64,000 nt of DNA from Streptomyces sp. P3 (GTDB taxonomy: Bacteria; Actinomycetota; Actinomycetes; Streptomycetales; Streptomycetaceae). Numbering within the stretch: position 1 is the stretch's first letter; every line of letters starts with the position of its first letter. A program made the position numbers and the translations under genes. The stretch covers positions 744,001-808,000 of the forward strand of contig NZ_CP028369.1 of the NCBI RefSeq assembly GCF_003032475.1, written 5' to 3'. Below the pieces are notes generated by a model. That model had not been told where the DNA came from and made no database searches. It saw only the letters and a program-made list of their open reading frames with translations. Below, piece by piece: positions 1 through 64,000 of this stretch.

Positions 1-956
1 ACATCTTCGCCAAGGCGGGCGAGGCGTTCAGCCAGACCAACCCGGCGACGGGCAAGCCGCGCGGTGCGCTGACCCCGGCCGAACCGGGCCAGTGGACGTA
101 CGCGACGCTCGCGCTGGGCTCGGCGCTGGCGCTGTTCATGTACCCGCACTCCATCACGGCGACGCTGTCCTCGCGCAGCCGTGAGGTGATCCGCCGCAAC
201 ACCACGATCCTGCCGCTGTACTCCCTGATGCTGGGCCTGCTCGCGCTGCTGGGCTTCATGGCGATCGCGGCCGGGGTCAAGGTCACCAACGGACAGCTGG
301 CGATCCCGCAGCTGTTCGAGGACATGTTCCCGTCCTGGTTCGCGGGCGTGGCGTTCGCGGCGATCGGCATCGGCGCGCTCGTGCCCGCCGCCATCATGTC
401 GATCGCGGCCGCGAACCTCTTCACCCGCAACATCTACAAGGACTTCATCAAGCCGGACGCGACGCCCAGGGAGGAGACCCGCGTCTCCAAGCTGGTCTCG
501 CTGCTGGTGAAGGTCGGGGCGCTGGTCTTCGTCCTCACCATGGACAAGACGGTGGCCATCAACTTCCAGTTGCTGGGCGGCATCTGGATCCTGCAGACGT
601 TCCCCGCGCTGGTCGGCGGCCTCTTCACCCGCTGGTTCCACCGCTGGGCGTTGCTCGCCGGCTGGGCCGTCGGCATGGTCTACGGCACCTTCGCCGCGTA
701 CGGGGTCGCCTCCCCGACGCAGAAGCACTTCGGCGGCTCGGCGAAGGAGATCCCGGGCATCGGCGAGATCGGCTACATCGGCCTGACGGCGTTCGTCCTC
801 AACGTGGTCGTCACGGTGGTCCTGACCTTCGTCCTGAAGGCCGCCAACGCCCCCGACGGCGTCGACGAGACGAACCCGTCGGACTACACGGCTGACGCGG
901 GCGATCCGGGCGTCCAGGTGGAGCTGCCCCCGGCGACCGCGGGCACGTTGCACTAG
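1..956 (+). CDS. Sodium:solute symporter (SSS family), C-terminal part
   Basis: The 5' end lies before the window; the frame is open from base 3, giving 317 visible codons. The protein is an alternation of long hydrophobic segments and short charged loops. The stretch MYPHSITATLSSRS followed by a charged loop with RRN is typical of monocarboxylate/acetate-type members of the SSS family (MctP/ActP-like), which import organic acids with sodium. The tail after the last membrane span is acidic and hydrophilic. Substrate cannot be told from this part. A strong hairpin about 30 nt after the stop ends the transcription unit. Confidence 0.85.
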   Translation, partial: IFAKAGEAFSQTNPATGKPRGALTPAEPGQWTYATLALGSALALFMYPHSITATLSSRSREVIRRNTTILPLYSLMLGLLALLGFMAIAAGVKVTNGQLAIPQLFEDMFPSWFAGVAFAAIGIGALVPAAIMSIAAANLFTRNIYKDFIKPDATPREETRVSKLVSLLVKVGALVFVLTMDKTVAINFQLLGGIWILQTFPALVGGLFTRWFHRWALLAGWAVGMVYGTFAAYGVASPTQKHFGGSAKEIPGIGEIGYIGLTAFVLNVVVTVVLTFVLKAANAPDGVDETNPSDYTADAGDPGVQVELPPATAGTLH

Positions 957-988
957 GGCGAAAGGACGAACCGGAGGACGGACGGCAG

Positions 989-1024
989 GACGGACACGAG
1001 ACCGGCACCGGTCTCGTGTCCGTC
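989..1024 (+). terminator. Intrinsic-type hairpin after the symporter gene
   Basis: Perfect 17-bp inverted repeat (989-1005 and 1008-1024) with a 2-nt gap. No U-tract follows, which is common in Streptomyces terminators. Confidence 0.8.
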
Positions 1025-1172
1025 GGGACCAGCAAGCGGGCGGCGGCGATGGACGCGGCGAGGACCGCACCACGAACCGGGAGACGAGGGGAATCACGCG
1101 ACGTCGACGACCTGCCTCCGTGGAAGCACCCCGACAGCCTCCGCAACCCGGGCGTCCGGCAGACTCGGAGCC

Positions 1173-1679
1173 ATGGACATCGCGATACGGCGGATCACGC
1201 CCGGCGAGCACGAGACCCTGGGCGACATCACCGCCCAGGCCTATCTCCGGGACGGTCTCCTCGACTTCGGCGAGGAGGACCCGTATCTGCCGGTGCTGAA
1301 GGACGTCGCCGCGCGGGCGGCCGCCGCCGAGGTACTGGTGGCCGTGGACGGCGACCGGCTGCTCGGCGGCGTCACCTTCGTGTCCGGTCCCGGCCCGGTC
1401 GCCGACATCGCGCGGCCCGGTGAGGCCGAGATCCGTGCGCTCGCGGTCACGCACACGGCGCGCGGCAGGGGTGTCGGGGAGGCGCTCGTGCGGGCCTGTC
1501 TCGAGCGGGCGCGGGCCACGCGGGACTGCACGGCCGTCGTCCTGTCGAGCCAGCGCGGCATGCACACCGCGCACCGCATCTACGAACGTCTCGGCTTCGT
1601 CCGCACACCCGAGCGGGACTGGAGCCCCGTACCGCACCTGGACGATGTCACTCTCCTCACCTACCAGTTGACCCTCTGA
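1173..1679 (+). CDS. GNAT family N-acetyltransferase
   Basis: 168-residue single-domain protein. The acetyl-CoA binding motif A is visible as LAVTHTARGRGVGEAL (the R-G-x-G-x-G/A pyrophosphate loop), followed by an IYERLGF segment typical of motif B of GNAT enzymes. It would transfer an acetyl group from acetyl-CoA to an amine on an unknown small molecule or protein. It lies alone between the symporter terminator and the nrd regulatory region, so context gives no substrate. The ATG at 1173 is the first start in frame after a GGAG-like element. Confidence 0.85.
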   Translation: MDIAIRRITPGEHETLGDITAQAYLRDGLLDFGEEDPYLPVLKDVAARAAAAEVLVAVDGDRLLGGVTFVSGPGPVADIARPGEAEIRALAVTHTARGRGVGEALVRACLERARATRDCTAVVLSSQRGMHTAHRIYERLGFVRTPERDWSPVPHLDDVTLLTYQLTL

Positions 1680-1689
1680 ACCCACCCCG

Positions 1690-1736
1690 ACACAACATCT
1701 GGGGCTGGCGTGACGGGTGAGCACAAGATGTATGCT
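1690..1736 (+). promoter_or_regulatory. Tandem NrdR boxes overlapping the nrdABS promoter
   Basis: Two related 16-bp sites, ACACAACATCTGGGGC (1690-1705) and GCACAAGATGTATGCT (1721-1736), start 31 bp apart, i.e. three helical turns. This layout and the ACAnnATnT core resemble the NrdR boxes known for bacterial ribonucleotide reductase operons. The second box contains TATGCT, a plausible -10, so bound NrdR would block the promoter. nrdR itself is not in this window. Confidence 0.7.
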
Positions 1737-1860
1737 CATGCTCGCTGTCACCGCAGGGGAATCCGGTGCGAATCCGGAACTGTCCCGCAACGGTGTACTC
1801 GCGTGCATCCCTACCCATATGGGCACGCCTGTTCAGTCCGAGGTCCTGCCGACAGCGCGC
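1737..1860 (+). promoter_or_regulatory. Cobalamin (B12) riboswitch upstream of nrdA
   Basis: The region carries the conserved cobalamin aptamer core: GGGGAATCCGGTG, then GAATCCGGAACTGTCCCGC with CAACGGTG (the B12 box, about 1765-1795), and the closing AGTCCGAGGTCCTGCCGAC (1835-1853). Boundaries are approximate. A B12 riboswitch shutting off the class Ia nrdABS operon is established for Streptomyces. About 135 nt separate the aptamer from the GTG start; C-rich runs there (about 1945-1968) could pair with the Shine-Dalgarno at 1977-1983, which is inference. Confidence 0.92.
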
Positions 1861-1994
1861 CCGGCCGTCCGGTCCGGGTGCCCTGACGTCCGGGCCTCGT
1901 GGAGTGGGCCGGTGGACGCGACGCCCCCGCGCGCTCGTGTGCTGCCTCCCGCCCCGCACCAGGCCCCTTGCCGAGCGAGGGAGTGCCCCACGTG

Positions 1995-4367
1995 ACCATC
2001 GCGCCAGCCGAACCGGCCTCAGTCACCGAGCTGAGGACCGACGGTCCCGGGACCGCGTTGCTGCGTACCCTGACCGAGCTGACCGCCGATCTGCCCGACG
2101 CCGACCCGGGCCGCGTCGCGGCCGCCGCCCTGCGCGGCCGGTCCGCCCGGGCCGACGAGGCGGAGCTGCGCGAGCTGGCCACGGAGGCGGCCGCCGGCCT
2201 GATCTCCGAGGACCCCGCCTACTCGAAGCTGGCCGCCCGGCTGCTGACCATCGGCATCGCCGCGGAGGCCGCCTCCCAGGGCGTCACGTCGTTCACCGCG
2301 TCGGTCGCCGTGGGGCACCGCGAGGGCCTGATCGCGGACCGCACCGCGGAGTTCGTGCGCGTCCACGCGGCCCGCCTCGACGCGCTGATCGACACCGCGG
2401 CCGACGACCGCTTCGGCTACTTCGGGCTGCGCACCCTGCACAGCCGCTATCTCCTGCGGCACCCGATCACTCGCAAGGTCGTCGAGACGCCCCAGCACTT
2501 CCTGCTGCGGGTCGCCTCCGGCCTGGCCGAGGACGACGGCACCCGCGCGCTGGACGAAGTGGCGGCTCTCTACCGGCTCATGAGCCGCCTGGACTACCTC
2601 CCGTCCTCCCCCACGCTCTTCAACTCCGGAACCCGGCACCCCCAGATGTCGTCCTGCTACCTGCTGGACTCGCCGCTGGACGAACTGGACTCGATCTACG
2701 ACCGCTACCACCAGGTGGCCCGGCTCTCCAAGCACGCCGGCGGCATCGGTCTGTCGTACTCCCGGATCCGCAGCCGGGGTTCGCTGATCCGCGGCACCAA
2801 CGGGCACTCCAACGGCATCGTGCCGTTCCTCAAGACCCTGGACGCCTCGGTCGCCGCCGTGAACCAGGGCGGCCGGCGCAAGGGCGCGGCGGCGGTCTAC
2901 CTGGAGACCTGGCACTCCGACATCGAGGAGTTCCTGGAACTGCGGGACAACACCGGTGAGGACGCCCGGCGTACGCACAACCTGAACCTGGCGCACTGGA
3001 TCCCGGACGAGTTCATGCGCCGGGTCAACGCCGACGAGCCGTGGTCGCTGTTCTCCCCGGCCGACGTGCCCGACCTGGTCGACCTGTGGGGCGACGAGTT
3101 CGACGCGGCCTACCGCAGGGCCGAGGCCGCCGGTCTGGCGAGGAAGACCATCGCGGCCCGTGACCTGTACGGCCGTATGATGCGCACCCTCGCGCAGACC
3201 GGCAACGGCTGGATGACCTTCAAGGACGCCGCCAACCGCACCGCCAACCAGACGGCCGAGCCGGGCCATGTCGTGCACTCCTCCAACCTCTGCACGGAGA
3301 TCCTGGAGGTCACGGACGACGGCGAGACGGCGGTGTGCAACCTGGGCTCGGTGAACCTGGGGGCGTTCGTCGACACGGCGAACGGCGGCATCGACTGGGA
3401 GCGGCTGGACGAGACCGTCCGCACCGCGGTCACGTTTCTGGACCGCGTCGTCGACATCAACTTCTACCCGACCGAGCAGGCGGGCCGTTCCAACGCTCGC
3501 TGGCGTCCGGTCGGGCTGGGCGCGATGGGCCTCCAGGACGTCTTCTTCAAGCTGCGGCTGCCCTTCGACTCGCCCGAGGCCAAGGCCCTCTCCACCCGCA
3601 TCGCCGAGCGGGTGATGCTCGCCGCCTACGAGGCCTCCGCCGACCTGGCCGAGCGGAGCGGCCCGCTGCCGGCCTGGGAGAAGACCCGTACGGCCCGGGG
3701 CGTGCTGCACCCGGACCACTACGGCGTCGAGTTCGCGTGGCCCGAGCGCTGGGCGGCGCTGCGCGAGCGGATCGCCTCCACGGGGCTGCGCAACTCCCTG
3801 CTGCTCGCCATCGCGCCCACCGCCACCATCGCCTCCATCGCGGGCGTCTACGAGTGCATCGAGCCGCAGGTGTCGAACCTGTTCAAGCGCGAGACGCTGT
3901 CCGGCGAGTTCCTCCAGGTCAACTCGTACCTGGTGCGCGAGCTCAAGGAGCTCGGCGTCTGGGACGCACGCACCCGTGAGGCGCTGCGCGAGGCGAACGG
4001 CTCGGTTCAGGGCTTCGCGTGGATCCCGGCCGAGGTGCGGGCCCTGTACCGCACGGCGTGGGAGATCCCCCAGCGCGGCCTGATCGACATGGCCGCAGCC
4101 CGTACCCCGTACCTGGACCAGGCGCAGTCGCTGAACCTGTTCCTGGAGACGCCGACGATCGGCAAGCTCTCCTCGATGTACGCGTACGCGTGGAAGTCGG
4201 GGCTGAAGACGACGTACTACCTGCGTTCGCGCCCGGCCACCCGGATCGCCCGGGCCGCTCAGGCCCAGGCGCAGCCGGAGAACACCATCCCCGTGCAGCA
4301 GGCCGCCGACCCCGACGCCGTCGCCTGCTCCCTGGAGAACCCCGAGTCCTGCGAGGCCTGCCAGTAA
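1995..4367 (+). CDS. nrdA: Class Ia ribonucleoside-diphosphate reductase, large subunit
   Basis: Reduces ribonucleoside diphosphates to deoxyribonucleotides using a thiyl radical relayed from NrdB. Visible catalytic residues: the active-site pair C221 (SSCYLL) and C448 (VCNLGS), the thiyl-radical C433 in NLCTEI, and the C-terminal shuttle pair C786/C789 at CEAC. I see no VxKRDG motif of an ATP-cone in the N-terminal 90 residues, so overall-activity feedback by dATP may be absent. GTG 1995 is chosen because GAGGGAG lies just upstream; an ATG at 1899 would start inside the riboswitch expression region. The stop overlaps the nrdB start by one base, implying coupled translation. 790 residues. Confidence 0.95.
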   Translation, partial: TIAPAEPASVTELRTDGPGTALLRTLTELTADLPDADPGRVAAAALRGRSARADEAELRELATEAAAGLISEDPAYSKLAARLLTIGIAAEAASQGVTSFTASVAVGHREGLIADRTAEFVRVHAARLDALIDTAADDRFGYFGLRTLHSRYLLRHPITRKVVETPQHFLLRVASGLAEDDGTRALDEVAALYRLMSRLDYLPSSPTLFNSGTRHPQMSSCYLLDSPLDELDSIYDRYHQVARLSKHAGGIGLSYSRIRSRGSLIRGTNGHSNGIVPFLKTLDASVAAVNQGGRRKGAAAVYLETWHSDIEEFLELRDNTGEDARRTHNLNLAHWIPDEFMRRVNADEPWSLFSPADVPDLVDLWGDEFDAAYRRAEAAGLARKTIAARDLYGRMMRTLAQTGNGWMTFKDAANRTANQTAEPGHVVHSSNLCTEILEVTDDGETAVCNLGSVNLGAFVDTANGGIDWERLDETVRTAVTFLDRVVDINFYPTEQAGRSNARWRPVGLGAMGLQDVFFKLRLPFDSPEAKALSTRIAERVMLAAYEASADLAERSGPLPAWEKTRTARGVLHPDHYGVEFAWPERWAALRERIASTGLRNSLLLAIAPTATIASIAGVYECIEPQVSNLFKRETLSGEFLQVNSYLVRELKELGVWDARTREALREANGSVQGFAWIPAEVRALYRTAWEIPQRGLIDMAAARTPYLDQAQSLNLFLETPTIGKLSSMYAYAWKSGLKTTYYLRSRPATRIARAAQAQAQPENTIPVQQAADPDAVACSLENPESCEACQ

Positions 4368-5392
4368 TGACCACCGCACCCGAGAAGACCGAGAAGAACC
4401 TGCTCGACCCGGGCTTCGAGCTGACCCTGCGCCCGATGCGCTACCCCGACTTCTACGAGCGCTACCGGGACGCCATCAAGAACACCTGGACCGTCGAGGA
4501 GGTCGACCTCCACTCGGACGTCACCGACCTGGCGAAGCTGTCCGAGGGCGAGCAGCACATGATCGGCCGGCTGGTCGCGTTCTTCGCGACGGGCGACTCG
4601 ATCGTGGCGAACAACCTCGTGCTGACGCTGTACAAGCACATCAACTCGCCCGAGGCTCGCCTGTACCTGTCACGGCAGCTCTTCGAGGAGGCCGTGCACG
4701 TCCAGTTCTATCTGACGCTGCTGGACACGTATCTGCCCGACCCGGACGACCGGGCGGCGGCCTTCGCGGCGGTGGAGAACATCCCGTCCATCAGGGAGAA
4801 GGCCGAGTTCTGCTTCAAGTGGATCAACGAGGTGGAGAAGCTGGAGCGGCTGGAGTCGCAGGCCGACCGGCGCCGCTTCCTGCTCAACCTGATCTGCTTC
4901 GCCGCGTGCATCGAGGGCCTGTTCTTCTACGGCGCGTTCGCGTACGTCTACTGGTTCCGCAGCCGGGGTCTGCTGCACGGTCTGGCCACCGGGACCAACT
5001 GGGTGTTCCGCGACGAGACCATGCACATGAGCTTCGCCTTCGAGGTCGTCGACACGGTCCGCAAGGAGGAACCGGAGCTCTTCGACGACCGGCTCCGGGA
5101 GCAGGTCGTCGCCATGCTCCGGGAGGCCGTCGAGGCCGAGCTCCAGTTCGGGCGCGACCTGTGCGGCGACGGCCTGCCGGGCATGAACACCGAGTCGATG
5201 CGGCAGTACCTCGAGTGCGTCGCCGACCAGCGTCTGTCGCGGCTCGGCTTCGCCCCGGTGTACGGCTCGGAGAACCCCTTCTCCTTCATGGAGCTGCAGG
5301 GCGTTCAGGAGCTGACCAACTTCTTCGAGCGCCGTCCGTCGGCGTACCAGGTCGCGGTGGAGGGCACCGTGGACCTGGACGAGGACTTCTGA
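4367..5392 (+). CDS. nrdB: Class Ia ribonucleoside-diphosphate reductase, small (radical) subunit
   Basis: 341-residue diiron protein that makes the tyrosyl radical used by NrdA. The ligand/radical motif is E108-A-V-H111-V-Q-F-Y115, with the tyrosine exactly seven residues after the glutamate as in E. coli NrdB (E115...Y122). This argues for a classical Tyr-radical class Ia enzyme and not a radical-free or Mn/Fe Phe variant. The ATG shares a base with the nrdA stop. The gene ends directly against a (CCGGGT)6 tract, and its last ~88 bases overlap a convergent minus-strand ORF. Confidence 0.95.
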   Translation: MTTAPEKTEKNLLDPGFELTLRPMRYPDFYERYRDAIKNTWTVEEVDLHSDVTDLAKLSEGEQHMIGRLVAFFATGDSIVANNLVLTLYKHINSPEARLYLSRQLFEEAVHVQFYLTLLDTYLPDPDDRAAAFAAVENIPSIREKAEFCFKWINEVEKLERLESQADRRRFLLNLICFAACIEGLFFYGAFAYVYWFRSRGLLHGLATGTNWVFRDETMHMSFAFEVVDTVRKEEPELFDDRLREQVVAMLREAVEAELQFGRDLCGDGLPGMNTESMRQYLECVADQRLSRLGFAPVYGSENPFSFMELQGVQELTNFFERRPSAYQVAVEGTVDLDEDF

Positions 5393-5565
5393 GCCCGGGT
5401 CCGGGTCCGGGTCCGGGTCCGGGTCCGGGTCACGGGCCGCGCGGCCTGCGCGGCGGCCTTCAGCTGGCGGTCGATCCGGCGTTCGTGGAGATGTCCCACG
5501 AGCGCCGGAGCCGCGAGGACGAGGAAGAGGACCAGGACGGTGAGGTACTCGCCGAGTGCGTTCAT
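5305..5565 (-). CDS. Small single-span membrane protein with (Thr-Arg) repeat tail
   Basis: 86-residue minus-strand ORF with strongly G/C-biased third positions, which supports real coding. It starts MNALGEYLTVLVLFLVLAAP, one hydrophobic helix near the N-terminus, followed by a basic amphipathic stretch (HLHERRIDRQLKAAA), then a (TR)6 run encoded by the hexamer array, and a basic tail inside the 3' end of nrdB. No clear Shine-Dalgarno is seen before the ATG at 5565; in-frame starts further upstream exist. Function unknown; similar short single-span proteins are often orphan in actinobacteria. Confidence 0.5.
   Translation of the reverse strand: MNALGEYLTVLVLFLVLAAPALVGHLHERRIDRQLKAAAQAARPVTRTRTRTRTRTRAQKSSSRSTVPSTATWYADGRRSKKLVSS
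5395..5430. repeat. (CCGGGT)6 hexanucleotide tandem repeat
   Basis: Six perfect head-to-tail copies starting 2 bases after the nrdB stop codon. On the minus strand the array is in frame with the 86-residue ORF and encodes alternating Thr-Arg. Confidence 0.95.
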
Positions 5566-5599
5566 GAGGTAAGCGTCGTCCACGCCGGATGCCCCTGAC

Positions 5600-5638
5600 A
5601 GTGGCAGGACTGCCGCACCCCTACAAATTCCTGCCACT
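5600..5638. promoter_or_regulatory. Perfect 10-bp inverted repeat upstream of nrdS (candidate operator)
   Basis: AGTGGCAGGA (5600-5609) and TCCTGCCACT (5629-5638) are perfect inverted copies separated by 19 bp, ending 18 bp before the nrdS ATG. A TACAAA element (5622-5627) lies between the arms and could be a -10. Binding by NrdS itself is inference. Confidence 0.5.
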
Positions 5639-5656
5639 CCCGTGCACACTGGCGGC

Positions 5657-6622
5657 ATGCTGAACAACGTGGCCGCGATCCTCCTGGACGGTGTGCACCC
5701 CTTCGAACTCGGCGTCGTCTGCGAGGTCTTCGGGATCGACCGCAGCGACGAGGGGCTGCCGGTCTACGACTTCGCCGTCGCCTCGGCGGAGGGGCCGACG
5801 CTGACCACCCACGCCGGGTTCGCCATGAGCGTCCGGCACGGTCTGGAGCGGCTGGAGAGCGCCGACCTGATCGCCGTGCCGGCCGGCCACACCTACGGCG
5901 AGCGGGACTTCCCGCCGAAGCTGCTCGACGCGCTGTGCCGGGCCGTGGACCGCGGCACGCGGGTGCTCAGCGTGTGCTCTGGAGCGTTCGTGCTGGGCGC
6001 GGCGGGACTGCTGGACGGGCGGCGCTGCGCGGTGCACTGGCGGCACGCCGAGCAGCTGGCCCGGCGGTATCCGCGCACCACCGTGGAACCGGACGTGCTC
6101 TACGTCGACGAGGACCCGGTGATCACCTCGGCCGGGACGGCCGCGGGCATCGACGCCTGTCTGCACATCGTCCGCAAGGAGCAGGGTCCGGAGGTCGCCA
6201 ACCGGATCGCCCGGCGGATGGTGGTGCCGCCGCACCGGGACGGCGGCCAGGCCCAGTACATCGAGCGGCCGCTGCCCCGGTCGCGGTGCGACACCGTCGG
6301 CGGGGTGCTCGCGTGGATGGAGCAGCACCTCGAGCAGGAGATCACGGTCGAACGGCTCGCGGAGCGCGCCCACATGTCCCCGCGCACCTTCGCCCGCCGT
6401 TTCCAGCAGGAGACGGGCACCACTCCCTACCGGTGGTTGCTGCGTCAACGGGTGCTGCTGGCACAGCAGTTGCTGGAGGCCACGGACGAGACGGTGGACG
6501 CGATCGCCTGGCGTGCCGGTTTCGGCACGGCGGGCGCCCTGCGCCACCAGTTCGTGCAGGCGCTGGGGACGACCCCCAACGCCTACCGGCGCACGTTCCG
6601 CGGCCCGCAGGCCGTCGCCTGA
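5657..6622 (+). CDS. nrdS: AraC-family regulator with DJ-1/PfpI-like domain (NrdS)
   Basis: 321 residues from ATG 5657 (a GTG 15 bases earlier is possible). Residues 1-185 resemble a class I glutamine amidotransferase/DJ-1 fold, with the nucleophile-elbow-like SVCSGAFVLGAAGLL. Residues ~215-315 form two AraC helix-turn-helix units (ITVERLAERAHMSPRTFARR and VDAIAWRAGFGTAGALRHQF). This is the third gene of the Streptomyces nrdABS operon as described for S. coelicolor; there it is not essential for reductase activity and its ligand is unknown. It has its own possible promoter in the 5600-5638 region. Confidence 0.85.
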   Translation: MLNNVAAILLDGVHPFELGVVCEVFGIDRSDEGLPVYDFAVASAEGPTLTTHAGFAMSVRHGLERLESADLIAVPAGHTYGERDFPPKLLDALCRAVDRGTRVLSVCSGAFVLGAAGLLDGRRCAVHWRHAEQLARRYPRTTVEPDVLYVDEDPVITSAGTAAGIDACLHIVRKEQGPEVANRIARRMVVPPHRDGGQAQYIERPLPRSRCDTVGGVLAWMEQHLEQEITVERLAERAHMSPRTFARRFQQETGTTPYRWLLRQRVLLAQQLLEATDETVDAIAWRAGFGTAGALRHQFVQALGTTPNAYRRTFRGPQAVA

Positions 6623-6632
6623 GCCGCGGCTC

Positions 6633-8003
6633 TCACCCGGGTACGGCCCGCAGCAGCAGCCGGCGCGGCCGCAGCGTGATACCGATGTGCGTCCGGTTGT
6701 CGGAGCCGGGGGCCGGCTCGAAGCGGAACGCGTTCGCCACCACCGCCGTGATCAACGTCAGCTCGGCCATCGAGAAGTGGTCGCTCGGGCACTTGCGGTT
6801 GCCGACGCCGAACGGCGTCATGGCGTACTTCGGCAACTCCGGGGAGCGGCCGGGCAGCCAGCGGTCGGGGTCGAACTCCGTGTGCCGCTCGTACGACCGC
6901 GGGTCGCGCTGAACCGCGTACGGGCTGTAGACGATGTCGGCCCCGGCGGGAATGCGGTAACCGCCGAGCTCCGTGTCGGTCACCGCGCGCCGGGTCAATA
7001 TCCATACGGCGGGATAGAGCCGCATGGTCTCGACGACGACATTGGCGGTGTGCCGGAGCTTTCGGACGTCGTCGAATGCGACCGGCCGGTCGCCGACAAC
7101 GTTTTTCACCTCTTCGCGGATCTTGTCCACTTGATCCGGGTGCTCGGTGAGCACGTGGAGCAACGACATGACCACCGAGCCGGCGGTTTCGCTGCCCGGG
7201 GTGAGTATCGCGACGACCTGGTCGTGGATCTCCTGTTCCCCGATCGGGTCGCCATTCTCGTCCTTCGCCCCCAGCAAAGCCGTCAGCAAATCGTCCGGTT
7301 TTTGACCGGATGCCCTGCGGTCGGCGACGATCTCGTCCACCAGCCGGTGCAGATCGGCCAGCGCCCGGTTGAATTCGCGGTTGGCCGGAATCGGTACCCG
7401 ATAAAGCGGGCCGAGAGGTACGACCATGCGCTGGTACATACCGGCGAACAGCGTGGCGAGCGCGGAGGTGATGCGCTCGGAGCGGGCGTCCATATAGCTG
7501 CCGCGCATCAGGCAGCGGGCCGAGATGCGCACGGACACCCGGAAGGCCTCCGCGGTGACGTCGAGTACCTCGCCCCTCGTCCAGCGCTCGACGAGCGCGT
7601 GCGCCTCCTCCTCCATGATCGGGCCGTAGCCGGGGATGGCGTCGAGCCGGAACGCGGGCTGGATCGTGCGCCGCTGGCGGCGGTGCAGCGGCCCGTTGGC
7701 CGTGGCCACGCCCTCTTTGCCGAGCAGACTCTCCAGGGACTCCCACAGGGGGCCGGAGATGATGTAGTCGGGGCTGAGCGCCAGGGCCCCGGTGAGGTCC
7801 GGCGCGGTGACGGCGTACACCGTCTTGGGGCCGAGCCTGAGGCGGACGACGTCGCCGTGGTCGCGGAGCCTGGCCAGGAAGGCCAGCGGGTCACGGGCCA
7901 GCTTCCAGCCGTGCCCGAGGAGCGGCACCCTGCCACCGGCCAACGGCGGCTCTCGCAGTTCGGGTGCCTCGGCGGTCGCGGGTTTCACCGACTCGACGGT
8001 CAT
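6633..8003 (-). CDS. cyp170A1: Cytochrome P450 CYP170A1-like, albaflavenone synthase
   Basis: 456 residues. Heme-binding loop [11 protein letters not shown] with proximal C405, the ExxR of the K helix (ETMR) and an I helix with a GSET motif. The family member in S. coelicolor oxidises epi-isozizaene twice, via albaflavenols, to the antibiotic sesquiterpenoid albaflavenone. The same protein was reported to carry a second, farnesene-making site with a DDxxD-type motif; here DDLLT starts at D237. The start overlaps the eizA stop by 4 bases, so the cyclase and oxidase are coupled. Convergent with nrdS, with only 10 bp between the stops. Confidence 0.93.
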
Positions 8004-9133
8004 TTCTCACCTGCCGTTTCGTTGTTGACGTACGGGGGCGTGGACCGGTCGTCCCAGCTGTCGACCATGTAACGGCCGGACTCGTGGTGGAACCAGTAGA
8101 CGGAACTGAACCAGTGCCGCATATTGCCGAGGCAGGCCCGCACGGCGGCACCGAGTCGCATTCCGCGCACCGTCCCGTCGGTGAGTCGTTCGGCGAGCCT
8201 CAGGACGTCTTTCTCAACGGCGAGGAACTCGGATACGCATTCTTCGACTCGTTGCCTTATTTCCTCGACGGCCTCTTCGAGAGTCATCCCCTTGTGCGTG
8301 ACGAGACTGATTCCGAGATTGTGCACCTCGTCGCCCGCCAATTCCTTCGGCAGTGAGCAGAGGTCGTTGTACAGGGCGGCGAAATCCTGACTCAGCAGAG
8401 CCGCGCGCCGATAGGACGGATGTTTCCGCACCGAGTCCGGGAGTTCGCATCCCGCGCTCGGCTCCAACAGGTCGGTCCAGATCCAGTGCGCGAAGGTGAG
8501 CCGACGCAGGGCGAGGTATTCCTCGACACCTGGAATGCGTCCGTCGACGCGGTTGTGGAATTCCCGGTCGTAAGCTTCGATCACGGTGTGGAAGTGCCGG
8601 GCGAACCGGGCGTTCCAGGTGCCGGGAAGGAAGGAGTACAGCCTGCCGACGCTGTCCGCGAGCCCGGCGACCAGCGGATCCCGGTGGGTCAGATGCTCCG
8701 CCGGGGAGTCCAGGGCCGCATGCAAGCGGAACCGGAGCTGCCGCCAGAAGGACACCCGGCCGTGCACGACGTCACGGTCGTGCCGGTCGTCCCAGACGAA
8801 GAACCAGGCGCTGTAGTCGGCTATGGCTTGCATGACCTCGTCGGGTGCGCCGAGGTAGTAGCCCGCCATCAAGTCCGTGTAGCAAAGACCGTCGGCATAT
8901 TCTGCTACCTTCTCCGCCGGCATCAACCGCTTTTCCAGCAGCCAGGAGCGGGTGTTCTCCTGCAACCAGGGCCAATATGGGTGCAGTTGCCGGGGAAACG
9001 CCGCCTCGATGACCGGAAGAGAGAGCGAGGGAGGGACCGCGGGCACGGTCACCGTCGCCATGGTGCTGTATGTGGTGCTGTATGTGGTGCTGTATGTGGT
9101 GCTGTATGTGGTGCTGTATGGGAAAGCTGGCAC
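8000..9133 (-). CDS. eizA: epi-Isozizaene synthase (class I sesquiterpene cyclase)
   Basis: Cyclises farnesyl diphosphate to epi-isozizaene, the albaflavenone precursor. Metal-binding motifs are DDRHD at 115-119 and NDLCSLPKE (N256, S260, E264); the C-terminal WDDRSTPPY segment is also typical. All motifs sit 16 residues later than I recall for the S. coelicolor enzyme, and the extra length is the (STTY)n stretch at the N-terminus encoded by a 12-bp repeat. GTG 9133 gives MPAFPYSTT, which aligns with the known start; TTG 9139 and ATG 9061 are alternatives, the latter lacking a Shine-Dalgarno. 377 residues. Confidence 0.94.
9062..9119. repeat. 12-bp tandem repeat at the 5' end of eizA
   Basis: Four complete copies of GGTGCTGTATGT plus 10 bases of a fifth. 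The unit length is a multiple of three, so copy-number change keeps frame and adds or removes four residues (Ser-Thr-Thr-Tyr). Confidence 0.95.
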
Positions 9134-9233
9134 GAACAACCCCTCTCAGCCGCCAGTGGGCACACACCCCTCCCGCCGTGCCGGGCGTGCGCCGTTGCAT
9201 ATCCCCGCTCATCCCATTCAGCACTACAACTGA

Positions 9234-9248
9234 CCGTTCTGGGAACGG
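9234..9248. promoter_or_regulatory. Short palindrome upstream of eizA (possible operator)
   Basis: CCGTTC-TGG-GAACGG is a perfect 6-bp inverted repeat about 100 bp upstream of the eizA start. It is the only clear dyad between eizA and the def terminator. Role is inferred only from position. Confidence 0.3.
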
Positions 9249-9363
9249 ATTTGCTTCATTCACTACCCCCACGTGCTGAGAATCCGCCCCCACGCGACTG
9301 GTTACGGGCTCGCAGATGTGCAGTAGATGTGCGTAAGCGACCGAACATCCGTCGGACACACGA

Positions 9364-9400
9364 ACGACGCCTGTCCGGAAGAAGTCCGGACAGGCGTCGT
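9364..9400 (-). terminator. Terminator of def
   Basis: Perfect 16-bp stem (9364-9379 with 9385-9400) and a 5-nt loop, 15 bases past the def stop codon on the minus strand. Confidence 0.85.
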
Positions 9401-9415
9401 GTGCGCGGATGGGGC

Positions 9416-10066
9416 TCAACCGTTGGCGACCACGGGGTAACGGGGCTCGTTCTCGGCCATCTGCCGCAGCGCGTCCTTGCGTTCACGCTTGGAGAGACGG
9501 TCGATGTAGAGGTACCCGTAGAGGTGATCGGTCTCGTGCTGCAAACACCGTGCGAAGTACCCGGTGCCACGCACCCTGATCGGGTTGCCCCGCTCGTCCT
9601 GCCCCGTCACCTCGGCGTAGTCCGGACGGGCCAGCGGCGCGTAGGCGGTCGGCACCGACAGACAGCCCTCGTTGCTGTCGTCCAGCCGGCGCCGGTCCGC
9701 GGGCAGCTCGACGAGCTTCGGGTTGCAGACGACGCCGACGTGCCGCGCGCCCTCGTCGTCGGGGCAGTCGTAGACGAAGACCTTCAGGTCCACGCCGATC
9801 TGGTTGGCGGCCAGGCCCACGCCCTCCGCCGTGCGCTGCGAGGCGAACATGTCGGCCACCAGCTTCAGCAGCCCGTCGTCGAACTCGGTGACGTCCTTGC
9901 ACTCCTTGTGGAGCACCGGGTTGCCGACGACCGTGATCGGCCGCGAGGCGCCGCGCTCACGGTGGGCCCGCTCGCGCTCCTCCGTGTCCTCGGTGTCGAT
10001 GACGAAGCCCTCGTCGTCCACGGGGAGCACGCCCCCGTGCTGCTGATCGGTGTCCTGCTGCGCCAT
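9416..10066 (-). CDS. def: Peptide deformylase
   Basis: Removes the N-formyl group from nascent proteins in the cytoplasm. All three family motifs are present: [10 protein letters not shown] (motif 1), EGCLSVP with the metal-ligand Cys (motif 2) and QHETDHL with the HExxH metal site (motif 3). ATG 10066 gives 216 residues starting MAQQDTDQQ; the N-terminal ~45 residues are an acidic extension beyond the usual core. AGGAAGG lies 12 bases upstream. Followed by a strong terminator. Confidence 0.95.
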
Positions 10067-10157
10067 GACCGACGTATGCCTTCCTGACTGTGTCCTCCGA
10101 GGGCTGCCCTCGGACCCCCGCCCGGGGGTTTGTCGCTGATACAGGGTACGGGGACGG

Positions 10158-11138
10158 CTAACAGACCTCTTCCAGGTCCCGCCAGTCACGGGTGTCCGGG
10201 CTGTCGGCGACCCACCCGTCCAGCAGCCCGCGCACCAGCGAGGCGGGCGCGGCCACCCCGCACTCCCGTTCCGGCGCCCACAGCTGCCCGTCGGTCACGT
10301 GCCCCAGCGGGCCCGGGTGCCCCGGCTCACTGTGGTCGTGCGGGTCGAGGTGCTCGCCGTCCCCCTCGTCGGAGGGCATCCGGGACTCCGAGCACATCCG
10401 GCACAGCAGCCGTACCGAGGACGACCAGTCCTCCGCCGCGAAGCCCGCGTCGGCGGCCAGCTGCTCCAGGGCGTCCCGGTCCGCCTCGGAGGCCGCCTCC
10501 AGCAGGACCACCCAGGTCGGCACCGGGGACGGGGCCCACAGCTCGATCTCGTCGAAGACGGGATAGGAGTGGCCCGCGGAGGTGGTCCGCTCACCGTGCG
10601 GCACCCCGTCGTGCAGCACGACCTCGCCCCAGCGGCGCCCGGAGGACGGCAGCGGGATCGACAGCACCTCCATACGGGCGGGATCCAGCCGCCGGCCCCA
10701 CACCACCTCGGCCTCGCCCTCGGGCGACAGCCGTACCGCCGCGCTGCCCAGCTCCATGCCGACGGGCTCGCCCGCGCCCGTGGCCTCGCCCGGCACGTGC
10801 AGCCCGTACGCCTGCCAGGCGCGGCGGGCCAGCGGCCAGTCCTGCAGGGCGGTGGCGGCGATGCCGACGTTCCACCAGTCGGGGGCCCCGGCCTCCCGGT
10901 CGAGCAGCGCCACCGCGCGCAGCCCGGCCGTGCGGGCCTGCTCCCAGTCGTGCCGGAACTTGTGCAGCAGGGCGAGGTTGAACCAGGACTCGGAAAGCCA
11001 GGGTTCCAGGTCGGCGGCGCGCGTCAGGAGCGCGCCCGCGTCCTCGTACCGCCCGTCGCCGATCAGCGTGAACGCGCGGTCGGTGGCCTGCCGCCAGGAG
11101 GCGGAGGGCCGGTGCCGTCCCTTGCCGAAGATCCTCAC
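10158..11138 (-). CDS. TPR-containing protein of unknown function
   Basis: 326 residues from GTG 11138 ([15 protein letters not shown]), preceded by GGCGGGAA; an in-frame ATG at 11240 would add 34 residues of low plausibility. Residues 15-130 hold three helical tetratricopeptide-like repeats (e.g. [38 protein letters not shown]). The rest is a beta-rich domain with a conserved-looking C-x2-C ([10 protein letters not shown]) that could bind metal. Same-strand neighbours are an HD protein upstream and def downstream; a small GC-rich hairpin with AAAC (about 10115-10130) lies between this gene and def. Probably a cytoplasmic scaffold; no enzymatic motif seen. Confidence 0.8.
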
Positions 11139-11243
11139 GATTCCCGCCTGCCGGTTCCGTTCTGTGGGCTGGCCAGTGCCCCCGGACACTCTCTCCCTCG
11201 CATCCAACCACGTGTGGCCGGAAGGCCGCTCATTACCCATGGG

Positions 11244-12509
11244 TTACCCACCCACGGGCAGGGTCAGACCCGTCCTCGAAAGCACCCTGGCCAGCGCCTC
11301 CACCACCTCGGGCGCGTACTCCCGGCCGGTGCCGAGGCGCAGCTCCTCCAGGGCGGTGAGAGGTCCGTCGGGACCGCTGCCCCGCACCCTCTCCTCGTAT
11401 GCGTTCACCGCCCGGACGATGCGGGCGGCCACCGGTTGCTCCGGGTAGGGGTCGGCCTGCCGCTCGACGACCGTCGCCACCTGGGCGCTCACACCGGTCT
11501 GGCGGACGACGGCTCCGCCGAGCAGCGCGATCCGCCGCTGCTCGGCCGCCGGCAGTCCGGCCGTGGCCCCCGCCGGAACCGGGTCGACGAGGCTGAGCTG
11601 CCCGATGTCGTGCATCAGCGCCGCGTACTCCAGGACGGTCAGCTCGGGCTCCGGCAGCCGCAGGTCCCGGCCCACCGCCTGGCTGAGATCGGCGACCCGG
11701 CGGGCGTGCCCGGGCGGGGTGTACCCGGCGATCTCGGTGGCCCGGGCGAGACAGGCGATGGTCTGCCGATAGGTGCCGCGGACGGCCGCGTAGCGGCGCA
11801 GGGACAGCTGGGTGAGCAGCAGCGGCACCGAGAACACCGGGAGCGCCCACAACCCGACGACGGCCACCGCGAGCGCCATCACCGCACCGGTCGCGCAGAC
11901 CGCCGACCAGATCCCGGGCACCGCCCGCAGCTCGTCATGCAGCAGCGGGGCGAACGGCCATCCGGTGCGGGAGCAGGCGATGGCGGCCGCGACCACCGCG
12001 TCGCACAGGACGGTCAGGACCAGCAGCGCGAGCAGCATCAGCGCGTACGCGGGGCCGCTCCAGCCGTCGAAGGCCCCGCGGTTGTACAGGGGCTGGAAAC
12101 AGACGGCGGCGAACCCGACGGCCAGCACGCGCCGGACCAGGTGGTCGAGGACGGACCCCTGCCCGCGGGCCAGCTGGGGCACGCTGCCCAGCAGGGAGGC
12201 GGCCGCGACCACCGCCACGACCTGCGCCACCCCGTGGTGCGTGGGATGCCCGGCGTGCTCCCCGAGCAGCGCGTACGAAAGGGACCCGGCGGCGCCGAGC
12301 GGCGCGGTCTCGCGCAGACCGGGCCCGCTCACCGGGCCGGGGCGGAGCCGGGAGCGCGCAAGAGCAGGCTCGCCGAGGGCCACGAGGATCCCGAAGGCGA
12401 GCGCGACGGGGCGCTCCCGCAGGCCCGCCAGGAACGTGACGAGGAGGGCGCCGGTGGCCAGCAGTGCGGCGGCCGCGTAGAGGGCGGCCAGGGCGCGGCG
12501 GGAGGTCAC
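11244..12509 (-). CDS. Membrane-bound HD-domain protein, degenerate
   Basis: 421 residues from GTG 12509, which overlaps the TGA of the upstream HD-GYP gene by 4 bases (GTGA), so I start here and not at the far-upstream ATG. About six or seven hydrophobic segments fill residues 1-250. A C-terminal HD fold follows with LMHDIGQLSL, retaining H-D, but the HHER and GYP motifs of true HD-GYP phosphodiesterases are missing (VVERQADPYPEQ instead). It may be a non-catalytic or altered-specificity partner of the neighbouring protein. Confidence 0.85.
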   Translation of the reverse strand: MTSRRALAALYAAAALLATGALLVTFLAGLRERPVALAFGILVALGEPALARSRLRPGPVSGPGLRETAPLGAAGSLSYALLGEHAGHPTHHGVAQVVAVVAAASLLGSVPQLARGQGSVLDHLVRRVLAVGFAAVCFQPLYNRGAFDGWSGPAYALMLLALLVLTVLCDAVVAAAIACSRTGWPFAPLLHDELRAVPGIWSAVCATGAVMALAVAVVGLWALPVFSVPLLLTQLSLRRYAAVRGTYRQTIACLARATEIAGYTPPGHARRVADLSQAVGRDLRLPEPELTVLEYAALMHDIGQLSLVDPVPAGATAGLPAAEQRRIALLGGAVVRQTGVSAQVATVVERQADPYPEQPVAARIVRAVNAYEERVRGSGPDGPLTALEELRLGTGREYAPEVVEALARVLSRTGLTLPVGG

Positions 12510-13819
12510 CGACGCGCCCTCGAGCGGTCGTCGGGAGTCGGGGCGGGGGCGGGCACACCGGGCCGGGTCTCCTCGGCGGTCACCACCGGGTGCCAGCCGT
12601 CCCGGCCGACGACCCGGGTCAGCGCGTTGACCATCCGGGGGTCGAAGTGCGAGCCCGCACACCGCCGCAGCTCCTCGAGGGCCGCCTCCACGGGCCTGGC
12701 CCGGCTGTAGGAGCGGGTGGAGGTCATCGCGTCGAAGGCGTCCGCCACGGCGACCACCCGCGCGGGCTCCGGGATCTGACCGCCCGCCAGTCCGTAGGGA
12801 TAGCCGCTGCCGTCGATGCGCTCGTGGTGGTGGAGGATCGCCGAACGCGCCTCGCCGAGGAAGGAGATGCCCCGGGTGATCTCATGCCCGTACTCGGGGT
12901 GCAGCTCGATCACCCGGCGCTCTTCGGGCGTCAGCGGCCCGTCCTTGCGCAACAGCCGGGTGGGCACGCCCAGTTTGCCGACGTCGTGCAGGATGCCGGC
13001 GAACCGGAGCACCTCGATGCGGTGCTCGTCCATGCCGAGTTCGCGCCCGATCATCATGGAGGCCTGGCCGACGCGTTCGCTGTGGCCGCGCGTGTAGCCG
13101 TCCTTGAGGTCGACGGCCTGCACCAGGGCGCGGATGGTCGCCTGGTGGGCGGCGCGTTCACGGTGGTACTGGGCGAACACCCACCAGGACACCGCCACCG
13201 GGAAGAGCACCAGCAGCGCCGCGACCGGGCCGTACCTGCTGCTCCACAGCACGGCCGTCATCAGTCCGGCGAGGCCGTGCACGGCGACCGGGGCGAGGGA
13301 GCGCAGGAACAGCCCCTGGCAGACCGCCCGCAGCGGGAGCCCCTCGGCGAGCGCCAGCATCCCGCCGTCCAGGAGAGCGAGCGCGGCGCAGAACACCAGC
13401 ACCGCCGCGCCCGCCGGCAGGAGCGCGGGCGGCAGGTCGGAGCCGGCCACGGCCTCGCGCCCGCCGAGCGTCCCGTGCGTCCGCGCCGCCAGCCACACGG
13501 CGAGCGACGACTCGGCGGCCCGCCAGACGCGGCGCAGCAGGAAGGGGCGCTGCTCGACGTGTGAGAACAGCGCGCCGGGCAGCGCGACGAGGGCGGCCGC
13601 GGACGGCGCCAGCAGGAAGGCCCCGGCGAGCAGTACGGGATGGAGCGTGGCGGCGAATCTGCGCCGGGCGACCTGCTCGCCCGCCGCGTACACCGCGGCC
13701 AGCAGGGCGACGGCCCACCAGGGCGTCCGCGGGCCGGGGAGGGAGAGGAGCGTGCACAGGAGCGCGCCGAGGGCGACACAGGCGACGTAACCGCGTGCCC
13801 GCGCCGGAATTCCCTCCAT
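12506..13819 (-). CDS. Membrane-bound HD-GYP domain protein (putative phosphodiesterase)
   Basis: 437 residues from ATG 13819 (GGGGAG 6 bases upstream). Around six or seven transmembrane helices occupy residues 1-210, followed by an HD-GYP domain with VDLKDGYTRGHSERV, GILHDVGKLGVP and the signature HHHERIDGSGYPYGL. HD-GYP proteins hydrolyse cyclic dinucleotides such as c-di-GMP; activity here is a family inference. Coupled by a 4-base overlap to a second membrane HD protein, suggesting a heteromeric membrane complex. The extracellular sensor portion is minimal. Confidence 0.88.
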   Translation of the reverse strand: MEGIPARARGYVACVALGALLCTLLSLPGPRTPWWAVALLAAVYAAGEQVARRRFAATLHPVLLAGAFLLAPSAAALVALPGALFSHVEQRPFLLRRVWRAAESSLAVWLAARTHGTLGGREAVAGSDLPPALLPAGAAVLVFCAALALLDGGMLALAEGLPLRAVCQGLFLRSLAPVAVHGLAGLMTAVLWSSRYGPVAALLVLFPVAVSWWVFAQYHRERAAHQATIRALVQAVDLKDGYTRGHSERVGQASMMIGRELGMDEHRIEVLRFAGILHDVGKLGVPTRLLRKDGPLTPEERRVIELHPEYGHEITRGISFLGEARSAILHHHERIDGSGYPYGLAGGQIPEPARVVAVADAFDAMTSTRSYSRARPVEAALEELRRCAGSHFDPRMVNALTRVVGRDGWHPVVTAEETRPGVPAPAPTPDDRSRARR

Positions 13820-13977
13820 GGCCACTCCCCCAGCCGTGCCTGTCCGGGCTCAGGAGCCTAGGACGGCCGGGGGTGGTTCCACGGGCGTATCACCCGCGGA
13901 TTAGCACATTCGGGTGACGGCGGCGCTCTCCGGGCCCGATGTCCAACGACGGTGGGCGAGCACTCGGGCCTGGCGCG

Positions 13978-14289
13978 TCAGGACTCCTGGGGAGTCGCCG
14001 ACGTGGTGGCCACGTCATGCTCGGGGACGGCCTGGCCGGAGCGGATCAGGTCGATCCGGCCCATGACCTTGGCGCGCAGGTCGGTCGGCACGTCGTCGTG
14101 TCCGCAGCACCGCTTGACCAGCTTCTTCACGGCCTCTTCCAGCCCGTACTTCTCGAGGCAGGGCGAGCACTCCTCGAAGTGGTGCTGGAACTTGTCCCGG
14201 TCGAGAGGAGGCATCTCGCTGTCGAGATACTCGTACAGGTGGTCGAGGACCTCACTGCAGTCCGTCTCGTGCGGATCTCCGCAGCTCAT
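13978..14289 (-). CDS. rsrA: Zinc anti-sigma factor RsrA
   Basis: 103 residues, ZAS family. Holds SigR inactive when reduced and releases it on disulfide stress. All key residues are visible: C3, H7, C11, H37, C41 and C44 in the H-x3-C-x2-C zinc motif; in S. coelicolor C3/H37/C41/C44 hold zinc and C11-C44 form the trigger disulfide. A C-terminal C61-C62 pair is also present. Its ATG overlaps the sigR stop by 4 bases, giving near-stoichiometric synthesis. Confidence 0.96.
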
Positions 14290-14981
14290 GAGCCCGAACC
14301 TTTCACTTCGTTCGACTCTCCGGCGCCGGCCGGGACCAGTCCGCGCTCGCGGGCGTAGTCCTCGAGCATGCCGCGCAGTTGACGGCGGCCCCGGTGCAGC
14401 CGGGACATCACCGTGCCGATGGGTGTCCCCATGATGTCCGCGATCTCCTTGTACGCAAAGCCTTCTACGTCCGCGAGATACACGGCGATCCGGAACTCCT
14501 CCGGAATGGCCTGAAGCGCTGCCTTCACGTCCGAGTCGGGCAGGTGGTCCAGCGCCTGCGACTCGGCTGAGCGCAGACCCGTGGACATGTGCGACTCGGC
14601 GCGCGCCAGCTGCCAGTCCTCGATCTCCTCGGCCGCGCTGCGCTGGGGTTCGCGCTGCTTCTTGCGGTACGAGTTGATGAAGGTGTTGGTGAGGATCCGG
14701 TAGAGCCAGGCCTTGAGGTTGGTGCCCTCCCGGAACTGGTGGAAGGACGCGTACGCCTTGGCGTAGGTCTCCTGCACCAGGTCCTCGGCGTCCGCCGGGT
14801 TGCGCGTCATGCGCAGGGCCGCCGAGTACATCTGGTCGAGGAACTCGAGCGCGTCCCGCTCGAAGCGCGCACTGCGCTCCGCGGTGGACTCCACACCCGT
14901 CTCCCCGCTCACACCCTGGCCCTCGGGCAGCTCCGCCTGGCCGTTGTCGGTCCCTGCGTCGGTACCGGTGACCGGACCCAC
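14286..14981 (-). CDS. sigR: ECF sigma factor SigR (thiol-oxidative stress)
   Basis: Directs RNA polymerase to GGAAT-N18-GTT promoters of thiol-redox, protein-quality and ribosome-associated genes. Region 2 ([34 protein letters not shown]) and region 4 ([36 protein letters not shown]) are complete. GTG 14981 gives the 231-residue short form. The frame stays open upstream to ATG 15137, which is preceded by GGGAGAGGAAG and adds 52 residues; this fits the unstable sigmaR' isoform known in S. coelicolor. A sigmaR-type promoter lies just upstream. Confidence 0.95.
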
Positions 14982-15197
14982 CTCCTCAAGATCGCGGGCA
15001 GAATCGAAACCGATCCCACTCGAATCGGAGGATAGACGACTACCCGTGCCTGCCGCCGCTCGAACAGGAGCGATCTTGGCCGCGTGCAGCACCGTCCAGT
15101 CGAGGTCGGTACGGCTCGGGCAGATGGTCGAACCCATGCGGAGGACTTCCTCTCCCACTGACGTCGGTGCCGGATGTTCAGCACTTCTGTCCGCCTC

Positions 15198-15223
15198 AAC
15201 AGCGAGGCCGCCCTCCGCATTCC
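15198..15223 (-). promoter_or_regulatory. sigmaR-dependent autoregulatory promoter of sigR (p2)
   Basis: On the minus strand GGAAT (15223-15219), exactly 18 bases, then GTT (15200-15198). This matches the sigmaR consensus and would start transcripts near 15190, upstream of the long-isoform start at 15137. Confidence 0.85.
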
Positions 15224-15285
15224 CCGCACGCCGCCCGCAGCACGCGGCGACCGGCACGCAGCGCTCGGCATGCGGCACTCGGCAC

Positions 15286-15915
15286 TCAGCCGAGCGAGCC
15301 GATCCACCGCACGACCGATTCGGTGACGGTCTCCAGCGCCTGCTCCCCGGTCGCGGGGGCCCGTTTCGGCACGGCGAAACCGTGATCGCCGTACGGCACC
15401 TCGACGAGCTCGTACGGGCCCGCGGGGAACTCCTCCGGCCTGCCGAACGGATCGTTGCCGCCCTGGACGACGAGGGTGGGCGCCCCCGCGCCGAGCAGTT
15501 CCCCGGCGCGGGACTTCTCCGGCTTCCCGGGCGGGTGCAGCGGAAACCCGAGCGCGAGCACCGCGTGGGCGCCGAGTTCGGCGGCGGTGCGGCAGGCCAC
15601 CCGGGCCCCCGCCGACCGGCCGCCGGAGATCACCGGCACCCCGGACGCTCCGACGGCCGGCCAGATCCCGCGCCAGCCGACGTCGAGGGTCTTCGGAGCG
15701 GTCGCGACCTTCTTGCCGGCCACCCGCCAGGGCTGTTCGACCAGGGCCACGCTCACCCCGTGGCCGGGCAGCACGGCGGCGAGCGCCTGCAGGTCGCGGG
15801 CTTCGACGCCGCCGCCCGCCCCATGGCCGACAGCGAGGACGAAGGCCGGCTTGCGGGCCCGGTGCCAGGTGATGCGGGCGGTCCCCGCGTCGGTCTCCAC
15901 AATTTCGGTGATCAC
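15286..15915 (-). CDS. Alpha/beta-hydrolase, KANL3/Tex30-like
   Basis: 209 residues, cytoplasmic. Nucleophile elbow GGRSAGAR (G-x-S-x-G), an oxyanion region at VGHGAGGG, candidate acid D in GGNDPFG and catalytic H in YGDHGF give a full Ser-Asp-His triad. Such small dienelactone-hydrolase-like proteins are common in actinobacteria and rarely have known substrates. The GTG start at 15915 is one base past the SRAP stop, so the two are almost certainly co-transcribed. Confidence 0.85.
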
Positions 15916-15916
15916 G

Positions 15917-16732
15917 TCAGAAGAGTGTGCCCTCCTCGGGCCCCTCCAGCTCCTTCAGCAGCTCCGCGCCGTTGTTGCGGACGTTGCTGACGGCCGTGGA
16001 GACCGGGTAGGCGCGCATCAGCCCCTCCGCCGGCGGCTCCAGGAGTGTGCGCAGGGCGTCGACGTCGGTCCGCGCCGGATCGAGCCAGGCGTCCCAGCGG
16101 TCGGGGGTGAGCATCAGGGGCATCCGGGGGTGGATGTCGGCGAGGGCGTACGGGCCGTCGGCGGGGGCCACGGCGAGCGGGGAGGCCTCCGCCTCGGTGG
16201 TGATCACCGAGCACGTCGCCCACCAGGCCTGCGGGTGGTCGTCGGGCAGGGTCCGGTCCCGCCAGAACTCGTAGAGCCCGGCCATCGCGAAGACCGAGCC
16301 GTCGGCCGGGAGCACGAAATAGGGCTGCTTGCGCGGCCGCTTCTTCTTCCCCTCGACCTCGAGATCCCGCTCCTGGACGCCGGTCACCCACTCGTAGTAG
16401 CCGTCGGCGGGCAGGATGCAGCGCCGGGCGGCGAAGGCACGACGGTACGACGGCTTCTCGTGCACCGTCTCCGCGCGCGCGTTGATCATCCGGGCGCCGC
16501 CCTCGGGCGTCTTCGCCCAGGACGGCACCAGCCCCCATTTCAGCCTGCGCAGCTGACGAACCGGGCGCTTGTCGTCGGCGTCCCTCACAGGACGGTCGAG
16601 AACGGCGTAGACCTCCTTGGTCGGCGCCACGTTGTAGTCGGGCTCCAGGCCCTCCTCGGGCTCCCACTTCTCGACCTCGAAGATTCCTGCGAGTTCCTCG
16701 GGCCCACGACTGGCTGCATACCGTCCGCACAT
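15917..16732 (-). CDS. SRAP-domain protein (YedK/HMCES family), abasic-site DNA-protein crosslinker
   Basis: 271 residues. Begins MCGRY: after Met removal Cys2 is the catalytic residue that forms a thiazolidine crosslink with abasic sites in single-stranded DNA. Other conserved elements: YNVAPT, WGLVPSWAK, INARAET, LPADGYYEW with the active Glu, and HPRMPLML with the active His. Start fixed by the required N-terminal MC. A lysine/arginine-rich insertion (EGKKKRPRK) sits near residue 150. In Mycobacterium a homologue also lies beside aroA and rsgA. Confidence 0.93.
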   Translation of the reverse strand: MCGRYAASRGPEELAGIFEVEKWEPEEGLEPDYNVAPTKEVYAVLDRPVRDADDKRPVRQLRRLKWGLVPSWAKTPEGGARMINARAETVHEKPSYRRAFAARRCILPADGYYEWVTGVQERDLEVEGKKKRPRKQPYFVLPADGSVFAMAGLYEFWRDRTLPDDHPQAWWATCSVITTEAEASPLAVAPADGPYALADIHPRMPLMLTPDRWDAWLDPARTDVDALRTLLEPPAEGLMRAYPVSTAVSNVRNNGAELLKELEGPEEGTLF

Positions 16733-16831
16733 ACGTGCCACACTGCCAGGCCGACCCGTCACCCGGCCACCACCACCCGGCCCGGCGCCACGCGCCGATC
16801 CGCGCTTCACGAGAGGGAGCCACCCCCGACC

Positions 16832-17554
16832 ATGGACAGCCTCGCCGCCCTCGCGCTGCCCGACCTGTGGGACCGTCTCGTCGGCACCCAGACCGACCCC
16901 GACCTGTGGGTGGTGATCGCCACCGCGGTGGCGGCGCTCGCGGTCGTCGTGCCGCACCGCCTCTGGCGGGTCTCCCGCAACGCGATCACCATCGCCCACG
17001 AGGGCGGCCACGGCCTGGTCGCGCTGCTGACCGGCCGTCAACTCACCGGGATACGGCTGCACTCCGACACCAGCGGTCTCACCCTCAGCCGGGGCAAGCC
17101 GCACGGCCTCGGCATGATCCTCACCGCTGCCGCCGGCTACCCCGCTCCCCCACTGCTCGGCCTGGGCGGCGCCGCCCTGCTGGGCGCCGGCCGCATCACT
17201 CTGCTGCTCTGGGTGGCGACGGCCCTGCTGCTGGCGATGCTGGTGATGATCCGCAACGCCTACGGCGCCCTGACGGTCGTCCTCACGGGCGGCGCCTTCC
17301 TGCTCGTGTCCTGGCTGGCGGGCCCGCAGGTGCAGGCGGCGTTCGCGTACGCGGTGGTGTGGTTCCTGCTGCTGGGCGGGGTCCGTCCGGCGTTCGAGCT
17401 GCAGGCGAAGCGGTCCGGCGGCGGGGCCGGGGACTCCGACGCGGACCAGCTCTCGCGGCTGACCCACGTACCGGCCGGCCTGTGGCTGTTCCTCTTCCAC
17501 GCGGTGAGCCTGTGCGCGCTGCTGGGCGGGGGCAGGTGGCTGCTGGGCCTGTAG
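16832..17554 (+). CDS. M50-family-like membrane zinc metalloprotease
   Basis: 240 residues, about six hydrophobic segments. The HEGGH motif (HExxH zinc site) lies at the end of the first membrane region (NAITIAHEGGHGLVALLTGR), as in M50B proteases that cleave within the membrane. ATG 16832 is preceded by GAGAGGGA. It is divergent from the SRAP gene across a ~100 bp promoter region and stands upstream of aroA, with a 160-bp gap that has a modest GC hairpin (17594-17613). Substrate unknown. Confidence 0.82.
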   Translation: MDSLAALALPDLWDRLVGTQTDPDLWVVIATAVAALAVVVPHRLWRVSRNAITIAHEGGHGLVALLTGRQLTGIRLHSDTSGLTLSRGKPHGLGMILTAAAGYPAPPLLGLGGAALLGAGRITLLLWVATALLLAMLVMIRNAYGALTVVLTGGAFLLVSWLAGPQVQAAFAYAVVWFLLLGGVRPAFELQAKRSGGGAGDSDADQLSRLTHVPAGLWLFLFHAVSLCALLGGGRWLLGL

Positions 17555-17716
17555 GCGGCGGCCCGCGCCGCCCGCGGACCACTGACCGAGGCAGGGCCGC
17601 CCGGCTGCGGCCCCGGCGCGCGGCGCGGCACGGTGGACCCGCGCGGCACGGCGCGCGCCGGTAGTGGCGCGCCGGCGCCCGAACGACGGCCTCCCGAGTT
17701 CATTAGAGTGGAGTCC

Positions 17717-19060
17717 ATGGCCCCGAACCCCGCCCACACCGCCCTCTGGCCCGCCCCGCACGCGAGCGAGGCCGTCGACGCGACGGTCCACGTGCCGGGG
17801 TCGAAGTCCGTCACCAACCGCGCGCTGGTGCTGGCCGCCCTGGCCTCCGAGCCCGGCTGGCTGCGCCGCCCGCTGCGCTCCCGCGACACCCTGCTGATGG
17901 CCGACGCCCTGCGGGCCATGGGCGTCGAGATCGAGGAGACGGTGTCGTCCAGCTCCACCGGCGGCGCGGGGAACCCCGACCGCGCGGGCGAGGCGTGGCG
18001 GGTGCTGCCCGACGGCCTGCGCGGCCCGGCCACGGTGGACGTCGGCAACGCGGGCACCGTGATGCGCTTCCTGCCGCCGGTCGCCGCCCTCGCCGACGGA
18101 CCGGTCCGGTTCGACGGCGACCCGCGGTCCTACGAGCGTCCCCTGCACGGCGTCATCGACGCGCTGCGCGTCCTCGGCGCCCGCATCGACGACGACGGCC
18201 GCGGATCGCTGCCGCTGACCGTGCACGGCGGCGGCGCGCTGGACGGCGGTCCGGTGGAGATCGACGCCTCGTCCTCGTCCCAGTTCGTGTCGGCCCTGCT
18301 GCTGTCGGGGCCGCGCTTCAACCAGGGGGTGGAGGTCCGGCACATCGGCTCCTCGCTGCCCTCGCTGCCGCACATCCGCATGACGGTCGACATGCTGCGC
18401 GCGGTCGGCGCCCAGGTGGACACCCCGGAGTCGGGCGGCGAGCCGAACGTCTGGCGGGTCACGCCCGGCGCCCTGCTGGGCCGGGACCTCACGATCGAGC
18501 CGGATCTGTCCAACGCCCAGCCGTTCCTGGCCGCGGCGCTGGTCACCGGCGGCCGGGTGCTGATCCCGGACTGGCCGTCCCGCACCACCCAACCGGGTGA
18601 CCGGCTGCGCGAGATCTTCACCGAGATGGGCGGTTCCTGCGAACTGGCCGACTACGGCCTGGTCTTCACCGGCTCGGGCTCGATCCACGGCATCGACGTG
18701 GATCTGGGCGACGTCGGCGAGCTGACGCCGGGCGTCGCGGCGGTCGCCGCCCTCGCGGACTCCCCGTCCACCCTGCGCGGCGTCTCCCACCTGCGGCTGC
18801 ACGAGACCGACCGGCTGGCCGCGCTCACCAAGGAGATCAACGAGCTGGGCGGGGACGTCACGGAGACCGCCGACGGTCTGCACATCCGTCCGCGCCCGCT
18901 GCACGGCGGGATCTTCCACACCTACGACGACCACCGCATGGCGACGGCCGGCGCGATCATCGGCCTGGCCGTGGAGGGCGTGCGGATCGAGAACGTGGCG
19001 ACGACCGCGAAGACCATGCCGGACTTCCCGGAACTGTGGACCGGGATGCTCGGGGCGTAG
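17717..19060 (+). CDS. aroA: 3-Phosphoshikimate 1-carboxyvinyltransferase (EPSP synthase)
   Basis: Sixth step of the shikimate pathway: transfers enolpyruvyl from PEP to shikimate-3-phosphate. 447 residues, normal for the family. Conserved elements: [16 protein letters not shown] at the N-terminus (substrate lysine and Ser/Arg), [12 protein letters not shown] (PEP-binding GNAGT), [11 protein letters not shown], and [11 protein letters not shown] near the C-terminus. ATG 17717 has GTGGAG just upstream. rsgA follows after 11 bases, probably in the same transcript. Confidence 0.95.
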
Positions 19061-19071
19061 GGACTTCTGCC

Positions 19072-20082
19072 ATGCGCCGCTACGGCAAGCACACCGACGA
19101 GGACGACATCCGCAGCCGCCCCAACCGCAAGGGCAACCGGCCTCGGACCCATATCCGCCCCAAGCACGAGGACTCCGTCGAGGGGATGGTCCTCACCGTC
19201 GACCGGGGCCGGCTGACCTGCCTGGTCGAGGACCGGATCGTCCTGGCGATGAAGGCCCGCGAGCTGGGCCGCAAGGCGGCGGTGGTGGGCGACCGGGTCG
19301 CCCTGGTCGGCGACCTGTCGGGCACGAAGGACACCCTGGCCCGGATCGTCCGCATCGGCGAGCGCACATCGGTGCTCCGCCGCACCGCGGACGACGACGA
19401 CCCGTACGAGCGTGTCGTCGTCGCCAACGCCGACCAGCTGGCCGTCGTCACCGCGCTGGCCGACCCGGAGCCCCGCCCCCGTCTGATCGACCGCTGTCTC
19501 GTCGCGGCCTTCGACGGCGGCCTGACCCCCCTGCTGGTCATGACGAAGTCGGACCTCGCCTCACCGGACAAGCTGCTGGAGCTGTACGGCCACCTCGACA
19601 TCCCCTACGTCGTCACCAGCCGTGACGAGCTGGAGAACGGCGCCGCGGCGGACGTGGTGCGCGAGCATCTGGCCGGGCGGATCACGGCGTTCGTCGGTCA
19701 CTCCGGCGTCGGCAAGACGACGCTGGTCAACGCGCTGGTCCCCGAGGAGCGGCGGCGGGTGACAGGCCGTGTGAACGCGGTGACCGGACGCGGCCGCCAC
19801 ACCACGACCTCGGCGCTGGCCCTGCCGCTGGCGGGCACGGACGACTGGGTGATCGACACTCCGGGCGTGCGGTCCTTCGGTCTGCACCACGTCGACCCGT
19901 CCCGGGTGATCCTCGCCTTCCCCGACCTGGTGCCGGGCACCGAGGGCTGCCCGCGCGCGTGCAGTCACGACGAACCGGACTGCGCGCTGGACGCCTGGGT
20001 GGCCGACGGCCACGCCGACCCGGCGCGGCTGTACTCACTGCGCCGGCTGCTCGCCACGCGCGAGCGCACGGAGGGCGACTGA
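19072..20082 (+). CDS. rsgA: Ribosome small-subunit-dependent GTPase A (RsgA/YjeQ)
   Basis: Circularly permuted GTPase that checks late 30S assembly. 336 residues: basic N-terminal tail, OB fold (about 45-110), then G motifs in permuted order: TKSD (G4), GHSGVGKTTLVNAL (G1, about 208-221) and DTPG (G3). A C-terminal zinc knuckle reads CPRACSHDEPDC. The N-terminal ~35 residues are rich in Arg/Lys and likely contact rRNA. Follows aroA closely, an arrangement also seen in mycobacteria. Confidence 0.93.
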   Translation: MRRYGKHTDEDDIRSRPNRKGNRPRTHIRPKHEDSVEGMVLTVDRGRLTCLVEDRIVLAMKARELGRKAAVVGDRVALVGDLSGTKDTLARIVRIGERTSVLRRTADDDDPYERVVVANADQLAVVTALADPEPRPRLIDRCLVAAFDGGLTPLLVMTKSDLASPDKLLELYGHLDIPYVVTSRDELENGAAADVVREHLAGRITAFVGHSGVGKTTLVNALVPEERRRVTGRVNAVTGRGRHTTTSALALPLAGTDDWVIDTPGVRSFGLHHVDPSRVILAFPDLVPGTEGCPRACSHDEPDCALDAWVADGHADPARLYSLRRLLATRERTEGD

Positions 20083-20227
20083 TCCGTCGGCCGGACCGTC
20101 GGCGGGCCGCGACACTGACGCCCCGTCACGCTCACGGCTGACCACCGCGTTGTTTGCGTCGGCCCGGGGCCGGTAAGTGCATAATCGCACCGAGCCGGAC
20201 CGGGCCGGTCAAACGGAGGGACAGCAC

Positions 20228-20551
20228 ATGGCGTGGCTGCTGGTCGTCGTGGCCGGACTGCTCGAGACCGGTTTCGCCGTCTGCCTCAAGCTGTCCCACG
20301 GCTTCACGAGGCTCTGGCCGACCATCGCCTTCTGCGCCTTCGCCCTGGGAAGCTTCGGTCTGCTGACCCTGTCGCTGAAGAAGCTCGACGTGGGCCCCGC
20401 CTACGCGGTGTGGACGGGCATCGGCGCGGCCGGTACCGCCATCTACGGCATGGTCTTCCTGGGCGACCTGGTGTCGACGCTGAAGCTGGTCTCCATCAGC
20501 CTGGTGATCATAGGAGTGATCGGGCTGCAGCTGTCGGGGTCGGCGCACTAG
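20228..20551 (+). CDS. Small multidrug resistance (SMR) family transporter
   Basis: 107 residues with four hydrophobic helices. The essential membrane-embedded glutamate is E13 in GLLETGFAVCLK of helix 1. The sequence is of the SugE/EmrE type; many SugE-like members export guanidinium compounds, but no guanidine riboswitch is evident in the 145-bp leader. The start ATG 20228 follows GGAGGGACAGCAC. Convergent with a TetR regulator across a minisatellite; that regulator may control this gene. Confidence 0.9.
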   Translation: MAWLLVVVAGLLETGFAVCLKLSHGFTRLWPTIAFCAFALGSFGLLTLSLKKLDVGPAYAVWTGIGAAGTAIYGMVFLGDLVSTLKLVSISLVIIGVIGLQLSGSAH

Positions 20552-20624
20552 CTGTTCCAGCCATGGCCGGGCCGCCCCCGGCGGCGGGCACATCGGGGCC
20601 GGGACAGGCCTCCGACGCCCTCGT

Positions 20625-20768
20625 CCTGCACGGTCCGGTTCCTGCACGGTCCGGTTCCTGCACGGTCCGGTTCCTGCACGGTCCGGTTCCTGCACGGTCC
20701 GGTTCCTGCACGGTCCGGTTCCTGCACGGTCCGGTTCCTGGCCGGTCCGGTTCCTGGCCGGTCTAGTT
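20625..20768. repeat. 16-bp minisatellite between the SMR and TetR genes
   Basis: Seven perfect copies of CCTGCACGGTCCGGTT (20625-20736), then two variants (CCTGGCCGGTCCGGTT and CCTGGCCGGTCTAGTT), the last of which contains the TetR stop codon. A further degenerate copy (20769 on) lies inside the TetR coding end. There are no spacers, so it is not a CRISPR array. Confidence 0.95.
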
Positions 20769-21374
20769 CCTGGACGGTCGCTGCAGGGCGCCCCGCACCA
20801 GGTCGGCGACCCCGTCCTCCCCCGGCGGAGGCGCGGCGACGCAGGACAGCGCGAGACGGACGGCGAGTTCGGAGCAGCGGGCCAGGTCGGCCGCGTCGGC
20901 GCGGACGGCGCCGGGACCGGAGAGCACGGCGACGGCCCGGTCGCGGACGGCGCCCACGAGGTCGGCGGGTGAGGGCAGCGGCCCGTCCGCCCGCCGCTGG
21001 GCCGGCACGGCGGAGGAGGACGGCACCGCCGAGAGCGTCGGTGAGGGCAGCCGTTCGCTCCAGAACCCGGTGAGGACGGCCCGTACCAGGACGTTCTCGC
21101 GGGCGGCCGAGGCGGTCCACTCGGCGGTGGCGGCGAGCCGCTCGCGGATGTCGCCGTGCGCGGCGAGCGCGCGCTCGACCCCGGCGAGGTATCCGTCGGC
21201 CTCGCGCCTGACCAGGGCCCGGGCCAGACCCTCCTTGCTGCCGAACTCGTTGTACAGCGTCTGCCTGGACACCCCGGCGGACGCCGCGACGTCCACCATC
21301 CGCACCGCGGCCCACGGCCGTAGCGCCAGCGCCTCGAAGGCGGCGTCCAGTAGGGATTCCCGCGCTGCAGGCAT
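20763..21374 (-). CDS. TetR-family transcriptional regulator
   Basis: 203 residues from ATG 21374, with GGGAGGC upstream. N-terminal helix-turn-helix typical of TetR: VRMVDVAASAGVSRQTLYNEFGSKEGLARAL. The C-terminal ligand domain is variable and Pro/Ser-rich in the middle. Convergent with the SMR efflux gene, a common regulator/efflux pairing although not proof of control. The last residues (RPSRN) are encoded by a degenerate unit of the 16-bp repeat. Confidence 0.9.
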   Translation of the reverse strand: MPAARESLLDAAFEALALRPWAAVRMVDVAASAGVSRQTLYNEFGSKEGLARALVRREADGYLAGVERALAAHGDIRERLAATAEWTASAARENVLVRAVLTGFWSERLPSPTLSAVPSSSAVPAQRRADGPLPSPADLVGAVRDRAVAVLSGPGAVRADAADLARCSELAVRLALSCVAAPPPGEDGVADLVRGALQRPSRN

Positions 21375-21544
21375 CGTCGCCTCCCGGAAGCGAGTGGCTC
21401 TGCGCCCAGGTTTGACGCGCACGGCTGCACTGTCAAGGGTGGCGGAGGCACCGGACGGCGATCGGGCCTCCGCCTGCCGCCCCAGGGCCGCCCGCCGCCG
21501 CCCCCTGTGGCCCCTGCTCGGCTTGGCCGGATACGGTTCGTCCC

Positions 21545-22345
21545 ATGCCGGACTACCTGGACGACCTCCGCCTCGCGCACGTCCTCGCGGACGCCGCCGA
21601 CGCCGCGACCATGGCCCGTTTCAAGGCCCTCGACCTCAAGGTCGAGACCAAACCGGACATGACCCCGGTGAGCGAGGCCGACAAGGCCGCCGAGGAGCTC
21701 ATCCGGGGCCATCTCCAGCGCGCCCGTCCCCGGGACGCGGTCCTGGGCGAGGAGTACGGCGTCGAGGGCACCGGTCCCCGCCGCTGGGTGATCGACCCGA
21801 TCGACGGCACGAAGAACTACGTCCGGGGCGTGCCCGTCTGGGCCACCCTGATCTCCCTGACGGAGGCGGGCGAGGGCGGCTACCAGCCCGTCGTCGGCCT
21901 CGTCTCCGCGCCGGCGCTGGGCCGCCGCTGGTGGGCCGCGAAGGGGCACGGCGCGTTCAGCGGCCGCAGCCTCTCCTCCGCGAGCCGGCTGCACGTCTCG
22001 CGCGTCTCGCGGATCTCCGACGCCTCCTTCGCGTACTCCTCGCTGAGCGGCTGGGAGGATCGCGGGCTGCTGAACGGCTTCCTCGACCTGACCCGCGACG
22101 TGTGGCGCACGCGCGCGTACGGCGACTTCTGGCCGTACATGATGGTCGCCGAGGGCTCGGTCGATCTGTGCGCCGAACCCGAGCTCTCCCTCTGGGACAT
22201 GGCGGCCAACGCGATCATCGTGACGGAGGCGGGCGGCGCCTTCACCGGCCTCGACGGCCGCCCGGGCCCGCACAGCGGCAACGCTGCCGCCTCGAACGGT
22301 CTCCTCCACGACGAGCTGCTGGGCTACCTCGAGCATCGCTACTGA
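21545..22345 (+). CDS. hisN: Inositol-monophosphatase-family phosphatase, probable histidinol-phosphatase
   Basis: 266 residues. Metal-dependent phosphatase with the full family signature: GEEYG (motif with metal-ligand Glu), WVIDPIDGTKNYVRGVPVW (motif with DPxDGT) and LWDMAANAIIVTEAGG. In Streptomyces the orthologue is annotated as the HisN type that completes histidine synthesis by removing phosphate from histidinol phosphate; specificity against inositol phosphates cannot be read from sequence. ATG 21545 is the first start after the TetR divergent region. Confidence 0.85.
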   Translation: MPDYLDDLRLAHVLADAADAATMARFKALDLKVETKPDMTPVSEADKAAEELIRGHLQRARPRDAVLGEEYGVEGTGPRRWVIDPIDGTKNYVRGVPVWATLISLTEAGEGGYQPVVGLVSAPALGRRWWAAKGHGAFSGRSLSSASRLHVSRVSRISDASFAYSSLSGWEDRGLLNGFLDLTRDVWRTRAYGDFWPYMMVAEGSVDLCAEPELSLWDMAANAIIVTEAGGAFTGLDGRPGPHSGNAAASNGLLHDELLGYLEHRY

Positions 22346-22459
22346 AGCGCGCCCGCGCCGCACGGGTGAGCGCGCGCGCCCTCAATCGGCAGCGCGCGCC
22401 CTCTTGTTGACCCCCGCTTTACCTGCCACGCTGACAGCACCCCCACTTGTGAACTTGTG

Positions 22460-22482
22460 AATCCATGAACGATCCGTGGATT
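22460..22482. promoter_or_regulatory. Dyad and short direct repeat upstream of the CBS gene
   Basis: Two tandem copies of ACTTGTGA (22446-22461) run into an inverted repeat AATCCA...TGGATT (22460-22465, 22477-22482) that ends just before the Shine-Dalgarno. Could be an operator or a hairpin affecting translation; no regulator can be named. Confidence 0.3.
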
Positions 22483-22503
22483 CTTAGGAGGTGGCATCAG
22501 CCC

Positions 22504-22896
22504 ATGCTCGTCCGCGACGCCATGAGCACGGTGGTCCTGACCATCGGCCCCGCACACACCCTCCGTCAGGCCGCCGCCCTGATGGCCGCCCGCCGCGTCG
22601 GCGCGGCGGTGGTCCTGGATCCCGACGCCGGCGGCATCGGGATCCTCACCGAGCGGGACATCCTCAACTCCGTGGGCCTCGGCCAGGACCCGGACATCGA
22701 ACGCACCCACGCCCACACCACCGACGACGTCGTCTTCGCCGCCCCGACCTGGACCCTGGAGGAGGCGGCCCGGGCGATGGCCCACGGCGGCTTCCGCCAC
22801 CTGATCGTCCTCGACCACGGCGGACCGGCCGGCATCGTCTCGGTCCGCGACATCATCCGCTGCTGGGCGCCGGCCCGACAGGAGGTACCCGTCTGA
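22504..22896 (+). CDS. CBS-domain pair protein
   Basis: 130 residues made entirely of two CBS motifs (about 7-60 and 75-125: VLDPDAGGIGILTERDIL and GGFRHLIVLDHGGPAGIVSVRDII). Stand-alone CBS pairs bind adenine nucleotides and act as energy sensors or modulators of other enzymes. ATG 22504 is preferred because AGGAGGT (22486-22492) lies upstream; the ATG at 22465 precedes that element and has none. The Fur-family gene follows after ~115 bp. Confidence 0.88.
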   Translation: MLVRDAMSTVVLTIGPAHTLRQAAALMAARRVGAAVVLDPDAGGIGILTERDILNSVGLGQDPDIERTHAHTTDDVVFAAPTWTLEEAARAMAHGGFRHLIVLDHGGPAGIVSVRDIIRCWAPARQEVPV

Positions 22897-23012
22897 GCAC
22901 GGAGCGCGCTCGACCCACTCGGGAAACACTCACTGGAATCCGTCCAAGTCCGTCTAGGATCCAAAGTCACACTCGTTCGGGACCTGGTCCGGTCGACTGT
23001 TAGGCTGAATCC

Positions 23013-23432
23013 ATGAGTGACCTTCTGGAACGGCTGCGCGGACGCGGCTGGCGGATGACCGCACAGCGACGCGTCGTGGCCGAGGTACTCGAGGGCGATC
23101 ACGTCCATCTGACGGCCGACGAGGTGCACGCGAGAGCGGTGCTCAGGCTGCCCGAGATCTCCCGGGCGACCGTCTACAACACCCTCGGCGAACTGGTCTT
23201 GCTCGGCGAGGTGCTCGAGGTGGCCACCGACAAGCGCGCCAAGCGGTACGACCCGAACGCCCACCGTCCGCACCATCACCTGGTGTGCGCCCGCTGCGGC
23301 GCCATCAAGGACGTCCATCCGGGCGGCAACCCGCTGGCCGACCTCCCCGACTCTGAGCGCTTCGGCTTCACCGTGTCGGACGTCGAGGTGACCTACCGCG
23401 GCATCTGCCCGAACTGCGCTGCCGCCGCCTGA
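23013..23432 (+). CDS. Fur-family metalloregulator
   Basis: 139 residues. Winged helix at 10-80 (MTAQRRVVAEVL, LPEISRATVYNTLGELVLLGEV), then the metal-binding part: HRPHHHLVCARCG and CPNC give the HHH cluster and two CxxC pairs of a structural zinc site. Could be a peroxide-sensing (PerR/CatR-like) or iron-type repressor; the regulatory-site residues cannot decide this alone. No catalase or ferric transporter is adjacent. A GGAAT-N18-GAT sequence at 22935-22960 is only a weak sigmaR look-alike. Confidence 0.9.
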   Translation: MSDLLERLRGRGWRMTAQRRVVAEVLEGDHVHLTADEVHARAVLRLPEISRATVYNTLGELVLLGEVLEVATDKRAKRYDPNAHRPHHHLVCARCGAIKDVHPGGNPLADLPDSERFGFTVSDVEVTYRGICPNCAAAA

Positions 23433-23512
23433 CCCGCACCCCACCGGAGCCCCGGCCCCCTGACGGGAGGCCGGGGCCACCACCGCGACCGCACACCGTG
23501 ACGACGAAACGC

Positions 23513-23548
23513 CCGAGGGCCGGAACCCTTTCGGATTCCGGCCCTCGG
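23513..23548. terminator. Hairpin between the Fur gene and tRNA-fMet
   Basis: Perfect 13-bp stem (23513-23525 with 23536-23548). It sits just past the tRNA 3' end on the minus strand and about 80 bp past the Fur gene on the plus strand, so it may serve both. Confidence 0.75.
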
Positions 23549-23555
23549 CCTTCAG

Positions 23556-23629
23556 TAGCGGGGACAGGATTTGAACCTGCGACCTCTGGGTTATGAGCCC
23601 AGCGAGCTACCGAGCTGCTCCACCCCGCG
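23556..23629 (-). tRNA. Initiator tRNA-fMet (CAT), copy 1
   Basis: 74 nt without encoded CCA. Acceptor CGCGGGG, anticodon loop CTCATAA, T arm GGTTCAAATC. Initiator hallmarks are present: the 1:72 position is an unpaired C-U, and three consecutive G-C pairs end the anticodon stem (GGG/CCC). Identical to the copy at 25860-25933. Confidence 0.96.
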
Positions 23630-23796
23630 TCGGTGAACCCCACGTTACGTGAAGGGCGACGACGAAGGCAAATCAATACGCCGGCCACCTGTCCGCCCAG
23701 GTCAGCGGGGTCGGCGGGCCGCCCCCGCTGGATCCACGGAACGCCGGCGAGGCCCTGGGCGGGGATCCTCGACAGGCCGGCAGGAGCGGCGGCGCG

Positions 23797-25653
23797 TCAC
23801 GCCGACAGCTCTTCCCGCAGGGCGTCGCGCAGCCGGGCCGCCCGCTCGGCCACCTCCGCCGGGCCGAGGGACACCGCCCGGTCGGCCCACCGCTTGCCCT
23901 CCGCCAGTTCGCCGCGACGCGCGTAGACCAGGGCGAGCCGCAACGCCGCCCGCCCGTGCCCGGCGTCGGCCGCACGCGTCCACCACACGGCCGCCTCGGG
24001 CTCGCTGCCCTCCCGCGCGAGCAGCAGCCCCAGGTTGAAGGCACCGTTGCGCGAACCGGCCTCCGCGGCCGTCCGGTACCAGCGCGCGGCCTCGACGACG
24101 TCGCCGCGCGCGGCGGCCAGCATCCCGACCCGCACCTGCGCACGCCGGTGCCCCTGGGTCGCGGCCCGCTCGTACCACTCCTCGCACTCGGTCTTCTCGT
24201 GCACGATCTCCCCGAGCTCGTGCGCGGGCTGCGGCGGCCGGCGGGCGTCGAGCACGGCCGCCAGCCGGTACGCGGCCTCCGCGTTCCCGCCGCCGGCCGC
24301 GCACCGCAGATGACGTTCGGCCTCCTGCTCGTCCCCGTCGCGCAGGCGCGCGATGCCGACCTGCAGCGCAGCCTCGGTGTGCCCGGCGGCCGCCGCCCGC
24401 TCGTACCAGCGCAAAGCGACCGCCTCCTCGCCGCGCCCGGCGAACAGGATCCCCAGGTTGAACGCGGCGTCGACGCTGCCCGCCTCCGCCGCCTTGGAGA
24501 ACCACGGCTCGGCCCCGGCCGTGTCGCCGACCTGGAGCAGCAGGACGGCTAGCGCGTTGGCCGCCTCCCGGTGCCCGGCATAGGCGGCGCGCCGGTACCA
24601 CTGCTCGGCCTGCGTGGTGCGGCCCTGCTCGGCGCAGAGCAGGGCGAGGTTGTACGCGCCGTTGTCGTCCCCGGCGTCCATCGCCGCCCGGTACCAGCGT
24701 TCGGCGGTCTGGGTCTGCCCGCGCTCCGCGTGCAGCGCGCCCAGCGCGTTCGCCGCGTTGCCGTCGCCGTCCTGGGCGGCCCGCAGCCACCACACGGCGG
24801 CGTTCTCCGGGTCGCCGGCGTCGCGCAGCAGGAACCCGAGCGCGCAGGCGGCCCGCGCCTCGCCGTCCTTGGCCGACGTGAGGTACCAGCGCCCGGCCTC
24901 CTTCAGATCGCCCCGGCCCTCCAGGATCGTCCCGAGGTGCAGCGCGGCGCGGCGGTGTCCGCGCGCGGCGGCCTGCCGGTACCACTGCTCGGCCTCGGTC
25001 CGCCCGGCGACACCGCTGTCGTGGGCGCGCTCCGTCGAAGTGCCGTCCTGGAGCGGGTTGCGGTGCTGGTCGAGGGCGCGGGCCAGCCGGTACGCGGCTT
25101 CCCGGTGGCCTCGCTCCGCGGCGACCCGCATCCACTGCTGCGCCCCGGCGTCCCCGCGGTGCTCCAGCAGGTCGGCGAGGGCGTACGCGCCCAGCGTGTG
25201 CCCCTGCTCGGCGGCCTGGCGCAGCCAGTACTCGGCGGCCGGCTCGTCCCCGCACTCGCGGCGGTGGCGGCCCAGCGCGTGGGCGGCCGCGGCGGAGCCG
25301 GCCACCGCGGCGACCCGCCACCAGCCCGCGGCCTCGTCGGGGTAGCCGCGCTGGTGGAGCAGGACGCCCAGGTTGTTCGCGGCGGCGCGGTCGCCCTCCG
25401 CGGTGGCGGCACGCAGGTGGGGCTCGGCGCCGTCCAGGTCGCCGCGGCGCAGCAGCATGGCCCCGAGGACGCTCGTGGCCTCGGCGTCGCCGGCTTCCGC
25501 CGCGAGCCGAAGGCGCATCTCCTCGACGGCCTCCCCCGTCTCGACGGCGTCGGCCGTCTCGTCCCGGCTCTCGACCGGGGTCGCTTCCTCTTCGGAAGGC
25601 TGCACAAACCGCCCTGTCTCGAACAGAGTTGCCTTGTCCCCCATAACGTCCAT
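23797..25653 (-). CDS. Large Sel1/TPR-repeat protein
   Basis: 618 residues. After an acidic N-terminus (residues 1-45), the whole protein consists of about 15 Sel1-like helical repeats of ~33-36 residues with the recurring pattern AEQWYRRAAxxGHxxAAxxLG (e.g. near 225, 330, 365, 400, 530). Such solenoids are protein-protein interaction scaffolds. No signal peptide or enzyme domain. ATG 25653 is used; ATG 25644 (MGDKATLF) is also possible. It lies between two identical initiator tRNAs, all on the minus strand. Confidence 0.88.
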   Translation of the reverse strand: MDVMGDKATLFETGRFVQPSEEEATPVESRDETADAVETGEAVEEMRLRLAAEAGDAEATSVLGAMLLRRGDLDGAEPHLRAATAEGDRAAANNLGVLLHQRGYPDEAAGWWRVAAVAGSAAAAHALGRHRRECGDEPAAEYWLRQAAEQGHTLGAYALADLLEHRGDAGAQQWMRVAAERGHREAAYRLARALDQHRNPLQDGTSTERAHDSGVAGRTEAEQWYRQAAARGHRRAALHLGTILEGRGDLKEAGRWYLTSAKDGEARAACALGFLLRDAGDPENAAVWWLRAAQDGDGNAANALGALHAERGQTQTAERWYRAAMDAGDDNGAYNLALLCAEQGRTTQAEQWYRRAAYAGHREAANALAVLLLQVGDTAGAEPWFSKAAEAGSVDAAFNLGILFAGRGEEAVALRWYERAAAAGHTEAALQVGIARLRDGDEQEAERHLRCAAGGGNAEAAYRLAAVLDARRPPQPAHELGEIVHEKTECEEWYERAATQGHRRAQVRVGMLAAARGDVVEAARWYRTAAEAGSRNGAFNLGLLLAREGSEPEAAVWWTRAADAGHGRAALRLALVYARRGELAEGKRWADRAVSLGPAEVAERAARLRDALREELSA

Positions 25654-25814
25654 CGTCGCACCACCCGCAACCCGGGTACACCTGGTATACCGCGGCCCGT
25701 AAGGTCACTTCAGCGTTTTGTCGACATGCCCACAGAGAGACAAGTCAAACACAGATAGCCCAACTCCCCACAGCGGCGCGTCCATCGCTTGCCCGGCACA
25801 TGCGTTCGCACATC

Positions 25815-25853
25815 ACGAAGGCCCGGATCCGTTTTCCGGATCCGGGCCTTCGT
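25815..25853 (-). terminator. Terminator of tRNA-fMet copy 2
   Basis: Perfect 17-bp stem (25815-25831 and 25837-25853) with loop TTTTC, directly 3' of the tRNA on the minus strand. Confidence 0.88.
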
Positions 25854-25859
25854 CTTCAG

Positions 25860-25933
25860 TAGCGGGGACAGGATTTGAACCTGCGACCTCTGGGTTATGA
25901 GCCCAGCGAGCTACCGAGCTGCTCCACCCCGCG
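25860..25933 (-). tRNA. Initiator tRNA-fMet (CAT), copy 2
   Basis: Base-for-base identical to the copy at 23556-23629: C1-U72 mismatch, three G-C pairs in the anticodon stem, CAT anticodon, no encoded CCA. The flanks differ, so the duplication is limited to the tRNA and a few bases. Confidence 0.96.
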
Positions 25934-25973
25934 TCGTGTTCCACAACCGTACCACGACGCGGGGCGAGCATGA

Positions 25974-28952
25974 TCAGCCGCTACTCGGGCTCGGTGTGGG
26001 AACGGGTTTGCCGGCGGAACCGCCGCTCGCGCCACCGCTCGGACTCGGCGAACCGGTGGGACTCGGGCTGCTGCTCGGCTTGGCGCCCTTGTCGACCGCC
26101 GCCTGCGCCGCCTCGGCCCGCTTGAGCGCGTCCTCGAGGTCCTTCTGCGCCTTGGCGTACGCGGCCCAGTCAGGCTTCTTCAGAGCCTCCTGGCCGGCGT
26201 CGAAGGCCTTCTGGGCGTCGGCCAGCGCCTCCCGGACGGTCGGGTTGGCCGACGTCGGCGGCGGGGTGGTGGTGCCGCCTCCCTCGTCCGCGGGCGGCGG
26301 GGTCGTGCCCTCCGCGCCGAAGACCTTGTTGAGGGCCTCGTCCAGGGTGTCCTCGAAGGCGGTGTTGCCGCCGTAGGTCACCAACACCTTCTTCAGCAAC
26401 GGGTACTTGAGCCCGCCACCGCGCACGTACACGGGTTCCACATAGAGCAGTCCACCGTCGAGCGGCACGGTCAGCAGGTTGCCGTACTCGATGTCGGAGT
26501 CGCCGCCCTTCAGAAGTCTGATGGACTCGGCGATGTCCTGTTCGGAGTTGAACTGGCTCTGCACCTGTTTCGGCCCGTCGACGGTCGTACTCGTCGGCAG
26601 TTTCAGGATTCTGATCTTGCCGTAGTCGGGAGTGCCCGCTTCGGAGTCGACGGCCATGAACGCGCTGAGGTTGTCACGGCCGTTGGGTGTGAGCGTCGTC
26701 GTCAGCGAGAACGCCTGTGCCTTCTGGTCGGGCATCTTCATGCTCAGGTAGTACGGCGGCACCGCGTCGCCCGACTTGTTGGACGGGTCGTCCGGCACCT
26801 GCCACACCTCGCTGCCGCTGAGGAACGTCGTGGCGTCCTTCACGTGGTAGCGGGTGAGCAGCTCGCGCTGGACCTTGAACAGGTCCTGCGGGTACCGCAG
26901 ATGGGCCATCAGCGACTTGGAGATCGCCGACTTGGCCTTCACGGTGCCGGGGAAAGCCTTCATCCAGGTCTTCAGGACCGGGTCCTCGGTGTCCCACTGG
27001 AAGAGCTTCACCTCGCCGGTGTACGCGTCGACCGTGGCCTTCACCGAGTTGCGGATGTAGTTGACCTGGTTCTGCTGGGCCACCACCGCGCGGTTGTCGT
27101 TGGTCGCGGTCAGCGAGTCGGCCGTCGTGTCGCCGAGGGTCGTACGGGAGGCGTACGGGTAGCCGTTCGTCGTCGTGTAGGCGTCGACGATCCACTGGAT
27201 GCGGCCGTCGACCACGGCCGGATAGGCGTCGCCGTCGATGGTCAGCCAGGGGGCGACCGCCTCCACGCGCTCCTTGGGCGTGCGGTTGTACAGGATCCGC
27301 GAACCCTCGCCGATCGCGCCGGAGTAGAGGATCTGCGGCTCACCGAACGCCACCGCGTAGGCGGCGCGGTTGACCGGGTTGGAGAGGTTGACCCCGCTCT
27401 TGCCCCGATAGCTGGTGGTCTTCTCCCCCGCGTCGTCGGAGTAGTCGATCTCCTTCTGGGGACCGCCGACGATCGAGTAGGTGGTCGTCTTCTCGCCGTA
27501 GTAGACGCGCTGCTCGTACGTACCGAGCTCGCCCTCGGACGGCAGGTTGGACTCGGTGAACAGGGGACGGCCCTCGGAGTCGGACGTGGTCCCGTTCGCC
27601 GCGACCACCCCGTAACCGTGGGTGTAGCGGAAGTGGTTGTTGATCCAGTTCTGCTTGTCCACGCCCGCGAGGTTCAGCTCGCGCAGACCGATCACCGTGT
27701 CCTGGTCGGCGCCCTTCACGTTGTAGCGGTCCACGTCCAGGTTGGTCGGGAACGCGTAGTACTTACGCATCTGCTGGAGCTGCTGGAACGTCGGCGAGAC
27801 GATGTTCGGGTCCAGGACGCGGATGCTGGCCGTCGCGTCGACGTCGTCGCGCAGCGTCGTCTTGTCCTTGGTGGTGCTCGTGCCCGAGTACTCGGTGACC
27901 TGTGTGCCGTCGATGCCGTACGCCTCACGGGTCGCCTTGAGGTTCTTCGCGACGTACGGGGCTTCCTTGGCCTGCTCGTTGGGCTGGACCTGGAACTTCT
28001 GGACGATCGCCGGGTACAGCCCGCCGATGAGGATCGCCGAGAGCACCATCAGGCCGAAGCCGATCACGGGCAGCTGCCAGGTGCGCCGCCACAGCGTGGC
28101 GAAGAACAGCAGGGCGCAGATGACGGCGATGCAGAACAGGATCGTCTTGGCCGGCAGGTAGGCGTTGGCGTCGACGTACCGCAGGCCCGTCCAGTTGTCC
28201 GTGGCCTTGAAGTCGCTGGACTTCACGGCCAGGCCGTAGCGGTCGAGCCAGTAGGCGACCGCCTTCAGCGCGACGAAGACGCCCAGCAGCACCGACAGGT
28301 GCCCGGTGGCCGCGGCGGTGGCCCGCGCGCCGGGGCTGGTGACGCGCAGCCCGCCGTACAGGTAGTGGGTGAGCACGGCGGCGATCAGGGAGAGGATCGT
28401 GGCGGCGAAGCCGAAGCCGAGCAGGAACCGGTACCAGGGCAGGTCGAAGGCGAAGAACGACACGTCGAGGTGGAACTGCGGGTCCTTCTGTCCGAAGGAC
28501 ACGCCGTTGACCCACATCAGCCACGTGCGCCACTGCCCCGCCGCCGAGGCGCCGGCGATCAGGCCGACGAGGGCGGTGATGCCGAGCAGCAGCCATGTCT
28601 TGTACGGCGCGATGCCCATGCGGTAGCGGTCGAGGCTCTGTTGCTCCACCGACATCGCGCTCAGCGGCGGCCGCAGCCGGTGGGCCAGCCAGATGTTGAA
28701 GCCGACCGCGAGGGCCATCAGCATGCCGAAGACGAAGAACAGCCCGATCTTGGTCCAGAGCATGGTCGTGAACACGGACGAGTAGTTCACCGAGCGGTAC
28801 CAGAGCCAGTCCGTCCAGAACCCGGCGAACATCGTGAACACCATGCCGAGTACGGCCAGGATGCCCAGCGTCGTCAGCAATGTCCGGACGCGCCGGGACG
28901 GGCGGCCCACTCTGATCCGCGGCCCCGTGGGGCCTCCGCCGCGGTCCGGCAT
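25974..28952 (-). CDS. UPF0182-family large membrane protein
   Basis: 992 residues. About seven transmembrane helices in the first ~320 residues (first after [20 protein letters not shown]), then a long extracytoplasmic domain (about 330-870) and a Ser/Pro/Gly-rich tail, a cell-wall-spanning type end. UPF0182 proteins are widespread in actinobacteria and uncharacterised. ATG 28952 is used; TTG 28964, four codons earlier, has a better Shine-Dalgarno (GAGGGGC) and may be the real start. A far-upstream ATG at 29048 overlaps the divergent promoter region and is unlikely. Its Mycobacterium homologue occupies an equivalent neighbourhood. Confidence 0.92.
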
Positions 28953-29116
28953 CTGGAAAGCCAAGGTGCGCCCCTCGAATGTCGCAGTTGATCCGTCAGG
29001 CCCGCGTGTTCGTGGACCGTTCGTGGCCCCCCGTGATCGCGGGCCCACACCTATGCAACTTACTCACCGTTTACTCGGTTCCCGATTCCGCCCAGGAACG
29101 AGAGAGGATTGTGACC

Positions 29117-29659
29117 ATGTCCAACACTCCCATGGCGGCGAGCCCGCTCACCCGGGCCGTACTCGAGATCGACGAGTACGCCTCCGGCCTCGGCTGGGAC
29201 CAGCCCGCCCGCCTTTTCGCCCTCGTAGACACCGCTCGGCTGCGAGCCCAGGAACCGTCGCTCGCGACCCAGCTCGGCCTTCAGGACGAGCCCGAGACCA
29301 CCGGTCTCACCCCGATCGAGCAGGACGAAGTGCCAACGGACAAGCCGCTCGACGAGTTCCTCGCCACGATCGCCTGGCCTGACGCGGTGGTGGGCTGCGC
29401 CCTCACCGTCGAGCGTCTGATGCTTCCGCCGTCCGCGGAGTCCCAGGTTCCGCAGGGCCTCAGCGACGCGAAGCTCGCCAAGTGGGTGGCCGAGCACCCC
29501 GACCGCCACGAGGTCCGGATGACGGTAGGCGTACTGCGCGACGGCACCCGCGACTCGGCCCTCCGGCTGCGCGAGAAGGACGCCCCGACGGAGGTCCTCA
29601 CGGGCGCTGGCCTCGTCCCGGGCCTCGCGGAGGCGCTGTCGGCGACGTTCGCGGAGTAG
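29117..29659 (+). CDS. PPA1309-family conserved actinobacterial protein
   Basis: 180 residues, cytoplasmic, no membrane segments. It resembles the PPA1309 family, a conserved actinobacterial protein of unknown function; recognisable parts are the N-terminal EIDEYASGLGWDQPARLFALVDT and IAWPDAVVGCALTVER. Divergent from the UPF0182 gene (165-bp gap), as in other actinobacteria, so the two may share regulation. ATG 29117 is preceded by GAGAGGA; GTG 29111 is also possible. Confidence 0.85.
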   Translation: MSNTPMAASPLTRAVLEIDEYASGLGWDQPARLFALVDTARLRAQEPSLATQLGLQDEPETTGLTPIEQDEVPTDKPLDEFLATIAWPDAVVGCALTVERLMLPPSAESQVPQGLSDAKLAKWVAEHPDRHEVRMTVGVLRDGTRDSALRLREKDAPTEVLTGAGLVPGLAEALSATFAE

Positions 29660-29746
29660 CGGCGGCTCGCGGGCCCCGGCGGGGTGGCCGGCGGCAGCCC
29701 TCTGTCGCCCTCCGGGGCCCCGGGCCTGCCGTTCGGTCGGTCGCCG

Positions 29747-30838
29747 CTACTTCGTGCACTTCGGCAGGGCGGCGGTGTCGCCGCTGCGGATGTCCTCGAG
29801 GGCGGCGAGGGCGTCGTCGATGGTGTCGACCTTGACGAGCCTGAGCCCCGAGGGGGTGTCCTTGGCGGCGGCCTTGCAGTTGTCGGCGGGCGTCAGGAAG
29901 AACCGGGCGCCCTGGCCGCGCGCGCCGACGGTCTTCATCTCGATGCCGCCGATCGGGCCGACCTTGCCGTCGTCGTCGATGGTCCCGGTGCCGGCGACGA
30001 ATTTGCCGCCGGTGAGACTGCCCGGGGTGAGCTTGTCGTAGATGCCGAGCGCGAACATCAGGCCGGCGCTGGGGCCGCCGACGTCGGCGAGCTTGATGTC
30101 GACGGTGAACGGGAAGGTGTGGTCGGTCCCGGCCGAGATCCCGACGATGGCGCGCTTCTCGCCGCTGTCGTCGGAGGCCGCGGTGGTGATCGAGACCTTC
30201 TGGGTGGTCGTCGCCGTCCTGTGCGCCTTCTCGGCGGCCGCCTGCTCCTTCGCCGGAACGATCGTGAAGACGACGTTCTCGCCGGCCTTGTGCTTGGTCA
30301 CCAGCTTCGCGACGTCACCAGGCTCCTTGACCGCGCTGCCGTCCACGGCCTTGATCACGTCGCCGGCGTGCAGCCTGCCCTCCGCCGGGGACCCCTTCAC
30401 CACGGTCGAGACGATCACCCAGGACGTCACGGGGACCTTGAGCTCCTTCAGGGCGGCGACCTTGGCGCTCTCCTGGGACTGGCTGAACTCCTCGGCGTTC
30501 TCCTGGGTGGACTGCTCCTCGGTCTTGCCGTCCGGGTACAGCGTGTCGTGCGGGACGACCTTGTTGTCGTGCGCGAGCCATCCGTAGACGGCCTCGGCGA
30601 GGTTCATCCGGTAGTCGGCGCTGGTCACCCGCACGGTGGTCATGTTGAGGTGGCCGCTGGTCGCGTAGGTCTTGCGCCCGGAGATCTGCAGCACCGGCTC
30701 GCCGTCGTGGTCGCCGAGCGTGTTCACCGTGGGCCCCGGGGACATCTCCGAGTACGGCACGGGGATGAGCACTCCCGCGCACAGAAGCGCGATGAGGATC
30801 AAGGTGGAGGCGAGCATCGTCGCGGTGCGGCGTGGCAT
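29747..30838 (-). CDS. Membrane-anchored PDZ/Lon-type (S16) serine protease, YlbL-like
   Basis: 363 residues. N-terminal signal anchor (about 8-28), a PDZ domain (about 130-210; SPAEGRLHAGDVIKAVDG) and a Lon-type proteolytic domain. The catalytic Ser is in GGPSAGLMFAL and the Lys in MKTVGARGQGA, forming a Ser-Lys dyad. Related to B. subtilis YlbL. Acts outside the membrane on unknown substrates. Convergent with the PPA1309 gene; no clear terminator hairpin stands out in the 87 bp between. Confidence 0.9.
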   Translation of the reverse strand: MPRRTATMLASTLILIALLCAGVLIPVPYSEMSPGPTVNTLGDHDGEPVLQISGRKTYATSGHLNMTTVRVTSADYRMNLAEAVYGWLAHDNKVVPHDTLYPDGKTEEQSTQENAEEFSQSQESAKVAALKELKVPVTSWVIVSTVVKGSPAEGRLHAGDVIKAVDGSAVKEPGDVAKLVTKHKAGENVVFTIVPAKEQAAAEKAHRTATTTQKVSITTAASDDSGEKRAIVGISAGTDHTFPFTVDIKLADVGGPSAGLMFALGIYDKLTPGSLTGGKFVAGTGTIDDDGKVGPIGGIEMKTVGARGQGARFFLTPADNCKAAAKDTPSGLRLVKVDTIDDALAALEDIRSGDTAALPKCTK

Positions 30839-30892
30839 GACATGACAGTACGGGACGCCCCTGTCAGCGCACGGTCAGGGCTGCCACCCGGG

Positions 30893-31057
30893 TCACGCGC
30901 GGGAGTGCGGCTTCTCCATGGCGGCGCGAAAGCGGGTGTATCCGTCCAGCTCAGGGCCGTCACGGCGGGCCCTGCGGGTCCTGTTGGCCCAACTCCCCCA
31001 CAGCCCCGCGCCGATCGCGGCGACAAGCGGAATCAGCAACCAGGCGAGCGCCGCCAT
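30893..31057 (-). CDS. 54-residue single-span membrane protein
   Basis: Starts MAALAWLLIPLVAAIGAGLWG, one hydrophobic helix, then a basic segment (NRTRRARRD) and an ordered-looking DGYTRFRAAMEK tail. GGGAGGT lies 5 bases before the ATG at 31057. Directly upstream of the PDZ protease on the same strand (gap 54 bp), so possibly its partner. No known family assigned. Confidence 0.75.
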   Translation of the reverse strand: MAALAWLLIPLVAAIGAGLWGSWANRTRRARRDGPELDGYTRFRAAMEKPHSRA

Positions 31058-31139
31058 GCCGACCTCCCAACCCCAGTGAGCCACCACAACTGACTGATCA
31101 GCAGATTAACCATCCGCAGTGACAACGCTCACGGCAGGG

Positions 31140-31159
31140 GTCCGGTTACGCAACCGGAC
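31140..31159 (-). terminator. Short hairpin after moaE
   Basis: Perfect 8-bp stem (31140-31147 and 31152-31159) with loop ACGC, 14 bases past the moaE stop on the minus strand. Confidence 0.55.
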
Positions 31160-31173
31160 GGGTGGCCGGTGGA

Positions 31174-31635
31174 TCAGCAGGCCCCCACCCACTCCTCGGT
31201 GCCGTCGGAGAACTTCTGGTGCTTCCAGATGGGCACCTCGTGCTTGAGGTCGTCGATCAGCTTCCGGCACGCCTCGAAGGCCTCCCCGCGGTGCGGGCAG
31301 GACACGGCGACGACGACCGCCAGGTCGCCCACGGCCAGCTCCCCCACCCGGTGGACGGCCGCCAGCGCCCGCACCGGGTACTCGGCCGCCACCTTCTCGG
31401 CGATCCGCCGCATCTCTGCCTCGGCGCTCGGGTGGCAGGAGTATCCGAGCGCGTCGACGTCGGCGCCCTCGTCGTGGTTGCGCACGGTGCCCACGAAGAG
31501 CGCCGTCCCGCCGGCCGCGTCGTCCCCGACCGCCTTGAAGACCTCTTCCAGGGAGAGCGGAGTGTCGCGCACGGCGATCAGCTTGATGGGATCCTGCGCC
31601 GCCCGCTCGCCGGGATGCTCGTCGATGGCTGCCAT
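31174..31635 (-). CDS. moaE: Molybdopterin synthase catalytic subunit MoaE
   Basis: 153 residues. With MoaD thiocarboxylate it converts cyclic pyranopterin monophosphate to molybdopterin. Seen: the GTVRNHDEG loop, LAVVVAVSCPHRGEAFEACR, and the family-ending KHQKFSDGTEEWVGAC with the catalytic lysine region. ATG 31635 (MAAIDEHPGER) is selected; earlier in-frame starts run into the repeat-rich intergenic region. No moaD or other molybdenum genes are nearby, so it must work with genes elsewhere. Confidence 0.92.
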   Translation of the reverse strand: MAAIDEHPGERAAQDPIKLIAVRDTPLSLEEVFKAVGDDAAGGTALFVGTVRNHDEGADVDALGYSCHPSAEAEMRRIAEKVAAEYPVRALAAVHRVGELAVGDLAVVVAVSCPHRGEAFEACRKLIDDLKHEVPIWKHQKFSDGTEEWVGAC

Positions 31636-31699
31636 ACCCCTATCGTGCCGCACCGCGGGGGACAGGCGAAACAGCATGATCACCCGCGTACGCGCGCGT

Positions 31700-31729
31700 G
31701 GTGCTTTTGGAGACCGCTCCAAAAGCACC
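31700..31729. terminator. Hairpin downstream of the SDR-like gene
   Basis: Perfect 13-bp stem (31700-31712, 31717-31729) with a 4-nt loop. On the minus strand it lies after the SDR-like gene stop and upstream of moaE. The stem is unusually A/T-containing for the region. Confidence 0.75.
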
Positions 31730-31855
31730 GGCCCGACCGGAGTCCGAGGTGACGACTGCCACCCCGGCGGCGAGTGCAACCGGGACAGCAGGTGCCGACG
31801 GGGTGGCGGGTGCCGTCCGGGATGGGGGCAACCGGGGCGGCCGGTGCGATCCGGT

Positions 31856-31931
31856 GACCGGAGCCAACCGGCGTGACCGGTGCCAACCGGCGTGGCGGGT
31901 GCGATCCGCGGTGGCCGAAGCCAACGGGGGT
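31856..31931. repeat. Degenerate 19-bp tandem repeat
   Basis: Four adjacent 19-bp units; the first two differ at one position (GACCGGAGCCAACCGGCGT and GACCGGTGCCAACCGGCGT), the next two are more diverged. Fainter 17-20 bp copies extend upstream to about 31770. The 318-bp stretch 31636-31953 holds only this array and the hairpin at 31700. Confidence 0.7.
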
Positions 31932-31953
31932 GGCGCGGGCGCGGAGCCGCCGC

Positions 31954-33063
31954 TCAGCGCCGCCGGGCCTTCCGGGCCCGCCGCACCACGGCCGCGGCGC
32001 CCAGCAGGGCGACCGTCGCGCCGGCCGCCCCGGCAGCCGTCGCGTCCTTGCGCCCGAGCCGCCGTCCGACGACGGTGTGCCGGCCGGCCACCTCCTCCAG
32101 CAGCTCCGCCAGGACCTCCTCGTTGGTCCAGCCCGGCCGCCACCCCGCGTCGTGCAGTCGGCTTCCGCTCACCACCCAGGGGTACATCGTGTACGCCAGG
32201 TCGCCCGCCGGGGACGGCGTCAGGCCGATCCGGTGCAGCCTCGCGGCGGCGCCCAGGGCGACCGCCGACGGCAGCTCCATGCGCCGGATCCCGCTGAGCT
32301 CCTCGACCTCCTCCTGCTCCAGCCACCCGTCGCACCCGACGGCGAGTTCTCCGTCGACCTTCTCCAGGACGGCGTACTCCAGGGCGCTCACCAGGTCCTC
32401 GACGTGGCAGAACTGCCAGGCCGGCCGCGACCCGGCGACGACCAGCAGACGCGGCGACTCGAAGTACCGGGTCAGCGCCGTGTCCGTGCCGCCGACCAGG
32501 ATCGCGGGCCGCACCACGGTGACGTTCAGACCGGGATGCGCCCGGGGCGCGCGGCGCGCGAGCCGTTCGATCTCCAGGAGGTCCCCGACGCCGGTCGCCT
32601 CCGCCGTCGCCCGCAGCTCCGCGTCCTCCGAGAGCGGCAGCTCGTTGTCCTCCAGCGCTCCGTAGACCATCGCGGAGGTGCACAGCACGACGCGGCGCAC
32701 CCCGGCCGCCGCTGCGGCCGTCAGCACCGTCTGCGTACCGCGTACGTTGTAGGCCGTCCGGGCGGCGGCGTCACTCCCCAGGTCGAGGTCGAGTGCGAGG
32801 TGGACCACGACGTCGGCGCCGCGCAGCTTGTCGGCGATCGCGGGGTCACGGACGTCGAGGATGTGCCACTGCGCCGCGTCGCACCCGCCTCGTCGCTCGT
32901 CGATGGCGACGACCTGCTTGACCTCCTCCGACGCGGCGAGCCGCTCCGTGAGCAGCGCGCCCACCCCGGTGGCCGCGCCGGTCACGGCGACGACGGGCCC
33001 TCGGGCACCGGCCCGGGCCGAAGGGTTTCGCGCTGCGCGAACCTGCGGATCTGGGGAACTCAC
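31954..33063 (-). CDS. Atypical extended SDR / NAD-dependent epimerase-like protein
   Basis: 369 residues. Rossmann start VVAVTGAATGVGALL (G-x2-G-x2-G) at about 25, a nucleotide-contact DxR region (AIDERRGGCD), and a CTSAMVYGAL strand where the catalytic Tyr would lie; the usual YxxxK lysine is not present four residues on, so activity is doubtful. A hydrophobic segment near the C-terminus followed by an Arg/Lys tail suggests membrane tail-anchoring. GTG 33063 (GGAGA six bases upstream) is chosen over the in-frame ATG at 33126. Confidence 0.8.
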   Translation of the reverse strand: MSSPDPQVRAARNPSARAGARGPVVAVTGAATGVGALLTERLAASEEVKQVVAIDERRGGCDAAQWHILDVRDPAIADKLRGADVVVHLALDLDLGSDAAARTAYNVRGTQTVLTAAAAAGVRRVVLCTSAMVYGALEDNELPLSEDAELRATAEATGVGDLLEIERLARRAPRAHPGLNVTVVRPAILVGGTDTALTRYFESPRLLVVAGSRPAWQFCHVEDLVSALEYAVLEKVDGELAVGCDGWLEQEEVEELSGIRRMELPSAVALGAAARLHRIGLTPSPAGDLAYTMYPWVVSGSRLHDAGWRPGWTNEEVLAELLEEVAGRHTVVGRRLGRKDATAAGAAGATVALLGAAAVVRRARKARRR

Positions 33064-33255
33064 CAGGTGTCTCCAGCGGTTGTCTTGGCATACGGGCGCG
33101 AGGGACGCGTACGTACCAGGTGGCATCCATCCTGCCGCAGGGCAGGAGTCGGCGAAGCACCGAGGCCCGATCGAGCCGGGGTGTCTACGCTGGGTGGTGT
33201 TGCAGGGCAGTCGCCGCCGGCCGAAAACCGGTGGCCTTACCAGCCGAGGAACCCC

Positions 33256-34725
33256 GTGAGTGACACCCCATTCGGATTCGGCCTTCCGCCGGAGGAGCCG
33301 GAGGACGGCGACGAGGGCAAGAAGGACCCGCAGAGCGGCGGTGGTCAGGGACCGGCCAACCCGTTCGGATTCGGCGGCCTGCCCGGCGCCGGCGGCTTCG
33401 GCGCGCCCGGCGCGGACAACCCGCTCGCCGCGATGTTCGGTTCACTGAACCCCAACGACCTGGGGGCAGCGTTCCAGCAGCTCGGTCAGATGCTCTCCTA
33501 CGAGGGCGGCCCGGTGAACTGGGACATGGCCCAGCAGATCGCCCGCCAGACGGTCGCCCAGGGCACCTCCGACGGCGTCAAGGACTCCAGTGTCGGTCCG
33601 TCCGATCGCACCGCCGTCCAGGAGGCCGTCCGCCTCGCCGACCTCTGGCTCGACGACGCCACGTCGCTGCCGTCCGGCGCGGCGTCCGCCGTGGCATGGT
33701 CCCGCGCGGAGTGGGTCGAGGCGACGCTGCCCGCGTGGAAGGAACTCGTCGACCCGGTCGCCGAGCGGGTCGGCGCGGCCATGGGCGATGTCCTGCCGGA
33801 GGAGATGCAGGCCATGGCCGGCCCGCTGATCGGCATGATGCGCTCCATGGGCGGCGCGATGTTCGGCTCGCAGATCGGCCAGGCCGTGGGCGTGCTCGCG
33901 GGCGAGGTCGTCGGCTCGACCGACATCGGTCTGCCGCTCGGTCCGGCCGGGCGCGCCGCGCTGCTGCCGGTGAACATCGACGCCTTCGGCAAGGACCTGG
34001 GCGTCGGGAAGGACGAGGTGCGGCTCTACCTCGCGCTGCGCGAGGCCGCCCACCAGCGGCTCTTCGCCCATGTGCCGTGGCTGCGCTCGCATCTGTTCGG
34101 CGCGGTCGAGGGGTACGCGCGCGGGATCAAGGTCGACACCGCCAAGCTGGAGGACGTGGTCGGGCAGTTCGACCCGCAGAATCCCGAGCAGTTGCAGGAC
34201 GCGCTGCAGCAGGGCATGTTCCAGCCCGAGGACACCCCTGCGCAGAAGGCCGCCCTGGCCCGCCTGGAGACGGCGCTGGCGCTCGTCGAGGGCTGGGTGG
34301 ACGCGGTGGTGCACGCGGCCGCGAAGCCGCGCCTGTCGTCCGCCGACGCGCTGCGTGAGACGCTGCGCCGCCGTCGCGCCACGGGCGGTCCGGCCGAGCA
34401 GACGTTCGCGACGCTGATCGGTCTGGAGCTGCGCCCTCGCCGTCTGCGTGACGCCTCCCGCCTGTGGGCCTCGCTGACGGACGCGCGCGGGGTCGACGGC
34501 CGGGACGCCCTGTGGGCCCACCCGGACATGCTGCCCACGGCCTCCGACCTGGACGACCCGGACGGCTTCGTGCACCGCGAGCAGATGGACTTCTCGGAGC
34601 TGGACAAGATGCTCGGCGAGGCGGCGAGCGGCGGCGGCCTCGGCGACGGGCCGAACCTGAAGAAGGACGCCGACACGGACGGCACGGCCGACGGGAACGA
34701 CTCCGGGGGCGACGACACCAAGTGA
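33256..34725 (+). CDS. DUF2342 / zincin-like zinc-dependent hydrolase
   Basis: 489 residues. A Gly/Pro/Phe-rich flexible N-terminus (1-60), an alpha-helical core with QIGQAVGVLAGEVVGSTDIGLPL, and the zincin-type sequence LREAAHQRLFAHVPWL (E-x2-H-x2-L-F), the metal-site signature of this actinobacterial family. C-terminus very acidic. The Mycobacterium homologue is in the equivalent gene neighbourhood. GTG 33256 with GAGGA upstream. Its stop overlaps the NUDIX start (GTGA). Confidence 0.85.
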   Translation: MSDTPFGFGLPPEEPEDGDEGKKDPQSGGGQGPANPFGFGGLPGAGGFGAPGADNPLAAMFGSLNPNDLGAAFQQLGQMLSYEGGPVNWDMAQQIARQTVAQGTSDGVKDSSVGPSDRTAVQEAVRLADLWLDDATSLPSGAASAVAWSRAEWVEATLPAWKELVDPVAERVGAAMGDVLPEEMQAMAGPLIGMMRSMGGAMFGSQIGQAVGVLAGEVVGSTDIGLPLGPAGRAALLPVNIDAFGKDLGVGKDEVRLYLALREAAHQRLFAHVPWLRSHLFGAVEGYARGIKVDTAKLEDVVGQFDPQNPEQLQDALQQGMFQPEDTPAQKAALARLETALALVEGWVDAVVHAAAKPRLSSADALRETLRRRRATGGPAEQTFATLIGLELRPRRLRDASRLWASLTDARGVDGRDALWAHPDMLPTASDLDDPDGFVHREQMDFSELDKMLGEAASGGGLGDGPNLKKDADTDGTADGNDSGGDDTK

Positions 34726-35237
34726 GCCTGTACGACGACGCGGTCCTCGTCCTGAAGGAGTACGAGGGCCAGGAAGAGCTGCGCCAGTCCTATCTGGACC
34801 ATCTCGCGGCGCACCCGGACGGCATGTGGAAGGCCTGCGGGGACGGCCACGTCACCGCGAGCGCGCTGGTGATCGACCCGGAGCGCGGCCGGGTGCTGCT
34901 GACCCTGCACAAGAAGATGCGGATGTGGCTCCAGATGGGAGGCCACTGCGAGCCGGCCGACGAGAGCCTGCGGGCCGCCGCGCTGCGCGAGGCGACCGAG
35001 GAGTCCGGCATCGAGGGGCTGGCCCTGCTCCCCGGCGGCCCCGTGCGCCTGGACCGGCATCCCACGCCGTGCGCGTGGCATTTCGACGTCCAGTACGCGG
35101 CGCTCGCCCCGGCCGGGGCCGTGGAAACCATCAGCGACGAGTCCCTCGACCTGCGCTGGTTCGCCTACGACGAGGTGGAGAGCGTGGCGGACACGTCGGT
35201 CGTGCGCCTGCTGGAGGCGGCCCGCGCGCGGCTGTGA
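34722..35237 (+). CDS. NUDIX hydrolase
   Basis: 171 residues. Nudix box GGHCEPADESLRAAALREA followed by TEESGI contains the metal-binding REx2EE. It hydrolyses a nucleoside-diphosphate-linked substrate; which one cannot be said. The GTG start overlaps the stop of the zinc hydrolase by 4 bases, so they are translationally coupled. A bidirectional hairpin follows. Confidence 0.9.
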   Translation: MSLYDDAVLVLKEYEGQEELRQSYLDHLAAHPDGMWKACGDGHVTASALVIDPERGRVLLTLHKKMRMWLQMGGHCEPADESLRAAALREATEESGIEGLALLPGGPVRLDRHPTPCAWHFDVQYAALAPAGAVETISDESLDLRWFAYDEVESVADTSVVRLLEAARARL

Positions 35238-35247
35238 GCCGGAACGG

Positions 35248-35281
35248 GTAAGGGGCGAACCACCAGGTGGTCGCCCCTTAC
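35248..35281. terminator. Bidirectional terminator between NUDIX and AIM24 genes
   Basis: Stem of 10 bp plus 6 bp with one bulged A (35248-35264 with 35266-35281). The genes on both sides converge on it. Confidence 0.85.
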
Positions 35282-35311
35282 GTCTGTCGTCCACGGCCGT
35301 CGTCCGGGCGG

Positions 35312-36067
35312 TCAGCTCCAGACGTTGCCCTGGTTCTGTCCCCGCGCTCCTTGCTGCCCCATGCCGTACTGCGCGGCGAGACCGGACCCGACCTGGGCGT
35401 TCTGCGGCGGCAGCAGCTCGCTGGGCTGAACCAGCGCGTAGCCGGAGCCCATGAAGCTGAGCTCCCAGCCCTCACCGGTGTTGCCGCGCCGGCGCCAGAC
35501 CCCGGAGGAGTGCGTCTGCGCCTGCATCTGCACCCGCAGTCCGGTGGACCAGGCCACGATGGCGTCGGCGTCGCAGTTGACGTACTTGTCGGGGGTGACC
35601 TGCATCATCAGCGGCGCGCCCGAGGTCATCAGGGCGACCTTGCCACGGCCGGTGATGTTGAGCTGGTACTTCCCCGAGCCGGAGATGCCGTAGAGGCTGT
35701 CGACGGCGATGACGTCGTGGTGCAGCGAGGAGTCCATGGCCAGCACGTAGCTGCTGTCCACGGTCAGCCCGTCCTGCTCCACGTCCATCAGGTGGATGTG
35801 CTGGGCCAGGTTGGCGAGGTACACCGTGCCCTGGCCGTGACAGCGCATCAGGTTCAGGCCCTCGCCCGTGTGCGCACGCGCGCGCCCCTGCTGGTTGCTC
35901 TGGTACTCGGCGTCGAACTCCATCAGGCCCTGGTAGGCGACCATCGTCCCCTTGCGGGCGAGGATGTCGTCGTGGCCCTCCAGGGTGACCCGGAGCATCT
36001 GCTTGTTCTGCAGACTCCAGCGGTCCTGGGTCTGCGAGTCGTTGTGCGCGAAAAGTGAGCTCTGCAT
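35312..36067 (-). CDS. AIM24-family protein, third gene of the TerD/AIM24 cluster
   Basis: 251 residues of one beta-rich AIM24 domain (PF01987-like): GTMVAYQGLMEF, HTGEGLNLMRCHGQGTVYLA and GSGKYQLNITGRGKVALM are the recurrent landmarks. A Gln/Gly-rich tail follows. Function unknown in bacteria; in yeast the family is linked to mitochondrial inner-membrane organisation. Lies 18 bp after its paralogue on the same strand. Confidence 0.88.
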   Translation of the reverse strand: MQSSLFAHNDSQTQDRWSLQNKQMLRVTLEGHDDILARKGTMVAYQGLMEFDAEYQSNQQGRARAHTGEGLNLMRCHGQGTVYLANLAQHIHLMDVEQDGLTVDSSYVLAMDSSLHHDVIAVDSLYGISGSGKYQLNITGRGKVALMTSGAPLMMQVTPDKYVNCDADAIVAWSTGLRVQMQAQTHSSGVWRRRGNTGEGWELSFMGSGYALVQPSELLPPQNAQVGSGLAAQYGMGQQGARGQNQGNVWS

Positions 36068-36085
36068 GGTGTTTCCGGCTCCCCC

Positions 36086-36766
36086 TCAGCCCCGTACCCG
36101 GAGGCGGTCGGTGCTGTCCTCGCTGGGCTGGACGACGACGATGCCCTGGCCGGAGAAGGCCATCTGGTAGGCCTCGCCGCTGCCCCGGCCGATGAGCGAC
36201 TGCGCCTTGAAGCTGCGCTTGCCCTTCACCTTGAGGTTCGGGGACCAGGCGACGAGCGCGTCGGGGTCGACGTAGGTCTCGTCCTCGCCGCCGCCGCAGT
36301 CGACGACGATCGGCTTGCCCCGGGAGGTCAGCGCGACCCAGCCCTGCCCGGAGATCTTGGTGTTCCACAGCCCCTGACCGGCGAACTTCGCGAGCCCCTT
36401 GACGCGCTCGACGCCCCAGGTGAGGTGCGCGTCGAAGGCGAGCAGGTTGGTGGCGTTGACGGAGATGCCGTCGCCGTTGAGATTGATGACGACGACGTTC
36501 GCGCCGTAGTCGGCGAGATAGAGCAGACCGTCTCCGGTGCACTTCATCAGGGGCGCGCCCTCGCCGGTCATCCAGTCGCGGGCGATCTGGCGCACGGCCG
36601 GCGGGTTGGGCTCGTACTGGACGAAGCCCTCGTAGGCGACCATCGAGCCCACGCGCGCGAAGAGGTCGTTCCCGGTCTGCATGACGACCTTCAGCATGTG
36701 GTTGCCGTGGTTCTCCATGCGGGCGATGACGGGTGCGGGCGCGTAGCCCGCGAGCGGCTGGTTCAT
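36086..36766 (-). CDS. AIM24-family protein, second gene of the cluster
   Basis: 226 residues, a single AIM24 domain: VGSMVAYEGFVQYE, TGEGAPLMKCTGDGLLYLADYG and FAGQGLWNTKISGQGWVALT align with the same landmarks in the flanking paralogues. ATG 36766 has GAGGGAG 5 bases upstream. The start is 11 bp from the stop of the TerD-AIM24 fusion gene, so the three form an operon. Confidence 0.88.
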   Translation of the reverse strand: MNQPLAGYAPAPVIARMENHGNHMLKVVMQTGNDLFARVGSMVAYEGFVQYEPNPPAVRQIARDWMTGEGAPLMKCTGDGLLYLADYGANVVVINLNGDGISVNATNLLAFDAHLTWGVERVKGLAKFAGQGLWNTKISGQGWVALTSRGKPIVVDCGGGEDETYVDPDALVAWSPNLKVKGKRSFKAQSLIGRGSGEAYQMAFSGQGIVVVQPSEDSTDRLRVRG

Positions 36767-36777
36767 GACGGGCTCCC

Positions 36778-38433
36778 TCAGACCTCGTACGGCTGGACGA
36801 CGATGAAGTTGCCGGGAGCGCCCCGGAACTGGAGGTTGACGCTCTCTCCGGTGTCGCCGGGGTAGGCGTTGCGACGCATCCGTACCTGGCTGGAGACGAC
36901 CACCTGGGAGGCCGCCGACCAGGCGACGACGGCGTTGCAGTCGGCGAACGTGGTGGGCGTGACCGGCAGGACCACGGGGGTGCCGTGCGTCTTCACGACG
37001 ATCGTCCCGGTGCCCTGGAACTGCATGGTGAACAGCGCGCCGCCGGGAATGCCGTGCCCCTCGATGCGACGGACCTCGTACTGGAGGCTCTCGTCGAAGG
37101 CGAGGACGTTCTCGGCGGAGACGCAGATCGCGTCGCCCTGGAGCTCGATGGGATGCACATGGGTGGAGTTCTCGGCGAGGAACACCTGCCCCTGGCCCGT
37201 GCAGCGCATCAGCTGCATCTCCTGACCGGTGGCGTTGCCGACGATCCGGCCTGCGAACCCGGCGCCCTTGTAGCTGAAGTCGACCTTGCCCTGGTAGAGG
37301 ACCATGCTGCCCTGGCGGGCGAGGACGGGCTGGCCGCCGATGCCGAGGTCGACCCGGATCATCTTCCTGTTCTGCTGGGTCCAGCGCTGCCCCGTGGGCG
37401 TCTCCTTGAACTGCTGGAGCGCGGACGCCACACCGGCGCCGCCCTGGGGCGCGCCCTGCGGCACGCCGTAGGCCTGCTGGCCAGGGACCTGCCCGAAGGG
37501 GGGCTGCTGACCGTAGCCGGGCGGCGGGGTCGGCTGTCCGTAGCCGGGCGGGGCCTGGGGGGCCTGCGGGGGCTGCTGCCCGTAGCCGGGGGGCATGGGC
37601 GCGGTCGGCGCGGGGCCCTGGCCGTACGGCTGCTGCTGGGGCGGCTGACCATAGGGAGCCGGGGCGGGGGCGGGCGGCGGGACCTGGCCGCCGGGCGGGA
37701 CCAACGGCGCGACGATGGTCGGCGCGGCGTGGACCGGGGGTGCGGGAGCCGGGGCCGGCGGCGGGGTCGCGCCGGGCGGGGGCGCGAAGCCCTGCGCGGC
37801 GGGCTGCGGCTGCTGAGGAGCGGGGGGCGCGCCGAAGGCGGGCGGGGCGAAGCTCGGTGCGGCGGAGCCGGCCTGCGGCGGCTGCGGCGCGGCGGGCGCC
37901 TCCTCCTCGGCGACCTCGCCGCCGAAGTTCTTCAGCAGCGCGTCGAGGCCGCCGTCGAAGCCCTGGCCGACGGCCGCGAACCGCCACACGTCCTTGAGGT
38001 AGAAGTCACCCAGCATCACGGCCCGCTCGCTGGTGAACTCGGAGCCGTTGAACGCGTAGCGGGCCACCTCCTCGCCGCCCGCGACGATACGCAGGTAGCC
38101 GGGGTTGATCTGCGACATCTGCCCGGCGCCGTCCAGCGTCGCCGTGAAGGACAGCTTGCGGATCTGCGGCGGGATCCGGTCGAGGGTGATGCGGAAGGAC
38201 TCCGTGTCGCCCGCCTGGGCGCCCAGGAGCTGGATGGATTCCTCGGGGGACTTGGGCTGGTTGAAGAAGACGAAGTACCGGTCGTCCGAGAGACGCTCGT
38301 CGGCGTCGAGACCGAAGCAGCTGATGTCGAAGGTCAGGCCGGGGGCGGTGATCTGCACGCCTACGTACAGATCGGTACCCGCTGTGAGGTCACTGATCCT
38401 GGCCTTGTGGCCGCGTTGGAATTCCCTGGGCAT
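36778..38433 (-). CDS. TerD-AIM24 fusion protein
   Basis: 551 residues in three parts. Residues 1-190 form a TerD-like domain (MPREFQRGHKARISD, FDISCFGLDADER with the acidic Ca-binding positions, VFFNQP, FTATLDGAG, GDFYLKDVWRFAAVGQGF). About 195-355 is a low-complexity Pro/Gln/Gly/Tyr linker. About 365-551 is an AIM24 domain (GSMVLYQGKVDFS, GQEMQLMRCTGQGQVFLAE). TerD domains belong to stress-responsive Ter systems and bind calcium. ATG 38433 is chosen as the conserved TerD-like start. First gene of the three-gene AIM24 operon. Confidence 0.9.
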   Translation of the reverse strand: MPREFQRGHKARISDLTAGTDLYVGVQITAPGLTFDISCFGLDADERLSDDRYFVFFNQPKSPEESIQLLGAQAGDTESFRITLDRIPPQIRKLSFTATLDGAGQMSQINPGYLRIVAGGEEVARYAFNGSEFTSERAVMLGDFYLKDVWRFAAVGQGFDGGLDALLKNFGGEVAEEEAPAAPQPPQAGSAAPSFAPPAFGAPPAPQQPQPAAQGFAPPPGATPPPAPAPAPPVHAAPTIVAPLVPPGGQVPPPAPAPAPYGQPPQQQPYGQGPAPTAPMPPGYGQQPPQAPQAPPGYGQPTPPPGYGQQPPFGQVPGQQAYGVPQGAPQGGAGVASALQQFKETPTGQRWTQQNRKMIRVDLGIGGQPVLARQGSMVLYQGKVDFSYKGAGFAGRIVGNATGQEMQLMRCTGQGQVFLAENSTHVHPIELQGDAICVSAENVLAFDESLQYEVRRIEGHGIPGGALFTMQFQGTGTIVVKTHGTPVVLPVTPTTFADCNAVVAWSAASQVVVSSQVRMRRNAYPGDTGESVNLQFRGAPGNFIVVQPYEV

Positions 38434-38577
38434 GCGTAACGACCGTCCCCCATCCCGATTGCGAGTGCGTCGCGTCAGGCTAACGGCAAAGTCCGACAAC
38501 GCACGATGTCGGTACAGACCCGGTACACAAGCGACGGCATCGGACGCCCGCGAGGTTCACCCCACGCGCGCCGCAGG

Positions 38578-39174
38578 TCACTCCCCGTTCGTGTCCGGCG
38601 GGTGGGGGAGGCGTTCGGCCGCGACGACGCCCTCGAGGTAGCCGCGGGCGCGCTCGGTGCGCGGGTAGGCCTCCAGCAGTCGCCAGAAGTCGGGGCCGTG
38701 GCCCGGCACCAGCAGATGCGCGAGTTCGTGGGCGAGCACGTAGTCGATGACGTACTCGGGCATGCCCTTCAGGCGGTGCGACAGCCGGATGCTGCCCTCG
38801 GCCGGTGTGCACGAGCCCCAGCGGGTGTTCTGGTTGGTCACCCAGCGCACCGAGGCGGGCCGGGCCCGGCCGTCGAAGCACTGGGCCGACAGGCGCTCGG
38901 CGCGTTCGGCGAGCTCGGCGTCGCCGGGCACGCGCCGGCTCTCCTGCGCGGCGAGCTTGTCGAGCATGACGGTCACCCAGCGTTGCTCCTCGGCCTCGGA
39001 CATCCGGGCGGGGATGAGCACGATGGTGCGATCGCCCTCGCGGTACGCGGAGACCGTCCGACGTCGCCGGGCGCTTCTGCGGACCTCGATCGCGCTCGCC
39101 GCCGAGCCGCTCGGCGGCTGGCTCGTCGTACTGCGCTGTGGTGGTCCGGCGCGGTGCAGTGGGTCGGCGGGCAC
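38578..39174 (-). CDS. YgjP/DUF45-type metallopeptidase-like protein
   Basis: 198 residues. Contains NTRWGSCTP and the zinc site LAHELAHLLVPGHGPDFW (HExxH...GH), the signature of the WLM/YgjP family. Members include a UTP pyrophosphatase and SprT-like proteases. GTG 39174 is the longest start; the conserved part begins near residue 28. Separated from the TerD operon by ~145 bp and divergent from the ThiF gene. Confidence 0.87.
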   Translation of the reverse strand: MPADPLHRAGPPQRSTTSQPPSGSAASAIEVRRSARRRRTVSAYREGDRTIVLIPARMSEAEEQRWVTVMLDKLAAQESRRVPGDAELAERAERLSAQCFDGRARPASVRWVTNQNTRWGSCTPAEGSIRLSHRLKGMPEYVIDYVLAHELAHLLVPGHGPDFWRLLEAYPRTERARGYLEGVVAAERLPHPPDTNGE

Positions 39175-39415
39175 GCCCCGACGTTACCCGTTGCACATGG
39201 CGGAAGTCCCGACTCCGGGTCGGGTGGGTTCCGATCCGACCTGCCGCTTTTGCCTCGTACGACGCATTAGTACGACGAATTCCCGGGGCTGTGGACAACT
39301 TTCGGCGGCGTCGGTCGGGGCCGGGCATGCTGGCAGTCGTCGGCGGAGCGAGGACGCCCCACGCCCCCGCTCCGTCGACATGACGGGGAGTTTTCCAGGC
39401 ATACGGGGGCCTTCG

Positions 39416-40630
39416 ATGCATCCGACGGTGAAACCCGCGCTGCGGCGCGGCTGGCGAGACCTCAACACGGTGCAGTTCGGCATGACGCCGGCGCACGCAC
39501 TGACGCTCGGCCCGGTCGACACGGCCACGGGCAGCTTCCTCGACCTGCTGGACGGCACTCGCGGGCTCCCGCTGCTGCGCGAGGAGGGCCTCCGTATGGA
39601 TCTGCCCGACGGCCATGTCGATCTTTTGGTGGAGCGGCTGGCCCGGGCGGGACTGCTCGACGACGCACGCGGCGGCGGGCCGGAGGCCTGCGCCCTGCGG
39701 GAGAGGAGAGAGGTCATGGACCGGCTGCGTCCCGATCTCGCCGCGCTGTCCCTCCTCGCCTCGCAGCCGGGAGACGCTGTCGACCACCTGGCCGCCCGGC
39801 GCGGATTTCGGGTGCAGGTACGGGGCGCGGGCAGGGTGGGCACGGTGCTGGCGGCACTGCTGTCGGGCGCGGGAGTGGGCGAGGTGGACGTGCGTGACGG
39901 CGGAAAGGTGGAGCCGGCGGACGTCACGCCCGGTGGCCTGCCCGTCGAGGCGGTCGGCGAACGCCGGGACGAGGCGGCCGGCCGTGTCGTGCGCCGGGCC
40001 GCCCCCGGCCGCCCGCCCCGAAGGAGCAGGAGGTCGCCCGCCGGGGACACCCCGGGCTTCTCACTGGTGATCCTCGCCCCGCGGGACGACGTGTCCGTAC
40101 ACGCGCCCGCTCCCTCCGCGGCGGAACCTCTGATCGCCTCGGGCACCCCGCATCTCTACGCCGGGGTCGTCGAGGGCACGGGCGTCGTGGGTCCGCTCGT
40201 CCTGCCGGGCGAGACGGGGTGCGCGGGTTGCCTGCACCAGGAGCGCACCGACCGGGACCCGGCCTGGCCGCGGCTGGTCGCCCAGTGGCACTCCGGTCAC
40301 CGGCGCACGGCGCGCGCCTGTGACCTGACGCTGGCGACGACGGTGGCCGGGCTGGCCGCCGCCCACGCGCTCATGTTCCTCGACGGCCACGACCCTTCGA
40401 GCGTGGGCGCCCGGTGGGAGGTCTCCGTACCCGCGCTCCACTGGCACGCACGGCCGGTGCGGCCACACTGTGCCTGTCCGTGCGGGGCCGCGGAGAAAGG
40501 TAAGCGGGAACACACCTCCGAGGAGGGGGGTTCGCACGAGACAATGGGAGAACAACAACGGCATTCGACGGGGTTACGCGGTACGACGGACACCGCGCGG
40601 CTGGCTGGGACTTGGAGGGCGCATGTCTGA
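39416..40630 (+). CDS. ThiF/E1-like protein of the TOMM leader-binding type
   Basis: 404 residues. The N-terminal ~100 residues resemble the winged-helix leader-binding region (RRE) of cyclodehydratase C-proteins. A Rossmann segment VQVRGAGRVGTVLAALLSG (G-x-G-x2-G) follows at about 140. CxxC pairs (GCAGCLHQ and HCACPCG) probably hold a structural zinc. The E1 adenylation Arg/Lys/Asp set is not obvious, so it may be a scaffold and not an enzyme. The C-terminal ~50 residues are hydrophilic. No YcaO, precursor peptide or other RiPP gene is near. Overlaps the AarF gene by 8 bases. Confidence 0.75.
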   Translation: MHPTVKPALRRGWRDLNTVQFGMTPAHALTLGPVDTATGSFLDLLDGTRGLPLLREEGLRMDLPDGHVDLLVERLARAGLLDDARGGGPEACALRERREVMDRLRPDLAALSLLASQPGDAVDHLAARRGFRVQVRGAGRVGTVLAALLSGAGVGEVDVRDGGKVEPADVTPGGLPVEAVGERRDEAAGRVVRRAAPGRPPRRSRRSPAGDTPGFSLVILAPRDDVSVHAPAPSAAEPLIASGTPHLYAGVVEGTGVVGPLVLPGETGCAGCLHQERTDRDPAWPRLVAQWHSGHRRTARACDLTLATTVAGLAAAHALMFLDGHDPSSVGARWEVSVPALHWHARPVRPHCACPCGAAEKGKREHTSEEGGSHETMGEQQRHSTGLRGTTDTARLAGTWRAHV

Positions 40631-42035
40631 TCTTCCCCGGAAGGCGGTCACGAGGACCGCCAAGCTCGCCGCGCTCCCGCTCGGCTTCGCCGGGCGGGCC
40701 ACCTGGGGTCTGGGCAAGCGGATCGTCGGCGAGTCCGCGGAGATCGTCGGCCGCGAGCTGCAGCAGCGCACCGCGGAGCAGCTCTTCAAGGTGCTGGGCG
40801 AGCTGAAGGGCGGCGCGATGAAGTTCGGACAGGCCCTGTCCGTCTTCGAGTCGGCCCTGCCCGAGGAGGTGGCCGGCCCCTACCGCGCGGCACTCACCAA
40901 GCTCCAGGACGCGGCGCCGCCGATGCCGACCCGGACCGTGCACGCCGTGCTCACGAAGCACCTCGGCGAGGACTGGGCGGAGCTGTTCCTGGAGTTCGAC
41001 GACCGTCCCGCCGCGGCGGCCTCGATCGGTCAGGTGCACCGCGGGGTGTGGCACGACGGCCGGGAGGTCGCGGTCAAGGTCCAGTACCCCGGGGCGGGCG
41101 AGGCCTTGCTGTCCGACCTGAACCAACTCAGCCGCTTCGCCCGCCTGTTGGGACCGCTCATCCCGGGCATGGACGTGAAGCCGCTGATCGCCGAGTTGCG
41201 CGACCGGGTCTCGGAGGAACTGGACTACGGCCTGGAGGCGCAGGCCCAGCAGGCCCACGCGGAGGAGTTCGCCGGGGATCTCGACGTCGTGGTGCCGGCG
41301 GTGGTCCACCAGTGCGACCAGATCCTGGTCACCGAGTGGATCGACGGCGTTCCCCTCTCCGAGGTGATCTCCGAGGGGACCCAGGAGCAGCGTGACCGCG
41401 CCGGCCAGTTGCTGTCCCGCTTCCTCTTCTCCGGCCCGGCGCGCACCGGCCTGCTGCACGCCGACCCGCACCCCGGCAACTTCCGCCTCCTGCCCGGCGG
41501 CCCGGAGGGCGAGGACGACTGGCGGCTGGGCGTTCTGGACTTCGGCACGGTCGACCGTCTCGCGGGCGGCCTGCCGGACCCGATCGGCGAGTCCCTGCGT
41601 ATGACCCTGGACGGCGACGCGGAGGCGGTCTACGAACTCCTCCGCGCGGAGGGCTTCGTCAAGGACTCCATCGAGCTCGATCCCGACGCGGTCCTCGACT
41701 ACCTCCTGCCGATCATCGAGCCGGCCCGCGCGGAGGAGTTCACCTTCACCCGCGGCTGGATGCGCAGCCAGGCGGCCCGGATAGCCGACCCTCGCTCTCC
41801 CGCCCACCAGCTGGGCAAACAGCTCAACCTGCCGCCGGCGTACCTGCTGATACACCGGGTGACCCTCAGCACGATCGGTGTGCTGTGCCAGCTCGGTGCG
41901 ACGGTACGGCTGCGGGACGAACTGGAGGACTGGCTGCCCGGGTTCCTCCTGGAGGACACGCTGGAGTCATCGGAATGCCCGCAGTCCCCGGAACCGGAGG
42001 ACCCGTTGGCGGAGGAATCGGTGGCGGAGGCGTGA
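40623..42035 (+). CDS. AarF/ABC1/UbiB-family atypical kinase
   Basis: 470 residues. Family motifs in order: the KxGQ motif (MKFGQALS), the Ala-rich loop AAAASIGQVHRG, the invariant lysine K152 (VAVKVQYPG), ExD-type QIL-VTEWIDG, catalytic HADPHPGNF and LDFG. In other bacteria UbiB supports ubiquinone synthesis; Streptomyces use menaquinone, so a lipid or quinone-transfer role is only inferred. Start overlaps the ThiF-like gene by 8 bases, implying coupled translation. A related gene lies next to whiB7 in Mycobacterium. Confidence 0.92.
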   Translation: MSDLPRKAVTRTAKLAALPLGFAGRATWGLGKRIVGESAEIVGRELQQRTAEQLFKVLGELKGGAMKFGQALSVFESALPEEVAGPYRAALTKLQDAAPPMPTRTVHAVLTKHLGEDWAELFLEFDDRPAAAASIGQVHRGVWHDGREVAVKVQYPGAGEALLSDLNQLSRFARLLGPLIPGMDVKPLIAELRDRVSEELDYGLEAQAQQAHAEEFAGDLDVVVPAVVHQCDQILVTEWIDGVPLSEVISEGTQEQRDRAGQLLSRFLFSGPARTGLLHADPHPGNFRLLPGGPEGEDDWRLGVLDFGTVDRLAGGLPDPIGESLRMTLDGDAEAVYELLRAEGFVKDSIELDPDAVLDYLLPIIEPARAEEFTFTRGWMRSQAARIADPRSPAHQLGKQLNLPPAYLLIHRVTLSTIGVLCQLGATVRLRDELEDWLPGFLLEDTLESSECPQSPEPEDPLAEESVAEA

Positions 42036-42073
42036 GACACGGGTGCGGGGCTCCGGCCCAGGTGTGAGGTAGC

Positions 42074-42292
42074 TCACCACCAGTTCGAGTCGAGCCGGCC
42101 TTCGATCGCCCGGAGGTTCTCTCGCGCGCAGGCCCCGCAGAAGTGCCGGTGGACGCCGTGCTCCACAGAACACGTCCAGGTGACCGGCGGTGGATCTGCG
42201 GCCCGGGCCCCGCAGTGTCCGCACACCACGGGCAGCGGCGTGGGATCCGCCGGTGAACCGTCTCGGTCGCCGTCTCCGGGAGGACTCGCCAT
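42074..42292 (-). CDS. Small zinc-ribbon-like protein
   Basis: 72 residues from ATG 42292. Two Cys pairs with interleaved His: CGHCGA, then TCSVEHGVHRHFCGACARE; this fits a small two-site or treble-clef zinc fold. No strong Shine-Dalgarno is seen. Convergent with the AarF gene (38-bp gap). Function unknown. Confidence 0.65.
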   Translation of the reverse strand: MASPPGDGDRDGSPADPTPLPVVCGHCGARAADPPPVTWTCSVEHGVHRHFCGACARENLRAIEGRLDSNWW

Positions 42293-42336
42293 GCCAGGAC
42301 GATAGCGCCGCGGTGCCGGACCGGGCACACAGCACA

Positions 42337-42376
42337 CCGCGGGGGCCGGCCCGTTCGGACGGACCGGCCCCCGCGG
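42337..42376 (-). terminator. Terminator of the wblC operon
   Basis: Perfect 13-bp GC stem (42337-42349 and 42364-42376) with a loop that can itself pair (CCGT-TCGG-ACGG). About 50 bases past the last gene of the wblC transcript on the minus strand. Confidence 0.85.
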
Positions 42377-42425
42377 GGAGAGCTTCGCCTCCCTCTCGGG
42401 AGGCCACCGCTTCAGGTGTGTGCGG

Positions 42426-42752
42426 TTAGTGCATCACGGCCATGGCGAGCGCCCGCCGGGCGCGCAGCGACGCGCGCTCGGCCCGACGCTGCATCCGGCG
42501 AGCGGCCACCAGGCGCACGGCCTGGCGTTCCCGCTCGACCTCGTGCAGGCGGTCGTGCATATGCGCACGAGCCAGGGCTTCTGGGATGAGTTGCATCTCG
42601 CGTGTCCTGTTCTGACGCGAGTCGTACGCGCCGGTGGTGATGGTGAGGTCTTCGGTCGCGGAGCCTGCGGGCTCGCTGGTGAACGGCTTCATCGGGGCCT
42701 GCTTCTTGGGGTCTTGCGTGAGGGGACGGTCGATTGTTCCTGCGGTGTTCAT
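42426..42752 (-). CDS. Hypothetical basic protein coupled to wblC
   Basis: 108 residues. The N-terminal third is polar. The C-terminal half is a long, strongly basic helix (RLHEVERERQAVRLVAARRM and RRAERASLRARRA) likely to bind nucleic acid or form a coiled coil. Its ATG overlaps the wblC stop (ATGA), so it is made from the same transcript and should rise with WblC under antibiotic stress. I recognise no family beyond conservation at this locus in Streptomyces. Confidence 0.8.
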   Translation of the reverse strand: MNTAGTIDRPLTQDPKKQAPMKPFTSEPAGSATEDLTITTGAYDSRQNRTREMQLIPEALARAHMHDRLHEVERERQAVRLVAARRMQRRAERASLRARRALAMAVMH

Positions 42753-43117
42753 GCCGTGACCGGGTTCTTGCGCGGGCGACCACGCGGCCGCTTGCGGGCG
42801 ACGACGACACCCTGGACGAACAGCTCGCCACCCCAGACACCCCAGGGCTCGCGCCGCTCCTTCGCGCCGGCGAGGCACGCCTCCACCAGAGGGCAGGTGC
42901 GGCAGAGGGACTTGGCGTACTCGACGTCGGCCGGGGTCTCGGCGAAGAAGACCTCCGGGTCGTAGGAACGGCAGGGGACGGGCACGCCGAGGTTCTCGAT
43001 GGCGTCGTCGAGCGCGGTGAGCGCCGTGAGCGGGGTCAAGGTGGAGTCCTCCGTGAGGCCGGGCGGGGGGATCGTTTCGGAAGGCGGTACGGACGGGGCG
43101 TGCGCTTCGAGTTGCAC
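42749..43117 (-). CDS. wblC: WhiB-family regulator WblC (WhiB7-type)
   Basis: 122 residues. Four Fe-S cluster cysteines C49, C72, C75, C81 (C-x22-C-x2-C-x5-C), the WhiB turn GVWGGELF (93-100) and a C-terminal AT-hook (RPRGRPRK, about 110-117), the combination that defines WhiB7/WblC. With the primary sigma factor it activates genes for resistance to ribosome-targeting antibiotics. GTG 43117 has GAGGAAG upstream. A ~600-nt leader with a candidate uORF and terminator precedes it. Confidence 0.95.
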   Translation of the reverse strand: MQLEAHAPSVPPSETIPPPGLTEDSTLTPLTALTALDDAIENLGVPVPCRSYDPEVFFAETPADVEYAKSLCRTCPLVEACLAGAKERREPWGVWGGELFVQGVVVARKRPRGRPRKNPVTA

Positions 43118-43227
43118 GGTTCGTCTTCCTCGTCTGGTCGGTCCGGTCCTGTGGGACCGGGTATCGGCTGGGTACCGGGTTCTTTTCTTGTCCCGAGGCC
43201 CCTTCGCTCCGTCGTCCCCGTTCGGGG

Positions 43228-43270
43228 AAAACAGAAGGGCCGCGGATCCCGGGTGGGGTTCCGCGGCCCT
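43228..43270 (-). terminator. Intrinsic terminator (attenuator) in the wblC leader
   Basis: On the minus strand an 11-bp perfect stem (43270-43260 with 43246-43236) is followed at once by TCTGTTTT, a rare U-rich tail in this genome. It lies 111 nt before the wblC start and just after the candidate uORF, as expected for transcription attenuation. Confidence 0.85.
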
Positions 43271-43293
43271 GAAGGCGCCGGCCTGATCGAAGA

Positions 43294-43611
43294 TCAGGCT
43301 GGATCACTCCAGGGTTCTGGCCCACGGAAGGCCCACATCAGGTGGTGCTGCGTCGTCTGCTTGCGGAATCCGGCACCGGTCGCCGCGAAGGCATAGGCAT
43401 GTGCCTGCGCCTCTACTGCTTCCAGTGCCTTGGTCGGTCGCTCATTGCGCTCGCGGCCGAGAAGACTCACGGGCGAAACAGAGGAGGACGCCGGCCGGTC
43501 GGCACGAATGCCGGACAGACCGGTGCCCGGGACCGAGGCGCCGAGCATGCACGCGGAGACGACCGAGCGATCGGTCAGTTTGGCAGTGGAGCTGCGGTTG
43601 ATGATGATCAC
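43294..43611 (-). CDS. Candidate regulatory upstream ORF of wblC
   Basis: Starts GTG 43611 with a near-ideal AGGAGG 9 bases upstream (43626-43621) and runs 105 codons, ending 24 bases before the attenuator stem. Its beginning MIIINRSSTAKLTDRS includes three consecutive Ile codons. Its codon bias is clearly weaker than that of ordinary genes here, which suggests a regulatory role for translation more than for the peptide. A small hairpin (43281-43299) overlaps its stop codon. Length is greater than the short whiB7 uORF of mycobacteria, so the true uORF may be a part of it. Confidence 0.5.
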   Translation of the reverse strand: MIIINRSSTAKLTDRSVVSACMLGASVPGTGLSGIRADRPASSSVSPVSLLGRERNERPTKALEAVEAQAHAYAFAATGAGFRKQTTQHHLMWAFRGPEPWSDPA

Positions 43612-43723
43612 TGGAATCGCCTCCTCTCGGCGTCTCGGGGGACCAGGGTGAGCCGGTCCGACGGATATGCAAGTACAGCACGGAATCAGGGCCTTCGAGA
43701 AGGCCGCCGTTCCGGTGTCTAAG

Positions 43724-43762
43724 AACCTATGGGGACTGCCGGGGCATGCGCAAACTATTTTT
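43724..43762 (-). promoter_or_regulatory. wblC promoter with WhiB7-type AT-rich element
   Basis: On the minus strand GGAAAAATAG (about 43764-43755) lies directly upstream of -35 TTGCGC (43753-43748), an 18-base spacer, and -10 TAGGTT (43729-43724). An AT-rich block just upstream of the -35 is the known mark of WhiB7-activated promoters, implying autoactivation. Confidence 0.75.
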
Positions 43763-43798
43763 CCGACGAGTTCGGATCAATCTTCGGCCGCCCCTCCC

Positions 43799-46003
43799 TC
43801 AGTCCCCTTCGTCCCCCTCCACCACGTCCTGGCCTGCGCAGATGGCCAGGACGTCGGTCCCGTAGCGGTGCAATTTGCGCACACCGACCCCGGGGATCCG
43901 GGCCAGTTCCCCCTCTTCGTCGGGGACCGCCTCGGCAATCGCCATCAGCGTCTTGTCGGTGAAGACGCAGAACGCCGGCTGGCCTGCGCGCTTCGCCTGG
44001 ACCGCCCGCCAGTCCCGCAGCCGCTCGTACAGACCCTCGTCCATGTCGGAGGGGCAGTCCTCGCAGCGCATCAGTTTCATCTCGCCGGCGTCGGTCAGGG
44101 TGCGCCCGCAGACCCGGCAGCGGGCCGGGGTGCGCTGTGTCCGGCGCGGCGCCTGGCCCGCGGCCGCGGAGACGCCGGGGAACCCCCGCTCGATGCCTCC
44201 GGCTCCTCCGCCGCCCCCACGGCCCACGGCGGCGCCCGACCCGGAACGCAGGCCGTCGAGGAAGCGGCTGGGGCGGCGGTTCGGGCGGCCGCCCGGTGAG
44301 CGGGACAGTGCCCACGAGAGGTGCAGCCGCGCGCGGGCCCGGGTCACCCCGACGTACAGGAGGCGTCGCTCCTCCTCGATCTGCTCGTCGGTCCGGGCAT
44401 AGGTGATCGGCATCATGCCCTCCGCCACACCGACCAGGAAGACGACGTCCCACTCCAGGCCCTTCGCGGAGTGCAGGGAGGCCAGGGTGACGCCCTGGAC
44501 GGTCGGGGCGTGCTGGACGCTCACCCGCTCGTCGAGTTCGGCGACCAGGTCGGCGAGGGTCGCCCCGGGCCGGGCCGTGACGAAGTCCTGCGCCAGGCCG
44601 ACCAGGGCCGCCAGCGACTCCCAGCGCTCTCTGACGGCCCCGGAGCCCGCCGGCGGCTGTGGGGTCCAGCCTTCGCCGGAGAGGACGGCACGCACCTGTG
44701 AGGGCAGGTCGACGGCGTCTTCGAGAAGCGTGTCGTTGCCGCCGAAACGGGCCGCACCGCGCAGGGCGACACGGGCTTTGCGCACCTCGGGCCGGTCGAA
44801 GAAGCGCTCGGCGCCGCGCAGTTGATACGGGATGCCGAGGTCGGCGAGGGCCTGCTCGTAGGTCTCCGACTGGGCGTTGGTGCGGAACAGGACGGCGATC
44901 TCCGCGGCCGGGACCCCGGCGTCGAGGAGCTCGCGGATACGACGGGCCGCGCCTTCGGCCTCGGCGGGCTCGTCGGCGTACTCGGCGTAGCCCGGCTCGG
45001 GGCCGGGGGCGCGCTGGGAGACCAGTTCCAGACGGTGGTCGGCGGCGCGGCCGCGGGCCTGGGCGAGCAACCCGTTGGCCAGGTGCACGACCTGCGGGGT
45101 GGAGCGGTAGTCGCGGACCAGCTTGACGACGGTCGCGCCGGGGTGACGCTTGCGGAAGTCGAGCAGGTGGTCGGGGGTGGCGCCGGTGAAGGAGTAGATC
45201 GTCTGGCTGGCGTCCCCGACCACGCAGAGGTCGTCCCGGTCGCCGAGCCACAGCTCGAGCAGACGCTGCTGGAGCGGGCTGACGTCCTGGTACTCGTCGA
45301 CCACGAAGTGCTGGTACTGGGCGCGGACCTGCTCGGCGATGTCGTGCCGGTCCTGCAGGACGGCGACGGTCAGCAGCAGGACGTCCTCGAAGTCGATGAC
45401 GGCGCGCTCGCGCTTGAGGTTCTCGTACGCGGCGTAGAGCTGGGCGATCTCGGCGGGGTCGCGGGGGGACTCGCGACCCGCTTGGAGGGCGGCGAGGGCG
45501 TAGTCGGCGGGGACGGTCTGGGTGACCTTGGACCACTCGATCTCCGCGGTGACGTCCCGCAGCTCACCGCGGTCGAGCCGGACACGGCAGACGGCGGCCG
45601 CGTCTGCGACGAGCTGTATCTTGCGGTCGACGAGCCGGGGCAGGGAGCCACCGATCGCTTTCGGCCAGAAGTACTGCAGTTGTCGAAGGGCCGCGGAGTG
45701 GAAGGTGCGGGCCTGGACGCCCTGCGCCCCGAGCTGGCGGAGCCGGCCGCGCATCTCCCCGGCGGCCCGGTTGGTGAAGGTGACGGCGAGCACGCTGGAA
45801 GGTTGCAGGATGCCGGCGCGCACCCCGTAGGCGATGCGGTGGGTGATGGCCCGGGTCTTGCCCGTACCGGCTCCGGCCAGCACGCACACCGGACCGTGCA
45901 GGGCGGTGGCGACCTCGCGCTGCTCGGGGTCGAGCCCGTCGAGCACCGCGTCGGCCGAGTCCGGTGCCTGCGGGAACAGGGTGGAGTGCGTTGCTGCTGT
46001 CAC
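43799..46003 (-). CDS. uvrD2: ATP-dependent DNA helicase UvrD2
   Basis: 734 residues, superfamily 1A helicase. Walker A GAGTGKTRAITHRI, FTNRAAGEM (motif Ia), VDEYQDVSPLQ (motif II), GDASQTIYSF (III), motif V HSAKGLEWDVVFL and VI LLYVGVTRAR. The C-terminus has a tetracysteine zinc module (CRVCG...CEDC, about 610-640) and an HRDC domain (about 655-725), the layout of actinobacterial UvrD2. GTG 46003 (MTAATHSTLF) is preferred to GTG 46093, which would run back through the mycoredoxin promoter. Divergent from mrx. Confidence 0.92.
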   Translation of the reverse strand: MTAATHSTLFPQAPDSADAVLDGLDPEQREVATALHGPVCVLAGAGTGKTRAITHRIAYGVRAGILQPSSVLAVTFTNRAAGEMRGRLRQLGAQGVQARTFHSAALRQLQYFWPKAIGGSLPRLVDRKIQLVADAAAVCRVRLDRGELRDVTAEIEWSKVTQTVPADYALAALQAGRESPRDPAEIAQLYAAYENLKRERAVIDFEDVLLLTVAVLQDRHDIAEQVRAQYQHFVVDEYQDVSPLQQRLLELWLGDRDDLCVVGDASQTIYSFTGATPDHLLDFRKRHPGATVVKLVRDYRSTPQVVHLANGLLAQARGRAADHRLELVSQRAPGPEPGYAEYADEPAEAEGAARRIRELLDAGVPAAEIAVLFRTNAQSETYEQALADLGIPYQLRGAERFFDRPEVRKARVALRGAARFGGNDTLLEDAVDLPSQVRAVLSGEGWTPQPPAGSGAVRERWESLAALVGLAQDFVTARPGATLADLVAELDERVSVQHAPTVQGVTLASLHSAKGLEWDVVFLVGVAEGMMPITYARTDEQIEEERRLLYVGVTRARARLHLSWALSRSPGGRPNRRPSRFLDGLRSGSGAAVGRGGGGGAGGIERGFPGVSAAAGQAPRRTQRTPARCRVCGRTLTDAGEMKLMRCEDCPSDMDEGLYERLRDWRAVQAKRAGQPAFCVFTDKTLMAIAEAVPDEEGELARIPGVGVRKLHRYGTDVLAICAGQDVVEGDEGD

Positions 46004-46095
46004 ACGGCCATGCTGCCAGGTCGGCGGAGACGGGCGGGACGGTTGTCCACAGGAGGGCCCTTGCAGTCGTACTGATGCGGCGGACGTCACCACCG

Positions 46096-46121
46096 GGAAT
46101 GGCGGCCTCGCCGGCCGCGTT
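46096..46121 (+). promoter_or_regulatory. sigmaR-type promoter of the mycoredoxin gene
   Basis: GGAAT (46096-46100), exactly 18 bases, GTT (46119-46121): a perfect match to the sigmaR consensus, 47 bp before the gene start. Links this gene to the SigR/RsrA module at 14-15 kb. Confidence 0.88.
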
Positions 46122-46167
46122 GTTCCTGGGACCGCCCTTCCCCGACCGCCGAAGGAGCATGACAGAC

Positions 46168-46425
46168 ATGCTGGGCACCGTGACGATGTACAGCACCACG
46201 TGGTGCGGCTACTGCCAGCGGCTGAAGAAGCAGCTGGAGCGCGAGGGCATCGCGTACACCGAGATCAACATCGAGCAGGACCCGGAGTCCGCGGCGTTCG
46301 TGGAGAGGGCGAATGGCGGAAACCAGACGGTACCGACCGTCCAGGTGGTTCCCTCCAACGGTGGCGCTGAGGTCGTCATGACGAACCCGAGCCTGGCCCA
46401 GGTGAAGCAGGCGCTCACTGCCTGA
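46168..46425 (+). CDS. mrx1: Mycoredoxin (glutaredoxin-like, CGYC)
   Basis: 85 residues, thioredoxin fold. Active site TTWCGYCQRLKKQL and cis-Pro NQTVPTVQV. Mycoredoxins reduce mycothiol-protein mixed disulfides, using mycothiol where other bacteria use glutathione. ATG 46168 is chosen because GAAGGAG (46151-46157) is 10 bases upstream; ATG 46159 would leave a single base. Preceded by a sigmaR promoter and followed by a hairpin with a T run, so it is a monocistronic thiol-stress gene. Confidence 0.93.
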   Translation: MLGTVTMYSTTWCGYCQRLKKQLEREGIAYTEINIEQDPESAAFVERANGGNQTVPTVQVVPSNGGAEVVMTNPSLAQVKQALTA

Positions 46426-46441
46426 CCCGTGCGGGCCGCAG

Positions 46442-46473
46442 CCCCCGACCGGCCTGACGCCGATCGGGGGTTT
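46442..46473 (+). terminator. Terminator of mrx1
   Basis: CCCCCGA (46442-46448) pairs with TCGGGGG (46464-46470) followed by TTT; the loop can pair further. Confidence 0.8.
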
Positions 46474-46499
46474 GGGGTGCCCCTGGCGGTGCCGCAGGT

Positions 46500-47297
46500 T
46501 CAGAGCGCGAGCACAGGCCGAGTGGAGAACTCCTCGCAGAGGTCCTCACCATCCGGGCCGTACACGAACTCGGCCATGGACGGGTTGCGATTGGCGGTGG
46601 CCAGGGGCAGCCATGCCAGCATGTGGCCGTAACCGCCGCACACCGACTCGCCGCCGTCTCCGCCGTGGACCGCGGTGACGTCGCCCGTCAGCTCCGTGCG
46701 GTAGGTGTCATAGGCGATGCGCAGGCCGAAGGCGTTCAGCTGGTTCTGCGGGCCGGTACGGTCCCCGTAGGGGATACGGTCGAGGGGGCAGTCGTTTCCC
46801 CACCGGAACAGGGTGTCTGCGCCGGCTCCACAAGCGTGCTCCCACTCGTCGGCGCTCGGCATCCGTAGCCCACGCGCCGCGAGAACAGCCGGCATGTCGG
46901 CAGGCGACTCGGTCAGGTCTTCGTCCTCCACAGCCATGAGCACAGTGGCCAGGACGACGCTCCGGCGGGGGCTGAGCACCTGCGCGAGGTGAGCCCGCAG
47001 GTCGGCTCCGTGGCCGAAGCCCTGTTCCAGGCTCTCGGCATAGTCGGCAGTCTGCTGCGGGGTCGGTTGCCAGCTGTCCAGGTGGAAGCCGAGGGACACC
47101 GGCCCTGCGGGTATCAGAGCGAACTCCTGCCCGTTCCGCTCGATCCGGACACGGTGAAGCGCGGCACCGAGGTGCTCTGTGGTCTCGACGCGGGTCACCC
47201 GGCCGTCCACCAAGCCGGCGGCCTCCTCGGCGACGCGGCGCGCGGTGGGCAGTTCGAAGGATCGCCACTGGTCGAAAGTGAGATCGGCGAGAGACAT
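46500..47297 (-). CDS. Formylglycine-generating-enzyme-like (FGE/SUMF1 fold) protein
   Basis: 265 residues from ATG 47297 (MSLADLTFDQW). The C-terminal half has the FGE-sulfatase landmark LRMPSADEWEHACGAGADTLFRWGN, then NAFGLRI and a C-terminal beta part. The calcium/copper-site residues of true FGE cannot be confirmed, and no sulfatase gene is near, so it may be a non-catalytic FGE-fold protein. Convergent with mrx1. GC and codon bias are slightly lower than in the neighbours, a possible sign of later gain. Confidence 0.7.
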   Translation of the reverse strand: MSLADLTFDQWRSFELPTARRVAEEAAGLVDGRVTRVETTEHLGAALHRVRIERNGQEFALIPAGPVSLGFHLDSWQPTPQQTADYAESLEQGFGHGADLRAHLAQVLSPRRSVVLATVLMAVEDEDLTESPADMPAVLAARGLRMPSADEWEHACGAGADTLFRWGNDCPLDRIPYGDRTGPQNQLNAFGLRIAYDTYRTELTGDVTAVHGGDGGESVCGGYGHMLAWLPLATANRNPSMAEFVYGPDGEDLCEEFSTRPVLAL

Positions 47298-47411
47298 GGA
47301 TCGCAGTGTCGCACGGAGGTCTGACACGGCTCGCGACCACCGCACTCCGGAGCCGGGCTGTGGTCGCGCAGGACTCGAAGGAATCCCGGACGCTTCGGCG
47401 GTCAAGGGGGC

Positions 47412-47450
47412 GAGGGGGCGGCCGCCCCGGGGTGGGGCGGCCGCCCCCTC
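47412..47450 (-). terminator. Terminator of nudC
   Basis: Perfect 17-bp very GC-rich stem (47412-47428 and 47434-47450), 30 bases past the nudC stop on the minus strand. Confidence 0.88.
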
Positions 47451-47480
47451 GATGTGTCGGGCGGGTTCGGGCGGGCGAGG

Positions 47481-48425
47481 TCAGACGGGGCTGCGCGTCG
47501 GGAGCGGCTTGCCGTACCAGAGCTCGATCAGCCGGGCCGCGATGGAGATGCCGTAGGGGGGCAGCACGTCGCCGGACTCGAAGGCGGCGGCGAGCTCGTC
47601 ACGGGAGAACCAGCGGGCCTCGTGGATCTCGTCGCCGTCGACGTCGATGTCGGTGGACGTGGCACGGGCCATGAAGCCGAGCATGAGACTCGACGGGAAG
47701 GGCCAGGGCTGGCTGGCGACGTACTCGACCTGGCCGACGGTGACGCCGGCCTCCTCGAAGACCTCGCGGCGCACGGACTGCTCGATGGACTCGCCGGGCT
47801 CGACGAAACCGGCGAGGGTCGAGAAGCGGCCCTCGGGCCAGTGGACCTGACGGCCCAGGAGGATGCGGTCCTCCTCGTCCGTGACGGCCATGATCACCGC
47901 CGGGTCGGTGCGCGGGTAGTGCTCGGCGCCGCAGGCGGGGCAGCGGCGGATGTGCCCGGCCGCGGCGATCACCGTGCGCTCGCCGCAGCGGGAGCAGAAG
48001 CGGTGGGTGCGCTGCCAGTTCTCCAGGCCCACGGCGTGCACCATCAGGCCCACGTCGCGCGGCGACAGCAGCAGACCCGCCTCGCGCAGCCCGGCCGGGC
48101 GCGCGGACTGGTCGATACGGCCGGGCAGCGTGTCCTTCTGGAGGGCGAAGTAGGTGACGCCGTCCTCGTCCGTCCCGAGGAAGTAGCGGTGCGCCTCGGT
48201 GAGGGGCGCCTCGAAGGACGGGGTCATGACGAGTTCGGTGCGGCCGTCGGACGTCTCGTCGATGAGGACCTGGCCTCCGGAGACGACGAAGCAACGGGTC
48301 GTGGGGTGGCTCCACGCCGCGGCGAGCCAGGCCTCGTCGAGCCGGTGGTGGGCGGCCCGGTCCACGCCGCTCGGCGCGGTGAGCGAGATGGGTCGATCGG
48401 CGTTCTGGTCGGTCCAGGTGGTCAC
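47481..48425 (-). CDS. nudC: NAD(H) pyrophosphatase NudC
   Basis: Hydrolyses NADH to NMNH and AMP and, in other bacteria, decaps NAD-RNA. 314 residues from GTG 48425 (GGAAG 5 bases upstream). Zinc ribbon FCSRCG...CPACG in the middle, the Nudix box GFVEPGESIEQSVRREVFEEA followed by GV, and the NudC-specific SQPWPFPSSLMLGF. It lies in the same order (mrx1, nudC, helicases) as in Mycobacterium. Confidence 0.95.
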   Translation of the reverse strand: MTTWTDQNADRPISLTAPSGVDRAAHHRLDEAWLAAAWSHPTTRCFVVSGGQVLIDETSDGRTELVMTPSFEAPLTEAHRYFLGTDEDGVTYFALQKDTLPGRIDQSARPAGLREAGLLLSPRDVGLMVHAVGLENWQRTHRFCSRCGERTVIAAAGHIRRCPACGAEHYPRTDPAVIMAVTDEEDRILLGRQVHWPEGRFSTLAGFVEPGESIEQSVRREVFEEAGVTVGQVEYVASQPWPFPSSLMLGFMARATSTDIDVDGDEIHEARWFSRDELAAAFESGDVLPPYGISIAARLIELWYGKPLPTRSPV

Positions 48426-48573
48426 GGGTACTTCCAACTCCCCCGGTGGAACGGTTGTTTCTGCGGGCGGTTCAGCGGGATGTACGGGAGGCGGCGACCG
48501 GTCGTGGAGAGGCGCGGTGCGGCTTCTTCAGTGTGCACCGCGCGCGTGGTTGCTCCGGGGCCGGTCGGGGTCG

Positions 48574-49986
48574 TCAGGGCGCATGACGCCAGTGCGCGGC
48601 GAGGTCGCTCCAGAGGTGTGCGGCGGTCTCGACGCCCTTGAGGAGGAGGTCCAGCTCGACCTTCTCGTTGGGCGCGTGCCAGCCGTCCGAAGGGACGGAG
48701 ATGCCCAGGAAGAGCACGGGGGCGCCGAGCACCTCCTGAAGGTCGGCGGCCGGCCCCGAGCCTCCCTCGCGGGTGAAGCGGACGGGCTTGCCGAAGGCCC
48801 GGCCCATGGCGCGGACCACGGACTGCAGGGCGGGGTGGTCCAGCGGGGTCAGGCAGGGTCGCGTGGCCGGACTGAACGCGATCTCGTACCGCACGCCGGC
48901 GGGCGCCTGCTCGGCGACCCAGGCGCGGACGGCCTTCTCGACATGGTCGGGGTCCTGGCCGGCGACGAGCCGGAAGGACAGTTTCACGAAGGCCGAGGAC
49001 GGGACGATCGTCTTGCTGCCGGGTCCCTGGTAGCCGCCGCCGATGCCGTTGACCTCGGCCGTGGGGCGGGCCCAGATCCGCTCCAGGGTGGTGTGCCCGG
49101 CCTCCCCGTGGGCGGCGTGCGACCGGGCGGTGCTCAGCCACTGGTCCTCGTCGAAGGGCAGCTCGGCGAAGAGCTCTCGCTCGCGGTCGGTGAGCTCGAC
49201 GACGCCGTCGTAGAAACCGGGGACGGCCACGCGCGCGTGCTCGTCGTGCAGGGCGGCGACGAGGCGGGCGATCGCGGTCGCCGGGTTGGGCACCGCCCCT
49301 CCGAACGAGCCGGAGTGGATGTCCTGGTCAGGACCGTGGAACCGGATCTCGCACTCGGCGAGGCCGCGCATTCCGGTGCACACCGTGGGGGTGTCCTCGG
49401 ACCACATGCCGGTGTCGGAGACGATCACTGCGTCCGCGGCGAGCCGCCCGGCCCGCTCTTCCACGAGAGCCCGGAAGTTCGGGGAGCTGGACTCCTCCTC
49501 GCCCTCGATCAGCAGCTTGAGGTTGACGGCCGGCGCGGTGCGGCCGGTTGCGGCGAGGTGGGCGCGGACGCCGAGGGTGTGGAAGAGGACCTGCCCCTTG
49601 TCGTCGGCCGCGCCGCGCGCGTGGAGGCGGTTTCCGCGGACGACGGGCTCGAAGGGGTCGGTGTCCCAGCCGTCCTCGCGGGCGGCGGGCTGAACGTCGT
49701 GGTGGCCGTAGACCAGGACGGTGGGCGCCTGCGGATCGCCGGAGGGCCACTCCGCGTAGACGGCCGGCGCGCCCGGCGTCCGCCAGACCTCGGCGGTCGG
49801 GAACCCGGTCTCCAGGAGCTTGGCGGCGAGCCAGTCCGCGCTGCGCCGTACGTCGGGGGCGTGGGCGGGCTGTGCCGACACCGACGGGATGCGCAGCCAT
49901 TCGGCGAGGTCGTCGAGGAAGGCGGCGCGATGCTGCGCGACGTACGTGCGGACGGCGCTGACGGCACTGTCAACGGGATGGCTCAT
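48574..49986 (-). CDS. M20-family dipeptidase
   Basis: 470 residues, cytoplasmic dinuclear zinc peptidase. Metal residues in VYGHHDVQPA, ARGAADDKGQVL (bridging Asp and Lys) and LIEGEEESSSPNF (catalytic and metal Glu pair), VIVSDTGMW and the C-terminal WHAPNEKVELD. It resembles the dipeptidase/CNDP-type group that cleaves short peptides. ATG 49986; GTG 49992 two codons earlier is possible. Only 10 bp downstream of the large helicase gene, so likely part of the same transcript. Confidence 0.9.
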   Translation of the reverse strand: MSHPVDSAVSAVRTYVAQHRAAFLDDLAEWLRIPSVSAQPAHAPDVRRSADWLAAKLLETGFPTAEVWRTPGAPAVYAEWPSGDPQAPTVLVYGHHDVQPAAREDGWDTDPFEPVVRGNRLHARGAADDKGQVLFHTLGVRAHLAATGRTAPAVNLKLLIEGEEESSSPNFRALVEERAGRLAADAVIVSDTGMWSEDTPTVCTGMRGLAECEIRFHGPDQDIHSGSFGGAVPNPATAIARLVAALHDEHARVAVPGFYDGVVELTDRERELFAELPFDEDQWLSTARSHAAHGEAGHTTLERIWARPTAEVNGIGGGYQGPGSKTIVPSSAFVKLSFRLVAGQDPDHVEKAVRAWVAEQAPAGVRYEIAFSPATRPCLTPLDHPALQSVVRAMGRAFGKPVRFTREGGSGPAADLQEVLGAPVLFLGISVPSDGWHAPNEKVELDLLLKGVETAAHLWSDLAAHWRHAP

Positions 49987-49996
49987 GGTCACGAGC

Positions 49997-52900
49997 CTAT
50001 CGGCCCGCGTCGGCGTCCTCGCCGGGTCCTGGTGCGGGACCGACGCGCCCGGCCGGTTGGTCGCGTCCGTCCCCGGCGGCCTCCTTCCCGGTCAACAGGC
50101 GCTCCAGGGCGGGACGATCGGGCAGTCCCTGCGGTCGTACGACGTCGCCGGTGCGCACATACAGGAACGCCGCTGTGACGGATTCCACGGGCACTCCCTG
50201 CTGCTCGGCCCAGGCGAGCCGGTACAGGGCGAGCTGGAGGGGGTCCGCGGTGTGGGCGCGGTGGGTCTTCCAGTCGACGATGTCGTACGTGACCGAGTCG
50301 CCGTCGCCCTCCTTGTAGACGGCGTCGATGCGGCCCCGCACGACACGGCCGGCGAGGGCGAGCTGGAAGGGGGCCTCGACCCGGTAGGGAGTGCGGTGGG
50401 CGTACTCGGTGCGCTCGAAGGCCTCCTTGAGGGCCTCGAGGTCGTGTTCGTCGTCGATCTCGGCGTCGTGGCCCGGGAGTTCGTCCGGTTCCAGCAGGGG
50501 GAGCGTCAACTCCTCGAAACGGGCCTCCACCCAGGCGTGGAACCGGGTGCCCCGGCGTGCGGCCGGTTGCGGGGGGCGTGGCATGGGGCGCGCGAGTTCC
50601 TGCGCGAGACCGTCCGGGTCGGCGGCCAGGCGCAGGACCTGCGAGGCAGTCAGGCTCGTCGGCAGGGGCACGTCCGTGACGCTCCGGCGGGCACGCAGGA
50701 GTTCCCCGGCGAGCGCGTCGAGGTCGCGGTCCCAGGAGGCGACGGTGCGGGCCTCCTCCGGAGTGAGTGAGGTCCGGCGCGGGCGGGGTCCGGGCGCCTG
50801 TCGGGCCGTCCCCTGCTGAGGGACCGAGGGTCGGACGGGCGGGAGGACGCGGGGGCGGACGGGGGAACCGGCGGAGCTCCGCTCGTTCCCGTCCGCGGGG
50901 TCGCCCCCGGCCGGCGGGGCTCCGCGGGAGGCGGCGCCGCAGGATCCGGCCTCCAGGGGGCCGTGGCCGACGGAGTCCGCGGCGAAAGAGTCCGCGGCGA
51001 AAGGGTCCGCGTCGACGGGGTCCGCCCCGAAGAGGTCCTCGTCGAAGGGGTCGTCCTCGTCGTGGGGCGGCTCGTCGTGGCCGTCGTGGGGCGGCTCGTC
51101 GTCGTCGGGTGGTGGCGGCCAGTCGGGGTCGTCGTGGGCGTCCGGGTCGTGGGCGGCAGGGGGGCGGTCGTCCTCGTGCGGGGCGAGGTCCTCGAGGTCC
51201 TCCAGGTGGGCGAGGACGGTCTCGGCGGCGGCGCGACGGCGGGCCAGGGCGGCGTCGTCCAGCGGGAGCGGCCAGACCTGCTCGATGCTCGCCCGGTGCA
51301 GGGCGGGGTTCTCCTCGCCCTCCTCCGGCGGGTCGGCCCAGACCTCGATCTCGCCGTGTCCGGCCGCGCAGTGGTCGTGCAGGGCCAGCAGGAAGTCGGA
51401 CGGGCCGCGGGGCTTCTTCTGGGCGGGTCCCCACCAGTGGCCGGAGCCCAGGAGCAGGGACCGCGGGCGGGTGAAGGTGACGTAGCCGAGGCGGAGTTCC
51501 TCGGTGTGCTGGTGGTCCTTCATGGCTTCGTGGAAGGCCTTCATGCCCCGTGCGTCCCAGGAAGCCAGGTCGGGGAGCGTGTCGGCGTCGCCGCGCAGTG
51601 CGTGCGGCAGCACCTTGGCCTGCGCGGTCCACTTCTCGCGGCCCTGTCCGCTGGGGAAGGTTCCGCTGACCAGCCCCGGGACGGCCACCACGTCCCACTC
51701 GAGGCCCTTGGACTTGTGCGCGGTGAGCACCTTGACGGTGTTCTCGCCGCCCGGAAGGGCGTTGTCGAGGCCCTTCTCGTACTGGGCGGCGGTGCGCAGG
51801 AAGCCGAGGAACGCCAGCAGGCTCGCCTCGCTCTCGCCGGCCGAGAAGGACGCGGCGATGTCCAGGAAGTTGGACAGGGTCTCCCGGCGGCGGGCGGCCA
51901 GGGCGTGCGGGGACGCCGAGAGCTCGACCTCGAGGCCGGTGACGGCGAGGACGCGGTGCAGGACGTCCATCAGGGGGTCGGCGAGGGAGCGCCGCAGGTC
52001 GCGCAGTTCGGCGGCCAGGCGCGCGAACCGCACGCGCGCGTCCGGCGAGAAGGGCAGCGCGTCGTCGTCCCCGCCGTCGCCGCCGTACAACGGCGTCTCC
52101 AGGAAGGTGTCGAGGGCGTCCGCGAGTGATATCACCTCGGACGGGTCCACCCCTTCGACGGCCTCGGCGAGGCGACGGTCCGGGTCGTCGTCGCCCCCGC
52201 GCGCGTGGCTGACGAGCCGTCGGGCCCGTCGGCCGAGGAGGGCGAGGTCGCGGGGTCCGATGCGCCAGCGCGGGCCGGTGAGCAGGCGGACCAGGGAGGC
52301 GTTGGCGCCGGGGTCCTGCAGGACCTCGCAGACGGCGACCAGGTCGGCCACCTCGGGCAGGTGCAGCAGACCGGACAGGCCGACGACCTCGACGGGGACG
52401 TCCCGCGCGACGAGTGCGCCCTGGATCTGTGCGAAGTCGGTGGCCGTCCGGCACAGGACGGCGATCTCACCGGGCGCCTTGCCGGTGCGCACCAGATGGG
52501 CGATGGAGTCGGCGATCCAGTCCATCTCCTCGGCGTGGGTGGCCAGCAGGGCGCAGCGGACCACGCCGTCGCGTTCCGCACCGGGAGCCGGGCGCAGGGC
52601 CTCCACGCCCGCGTGCATGGCGCGCAGCGGTTCGGCGAGGCCGTTGGCGAGGTCCAGGAGACGGCCGCCGCTGCGGCGGTTCTCGCTGAGCGACTGGCGG
52701 CGCGCCCGGCTGCCGTCGGCGTGCGCGAAATGCTCGGGGAAGTCGTCGAGGTTGGCCACGGAGGCGCCGCGCCAGCCGTAGATGGCCTGGCAGGGGTCGC
52801 CGACGGCGGTCACGGGGTGGCCGGCGCCGCCGCCGAAGAGTCCGGCGAGGAGCACGCGCTGGGCGACGGAGGTGTCCTGGTACTCGTCGAGGAGGACGAC

Positions 52901-53695
52901 GCGGAACTCGTCGCGCAGGAGCGGGCCCACCTCGGGCACCTGGGCGAGCCGGGCCGCCAGGGCGATCTGGTCGCCGAAGTCGAGCAGGTCGCGTTCGCGC
53001 TTGGCGGCCCGGTAGCGCAGCACCAGGTCGGCCAGTTCGCGTCGGGCGGCGGCAGCCTCGGGGGCCTTGCGCAGGTCGGCGTTGCTGAGTCTGACGCCGT
53101 CGAGGGTGTGCAGCAGTTCCGCGTCCCACGCGCGCAGGTCCTCGGGGCGCACGAGGTGTTCGGCGAGTTCGCCGTCGAGCGTGAGGAGATCGCTGATCAG
53201 GTCGGCGAAGGAGCGGGTGAGTGACGGGTAGGGGCCCGGGGCCTCGCGCAGCACGCGCGCGGCGAGCTGGTAGCGGGTGGCGTCGGCGAGCAGGCGGGAG
53301 GTGGGCTCCAGGCCGATGCGCAGGCCGTGGTCGGCGAGGAGGCGGCCCGCGAAAGCGTGGTAGGTGGAGATGACCGGCTCGCCCGGCGGGTTGTCGGGGT
53401 CGATGACGTCGGGGTCGGTGACGCCCGCCCTGACGAGGGCCTTGCGGACGCGTTCGGCGAGTTCCCCGGCCGCCTTGTTGGTGAAGGTCAGGCCGAGGAC
53501 CTGCTCGGGGGCGACCTGGCCGGTGCCGACCAGCCACACCACGCGTGCGGCCATCACCGTGGTCTTGCCCGACCCGGCTCCGGCCACGATCACCTGCGGG
53601 GCGGGCGGCGCGATGACGCAGGCCGTCTGCTCCGGGGTGAAGGGGATCCCGAGGAGCTCCTTGAGCTGCTCGGGATCGTTGATGCGGGCGGGCAT
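49997..53695 (-). CDS. UvrD-type helicase-nuclease, AdnB-like subunit
   Basis: 1232 residues. Complete SF1 helicase: AGAGSGKTTVMAARV, LTFTNKAAGEL, VVLLDEYQDTSVAQ, GDPCQAIYGWRGA, TAHKSKGLEWDVV. A long Asp/Pro/His-rich low-complexity insertion sits at about 835-960. The C-terminal RecB-type nuclease has GTRFHAWVE, EIDDEHD, YDIVDWKTHR (the D-x-K of PD-(D/E)xK) and LQLALYRLAWAEQ. No Fe-S cysteine set is visible. With the upstream gene it corresponds to the actinobacterial AdnAB double-strand break resection machine. Confidence 0.88.
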   Translation of the reverse strand: MPARINDPEQLKELLGIPFTPEQTACVIAPPAPQVIVAGAGSGKTTVMAARVVWLVGTGQVAPEQVLGLTFTNKAAGELAERVRKALVRAGVTDPDVIDPDNPPGEPVISTYHAFAGRLLADHGLRIGLEPTSRLLADATRYQLAARVLREAPGPYPSLTRSFADLISDLLTLDGELAEHLVRPEDLRAWDAELLHTLDGVRLSNADLRKAPEAAAARRELADLVLRYRAAKRERDLLDFGDQIALAARLAQVPEVGPLLRDEFRVVLLDEYQDTSVAQRVLLAGLFGGGAGHPVTAVGDPCQAIYGWRGASVANLDDFPEHFAHADGSRARRQSLSENRRSGGRLLDLANGLAEPLRAMHAGVEALRPAPGAERDGVVRCALLATHAEEMDWIADSIAHLVRTGKAPGEIAVLCRTATDFAQIQGALVARDVPVEVVGLSGLLHLPEVADLVAVCEVLQDPGANASLVRLLTGPRWRIGPRDLALLGRRARRLVSHARGGDDDPDRRLAEAVEGVDPSEVISLADALDTFLETPLYGGDGGDDDALPFSPDARVRFARLAAELRDLRRSLADPLMDVLHRVLAVTGLEVELSASPHALAARRRETLSNFLDIAASFSAGESEASLLAFLGFLRTAAQYEKGLDNALPGGENTVKVLTAHKSKGLEWDVVAVPGLVSGTFPSGQGREKWTAQAKVLPHALRGDADTLPDLASWDARGMKAFHEAMKDHQHTEELRLGYVTFTRPRSLLLGSGHWWGPAQKKPRGPSDFLLALHDHCAAGHGEIEVWADPPEEGEENPALHRASIEQVWPLPLDDAALARRRAAAETVLAHLEDLEDLAPHEDDRPPAAHDPDAHDDPDWPPPPDDDEPPHDGHDEPPHDEDDPFDEDLFGADPVDADPFAADSFAADSVGHGPLEAGSCGAASRGAPPAGGDPADGNERSSAGSPVRPRVLPPVRPSVPQQGTARQAPGPRPRRTSLTPEEARTVASWDRDLDALAGELLRARRSVTDVPLPTSLTASQVLRLAADPDGLAQELARPMPRPPQPAARRGTRFHAWVEARFEELTLPLLEPDELPGHDAEIDDEHDLEALKEAFERTEYAHRTPYRVEAPFQLALAGRVVRGRIDAVYKEGDGDSVTYDIVDWKTHRAHTADPLQLALYRLAWAEQQGVPVESVTAAFLYVRTGDVVRPQGLPDRPALERLLTGKEAAGDGRDQPAGRVGPAPGPGEDADAGR

Positions 53696-53849
53696 GCAGA
53701 GAGGCTAGCGGCGGGCACCGACAGTCGATGACAAATCACCCTCCGCGGGGAGATGCGTGCAGGTCAGCGCGAGTGGTGCGGTCCGTCACACCATCCGCCT
53801 CCACGTACGTCTCCCCCGTCCGCCCCGTACGCGTCTCCCCGTCCGCCCC

Positions 53850-56800
53850 TCACTCGACGACGTGGCGCCCTTCGGGCCGGGCGCTGCACGAGGCGCGGAA
53901 CGCGCAGTGCGTGCACTGCTGGCCGGCGGTGGGGGTGAACCGCTCGTCGAGGACCTTGCCGGCCGCCGTGGCGAGGAGTTCGCCGACCCATTCGCCTTCC
54001 AGCGGCCCCTGGGCCTGCACCTTGGGCAGGGTGTCGCCGCCGTCCCGCTGGGCGGCGCCCTGGCGCAGTTGGACGAGTTCGGCGCCGCCCGGTTCGGGGC
54101 GCACCCCGTCGAAGGCGTCGTCGACGGCTCCCTCACGGACCGCGAGCTGGTAGACGGCGAGCTGGGGGTGGCGCTCGACCTCGCGCGCGGTGGGCGTCTG
54201 CTTGCCCGTCTTGAAGTCGACGACATAGGCGCGGCCGTCGCCGTCCGCCTCCACGCGGTCCATCTGGCCGCGGATGCGCACCTCGTAGTCGCCCGCTTCC
54301 AGCGTGACCTCGAAGTCGTGCTCGCTGGCGACCGGTGTGCGGCCCGCGCGGTCGGTGACATGCCACTGGAGGAAACGTTCGAGCGCCACGCGCGCGTGCG
54401 CCTTCTCCTGCGTGGACTTCCACGGGGCGTCGAAGGCGAGGGCGTTCCACACGGAGTCGAGGCGCTCCATGAGGACGTCGAGGTCGGCCGGGGTGTGGCC
54501 GGAGGCGACCTCGTCGGCGAGGACGTGCACCACGTTACCGAAGCCCTGGGCGGCCGTGGCGGGCGCGTCGGCCTTCACCTCGCGGCCCAGGAACCACTGC
54601 AGGGCGCAGGTGTTGGCGAGCTGGTCGAGCGCGCTGCCGGAGAGCACGACGGGCTGCTCGCGGTCGCGCAGCGGCACCTTGCTCTCGGTCGGCTCGAACA
54701 TGCCCCACCAGCGGTACGGGTGGGCGGCGGGCGCCAGGGGCCTGCCCTCCTCGTCGGCGAGCGCGGCCAGCCGGGCGAGGCGGCGGGCGGCCGCTTCCCT
54801 GAGGGGTGCGGAGACGCGCGGGTCGACCGTGGTGGCGCGCAGTTCGGCGACGAGCGCGGCGACCGACAGGGGCCGGCGGGGGCGGCCGGTGACGTCCTTC
54901 GGTTCGGCGCCGAGTTCGGTGAGGAACCGGGAGGGCTGGTCGCCGTCGTCGGCGGGCGCTTTGACGGCGGTGACGACGAGACGCTCCCGCGCGCGCGTGG
55001 CGGCGACGTAGAAGAGGCGGCGTTCCTCGGCGAGCAGCGCGCCCGGGGTGAGCGGCTCGGCGAGTCCGTCGCGCCCGATGCGGTCGGCCTCCAGGAGGGA
55101 GCCGCGGCGACGCAGGTCGGGCCACAGGCCTTCCTGGACGCCGGCCACGACGACCAGGGCCCATTCCAGGCCCTTGGCGCGGTGGGCCGTCATCAGGCGT
55201 ACGGCGTCGGGGCGCACGGCCCGGCGGGCGAGGGTGTCGGCGGCGATGTCCTCGGCCTCGATCTCGGCCAGGAAGTTCAGTGCGCCCCGACCGCCGGTGC
55301 GTTCCTCCGCGCGCGCGGCGGTGGCGAACAGCGCGCACACCGCGTCCAGGTCGCGGTCGGCGTTGCGGCCCGCCGCGCCGCCGCGCCGGGCGGCCCGTTC
55401 CAGGCGGGTGGGCCAGGGTGTGCCGTCCCAGAGGTCCCACAGCGCCTCCTCGGTCGTGCCGCCGCCCGCGAGGCGTGCGCGGGCCGTCGCCAGCAGCGCG
55501 CCGAGGCGCTGGGCGCCGCGCGCGTACGTCGGGTCGTGGGCGACGAAGCGCTCGGGCTCGGCCAGGGCGCGCGCGAGCAGTTCGGCGGAGGGGGGCGGCA
55601 GCGGGTTGCCCGCGGTCCGTTCCTCCTCGCGCAGGGCCCGGCCGAGGCGGCGCAGATCGGCTGCGTCCATGCCGGCGAGGGGTGAGGCCAGCAGGGTGAG
55701 AGCGGTTTCGGTGTCGAGCCAGCCGGGCGCCTGTGCGGCATCGCCGACCGCCCCGTCCTCGGCCGTCGCACCGTGCGCGTCCTCGGGGGCCGCCGCCGTG
55801 GAGGCCGCCGCCGTGGAGGCCTCCGCCGTGGCCACCGCTCGCAGGGCCGCCAACAGGGGTGCCACCGCGGGTTCGTGGCGCAGGGGGAGGTCGTCGCCGT
55901 CGATGTCGAGGGGGACGCCGGCGGAGGTGAGGGCGCGGCGGACCGTCGGGATCGTGCGCGATCCGGCGCGCACCAGGACGGCCATCTCGCCCCAGGGCAC
56001 GCCGTCCTCCAGGTGGGCGCGGCGCAGGATGTCGGCGACGTTGTCCAGTTCGGCGCCGGGCGTCGGATACGTGTAGACCTCGACCCGGCCGCCGTCCCGT
56101 GCGGCGGTCAGGTCACGGTGCGCGCGGACCTTCTCCGACGGCAGCCGGGTCAGCGGCATCCGCTGCGTCAGCAGCCGGGTGGCGGCCAGCAGAGCCGCGC
56201 CGGAGCGCCGGGAGGTGCGCAGCACCTCGACGGGGGCGGGGCGGCCGTCGAGGCGGGGGAAGGCGTGCGGGAACTCCAGGATGCCGTTCACGTCGGCGCC
56301 CCGGAAGGTGTAGATCGACTGGTCGGGGTCACCGAAGGCGACCAGGGTGCGGCCGCCGCCGGCCAGCGCCTGCAGCAGCCGGACCTGAGCCGGGTCGGTG
56401 TCCTGGTACTCGTCGACGAAGACGGCGTCGTACTGCGCGGCCAGCCGCTCGGCGACCTCGGTGCGGTGGGCGAGGAGCACGGCGCGGTGGACGAGTTCGG
56501 CGTAGTCGATCACCCCGTGCAGGTCGAGCACGTCGAGGTACTCGGCGAGGAAGGCGGCCGCGGCACGCCAGTCGGGGCGGCCGATGCGGTGGGCGAACGC
56601 GTCCAGGGACGCGGGGTCCAGGCCCAGTTCGCGGCTGCGGGCCAGCACCGCGCGGACCTCGTCGGCGAAGCCGCGGGTGGTGAGGCAGGCGCGCAGTTCG
56701 TCCGGCCAGCGCACGTGGGCGAGGCCGAGCCGTTGCAGGTCGAGCTGGCCGGCGAGCAGCTCGCGCACGGCCACGTCCTGCTCGGGACCGGACAGCAGCC

Positions 56801-57212
56801 GCAGCGGCTCCACGAACAGGTCGGCGTCCTGGTGGGCGCGGACCAGGGCGTAGCAGTACGAGTGGAAGGTGGTCGCCTGGGGCGCGCGGGCGGCGCCCAT
56901 GCGCCGTGCCATCCGGTCGCGCAGTTCGACGGCCGCCTTACGGCTGAACGTGAGGACGAGGATGCGCGCGGGGTCGCCGCCGCCGGCGATACGGGCCGCG
57001 ACGGACTCGACGAGCGTGGTGGTCTTCCCCGTGCCCGGGCCCGCGAGGACGAGCAGCGGGCCGGGGCCGTGGTCAACCACCGAGCGCTGCGCGGCGTCCA
57101 GACGAGGGGGATCCACCCGGGCGGGCGGGGTACGCACCAGTCGGTAAGCGCCACGGTTCCCCTGTCGCCCCTGGTGGGGCGACAGCCGCCTGGTGGAGGA
57201 AGAGGTGCTCAC
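53850..57212 (-). CDS. UvrD-type helicase-nuclease, AdnA-like subunit with Fe-S nuclease
   Basis: 1120 residues. Walker A LAGPGTGKTTTLVESV, LTFSRKAAVEL, DEYQDTDPAQVRLL, FGDPDQSIYTFRGA, THRAKGLEWALV-type motif V and LLFYVAATRAR-like motif VI are all intact. The C-terminal nuclease shows FGNVVHVLADE, VEADGDG-YVVDFKTGK (D-x-K) and QLAVYQLAV. Four cysteines (TCALQW near 920 and CTHCAFRASC at the end) fit the Fe-S cluster of AddB/AdnA-type nucleases. Low-complexity Ala/Thr insertion near 480. GTG 57212 start with weak Shine-Dalgarno. The 154-bp gap to the next gene shows no clear element. Confidence 0.88.
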   Translation of the reverse strand: MSTSSSTRRLSPHQGRQGNRGAYRLVRTPPARVDPPRLDAAQRSVVDHGPGPLLVLAGPGTGKTTTLVESVAARIAGGGDPARILVLTFSRKAAVELRDRMARRMGAARAPQATTFHSYCYALVRAHQDADLFVEPLRLLSGPEQDVAVRELLAGQLDLQRLGLAHVRWPDELRACLTTRGFADEVRAVLARSRELGLDPASLDAFAHRIGRPDWRAAAAFLAEYLDVLDLHGVIDYAELVHRAVLLAHRTEVAERLAAQYDAVFVDEYQDTDPAQVRLLQALAGGGRTLVAFGDPDQSIYTFRGADVNGILEFPHAFPRLDGRPAPVEVLRTSRRSGAALLAATRLLTQRMPLTRLPSEKVRAHRDLTAARDGGRVEVYTYPTPGAELDNVADILRRAHLEDGVPWGEMAVLVRAGSRTIPTVRRALTSAGVPLDIDGDDLPLRHEPAVAPLLAALRAVATAEASTAAASTAAAPEDAHGATAEDGAVGDAAQAPGWLDTETALTLLASPLAGMDAADLRRLGRALREEERTAGNPLPPPSAELLARALAEPERFVAHDPTYARGAQRLGALLATARARLAGGGTTEEALWDLWDGTPWPTRLERAARRGGAAGRNADRDLDAVCALFATAARAEERTGGRGALNFLAEIEAEDIAADTLARRAVRPDAVRLMTAHRAKGLEWALVVVAGVQEGLWPDLRRRGSLLEADRIGRDGLAEPLTPGALLAEERRLFYVAATRARERLVVTAVKAPADDGDQPSRFLTELGAEPKDVTGRPRRPLSVAALVAELRATTVDPRVSAPLREAAARRLARLAALADEEGRPLAPAAHPYRWWGMFEPTESKVPLRDREQPVVLSGSALDQLANTCALQWFLGREVKADAPATAAQGFGNVVHVLADEVASGHTPADLDVLMERLDSVWNALAFDAPWKSTQEKAHARVALERFLQWHVTDRAGRTPVASEHDFEVTLEAGDYEVRIRGQMDRVEADGDGRAYVVDFKTGKQTPTAREVERHPQLAVYQLAVREGAVDDAFDGVRPEPGGAELVQLRQGAAQRDGGDTLPKVQAQGPLEGEWVGELLATAAGKVLDERFTPTAGQQCTHCAFRASCSARPEGRHVVE

Positions 57213-57478
57213 GTGGTTCGCCGGTCCTGGTGGGTGTGCTGGTCGACGGATCGTCGCCCGGGAAGGTCGGTGATCGCGGGATGAGAGGGACGCGTGCCGC
57301 AGACGCTACGCCGACGGCCGACCCGGAAGGACGTCTTCCGCTTCTTCCCTCGGGCCCCGCGCGTCCCGGGCGTCCCTCGCCCCACGAACGTACGCCATGC
57401 CACGGACGTGCCCTGTACGCACCGATTCGCCCGTACGGGCCACAGGCGCTCCCCGGTCCCGTCCGATGGCGGAAGCTG

Positions 57479-57865
57479 TCAGGTGTGACCCGCCGCGCGT
57501 TCGCCGCCGTCCCATCTCGCCCGTCTCATGTCGAGACGCGGGACGTGCCCTTCCGCGGCCCTGCTCGCCGCCTTCAGCGGAGTGCCCTCGGTGCGGTAGC
57601 GCTCGAGCGCCCGCAGCTCGTGCCCCGGGAGCAGCACCCCGTCCGCGCGTACGACACGCCACCACGGGACGGCCCCGCCGTAGAGCGCCATCACCCGGCC
57701 GACCTGCCTCGGGCCGCCCTCCTCCAGCCACTCGGCGACGTCCCCGTACGTCATGACCCGGCCGGGCGGGATCAGTTCCGCGACCTCGAGGACCCGCTCG
57801 GCGTACTCCGGCAGCGCTTGCGTGTACTCCGGGCGGGCGTCGTCCGGAAGGCTCTGCTCGCTCAT
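57479..57865 (-). CDS. Alkyltransferase-like (ATL) protein
   Basis: 128 residues related to the DNA-binding domain of O6-alkylguanine-DNA methyltransferase. The active-site PCHR is replaced by VPWWRVVRADG: Trp stands where the methyl-accepting Cys would be, the hallmark of ATLs, which recognise O6-alkylguanine and hand it to nucleotide excision repair. The HTH part is PGRVMTYGDVAEWL. ATG 57865 (MSEQSLPDD). The 266-bp stretch 57213-57478 upstream of the helicases shows no gene or strong hairpin. Confidence 0.92.
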   Translation of the reverse strand: MSEQSLPDDARPEYTQALPEYAERVLEVAELIPPGRVMTYGDVAEWLEEGGPRQVGRVMALYGGAVPWWRVVRADGVLLPGHELRALERYRTEGTPLKAASRAAEGHVPRLDMRRARWDGGERAAGHT

Positions 57866-58051
57866 CCGCCCCATCCTGCCCCACCGCACCGACAATGCGA
57901 CGGGCTCGCGACGCAGTGTGACCCTCGCTCCCGGGCGAGGCTTCGGGCAGACTGTGCGCCCCCGCATTTGCACCCTGATGCCCCCGTGTGTCGGCGGGAC
58001 ATGCCACCATCGTGCGGGCGGTGACCGGTGATACGAGACCAAGAAGAGACG

Positions 58052-60739
58052 ATGAAGCAGCAGGGCGTGCACGCAGAGGACGCGCAGGGCGCCTCTGACG
58101 CCGCGGCGCGCCCGGACATCCCCGACGAGCAACGGGAGGAGGTGCACATAGACGAGGTCGAGGGTGACGAACCCCTGCTCCCCGCGCGCGTGCACCGGCC
58201 CTCCGACCTGATGCGGCTGATGATCGGCGTGTTCGCCGTCATCGTGCTCCTGGGCATCGCCGCCTTCGCCCACGGAACCACTTCCGGCCTCGAACAGGAC
58301 ATCAACAAGGGCACCGGACAGGCGCCCGACCTGCTCATCAAGATCGCCGGCCTGGCGTCCAGCATCGCGATCCTGCTGGTCCCGGTCGCGTTCGCGATCG
58401 AGCGTCTGATCAAGCGGGACGGGCTGCGCATCGCCGACGGCGTGCTCGCCGCGGTCCTCGCGCACGGTGTGACACTCGCCACCGACCTGTGGGTCGCGAA
58501 GGCTGCTCCGGGCTCCATCCAGGAGGCGCTGACCCAGCCCTCCCCGGGTGACATCCACGCCCTGACCGACCCGGTGCACGGTTACCTCGCACCCGTCATC
58601 GCATACATGACCGCCGTGGGCATGTCGCGTCGCCCGCGCTGGCGCTCGGTGCTGTGGATCGTGCTGCTCCTGGACGCCTTCTCGATGCTCGTCACCGGCT
58701 ACACGACGCCGTTCTCGATCATCCTCACCGTGCTGATCGGCTGGACGGTCGCGTACGGCACCCTGTACGCGGTCGGCTCGCCGAACGTGCGGCCCACCGG
58801 GCGGACGCTCATGGCGGGTCTGCGGCACGTCGGGTTCCGCCCGGTGAGCGCCTCCCGCGAGGAGACGCCGGACGCGGCGGAGGGCGACCGGGGCAGACGC
58901 TACTTCGTCACCCTGGAGGACGGACCGCCGCTGGACGTGACCGTCGTCGACCGGGAGCAACAGGCGCAGGGCTTCTTCTACCGCGCGTGGCGCAACCTGG
59001 CCCTGCGCGGCTTCGCCACCCGCAGCAGTCTGCAGTCGCTGCGCCAGGCACTGGAGCAGGAGGCGCTGCTCGCCTACGCGGCCATCGCGGCCGGCGCCAA
59101 CGCGCCGAAGCTGATCGCGACCTCCGAGCTGGGGCCCGACGCGGTGATCCTCGTCTACGAGCACACCGGCGGCCGCACCCTCGACTCGCTGGCGGACGAG
59201 GAGATCACCGACGACCTGCTGCGCCACACCTGGCACCAGGTGCGGGCCCTGCAGTCACGCCGCATCGCGCACCGCCGGCTCGCCGGTGACGCGATCCTGG
59301 TGGATCGTTCCGGCACGGTGATCCTCACCGATCTGCGCGGCGGCGAGATCGCGGCCGGCGACCTGCTGCTGCGCATGGACGTCGCCCAGTTGGTGACGAC
59401 CCTGGGCCTGCGGGTGGGGGCCGAGCGCGCGGTGGCCTCCGCGGTGGGCGTGCTCGGGCCGGACGCGGTCGCGGACTGTCTGCCGATGCTCCAGCCCATC
59501 GCACTGTCCCGCTCCACGCGCGCGACGCTGCGCCGCCTCGCGCGCGAGCGCGCGCAACGCCAGCGGGAAGCGGTTCTCGAGGCCTCCCAGCAGGCCAAGC
59601 AGGCCCGCGCGGAGGCGGCCGAGGCCGACATCGAGGCCGCCGTCGCGGAGAAGCCCGGCAAGAAGGCCGTGCGCGCGGAGGCCCGGGCCGAGAAACGGGC
59701 CATCGACGAGGCGCTGGAGGGGGCGCGCGAGGAGGACCTGCTGACGCAGATCCGCCATGAGGTGCTGCTGATCCGTCCCCAGGCACCGGTCGAGCCCGCC
59801 CGGCTGGAACGGGTGCGGCCGCGCACCCTGATGAGCTTCATCGCCGGTGCCATCGGCGCGTACTTCCTGCTGACCCAGCTCACCCACATCGAGTTCGGCC
59901 CGCTGATCGCCAACGCCGAGTGGGGCTGGGTCGCCGCGGCCGTGCTGTTCTCGGCCATGAGCTACGTCGCAGCCGCGATGAGCCTGCTGGGGTTCGTGCC
60001 GGAGCGGGTGCCCTTCCCGCGGACCGTGGCCGCGCAGGTCGCCGGGTCCTTCGTGAAGATCGTCGCGCCGGCCGCGGTCGGCGGCGTCGCCCTCAACACG
60101 CGCTTCCTGCAGCGTGCCGGGGTGCGGCCGGGACTCGCGGTGGCCAGCGTCGGTGCCTCACAGCTCTTCGGGCTCGGCTGCCACATCCTGATGCTGCTGT
60201 CCTTCGGCTATCTGACCGGCACCGAGAAGACGCCGTCGCTGTCGCCGTCCCGCACGGTCATCGCGGGTCTGCTCACGGTGGCGGTGCTCGTGCTCGTGGT
60301 GACGTCGGTGCCCTTCCTGCGCAAGTTCGTCTCCACGCGCGTGCGGTCGCTGTTCGCGGGCGTCGTGCCGCGCATGCTGGACGTGCTGCAGCGGCCGCAG
60401 AAGCTGGTCACCGGCATCGGCGGGATGCTGCTGCTCACCGCCTGCTTCGTGATGTGCCTGGACGCCTCGATCCGCGCGTTCGGCGACGAGTCGACCTCGC
60501 TCAGCATCGCGAGCGTCGCCGTCGTCTTCCTCGCCGGCAACGCGCTGGGCTCCGCGGCGCCGACGCCGGGCGGAGTCGGCGCGGTCGAGGCGACCCTGAC
60601 GGTCGGCCTGATCGCGGTGGGGCTGCCCAAGGAGGTAGCCGCGCCCGCGGTGCTGCTCTTCCGACTGCTGACCCTGTGGCTGCCCGTACTGCCGGGCTGG
60701 CTGGCCTTCAACCATCTGACCCGCAAGGGCGCCCTCTAG
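58052..60739 (+). CDS. Large membrane protein: kinase-like domain plus LPG-synthase-type TM domain
   Basis: 895 residues. Acidic N-terminus, then about five or six helices (about 55-235), a soluble domain (about 260-460) resembling a protein-kinase/ABC1-type fold with AYAAIAAGANAPKLIATSEL, HRRLAGDAILVDRSGTVILTDL (a catalytic-loop-like stretch), a charged coiled-coil (about 500-560), and a C-terminal lysylphosphatidylglycerol synthase TM/AglD-like domain (about 590-890; AAPTPGGVGAVE). Probably modifies or flips a cell-envelope lipid. ATG 58052 has GAAGAGA upstream. Its TAG stop is part of a CTAG site where an insertion sequence has landed. Confidence 0.85.
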   Translation: MKQQGVHAEDAQGASDAAARPDIPDEQREEVHIDEVEGDEPLLPARVHRPSDLMRLMIGVFAVIVLLGIAAFAHGTTSGLEQDINKGTGQAPDLLIKIAGLASSIAILLVPVAFAIERLIKRDGLRIADGVLAAVLAHGVTLATDLWVAKAAPGSIQEALTQPSPGDIHALTDPVHGYLAPVIAYMTAVGMSRRPRWRSVLWIVLLLDAFSMLVTGYTTPFSIILTVLIGWTVAYGTLYAVGSPNVRPTGRTLMAGLRHVGFRPVSASREETPDAAEGDRGRRYFVTLEDGPPLDVTVVDREQQAQGFFYRAWRNLALRGFATRSSLQSLRQALEQEALLAYAAIAAGANAPKLIATSELGPDAVILVYEHTGGRTLDSLADEEITDDLLRHTWHQVRALQSRRIAHRRLAGDAILVDRSGTVILTDLRGGEIAAGDLLLRMDVAQLVTTLGLRVGAERAVASAVGVLGPDAVADCLPMLQPIALSRSTRATLRRLARERAQRQREAVLEASQQAKQARAEAAEADIEAAVAEKPGKKAVRAEARAEKRAIDEALEGAREEDLLTQIRHEVLLIRPQAPVEPARLERVRPRTLMSFIAGAIGAYFLLTQLTHIEFGPLIANAEWGWVAAAVLFSAMSYVAAAMSLLGFVPERVPFPRTVAAQVAGSFVKIVAPAAVGGVALNTRFLQRAGVRPGLAVASVGASQLFGLGCHILMLLSFGYLTGTEKTPSLSPSRTVIAGLLTVAVLVLVVTSVPFLRKFVSTRVRSLFAGVVPRMLDVLQRPQKLVTGIGGMLLLTACFVMCLDASIRAFGDESTSLSIASVAVVFLAGNALGSAAPTPGGVGAVEATLTVGLIAVGLPKEVAAPAVLLFRLLTLWLPVLPGWLAFNHLTRKGAL
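60736..60739. other. CTAG target-site copy, left
   Basis: CTAG immediately outside the left inverted repeat; contains the stop codon of the preceding membrane protein gene. Identical CTAG at 62505-62508. Confidence 0.75.
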
Positions 60740-60757
60740 ACCCGGATTTCGCACATG
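60740..60757 (+). repeat. Left terminal inverted repeat of the IS
   Basis: 18 bp, exact inverse of 62487-62504. Confidence 0.95.
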
Positions 60758-60778
60758 CCTCGTTCGGTTGGAACGAGG
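60758..60778. terminator. Hairpin inside the left end of the IS
   Basis: Perfect 8-bp stem CCTCGTTC/GAACGAGG with a 5-nt loop, directly adjacent to the left inverted repeat. It could stop or fold read-through transcripts from the upstream gene and so limit transposase expression. Confidence 0.6.
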
Positions 60779-60825
60779 CCCGTGCGGTGTCTGGTTGTCG
60801 GTCTGGTCGTTGATGTGATGTGTCG

Positions 60826-62508
60826 ATGATTTCGCGTGCCGAGCGGTCGCGGGTACGTCGCCCACGGATGAACGTGGAGATCGCACCTGTGGTGGAGAGA
60901 CGTCTGGGCGCTCTGCCTGCCTCTGCCGAGTTTCTGCGCCGGCTGGACGTGGCCCGGATCGTCGACGAGCTGTGCCCGGTGCGCGATGTCGCGCATCTGA
61001 CCCACGGGCAGGTCGTCGAGGTCCTGGTCGCCAACCGGCTGTCTGCGCCCGCGCCACTGGTGCGGGTCGGCGACTGGGCACGTGAGTGGGCGGTGGAGGA
61101 GGTCTTCGGAATCGAGGCGGACCTGCTCAACGACGACCGTATCGGCCGCGCCCTGGACGCCATCGCGCCCGAGCTGGAACACATCGTCGGCACGGTCGGT
61201 GCGAGCGCGATCGCCGAGTTCGGCATTGATGTCTCGCGCCTGCACTGGGACATGACCAGCATCTCCCTGCACGGCGCCTACGAGACCCCGCAGGAGGAGT
61301 TCCCGCAGGTCAAGTACGGTCATCCCAAAGACCGCCGGGCTGATCTCAAGCAGATCCAGGCCGGGATCGCGATCTCTGCGGACGGCGGCATTCCCGTCTT
61401 CCACCGTGCCTACGACGGTGGGGCCGGCGAGGTCTCCCAGGTCGTCGGGGCGATGACGGCCCTGCGCGAGGTGGCCGCACCCCGCGAGTTCTTGATGATC
61501 GGCGACTCGAAGCTGGTCTCCTACTCCAACCTCCTGGCCATGCAGGAAGCCCGAGTGAGGTTCATCGCCCCGGCGCCTGCGGCCAGGATTCCCGATGGCC
61601 TGTTCGCCGGTCTCGACACGGCCCGGGCCCGCCCGGTCGACTACACCGCCGGACGAGACGCGGCAAAGCCACCCGCTCAGCGTGGCCAGTACCGCGTGCT
61701 GGAGGACACCCAGACCCTGGCTGGTCCGCGCAAGCGCGACCCGGCCATCACCGTGCGCCGGATTCTGGTCCACTCCAGCGCCAATGCCCAGGCCCAGCAG
61801 GCCGCCCGCATCCGACGCCTGGACAAGGCCCGTGAGGAACTGGACAAACTCCAGCGTGCCTGCGGCGGCCGGCACTACGCCACCGCCCAGAAGGTCACCG
61901 CCCGGCTCGGCGTGATCACCAGCAAACGCCGCATCGGCTCCTGCCTGGTCACCTCCATCACCGTCGATGAGAGCGGACGACCTGCCCTGACCTGGTACTA
62001 CGACCAAGAAGTCCTGGCCGTCGAAGCCGCCGCGGACGGCTGGTACGCGCTGCTGAGCACCCTCGGTCCCGCAGAGGCCGACGCCGCCGAGGTCCTCATC
62101 CGCTACAAAGGCCAGCCGGTGATCGAGCGCCGCTACAGCGACTTCAAGGGCCCGCTCGCCGTGGCCCCGGTCTTCCTGCACCACAACCGGCGCATCGCCG
62201 CCCTGATCACCGTGATCTGCCTGGCCCTGCTGGTGTTCTGCCTCATCGAACGCCAGGTCCGCCAAGCCCTGGGCGGCGACCAGACCATGCGCGGGCTCTA
62301 CCCCGACAACCGGGCCCTGCGCCCGACCGGACGCCTGATCCTCTACCACCTCGCCGACCTCCGGATCCGGGCCGGAACCGCCACCGACCCGCCAACCATC
62401 CTGATCACACGCGCCGTTCAAGCCCACCTGCTCGAACTACTCGGCATCGACGAAACCCGCCCACGCTGGCTGGACACCTCAAACCCCATGTGCGAAATCC
62501 GGGTCTAG
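60826..62508 (+). CDS. IS1634-like DDE transposase
   Basis: 560 residues from ATG 60826 (GTG 60820 and ATG 60868 are alternatives; none has a clear Shine-Dalgarno). RNase H-like catalytic core: first Asp in LHWDMTS, second Asp in FLMIGDSKLVSYSN, Glu in PVIERRYSDFKGPLAVAPVF, typical of the IS1634/IS4 group. The hydrophobic HHNRRIAALITVICLALLVF segment is also a family mark. The frame runs through the right inverted repeat and ends with TAG that belongs to the flanking CTAG, not to the element. Confidence 0.92.
   Translation: MISRAERSRVRRPRMNVEIAPVVERRLGALPASAEFLRRLDVARIVDELCPVRDVAHLTHGQVVEVLVANRLSAPAPLVRVGDWAREWAVEEVFGIEADLLNDDRIGRALDAIAPELEHIVGTVGASAIAEFGIDVSRLHWDMTSISLHGAYETPQEEFPQVKYGHPKDRRADLKQIQAGIAISADGGIPVFHRAYDGGAGEVSQVVGAMTALREVAAPREFLMIGDSKLVSYSNLLAMQEARVRFIAPAPAARIPDGLFAGLDTARARPVDYTAGRDAAKPPAQRGQYRVLEDTQTLAGPRKRDPAITVRRILVHSSANAQAQQAARIRRLDKAREELDKLQRACGGRHYATAQKVTARLGVITSKRRIGSCLVTSITVDESGRPALTWYYDQEVLAVEAAADGWYALLSTLGPAEADAAEVLIRYKGQPVIERRYSDFKGPLAVAPVFLHHNRRIAALITVICLALLVFCLIERQVRQALGGDQTMRGLYPDNRALRPTGRLILYHLADLRIRAGTATDPPTILITRAVQAHLLELLGIDETRPRWLDTSNPMCEIRV
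62487..62504 (-). repeat. Right terminal inverted repeat of the IS
   Basis: 18 bp, exact inverse of 60740-60757; also codes the last six residues of the transposase (MCEIRV). Confidence 0.95.
62505..62508. other. CTAG target-site copy, right
   Basis: CTAG directly outside the right inverted repeat; supplies the transposase stop codon. Confidence 0.75.
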
Positions 62509-62583
62509 ACGGGCTCCGACAGCCGTACCCCCGGACGGCCCGCGTCCCGCGCGCGTGCCCGTACGCGACCTCAGGATGGGATC

Positions 62584-64000
62584 ATGCCGCTCCCCTCCTG
62601 CCCGCGTGCCGCCGCCGTGACCGCCACCGCCGTGCTGTTCGCCTCGCTGGTGGCGGGCTGTGCGCAGGACGCGCGGGCCGGGGATCTGACGGAGCAGAAG
62701 CTGAGCTGGAAGGGCTGTCCCGCCCCGTCCCGGTCGGAGGGCGGCGGCAGCGCGCCGTCTGCGCTGCCGGACGGCGACCCGTGGGAGTGCGCCACGATGA
62801 AGGCCCCCCTCGACTGGGACGACCCCGAGGGCGACACGATCGACATCGCGCTGATCCGGGCCCGAACGAGCGGCGACCGGAGCCGGCGCATCGGCTCGCT
62901 GATCTTCAACTTCGGCGGGCCCGGCGGCTCGGGCGTCTCGGCCCTGCCCGCCTTCGGCGACGAGTACGCGACCCTGCGCACCCGATACGACCTGGTCAGC
63001 TTCGACCCGCGGGGGGTGGGCCGCAGTGCCGGTGTGCGGTGCGAGAACGACCAGCAGCTCGACGCGTACTTCCAGCAGGACGCCACCCCCGACGACGCCG
63101 CGGAGCGCACCGCGCTGCTGGACAACACCAGGAAGTTCAACGCGGCCTGCGAGAAGAACTCGAAGAAGATGCTGCCGCGGGTGCGGACCACCGACGCGGC
63201 CCGCGACATGGACCTGATGCGCCAGGTGCTCGGCGACGACCGGCTGCACTACTTCGGCATCTCCTACGGCACCGAACTGGGGGGCGTGTACGCCCATCTG
63301 TTCCCGAAGAAGGTGGGACGGGCGGTCTTCGACGCGGTCGTCGACCCGACCCAGACGTCCGAGCAGGGCTCGCTCGGGCAGGCCAGGGGTTTTCAGCGCG
63401 CGCTCGACAACTTCGCGAAGGACTGCACGTCGAAGACGCGGGACTGTCCCGTCGGAGACACCGCGCAGGACGTCGAGGCCCGCATCGCCGATCTCCTCGA
63501 TCACCTCGACGCCAAGCCCATCCCGGGGATCTTCCCGCGCGTCCTGACGCAGAGCGCCGCGACCAACGGCATCGCGCAGGCGCTGTACTCGAAGGACTTC
63601 TGGGAGTACCTCACCGAGGGCCTGGAGCAGGCCTACGACGGCGACGGCCAGATTCTGATGCTGCTGTCCGACCTGATGAACGGCCGTAGCGAGAACGGCG
63701 AGTACAGCAACATCGCGGCCGCCAACGTCTCCATCAACTGCGCCGACGACAAGCCGCGTTACTCGACCGCCTACGTGGAGAAGAAGCTGCCGCGGTTCCG
63801 GGCGGTCTCCGCGCTGTTCGGCGACTTCATGGCCTGGTCGATGGTCGGCTGCACCGACTGGGCCGTGCACGGGGCCGCCGACCACCCGGACGTGAGCGCA
63901 CCCGGGGCCGCGCCGATCCTCGTGGTGGGCAACACCGGCGACCCGGCGACCCCGTACGAAGGGGCGCGGAAAATGGCGGAGGCGCTGGGCCGGGGTGTCG
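62584..64000 (+). CDS. Secreted lipoprotein S33 peptidase (tripeptidyl-aminopeptidase type), 5' part
   Basis: Open from ATG 62584 to the window end (472 codons; 3' end missing). A lipoprotein signal peptide ends in LVAGC with C26 as the lipidated cysteine. Alpha/beta-hydrolase fold: oxyanion-loop FNFGGPGGSG, SFDPRGVGRS, the nucleophile elbow HYFGISYGTELGG with catalytic Ser, and VVGNTGDPATPYEGA with the candidate catalytic Asp near the end; the His would lie beyond the window. Resembles Streptomyces Slp/Tap aminopeptidases that trim N-terminal tripeptides outside the cell. GGATGGG precedes the start. The IS now separates it from the membrane protein gene upstream. Confidence 0.9.
   Translation, partial: MPLPSCPRAAAVTATAVLFASLVAGCAQDARAGDLTEQKLSWKGCPAPSRSEGGGSAPSALPDGDPWECATMKAPLDWDDPEGDTIDIALIRARTSGDRSRRIGSLIFNFGGPGGSGVSALPAFGDEYATLRTRYDLVSFDPRGVGRSAGVRCENDQQLDAYFQQDATPDDAAERTALLDNTRKFNAACEKNSKKMLPRVRTTDAARDMDLMRQVLGDDRLHYFGISYGTELGGVYAHLFPKKVGRAVFDAVVDPTQTSEQGSLGQARGFQRALDNFAKDCTSKTRDCPVGDTAQDVEARIADLLDHLDAKPIPGIFPRVLTQSAATNGIAQALYSKDFWEYLTEGLEQAYDGDGQILMLLSDLMNGRSENGEYSNIAAANVSINCADDKPRYSTAYVEKKLPRFRAVSALFGDFMAWSMVGCTDWAVHGAADHPDVSAPGAAPILVVGNTGDPATPYEGARKMAEALGRGV

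Follow-up and report, generated by a model that had tools for sequence, protein, structure and literature searches.

An IS1634-family insertion sequence in Streptomyces sp. P3 whose transposase takes its stop codon from an NCTAGN target

The window analyzed here is a stretch of 64,000 nucleotides from the genome of Streptomyces sp. P3 (NZ_CP028369.1; 9.85 Mb in a single contig), and all coordinates are positions in this window unless another locus is named. The window includes a membrane protein gene with an insertion sequence (IS) at its stop codon. The features of the locus are the following:

58028..60739, + strand: host gene, a membrane protein with an LPG_synthase_TM / flippase-like domain (open reading frame, ORF; Pfam PF03706, E 1.9e-31)
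60735..60740, no strand: left target duplication TCTAGA with the core CTAG at 60736-60739 (the 6-bp length is deduced from the varying outer bases of relatives)
60739..60799, + strand: strong hairpin predicted for the RNA of the left end, beginning at the host stop codon (-37.9 kcal/mol, z -5.7)
60741..60757, + strand: left inverted repeat CCCGGATTTCGCACATG, 17 bp (repeat search, sequence)
60741..62503, + strand: IS1634-family insertion sequence, 1763 bp (sequence, inverted repeats, family model)
60820..62508, + strand: transposase, 562 aa, with a GTG start and a TAG stop (62506-62508) in the right target copy (ORF, family models)
62479..62481, + strand: TCA codon in the position of the TAA or TGA stop carried by closer relatives (tail RWLDT-S-NPMCEIRV versus RWLET-stop-NPMCEV..)
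62487..62503, - strand: right inverted repeat, a perfect reverse complement of the left one that doubles as code for the transposase C-terminus
62504..62509, no strand: right target duplication TCTAGA with the core CTAG at 62505-62508, the source of the transposase stop (sequence, relatives)

The transposase matches the NCBIfam model NF033559 (transpos_IS1634) over residues 24-544 with 237.6 bits (cut-off 100, E 3.1e-70); this is the only NCBIfam match, and DUF4277 is the only Pfam match at E <= 0.001. Judging from the near full-length family match, the protein is likely to carry the catalytic DDE residues. Both ends of the element read CCCGGATT, in agreement with the IS1634-family end rule C-----YT (PMC2266710 Table 1), and the 1763 bp between the 6-bp repeats fall inside the family size range of 1500-2000 bp. 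Membership in the IS481 family was rejected, as no IS481 model matched (Pfam, NCBIfam, E <= 0.001), and membership in IS701, which has a conserved 4-bp target duplication, was discarded given a duplication of 6 bp and IS1634 as the only NCBIfam model matched. The closest relative found is in Streptomyces sp. ISL-98 (locus L006), with 90% protein identity. A hairpin is also predicted at the corresponding end of the ISL-98 copy (z -7.5); the predicted left-end structure might insulate the transposase gene against transcription or translation running in from the host gene, or could serve as a terminator for the host gene.

A previous sequence-only reading of this locus proposed that the IS had entered a CTAG overlapping the TAG stop of the membrane protein gene and that the left copy keeps this stop. 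Both points were borne out: the host ORF ends in ...RKGAL-TAG, with the TAG (60737-60739) within the left CTAG, and the same end is found in the relative G013, where the IS is absent. The upstream gene thus stays whole after insertion, because the left duplicate retains its TAG. A second full copy in the P3 genome (G000:C1:4633389-4635161, CTAG to CTAG) is 100% identical over 1773 bp. TCTAGA likewise stands at both of its ends, and an acyl-CoA dehydrogenase gene has its TAG stop in the left CTAG. The comparison with an empty site in a related strain, which had been suggested together with that reading, was carried out with 61 genomes for site 1 and 31 genomes for site 2. The most similar flanks were those of G013, which lacks the element at both loci: site 1 has the sequence CCCTCTAGT (flank 97% identical) and site 2 the sequence CCTCTAGAAC with the hexamer TCTAGA intact (flank 98% identical). 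Elsewhere in the P3 genome, a 42-bp segment (L003, G000:C1:7085226-7085267) is 95% identical to positions 166-207 of the element query and is perhaps a remnant or a distant relative.

Because TCTAGA stands on both sides, the window alone leaves the duplication at 4 to 6 bp. Relatives are more informative. The ISL-98 copy has TCTAGG at both flanks. Of 21 paired elements, among them the two P3 copies, 20 have matching NCTAGN hexamers at their two ends, with hexamers such as GCTAGA, TCTAGC, ACTAGC, GCTAGG, TCTAGT and CCTAGC; the sole exception is L023, in which the sides are unequal. Outside these pairs, L022 lies between two copies of TCTAGT, and L015 lies between CCTAGA and ACTAGG, with unequal outer bases. 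Since the outer bases of relatives vary and yet match between the sides, the duplicated target is best read as the 6-bp unit NCTAGN, not CTAG alone. A duplication of 4 bp, with the outer T and A belonging to the element, as known from elements that duplicate a CTAG-like 4-bp target, would be compatible with the two P3 copies, which cannot tell 4 from 6, and with L015 and L023, whose sides have just CTAG, or CTAG and one more base, in common. However, the ISL-98 flanks and the matching varied hexamers are at odds with it, and 6 bp both suits the direct repeats of 5-6 bp tabulated for the IS1634 family (PMC2266710 Table 1, in the part of the paper available) and leaves a perfect 17-bp inverted repeat; we therefore regard the 4-bp alternative as very unlikely. 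The IS1634 family is described as using AT-rich target tracts, and NCTAGN is AT-rich only in part.

Is CTAG the actual target? Protein matches at E <= 1e-100 were obtained in 13 of the 392 genomes of the genus, P3 included, and within this set identity to the window transposase is at most 70% outside the P3 genome. We searched the same 392 genomes with the inverted-repeat end of a neighbouring subgroup, using a pattern that does not contain CTAG. This search returned 61 matches in 30 genomes, and its reversed-pattern control returned 0. When 56 of the 61 ends were read (the 5 in G195 were left out), CTAG was found in exact register before 43; among the remaining 13, the tetranucleotide at this place differs from CTAG by a single base in 6 and by at least two in 7. 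CTAG is scarce in the P3 genome, with 167 occurrences in 800 kb where base composition predicts 2110 and a second-order Markov estimate gives 475, i.e., a frequency of about 2e-4 per position, so that 43 of 56 is far above chance. The same scarcity, along with the like arrangement of the second copy, indicates that the arrangement in the window is more than chance. A second pattern search, with the window-type end in 297 genomes of the family, yielded 46 places outside the P3 genome, all of which were examined. Many of these are chance matches; at 11, similarity to the transposase was detected nearby in the stretch examined, and CTAG lies 4 to 8 bases past the pattern in every one of them. In L140, a remnant that is recognisable by its tail and gave no similarity match, no CTAG follows the pattern. 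These surveys support CTAG as the true target core, a possibility raised in the sequence-only reading, although the unit that is duplicated is larger than four bases.

Two further loci should be mentioned. L126 has a lone window-type inverted-repeat end beside CTAG (around 2202-2223), perhaps a remnant; neither transposase similarity nor a second end was found in the 4.5 kb around it, and its interpretation as a short non-autonomous element was dropped, as both matches are one end read on two strands. In L012 (G141:C86, 553-2329), a related element apparently lies within a CRISPR-like array, with a repeat containing GCGGGGGTGTTCCG on both sides.

The other part of the sequence-only reading concerned the transposase, the frame of which was said to leave the right inverted repeat and to end only in the TAG of the right CTAG. 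This is indeed the case: the sole terminator of the frame is this TAG, and the final sense codon, GTC, consists of one base of the element and two bases of the target. Read across the right end, the codons are ...CGG-G|NC-TAG (the element stops at the bar), and the TAG is consequently in frame for any NCTAGN site. Depending on the first target base, the last sense codon would specify Val, Ala, Asp or Gly, and it is always followed by TAG. Strict choice of CTAG would suffice for this outcome, and special adaptation would be unnecessary.

To place this arrangement among relatives, we compared 34 transposase tails from 34 loci (L018 gave no row and L132 gave two). Not included in the 34 are L019 and L084, which have their own TGA; L080, which is broken near the end; L025 and L027, two copies whose tail is identical to that of L013; and L009 and L010, which have no C-terminus. 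An own stop, TAA or TGA, is present in 28 of the 34 tails; in 13 of these the target TAG shares the transposase frame, in 12 it does not, and in 3 the right CTAG was not found. In 9 tails of the window's closer type, TAA or TGA lies 26 bases before CTAG, at the place of the TCA codon in the window, and the target TAG is an in-frame second stop. The six tails without an own stop are those of the window element, ISL-98, L128, L082 and two in L132. The target TAG closes the frame in four of these; the tail of L082 and one L132 tail run past it. The L128 and L132 tails, with CAA in place of the stop, are on fragments or deletion derivatives; for this reason they were not counted as functional and were rejected as independent borrowed-stop lineages. 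Among the tails read, a full-length transposase with a borrowed stop is thus confined to the window type and ISL-98. In L082, from a plasmid of Streptomyces sp. NBC_00984, the own stop is lost without rescue by the target TAG, and the annotated protein continues into flanking DNA.

In a tree of 24 transposases, the window element and ISL-98 group together (support 98/98). The closest tail outside this pair, L157, retains TGA; it aligns over 95 residues and is absent from the tree. Hence, the borrowed stop looks derived and not the rule among relatives, and the simplest history of these tails is a single loss of the own stop in the window lineage, after NCTAGN targeting that would be older. It had been argued in the sequence-only reading that target choice itself, if CTAG is preferred, guarantees the transposase stop. 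This holds for the present element, at any NCTAGN site, but is not supported as a design of the element type; internal stops, which were expected to speak against such a coupling, occur in the 28 relatives and not in the element itself.

We consider it very probable that the locus carries an IS1634-family element that chooses NCTAGN and duplicates these 6 bp, and that its ancestral stop was lost and replaced by the TAG of the target. Under this explanation, the transposase would pick NCTAGN sites and duplicate the hexamer. CTAG is scarce in this GC-rich genome, with part of the remaining sites within TAG stop codons. In ancestors of the element, a TAA or TGA nine codons upstream would have ended the frame; mutation of this codon to TCA would have abolished that stop, and the TAG of the right duplicate would have become the replacement, thanks to strict target choice. 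The boundaries, the target core, the two identical copies, the empty sites and the tails of the relatives are observed; we infer that targeting came first and stop loss later, and also that a transposase ending at a borrowed stop is active.

Two views of the relation between target choice and stop codon were weighed. According to the first, the stop loss was a neutral accident, and target choice is not adapted to provide a stop. This view is nested within our preferred explanation (rescue, not adaptation), and its odds are not exclusive of those of the latter. It is consistent with the stop having been lost in another frame in L082 and one L132 tail, both of which run past CTAG, with a target TAG that lies outside the transposase frame in 12 of 25 tails having both an own stop and a right CTAG, and with stop loss in the fragments L128 and L132. 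Nothing strong opposes it: the presence of two identical copies points to continued mobility of the borrowed-stop form, which is not deciding. We lean moderately toward this view. According to the second, selection keeps target choice strict since the transposase needs the TAG. The in-frame stop that this element obtains from any NCTAGN site would fit, but relatives with an own stop have equal NCTAGN specificity, which argues that target specificity is independent of the stop and makes selection of this kind highly improbable.

Borrowing of a stop codon from CTAG has already been published for other IS elements; what is new here is a member of the IS1634 family and a readable history of stop loss. 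In TnRErm46/ISRe46 of Rhodococcus equi (IS481 family), the target is CTAG, the direct repeat is NCTAGN, and the right TAG is the transposase stop (PMC6794481, in the part available). Both halves of the present finding, the host side and the transposase stop, are in print for that element, which differs from the window element in its IS481 transposase, cargo genes and inverted repeats; the available part of its description does not mention an ancestral internal stop. ISLxc2 and ISLxx4 of Leifsonia xyli, also of the IS481 family, duplicate NCTAGN and have the transposase stop in the host insertion site (PMC2516522, available part). They share the transposase half with the window element, whereas the transposase family differs, and host gene ends are not discussed in that part. 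For IS870 (Fournier, Paulus and Otten 1993; PMC6471742 reference 93, where the title is given), the title states that the target 5'-CTAG-3' is required for the stop codon of the large ORF1, and by this title it resembles the window element in that a CTAG target makes the ORF stop. The trait that defines this type (IS870, ISLxc2, ISRe46), the lack of an own stop together with a transposase stop provided by the duplicated CTAG-containing target, was found in the window type and ISL-98.

The IS1634 family, as defined in the available part of PMC2266710 (1500-2000 bp, ends C-----YT, repeats of 5-6 bp, AT-rich target tracts), shares size, ends, repeat length and transposase with the window element and differs in the AT-rich targets described. 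The same source reports two family members with long, variable repeats; therefore, not every member duplicates 6 bp. Its main text has 0 occurrences of CTAG or stop codon. In the literature on IS1634 elements, in the parts available, we did not find a target-supplied stop stated, which is not proof of absence.

We also compared the positions of insertions relative to gene ends, which were called by a codon-usage score trained on the P3 genome instead of a gene finder, and are crude. Within 800 kb of P3 sequence, 27 of 331 tests, each of one site on one strand, gave a predicted gene-ending TAG, compared to 26 of 82 insertion ends (2 of 84 were dropped, as the flanks were too short). When each site was counted once, 11 of the 20 classed insertions coincided with a predicted gene end, versus 26 of 164 CTAGs in the P3 genome (Fisher p 0.0002) and 21 of the 88 remaining CTAGs of the insertion loci (Fisher p 0.013); one insertion and three sites in each control were unclassed. 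No insertion (0/20) fell in the inside-gene class, versus 15/164 in the P3 genome (p 0.38, not significant) and 5/88 in the same loci. The inside-gene call is conservative, because a large mixed 'other' class takes 123 of the 164 background CTAGs, along with 9 of the 20 insertions. The enrichment at gene ends is held as a lead, because the ends are non-independent, the gene calls crude and the genomes different; preferential retention of insertions that do no harm would account for it just as well as targeting. It is conceivable, albeit doubtful, that NCTAGN elements of the IS1634 family in GC-rich actinomycetes are drawn to, or survive mainly at, gene-ending TAGs beyond what CTAG scarcity predicts, and that this rare tetranucleotide, as a safe landing place for both element and host, has repeatedly let different IS families drop their own stop.

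With the element described here, the IS1634 family joins the IS groups in which the stop codon is supplied by a CTAG target, and its relatives point to a sequence of events in which site specificity is the earlier and loss of the own stop the later. The location of 11 of 20 insertions on a predicted gene-ending TAG, according to crude gene calls, may offer a simple reason for harmless insertions in GC-rich genomes. For annotation, it follows that transposases of this kind should not be cut at the inverted repeat.
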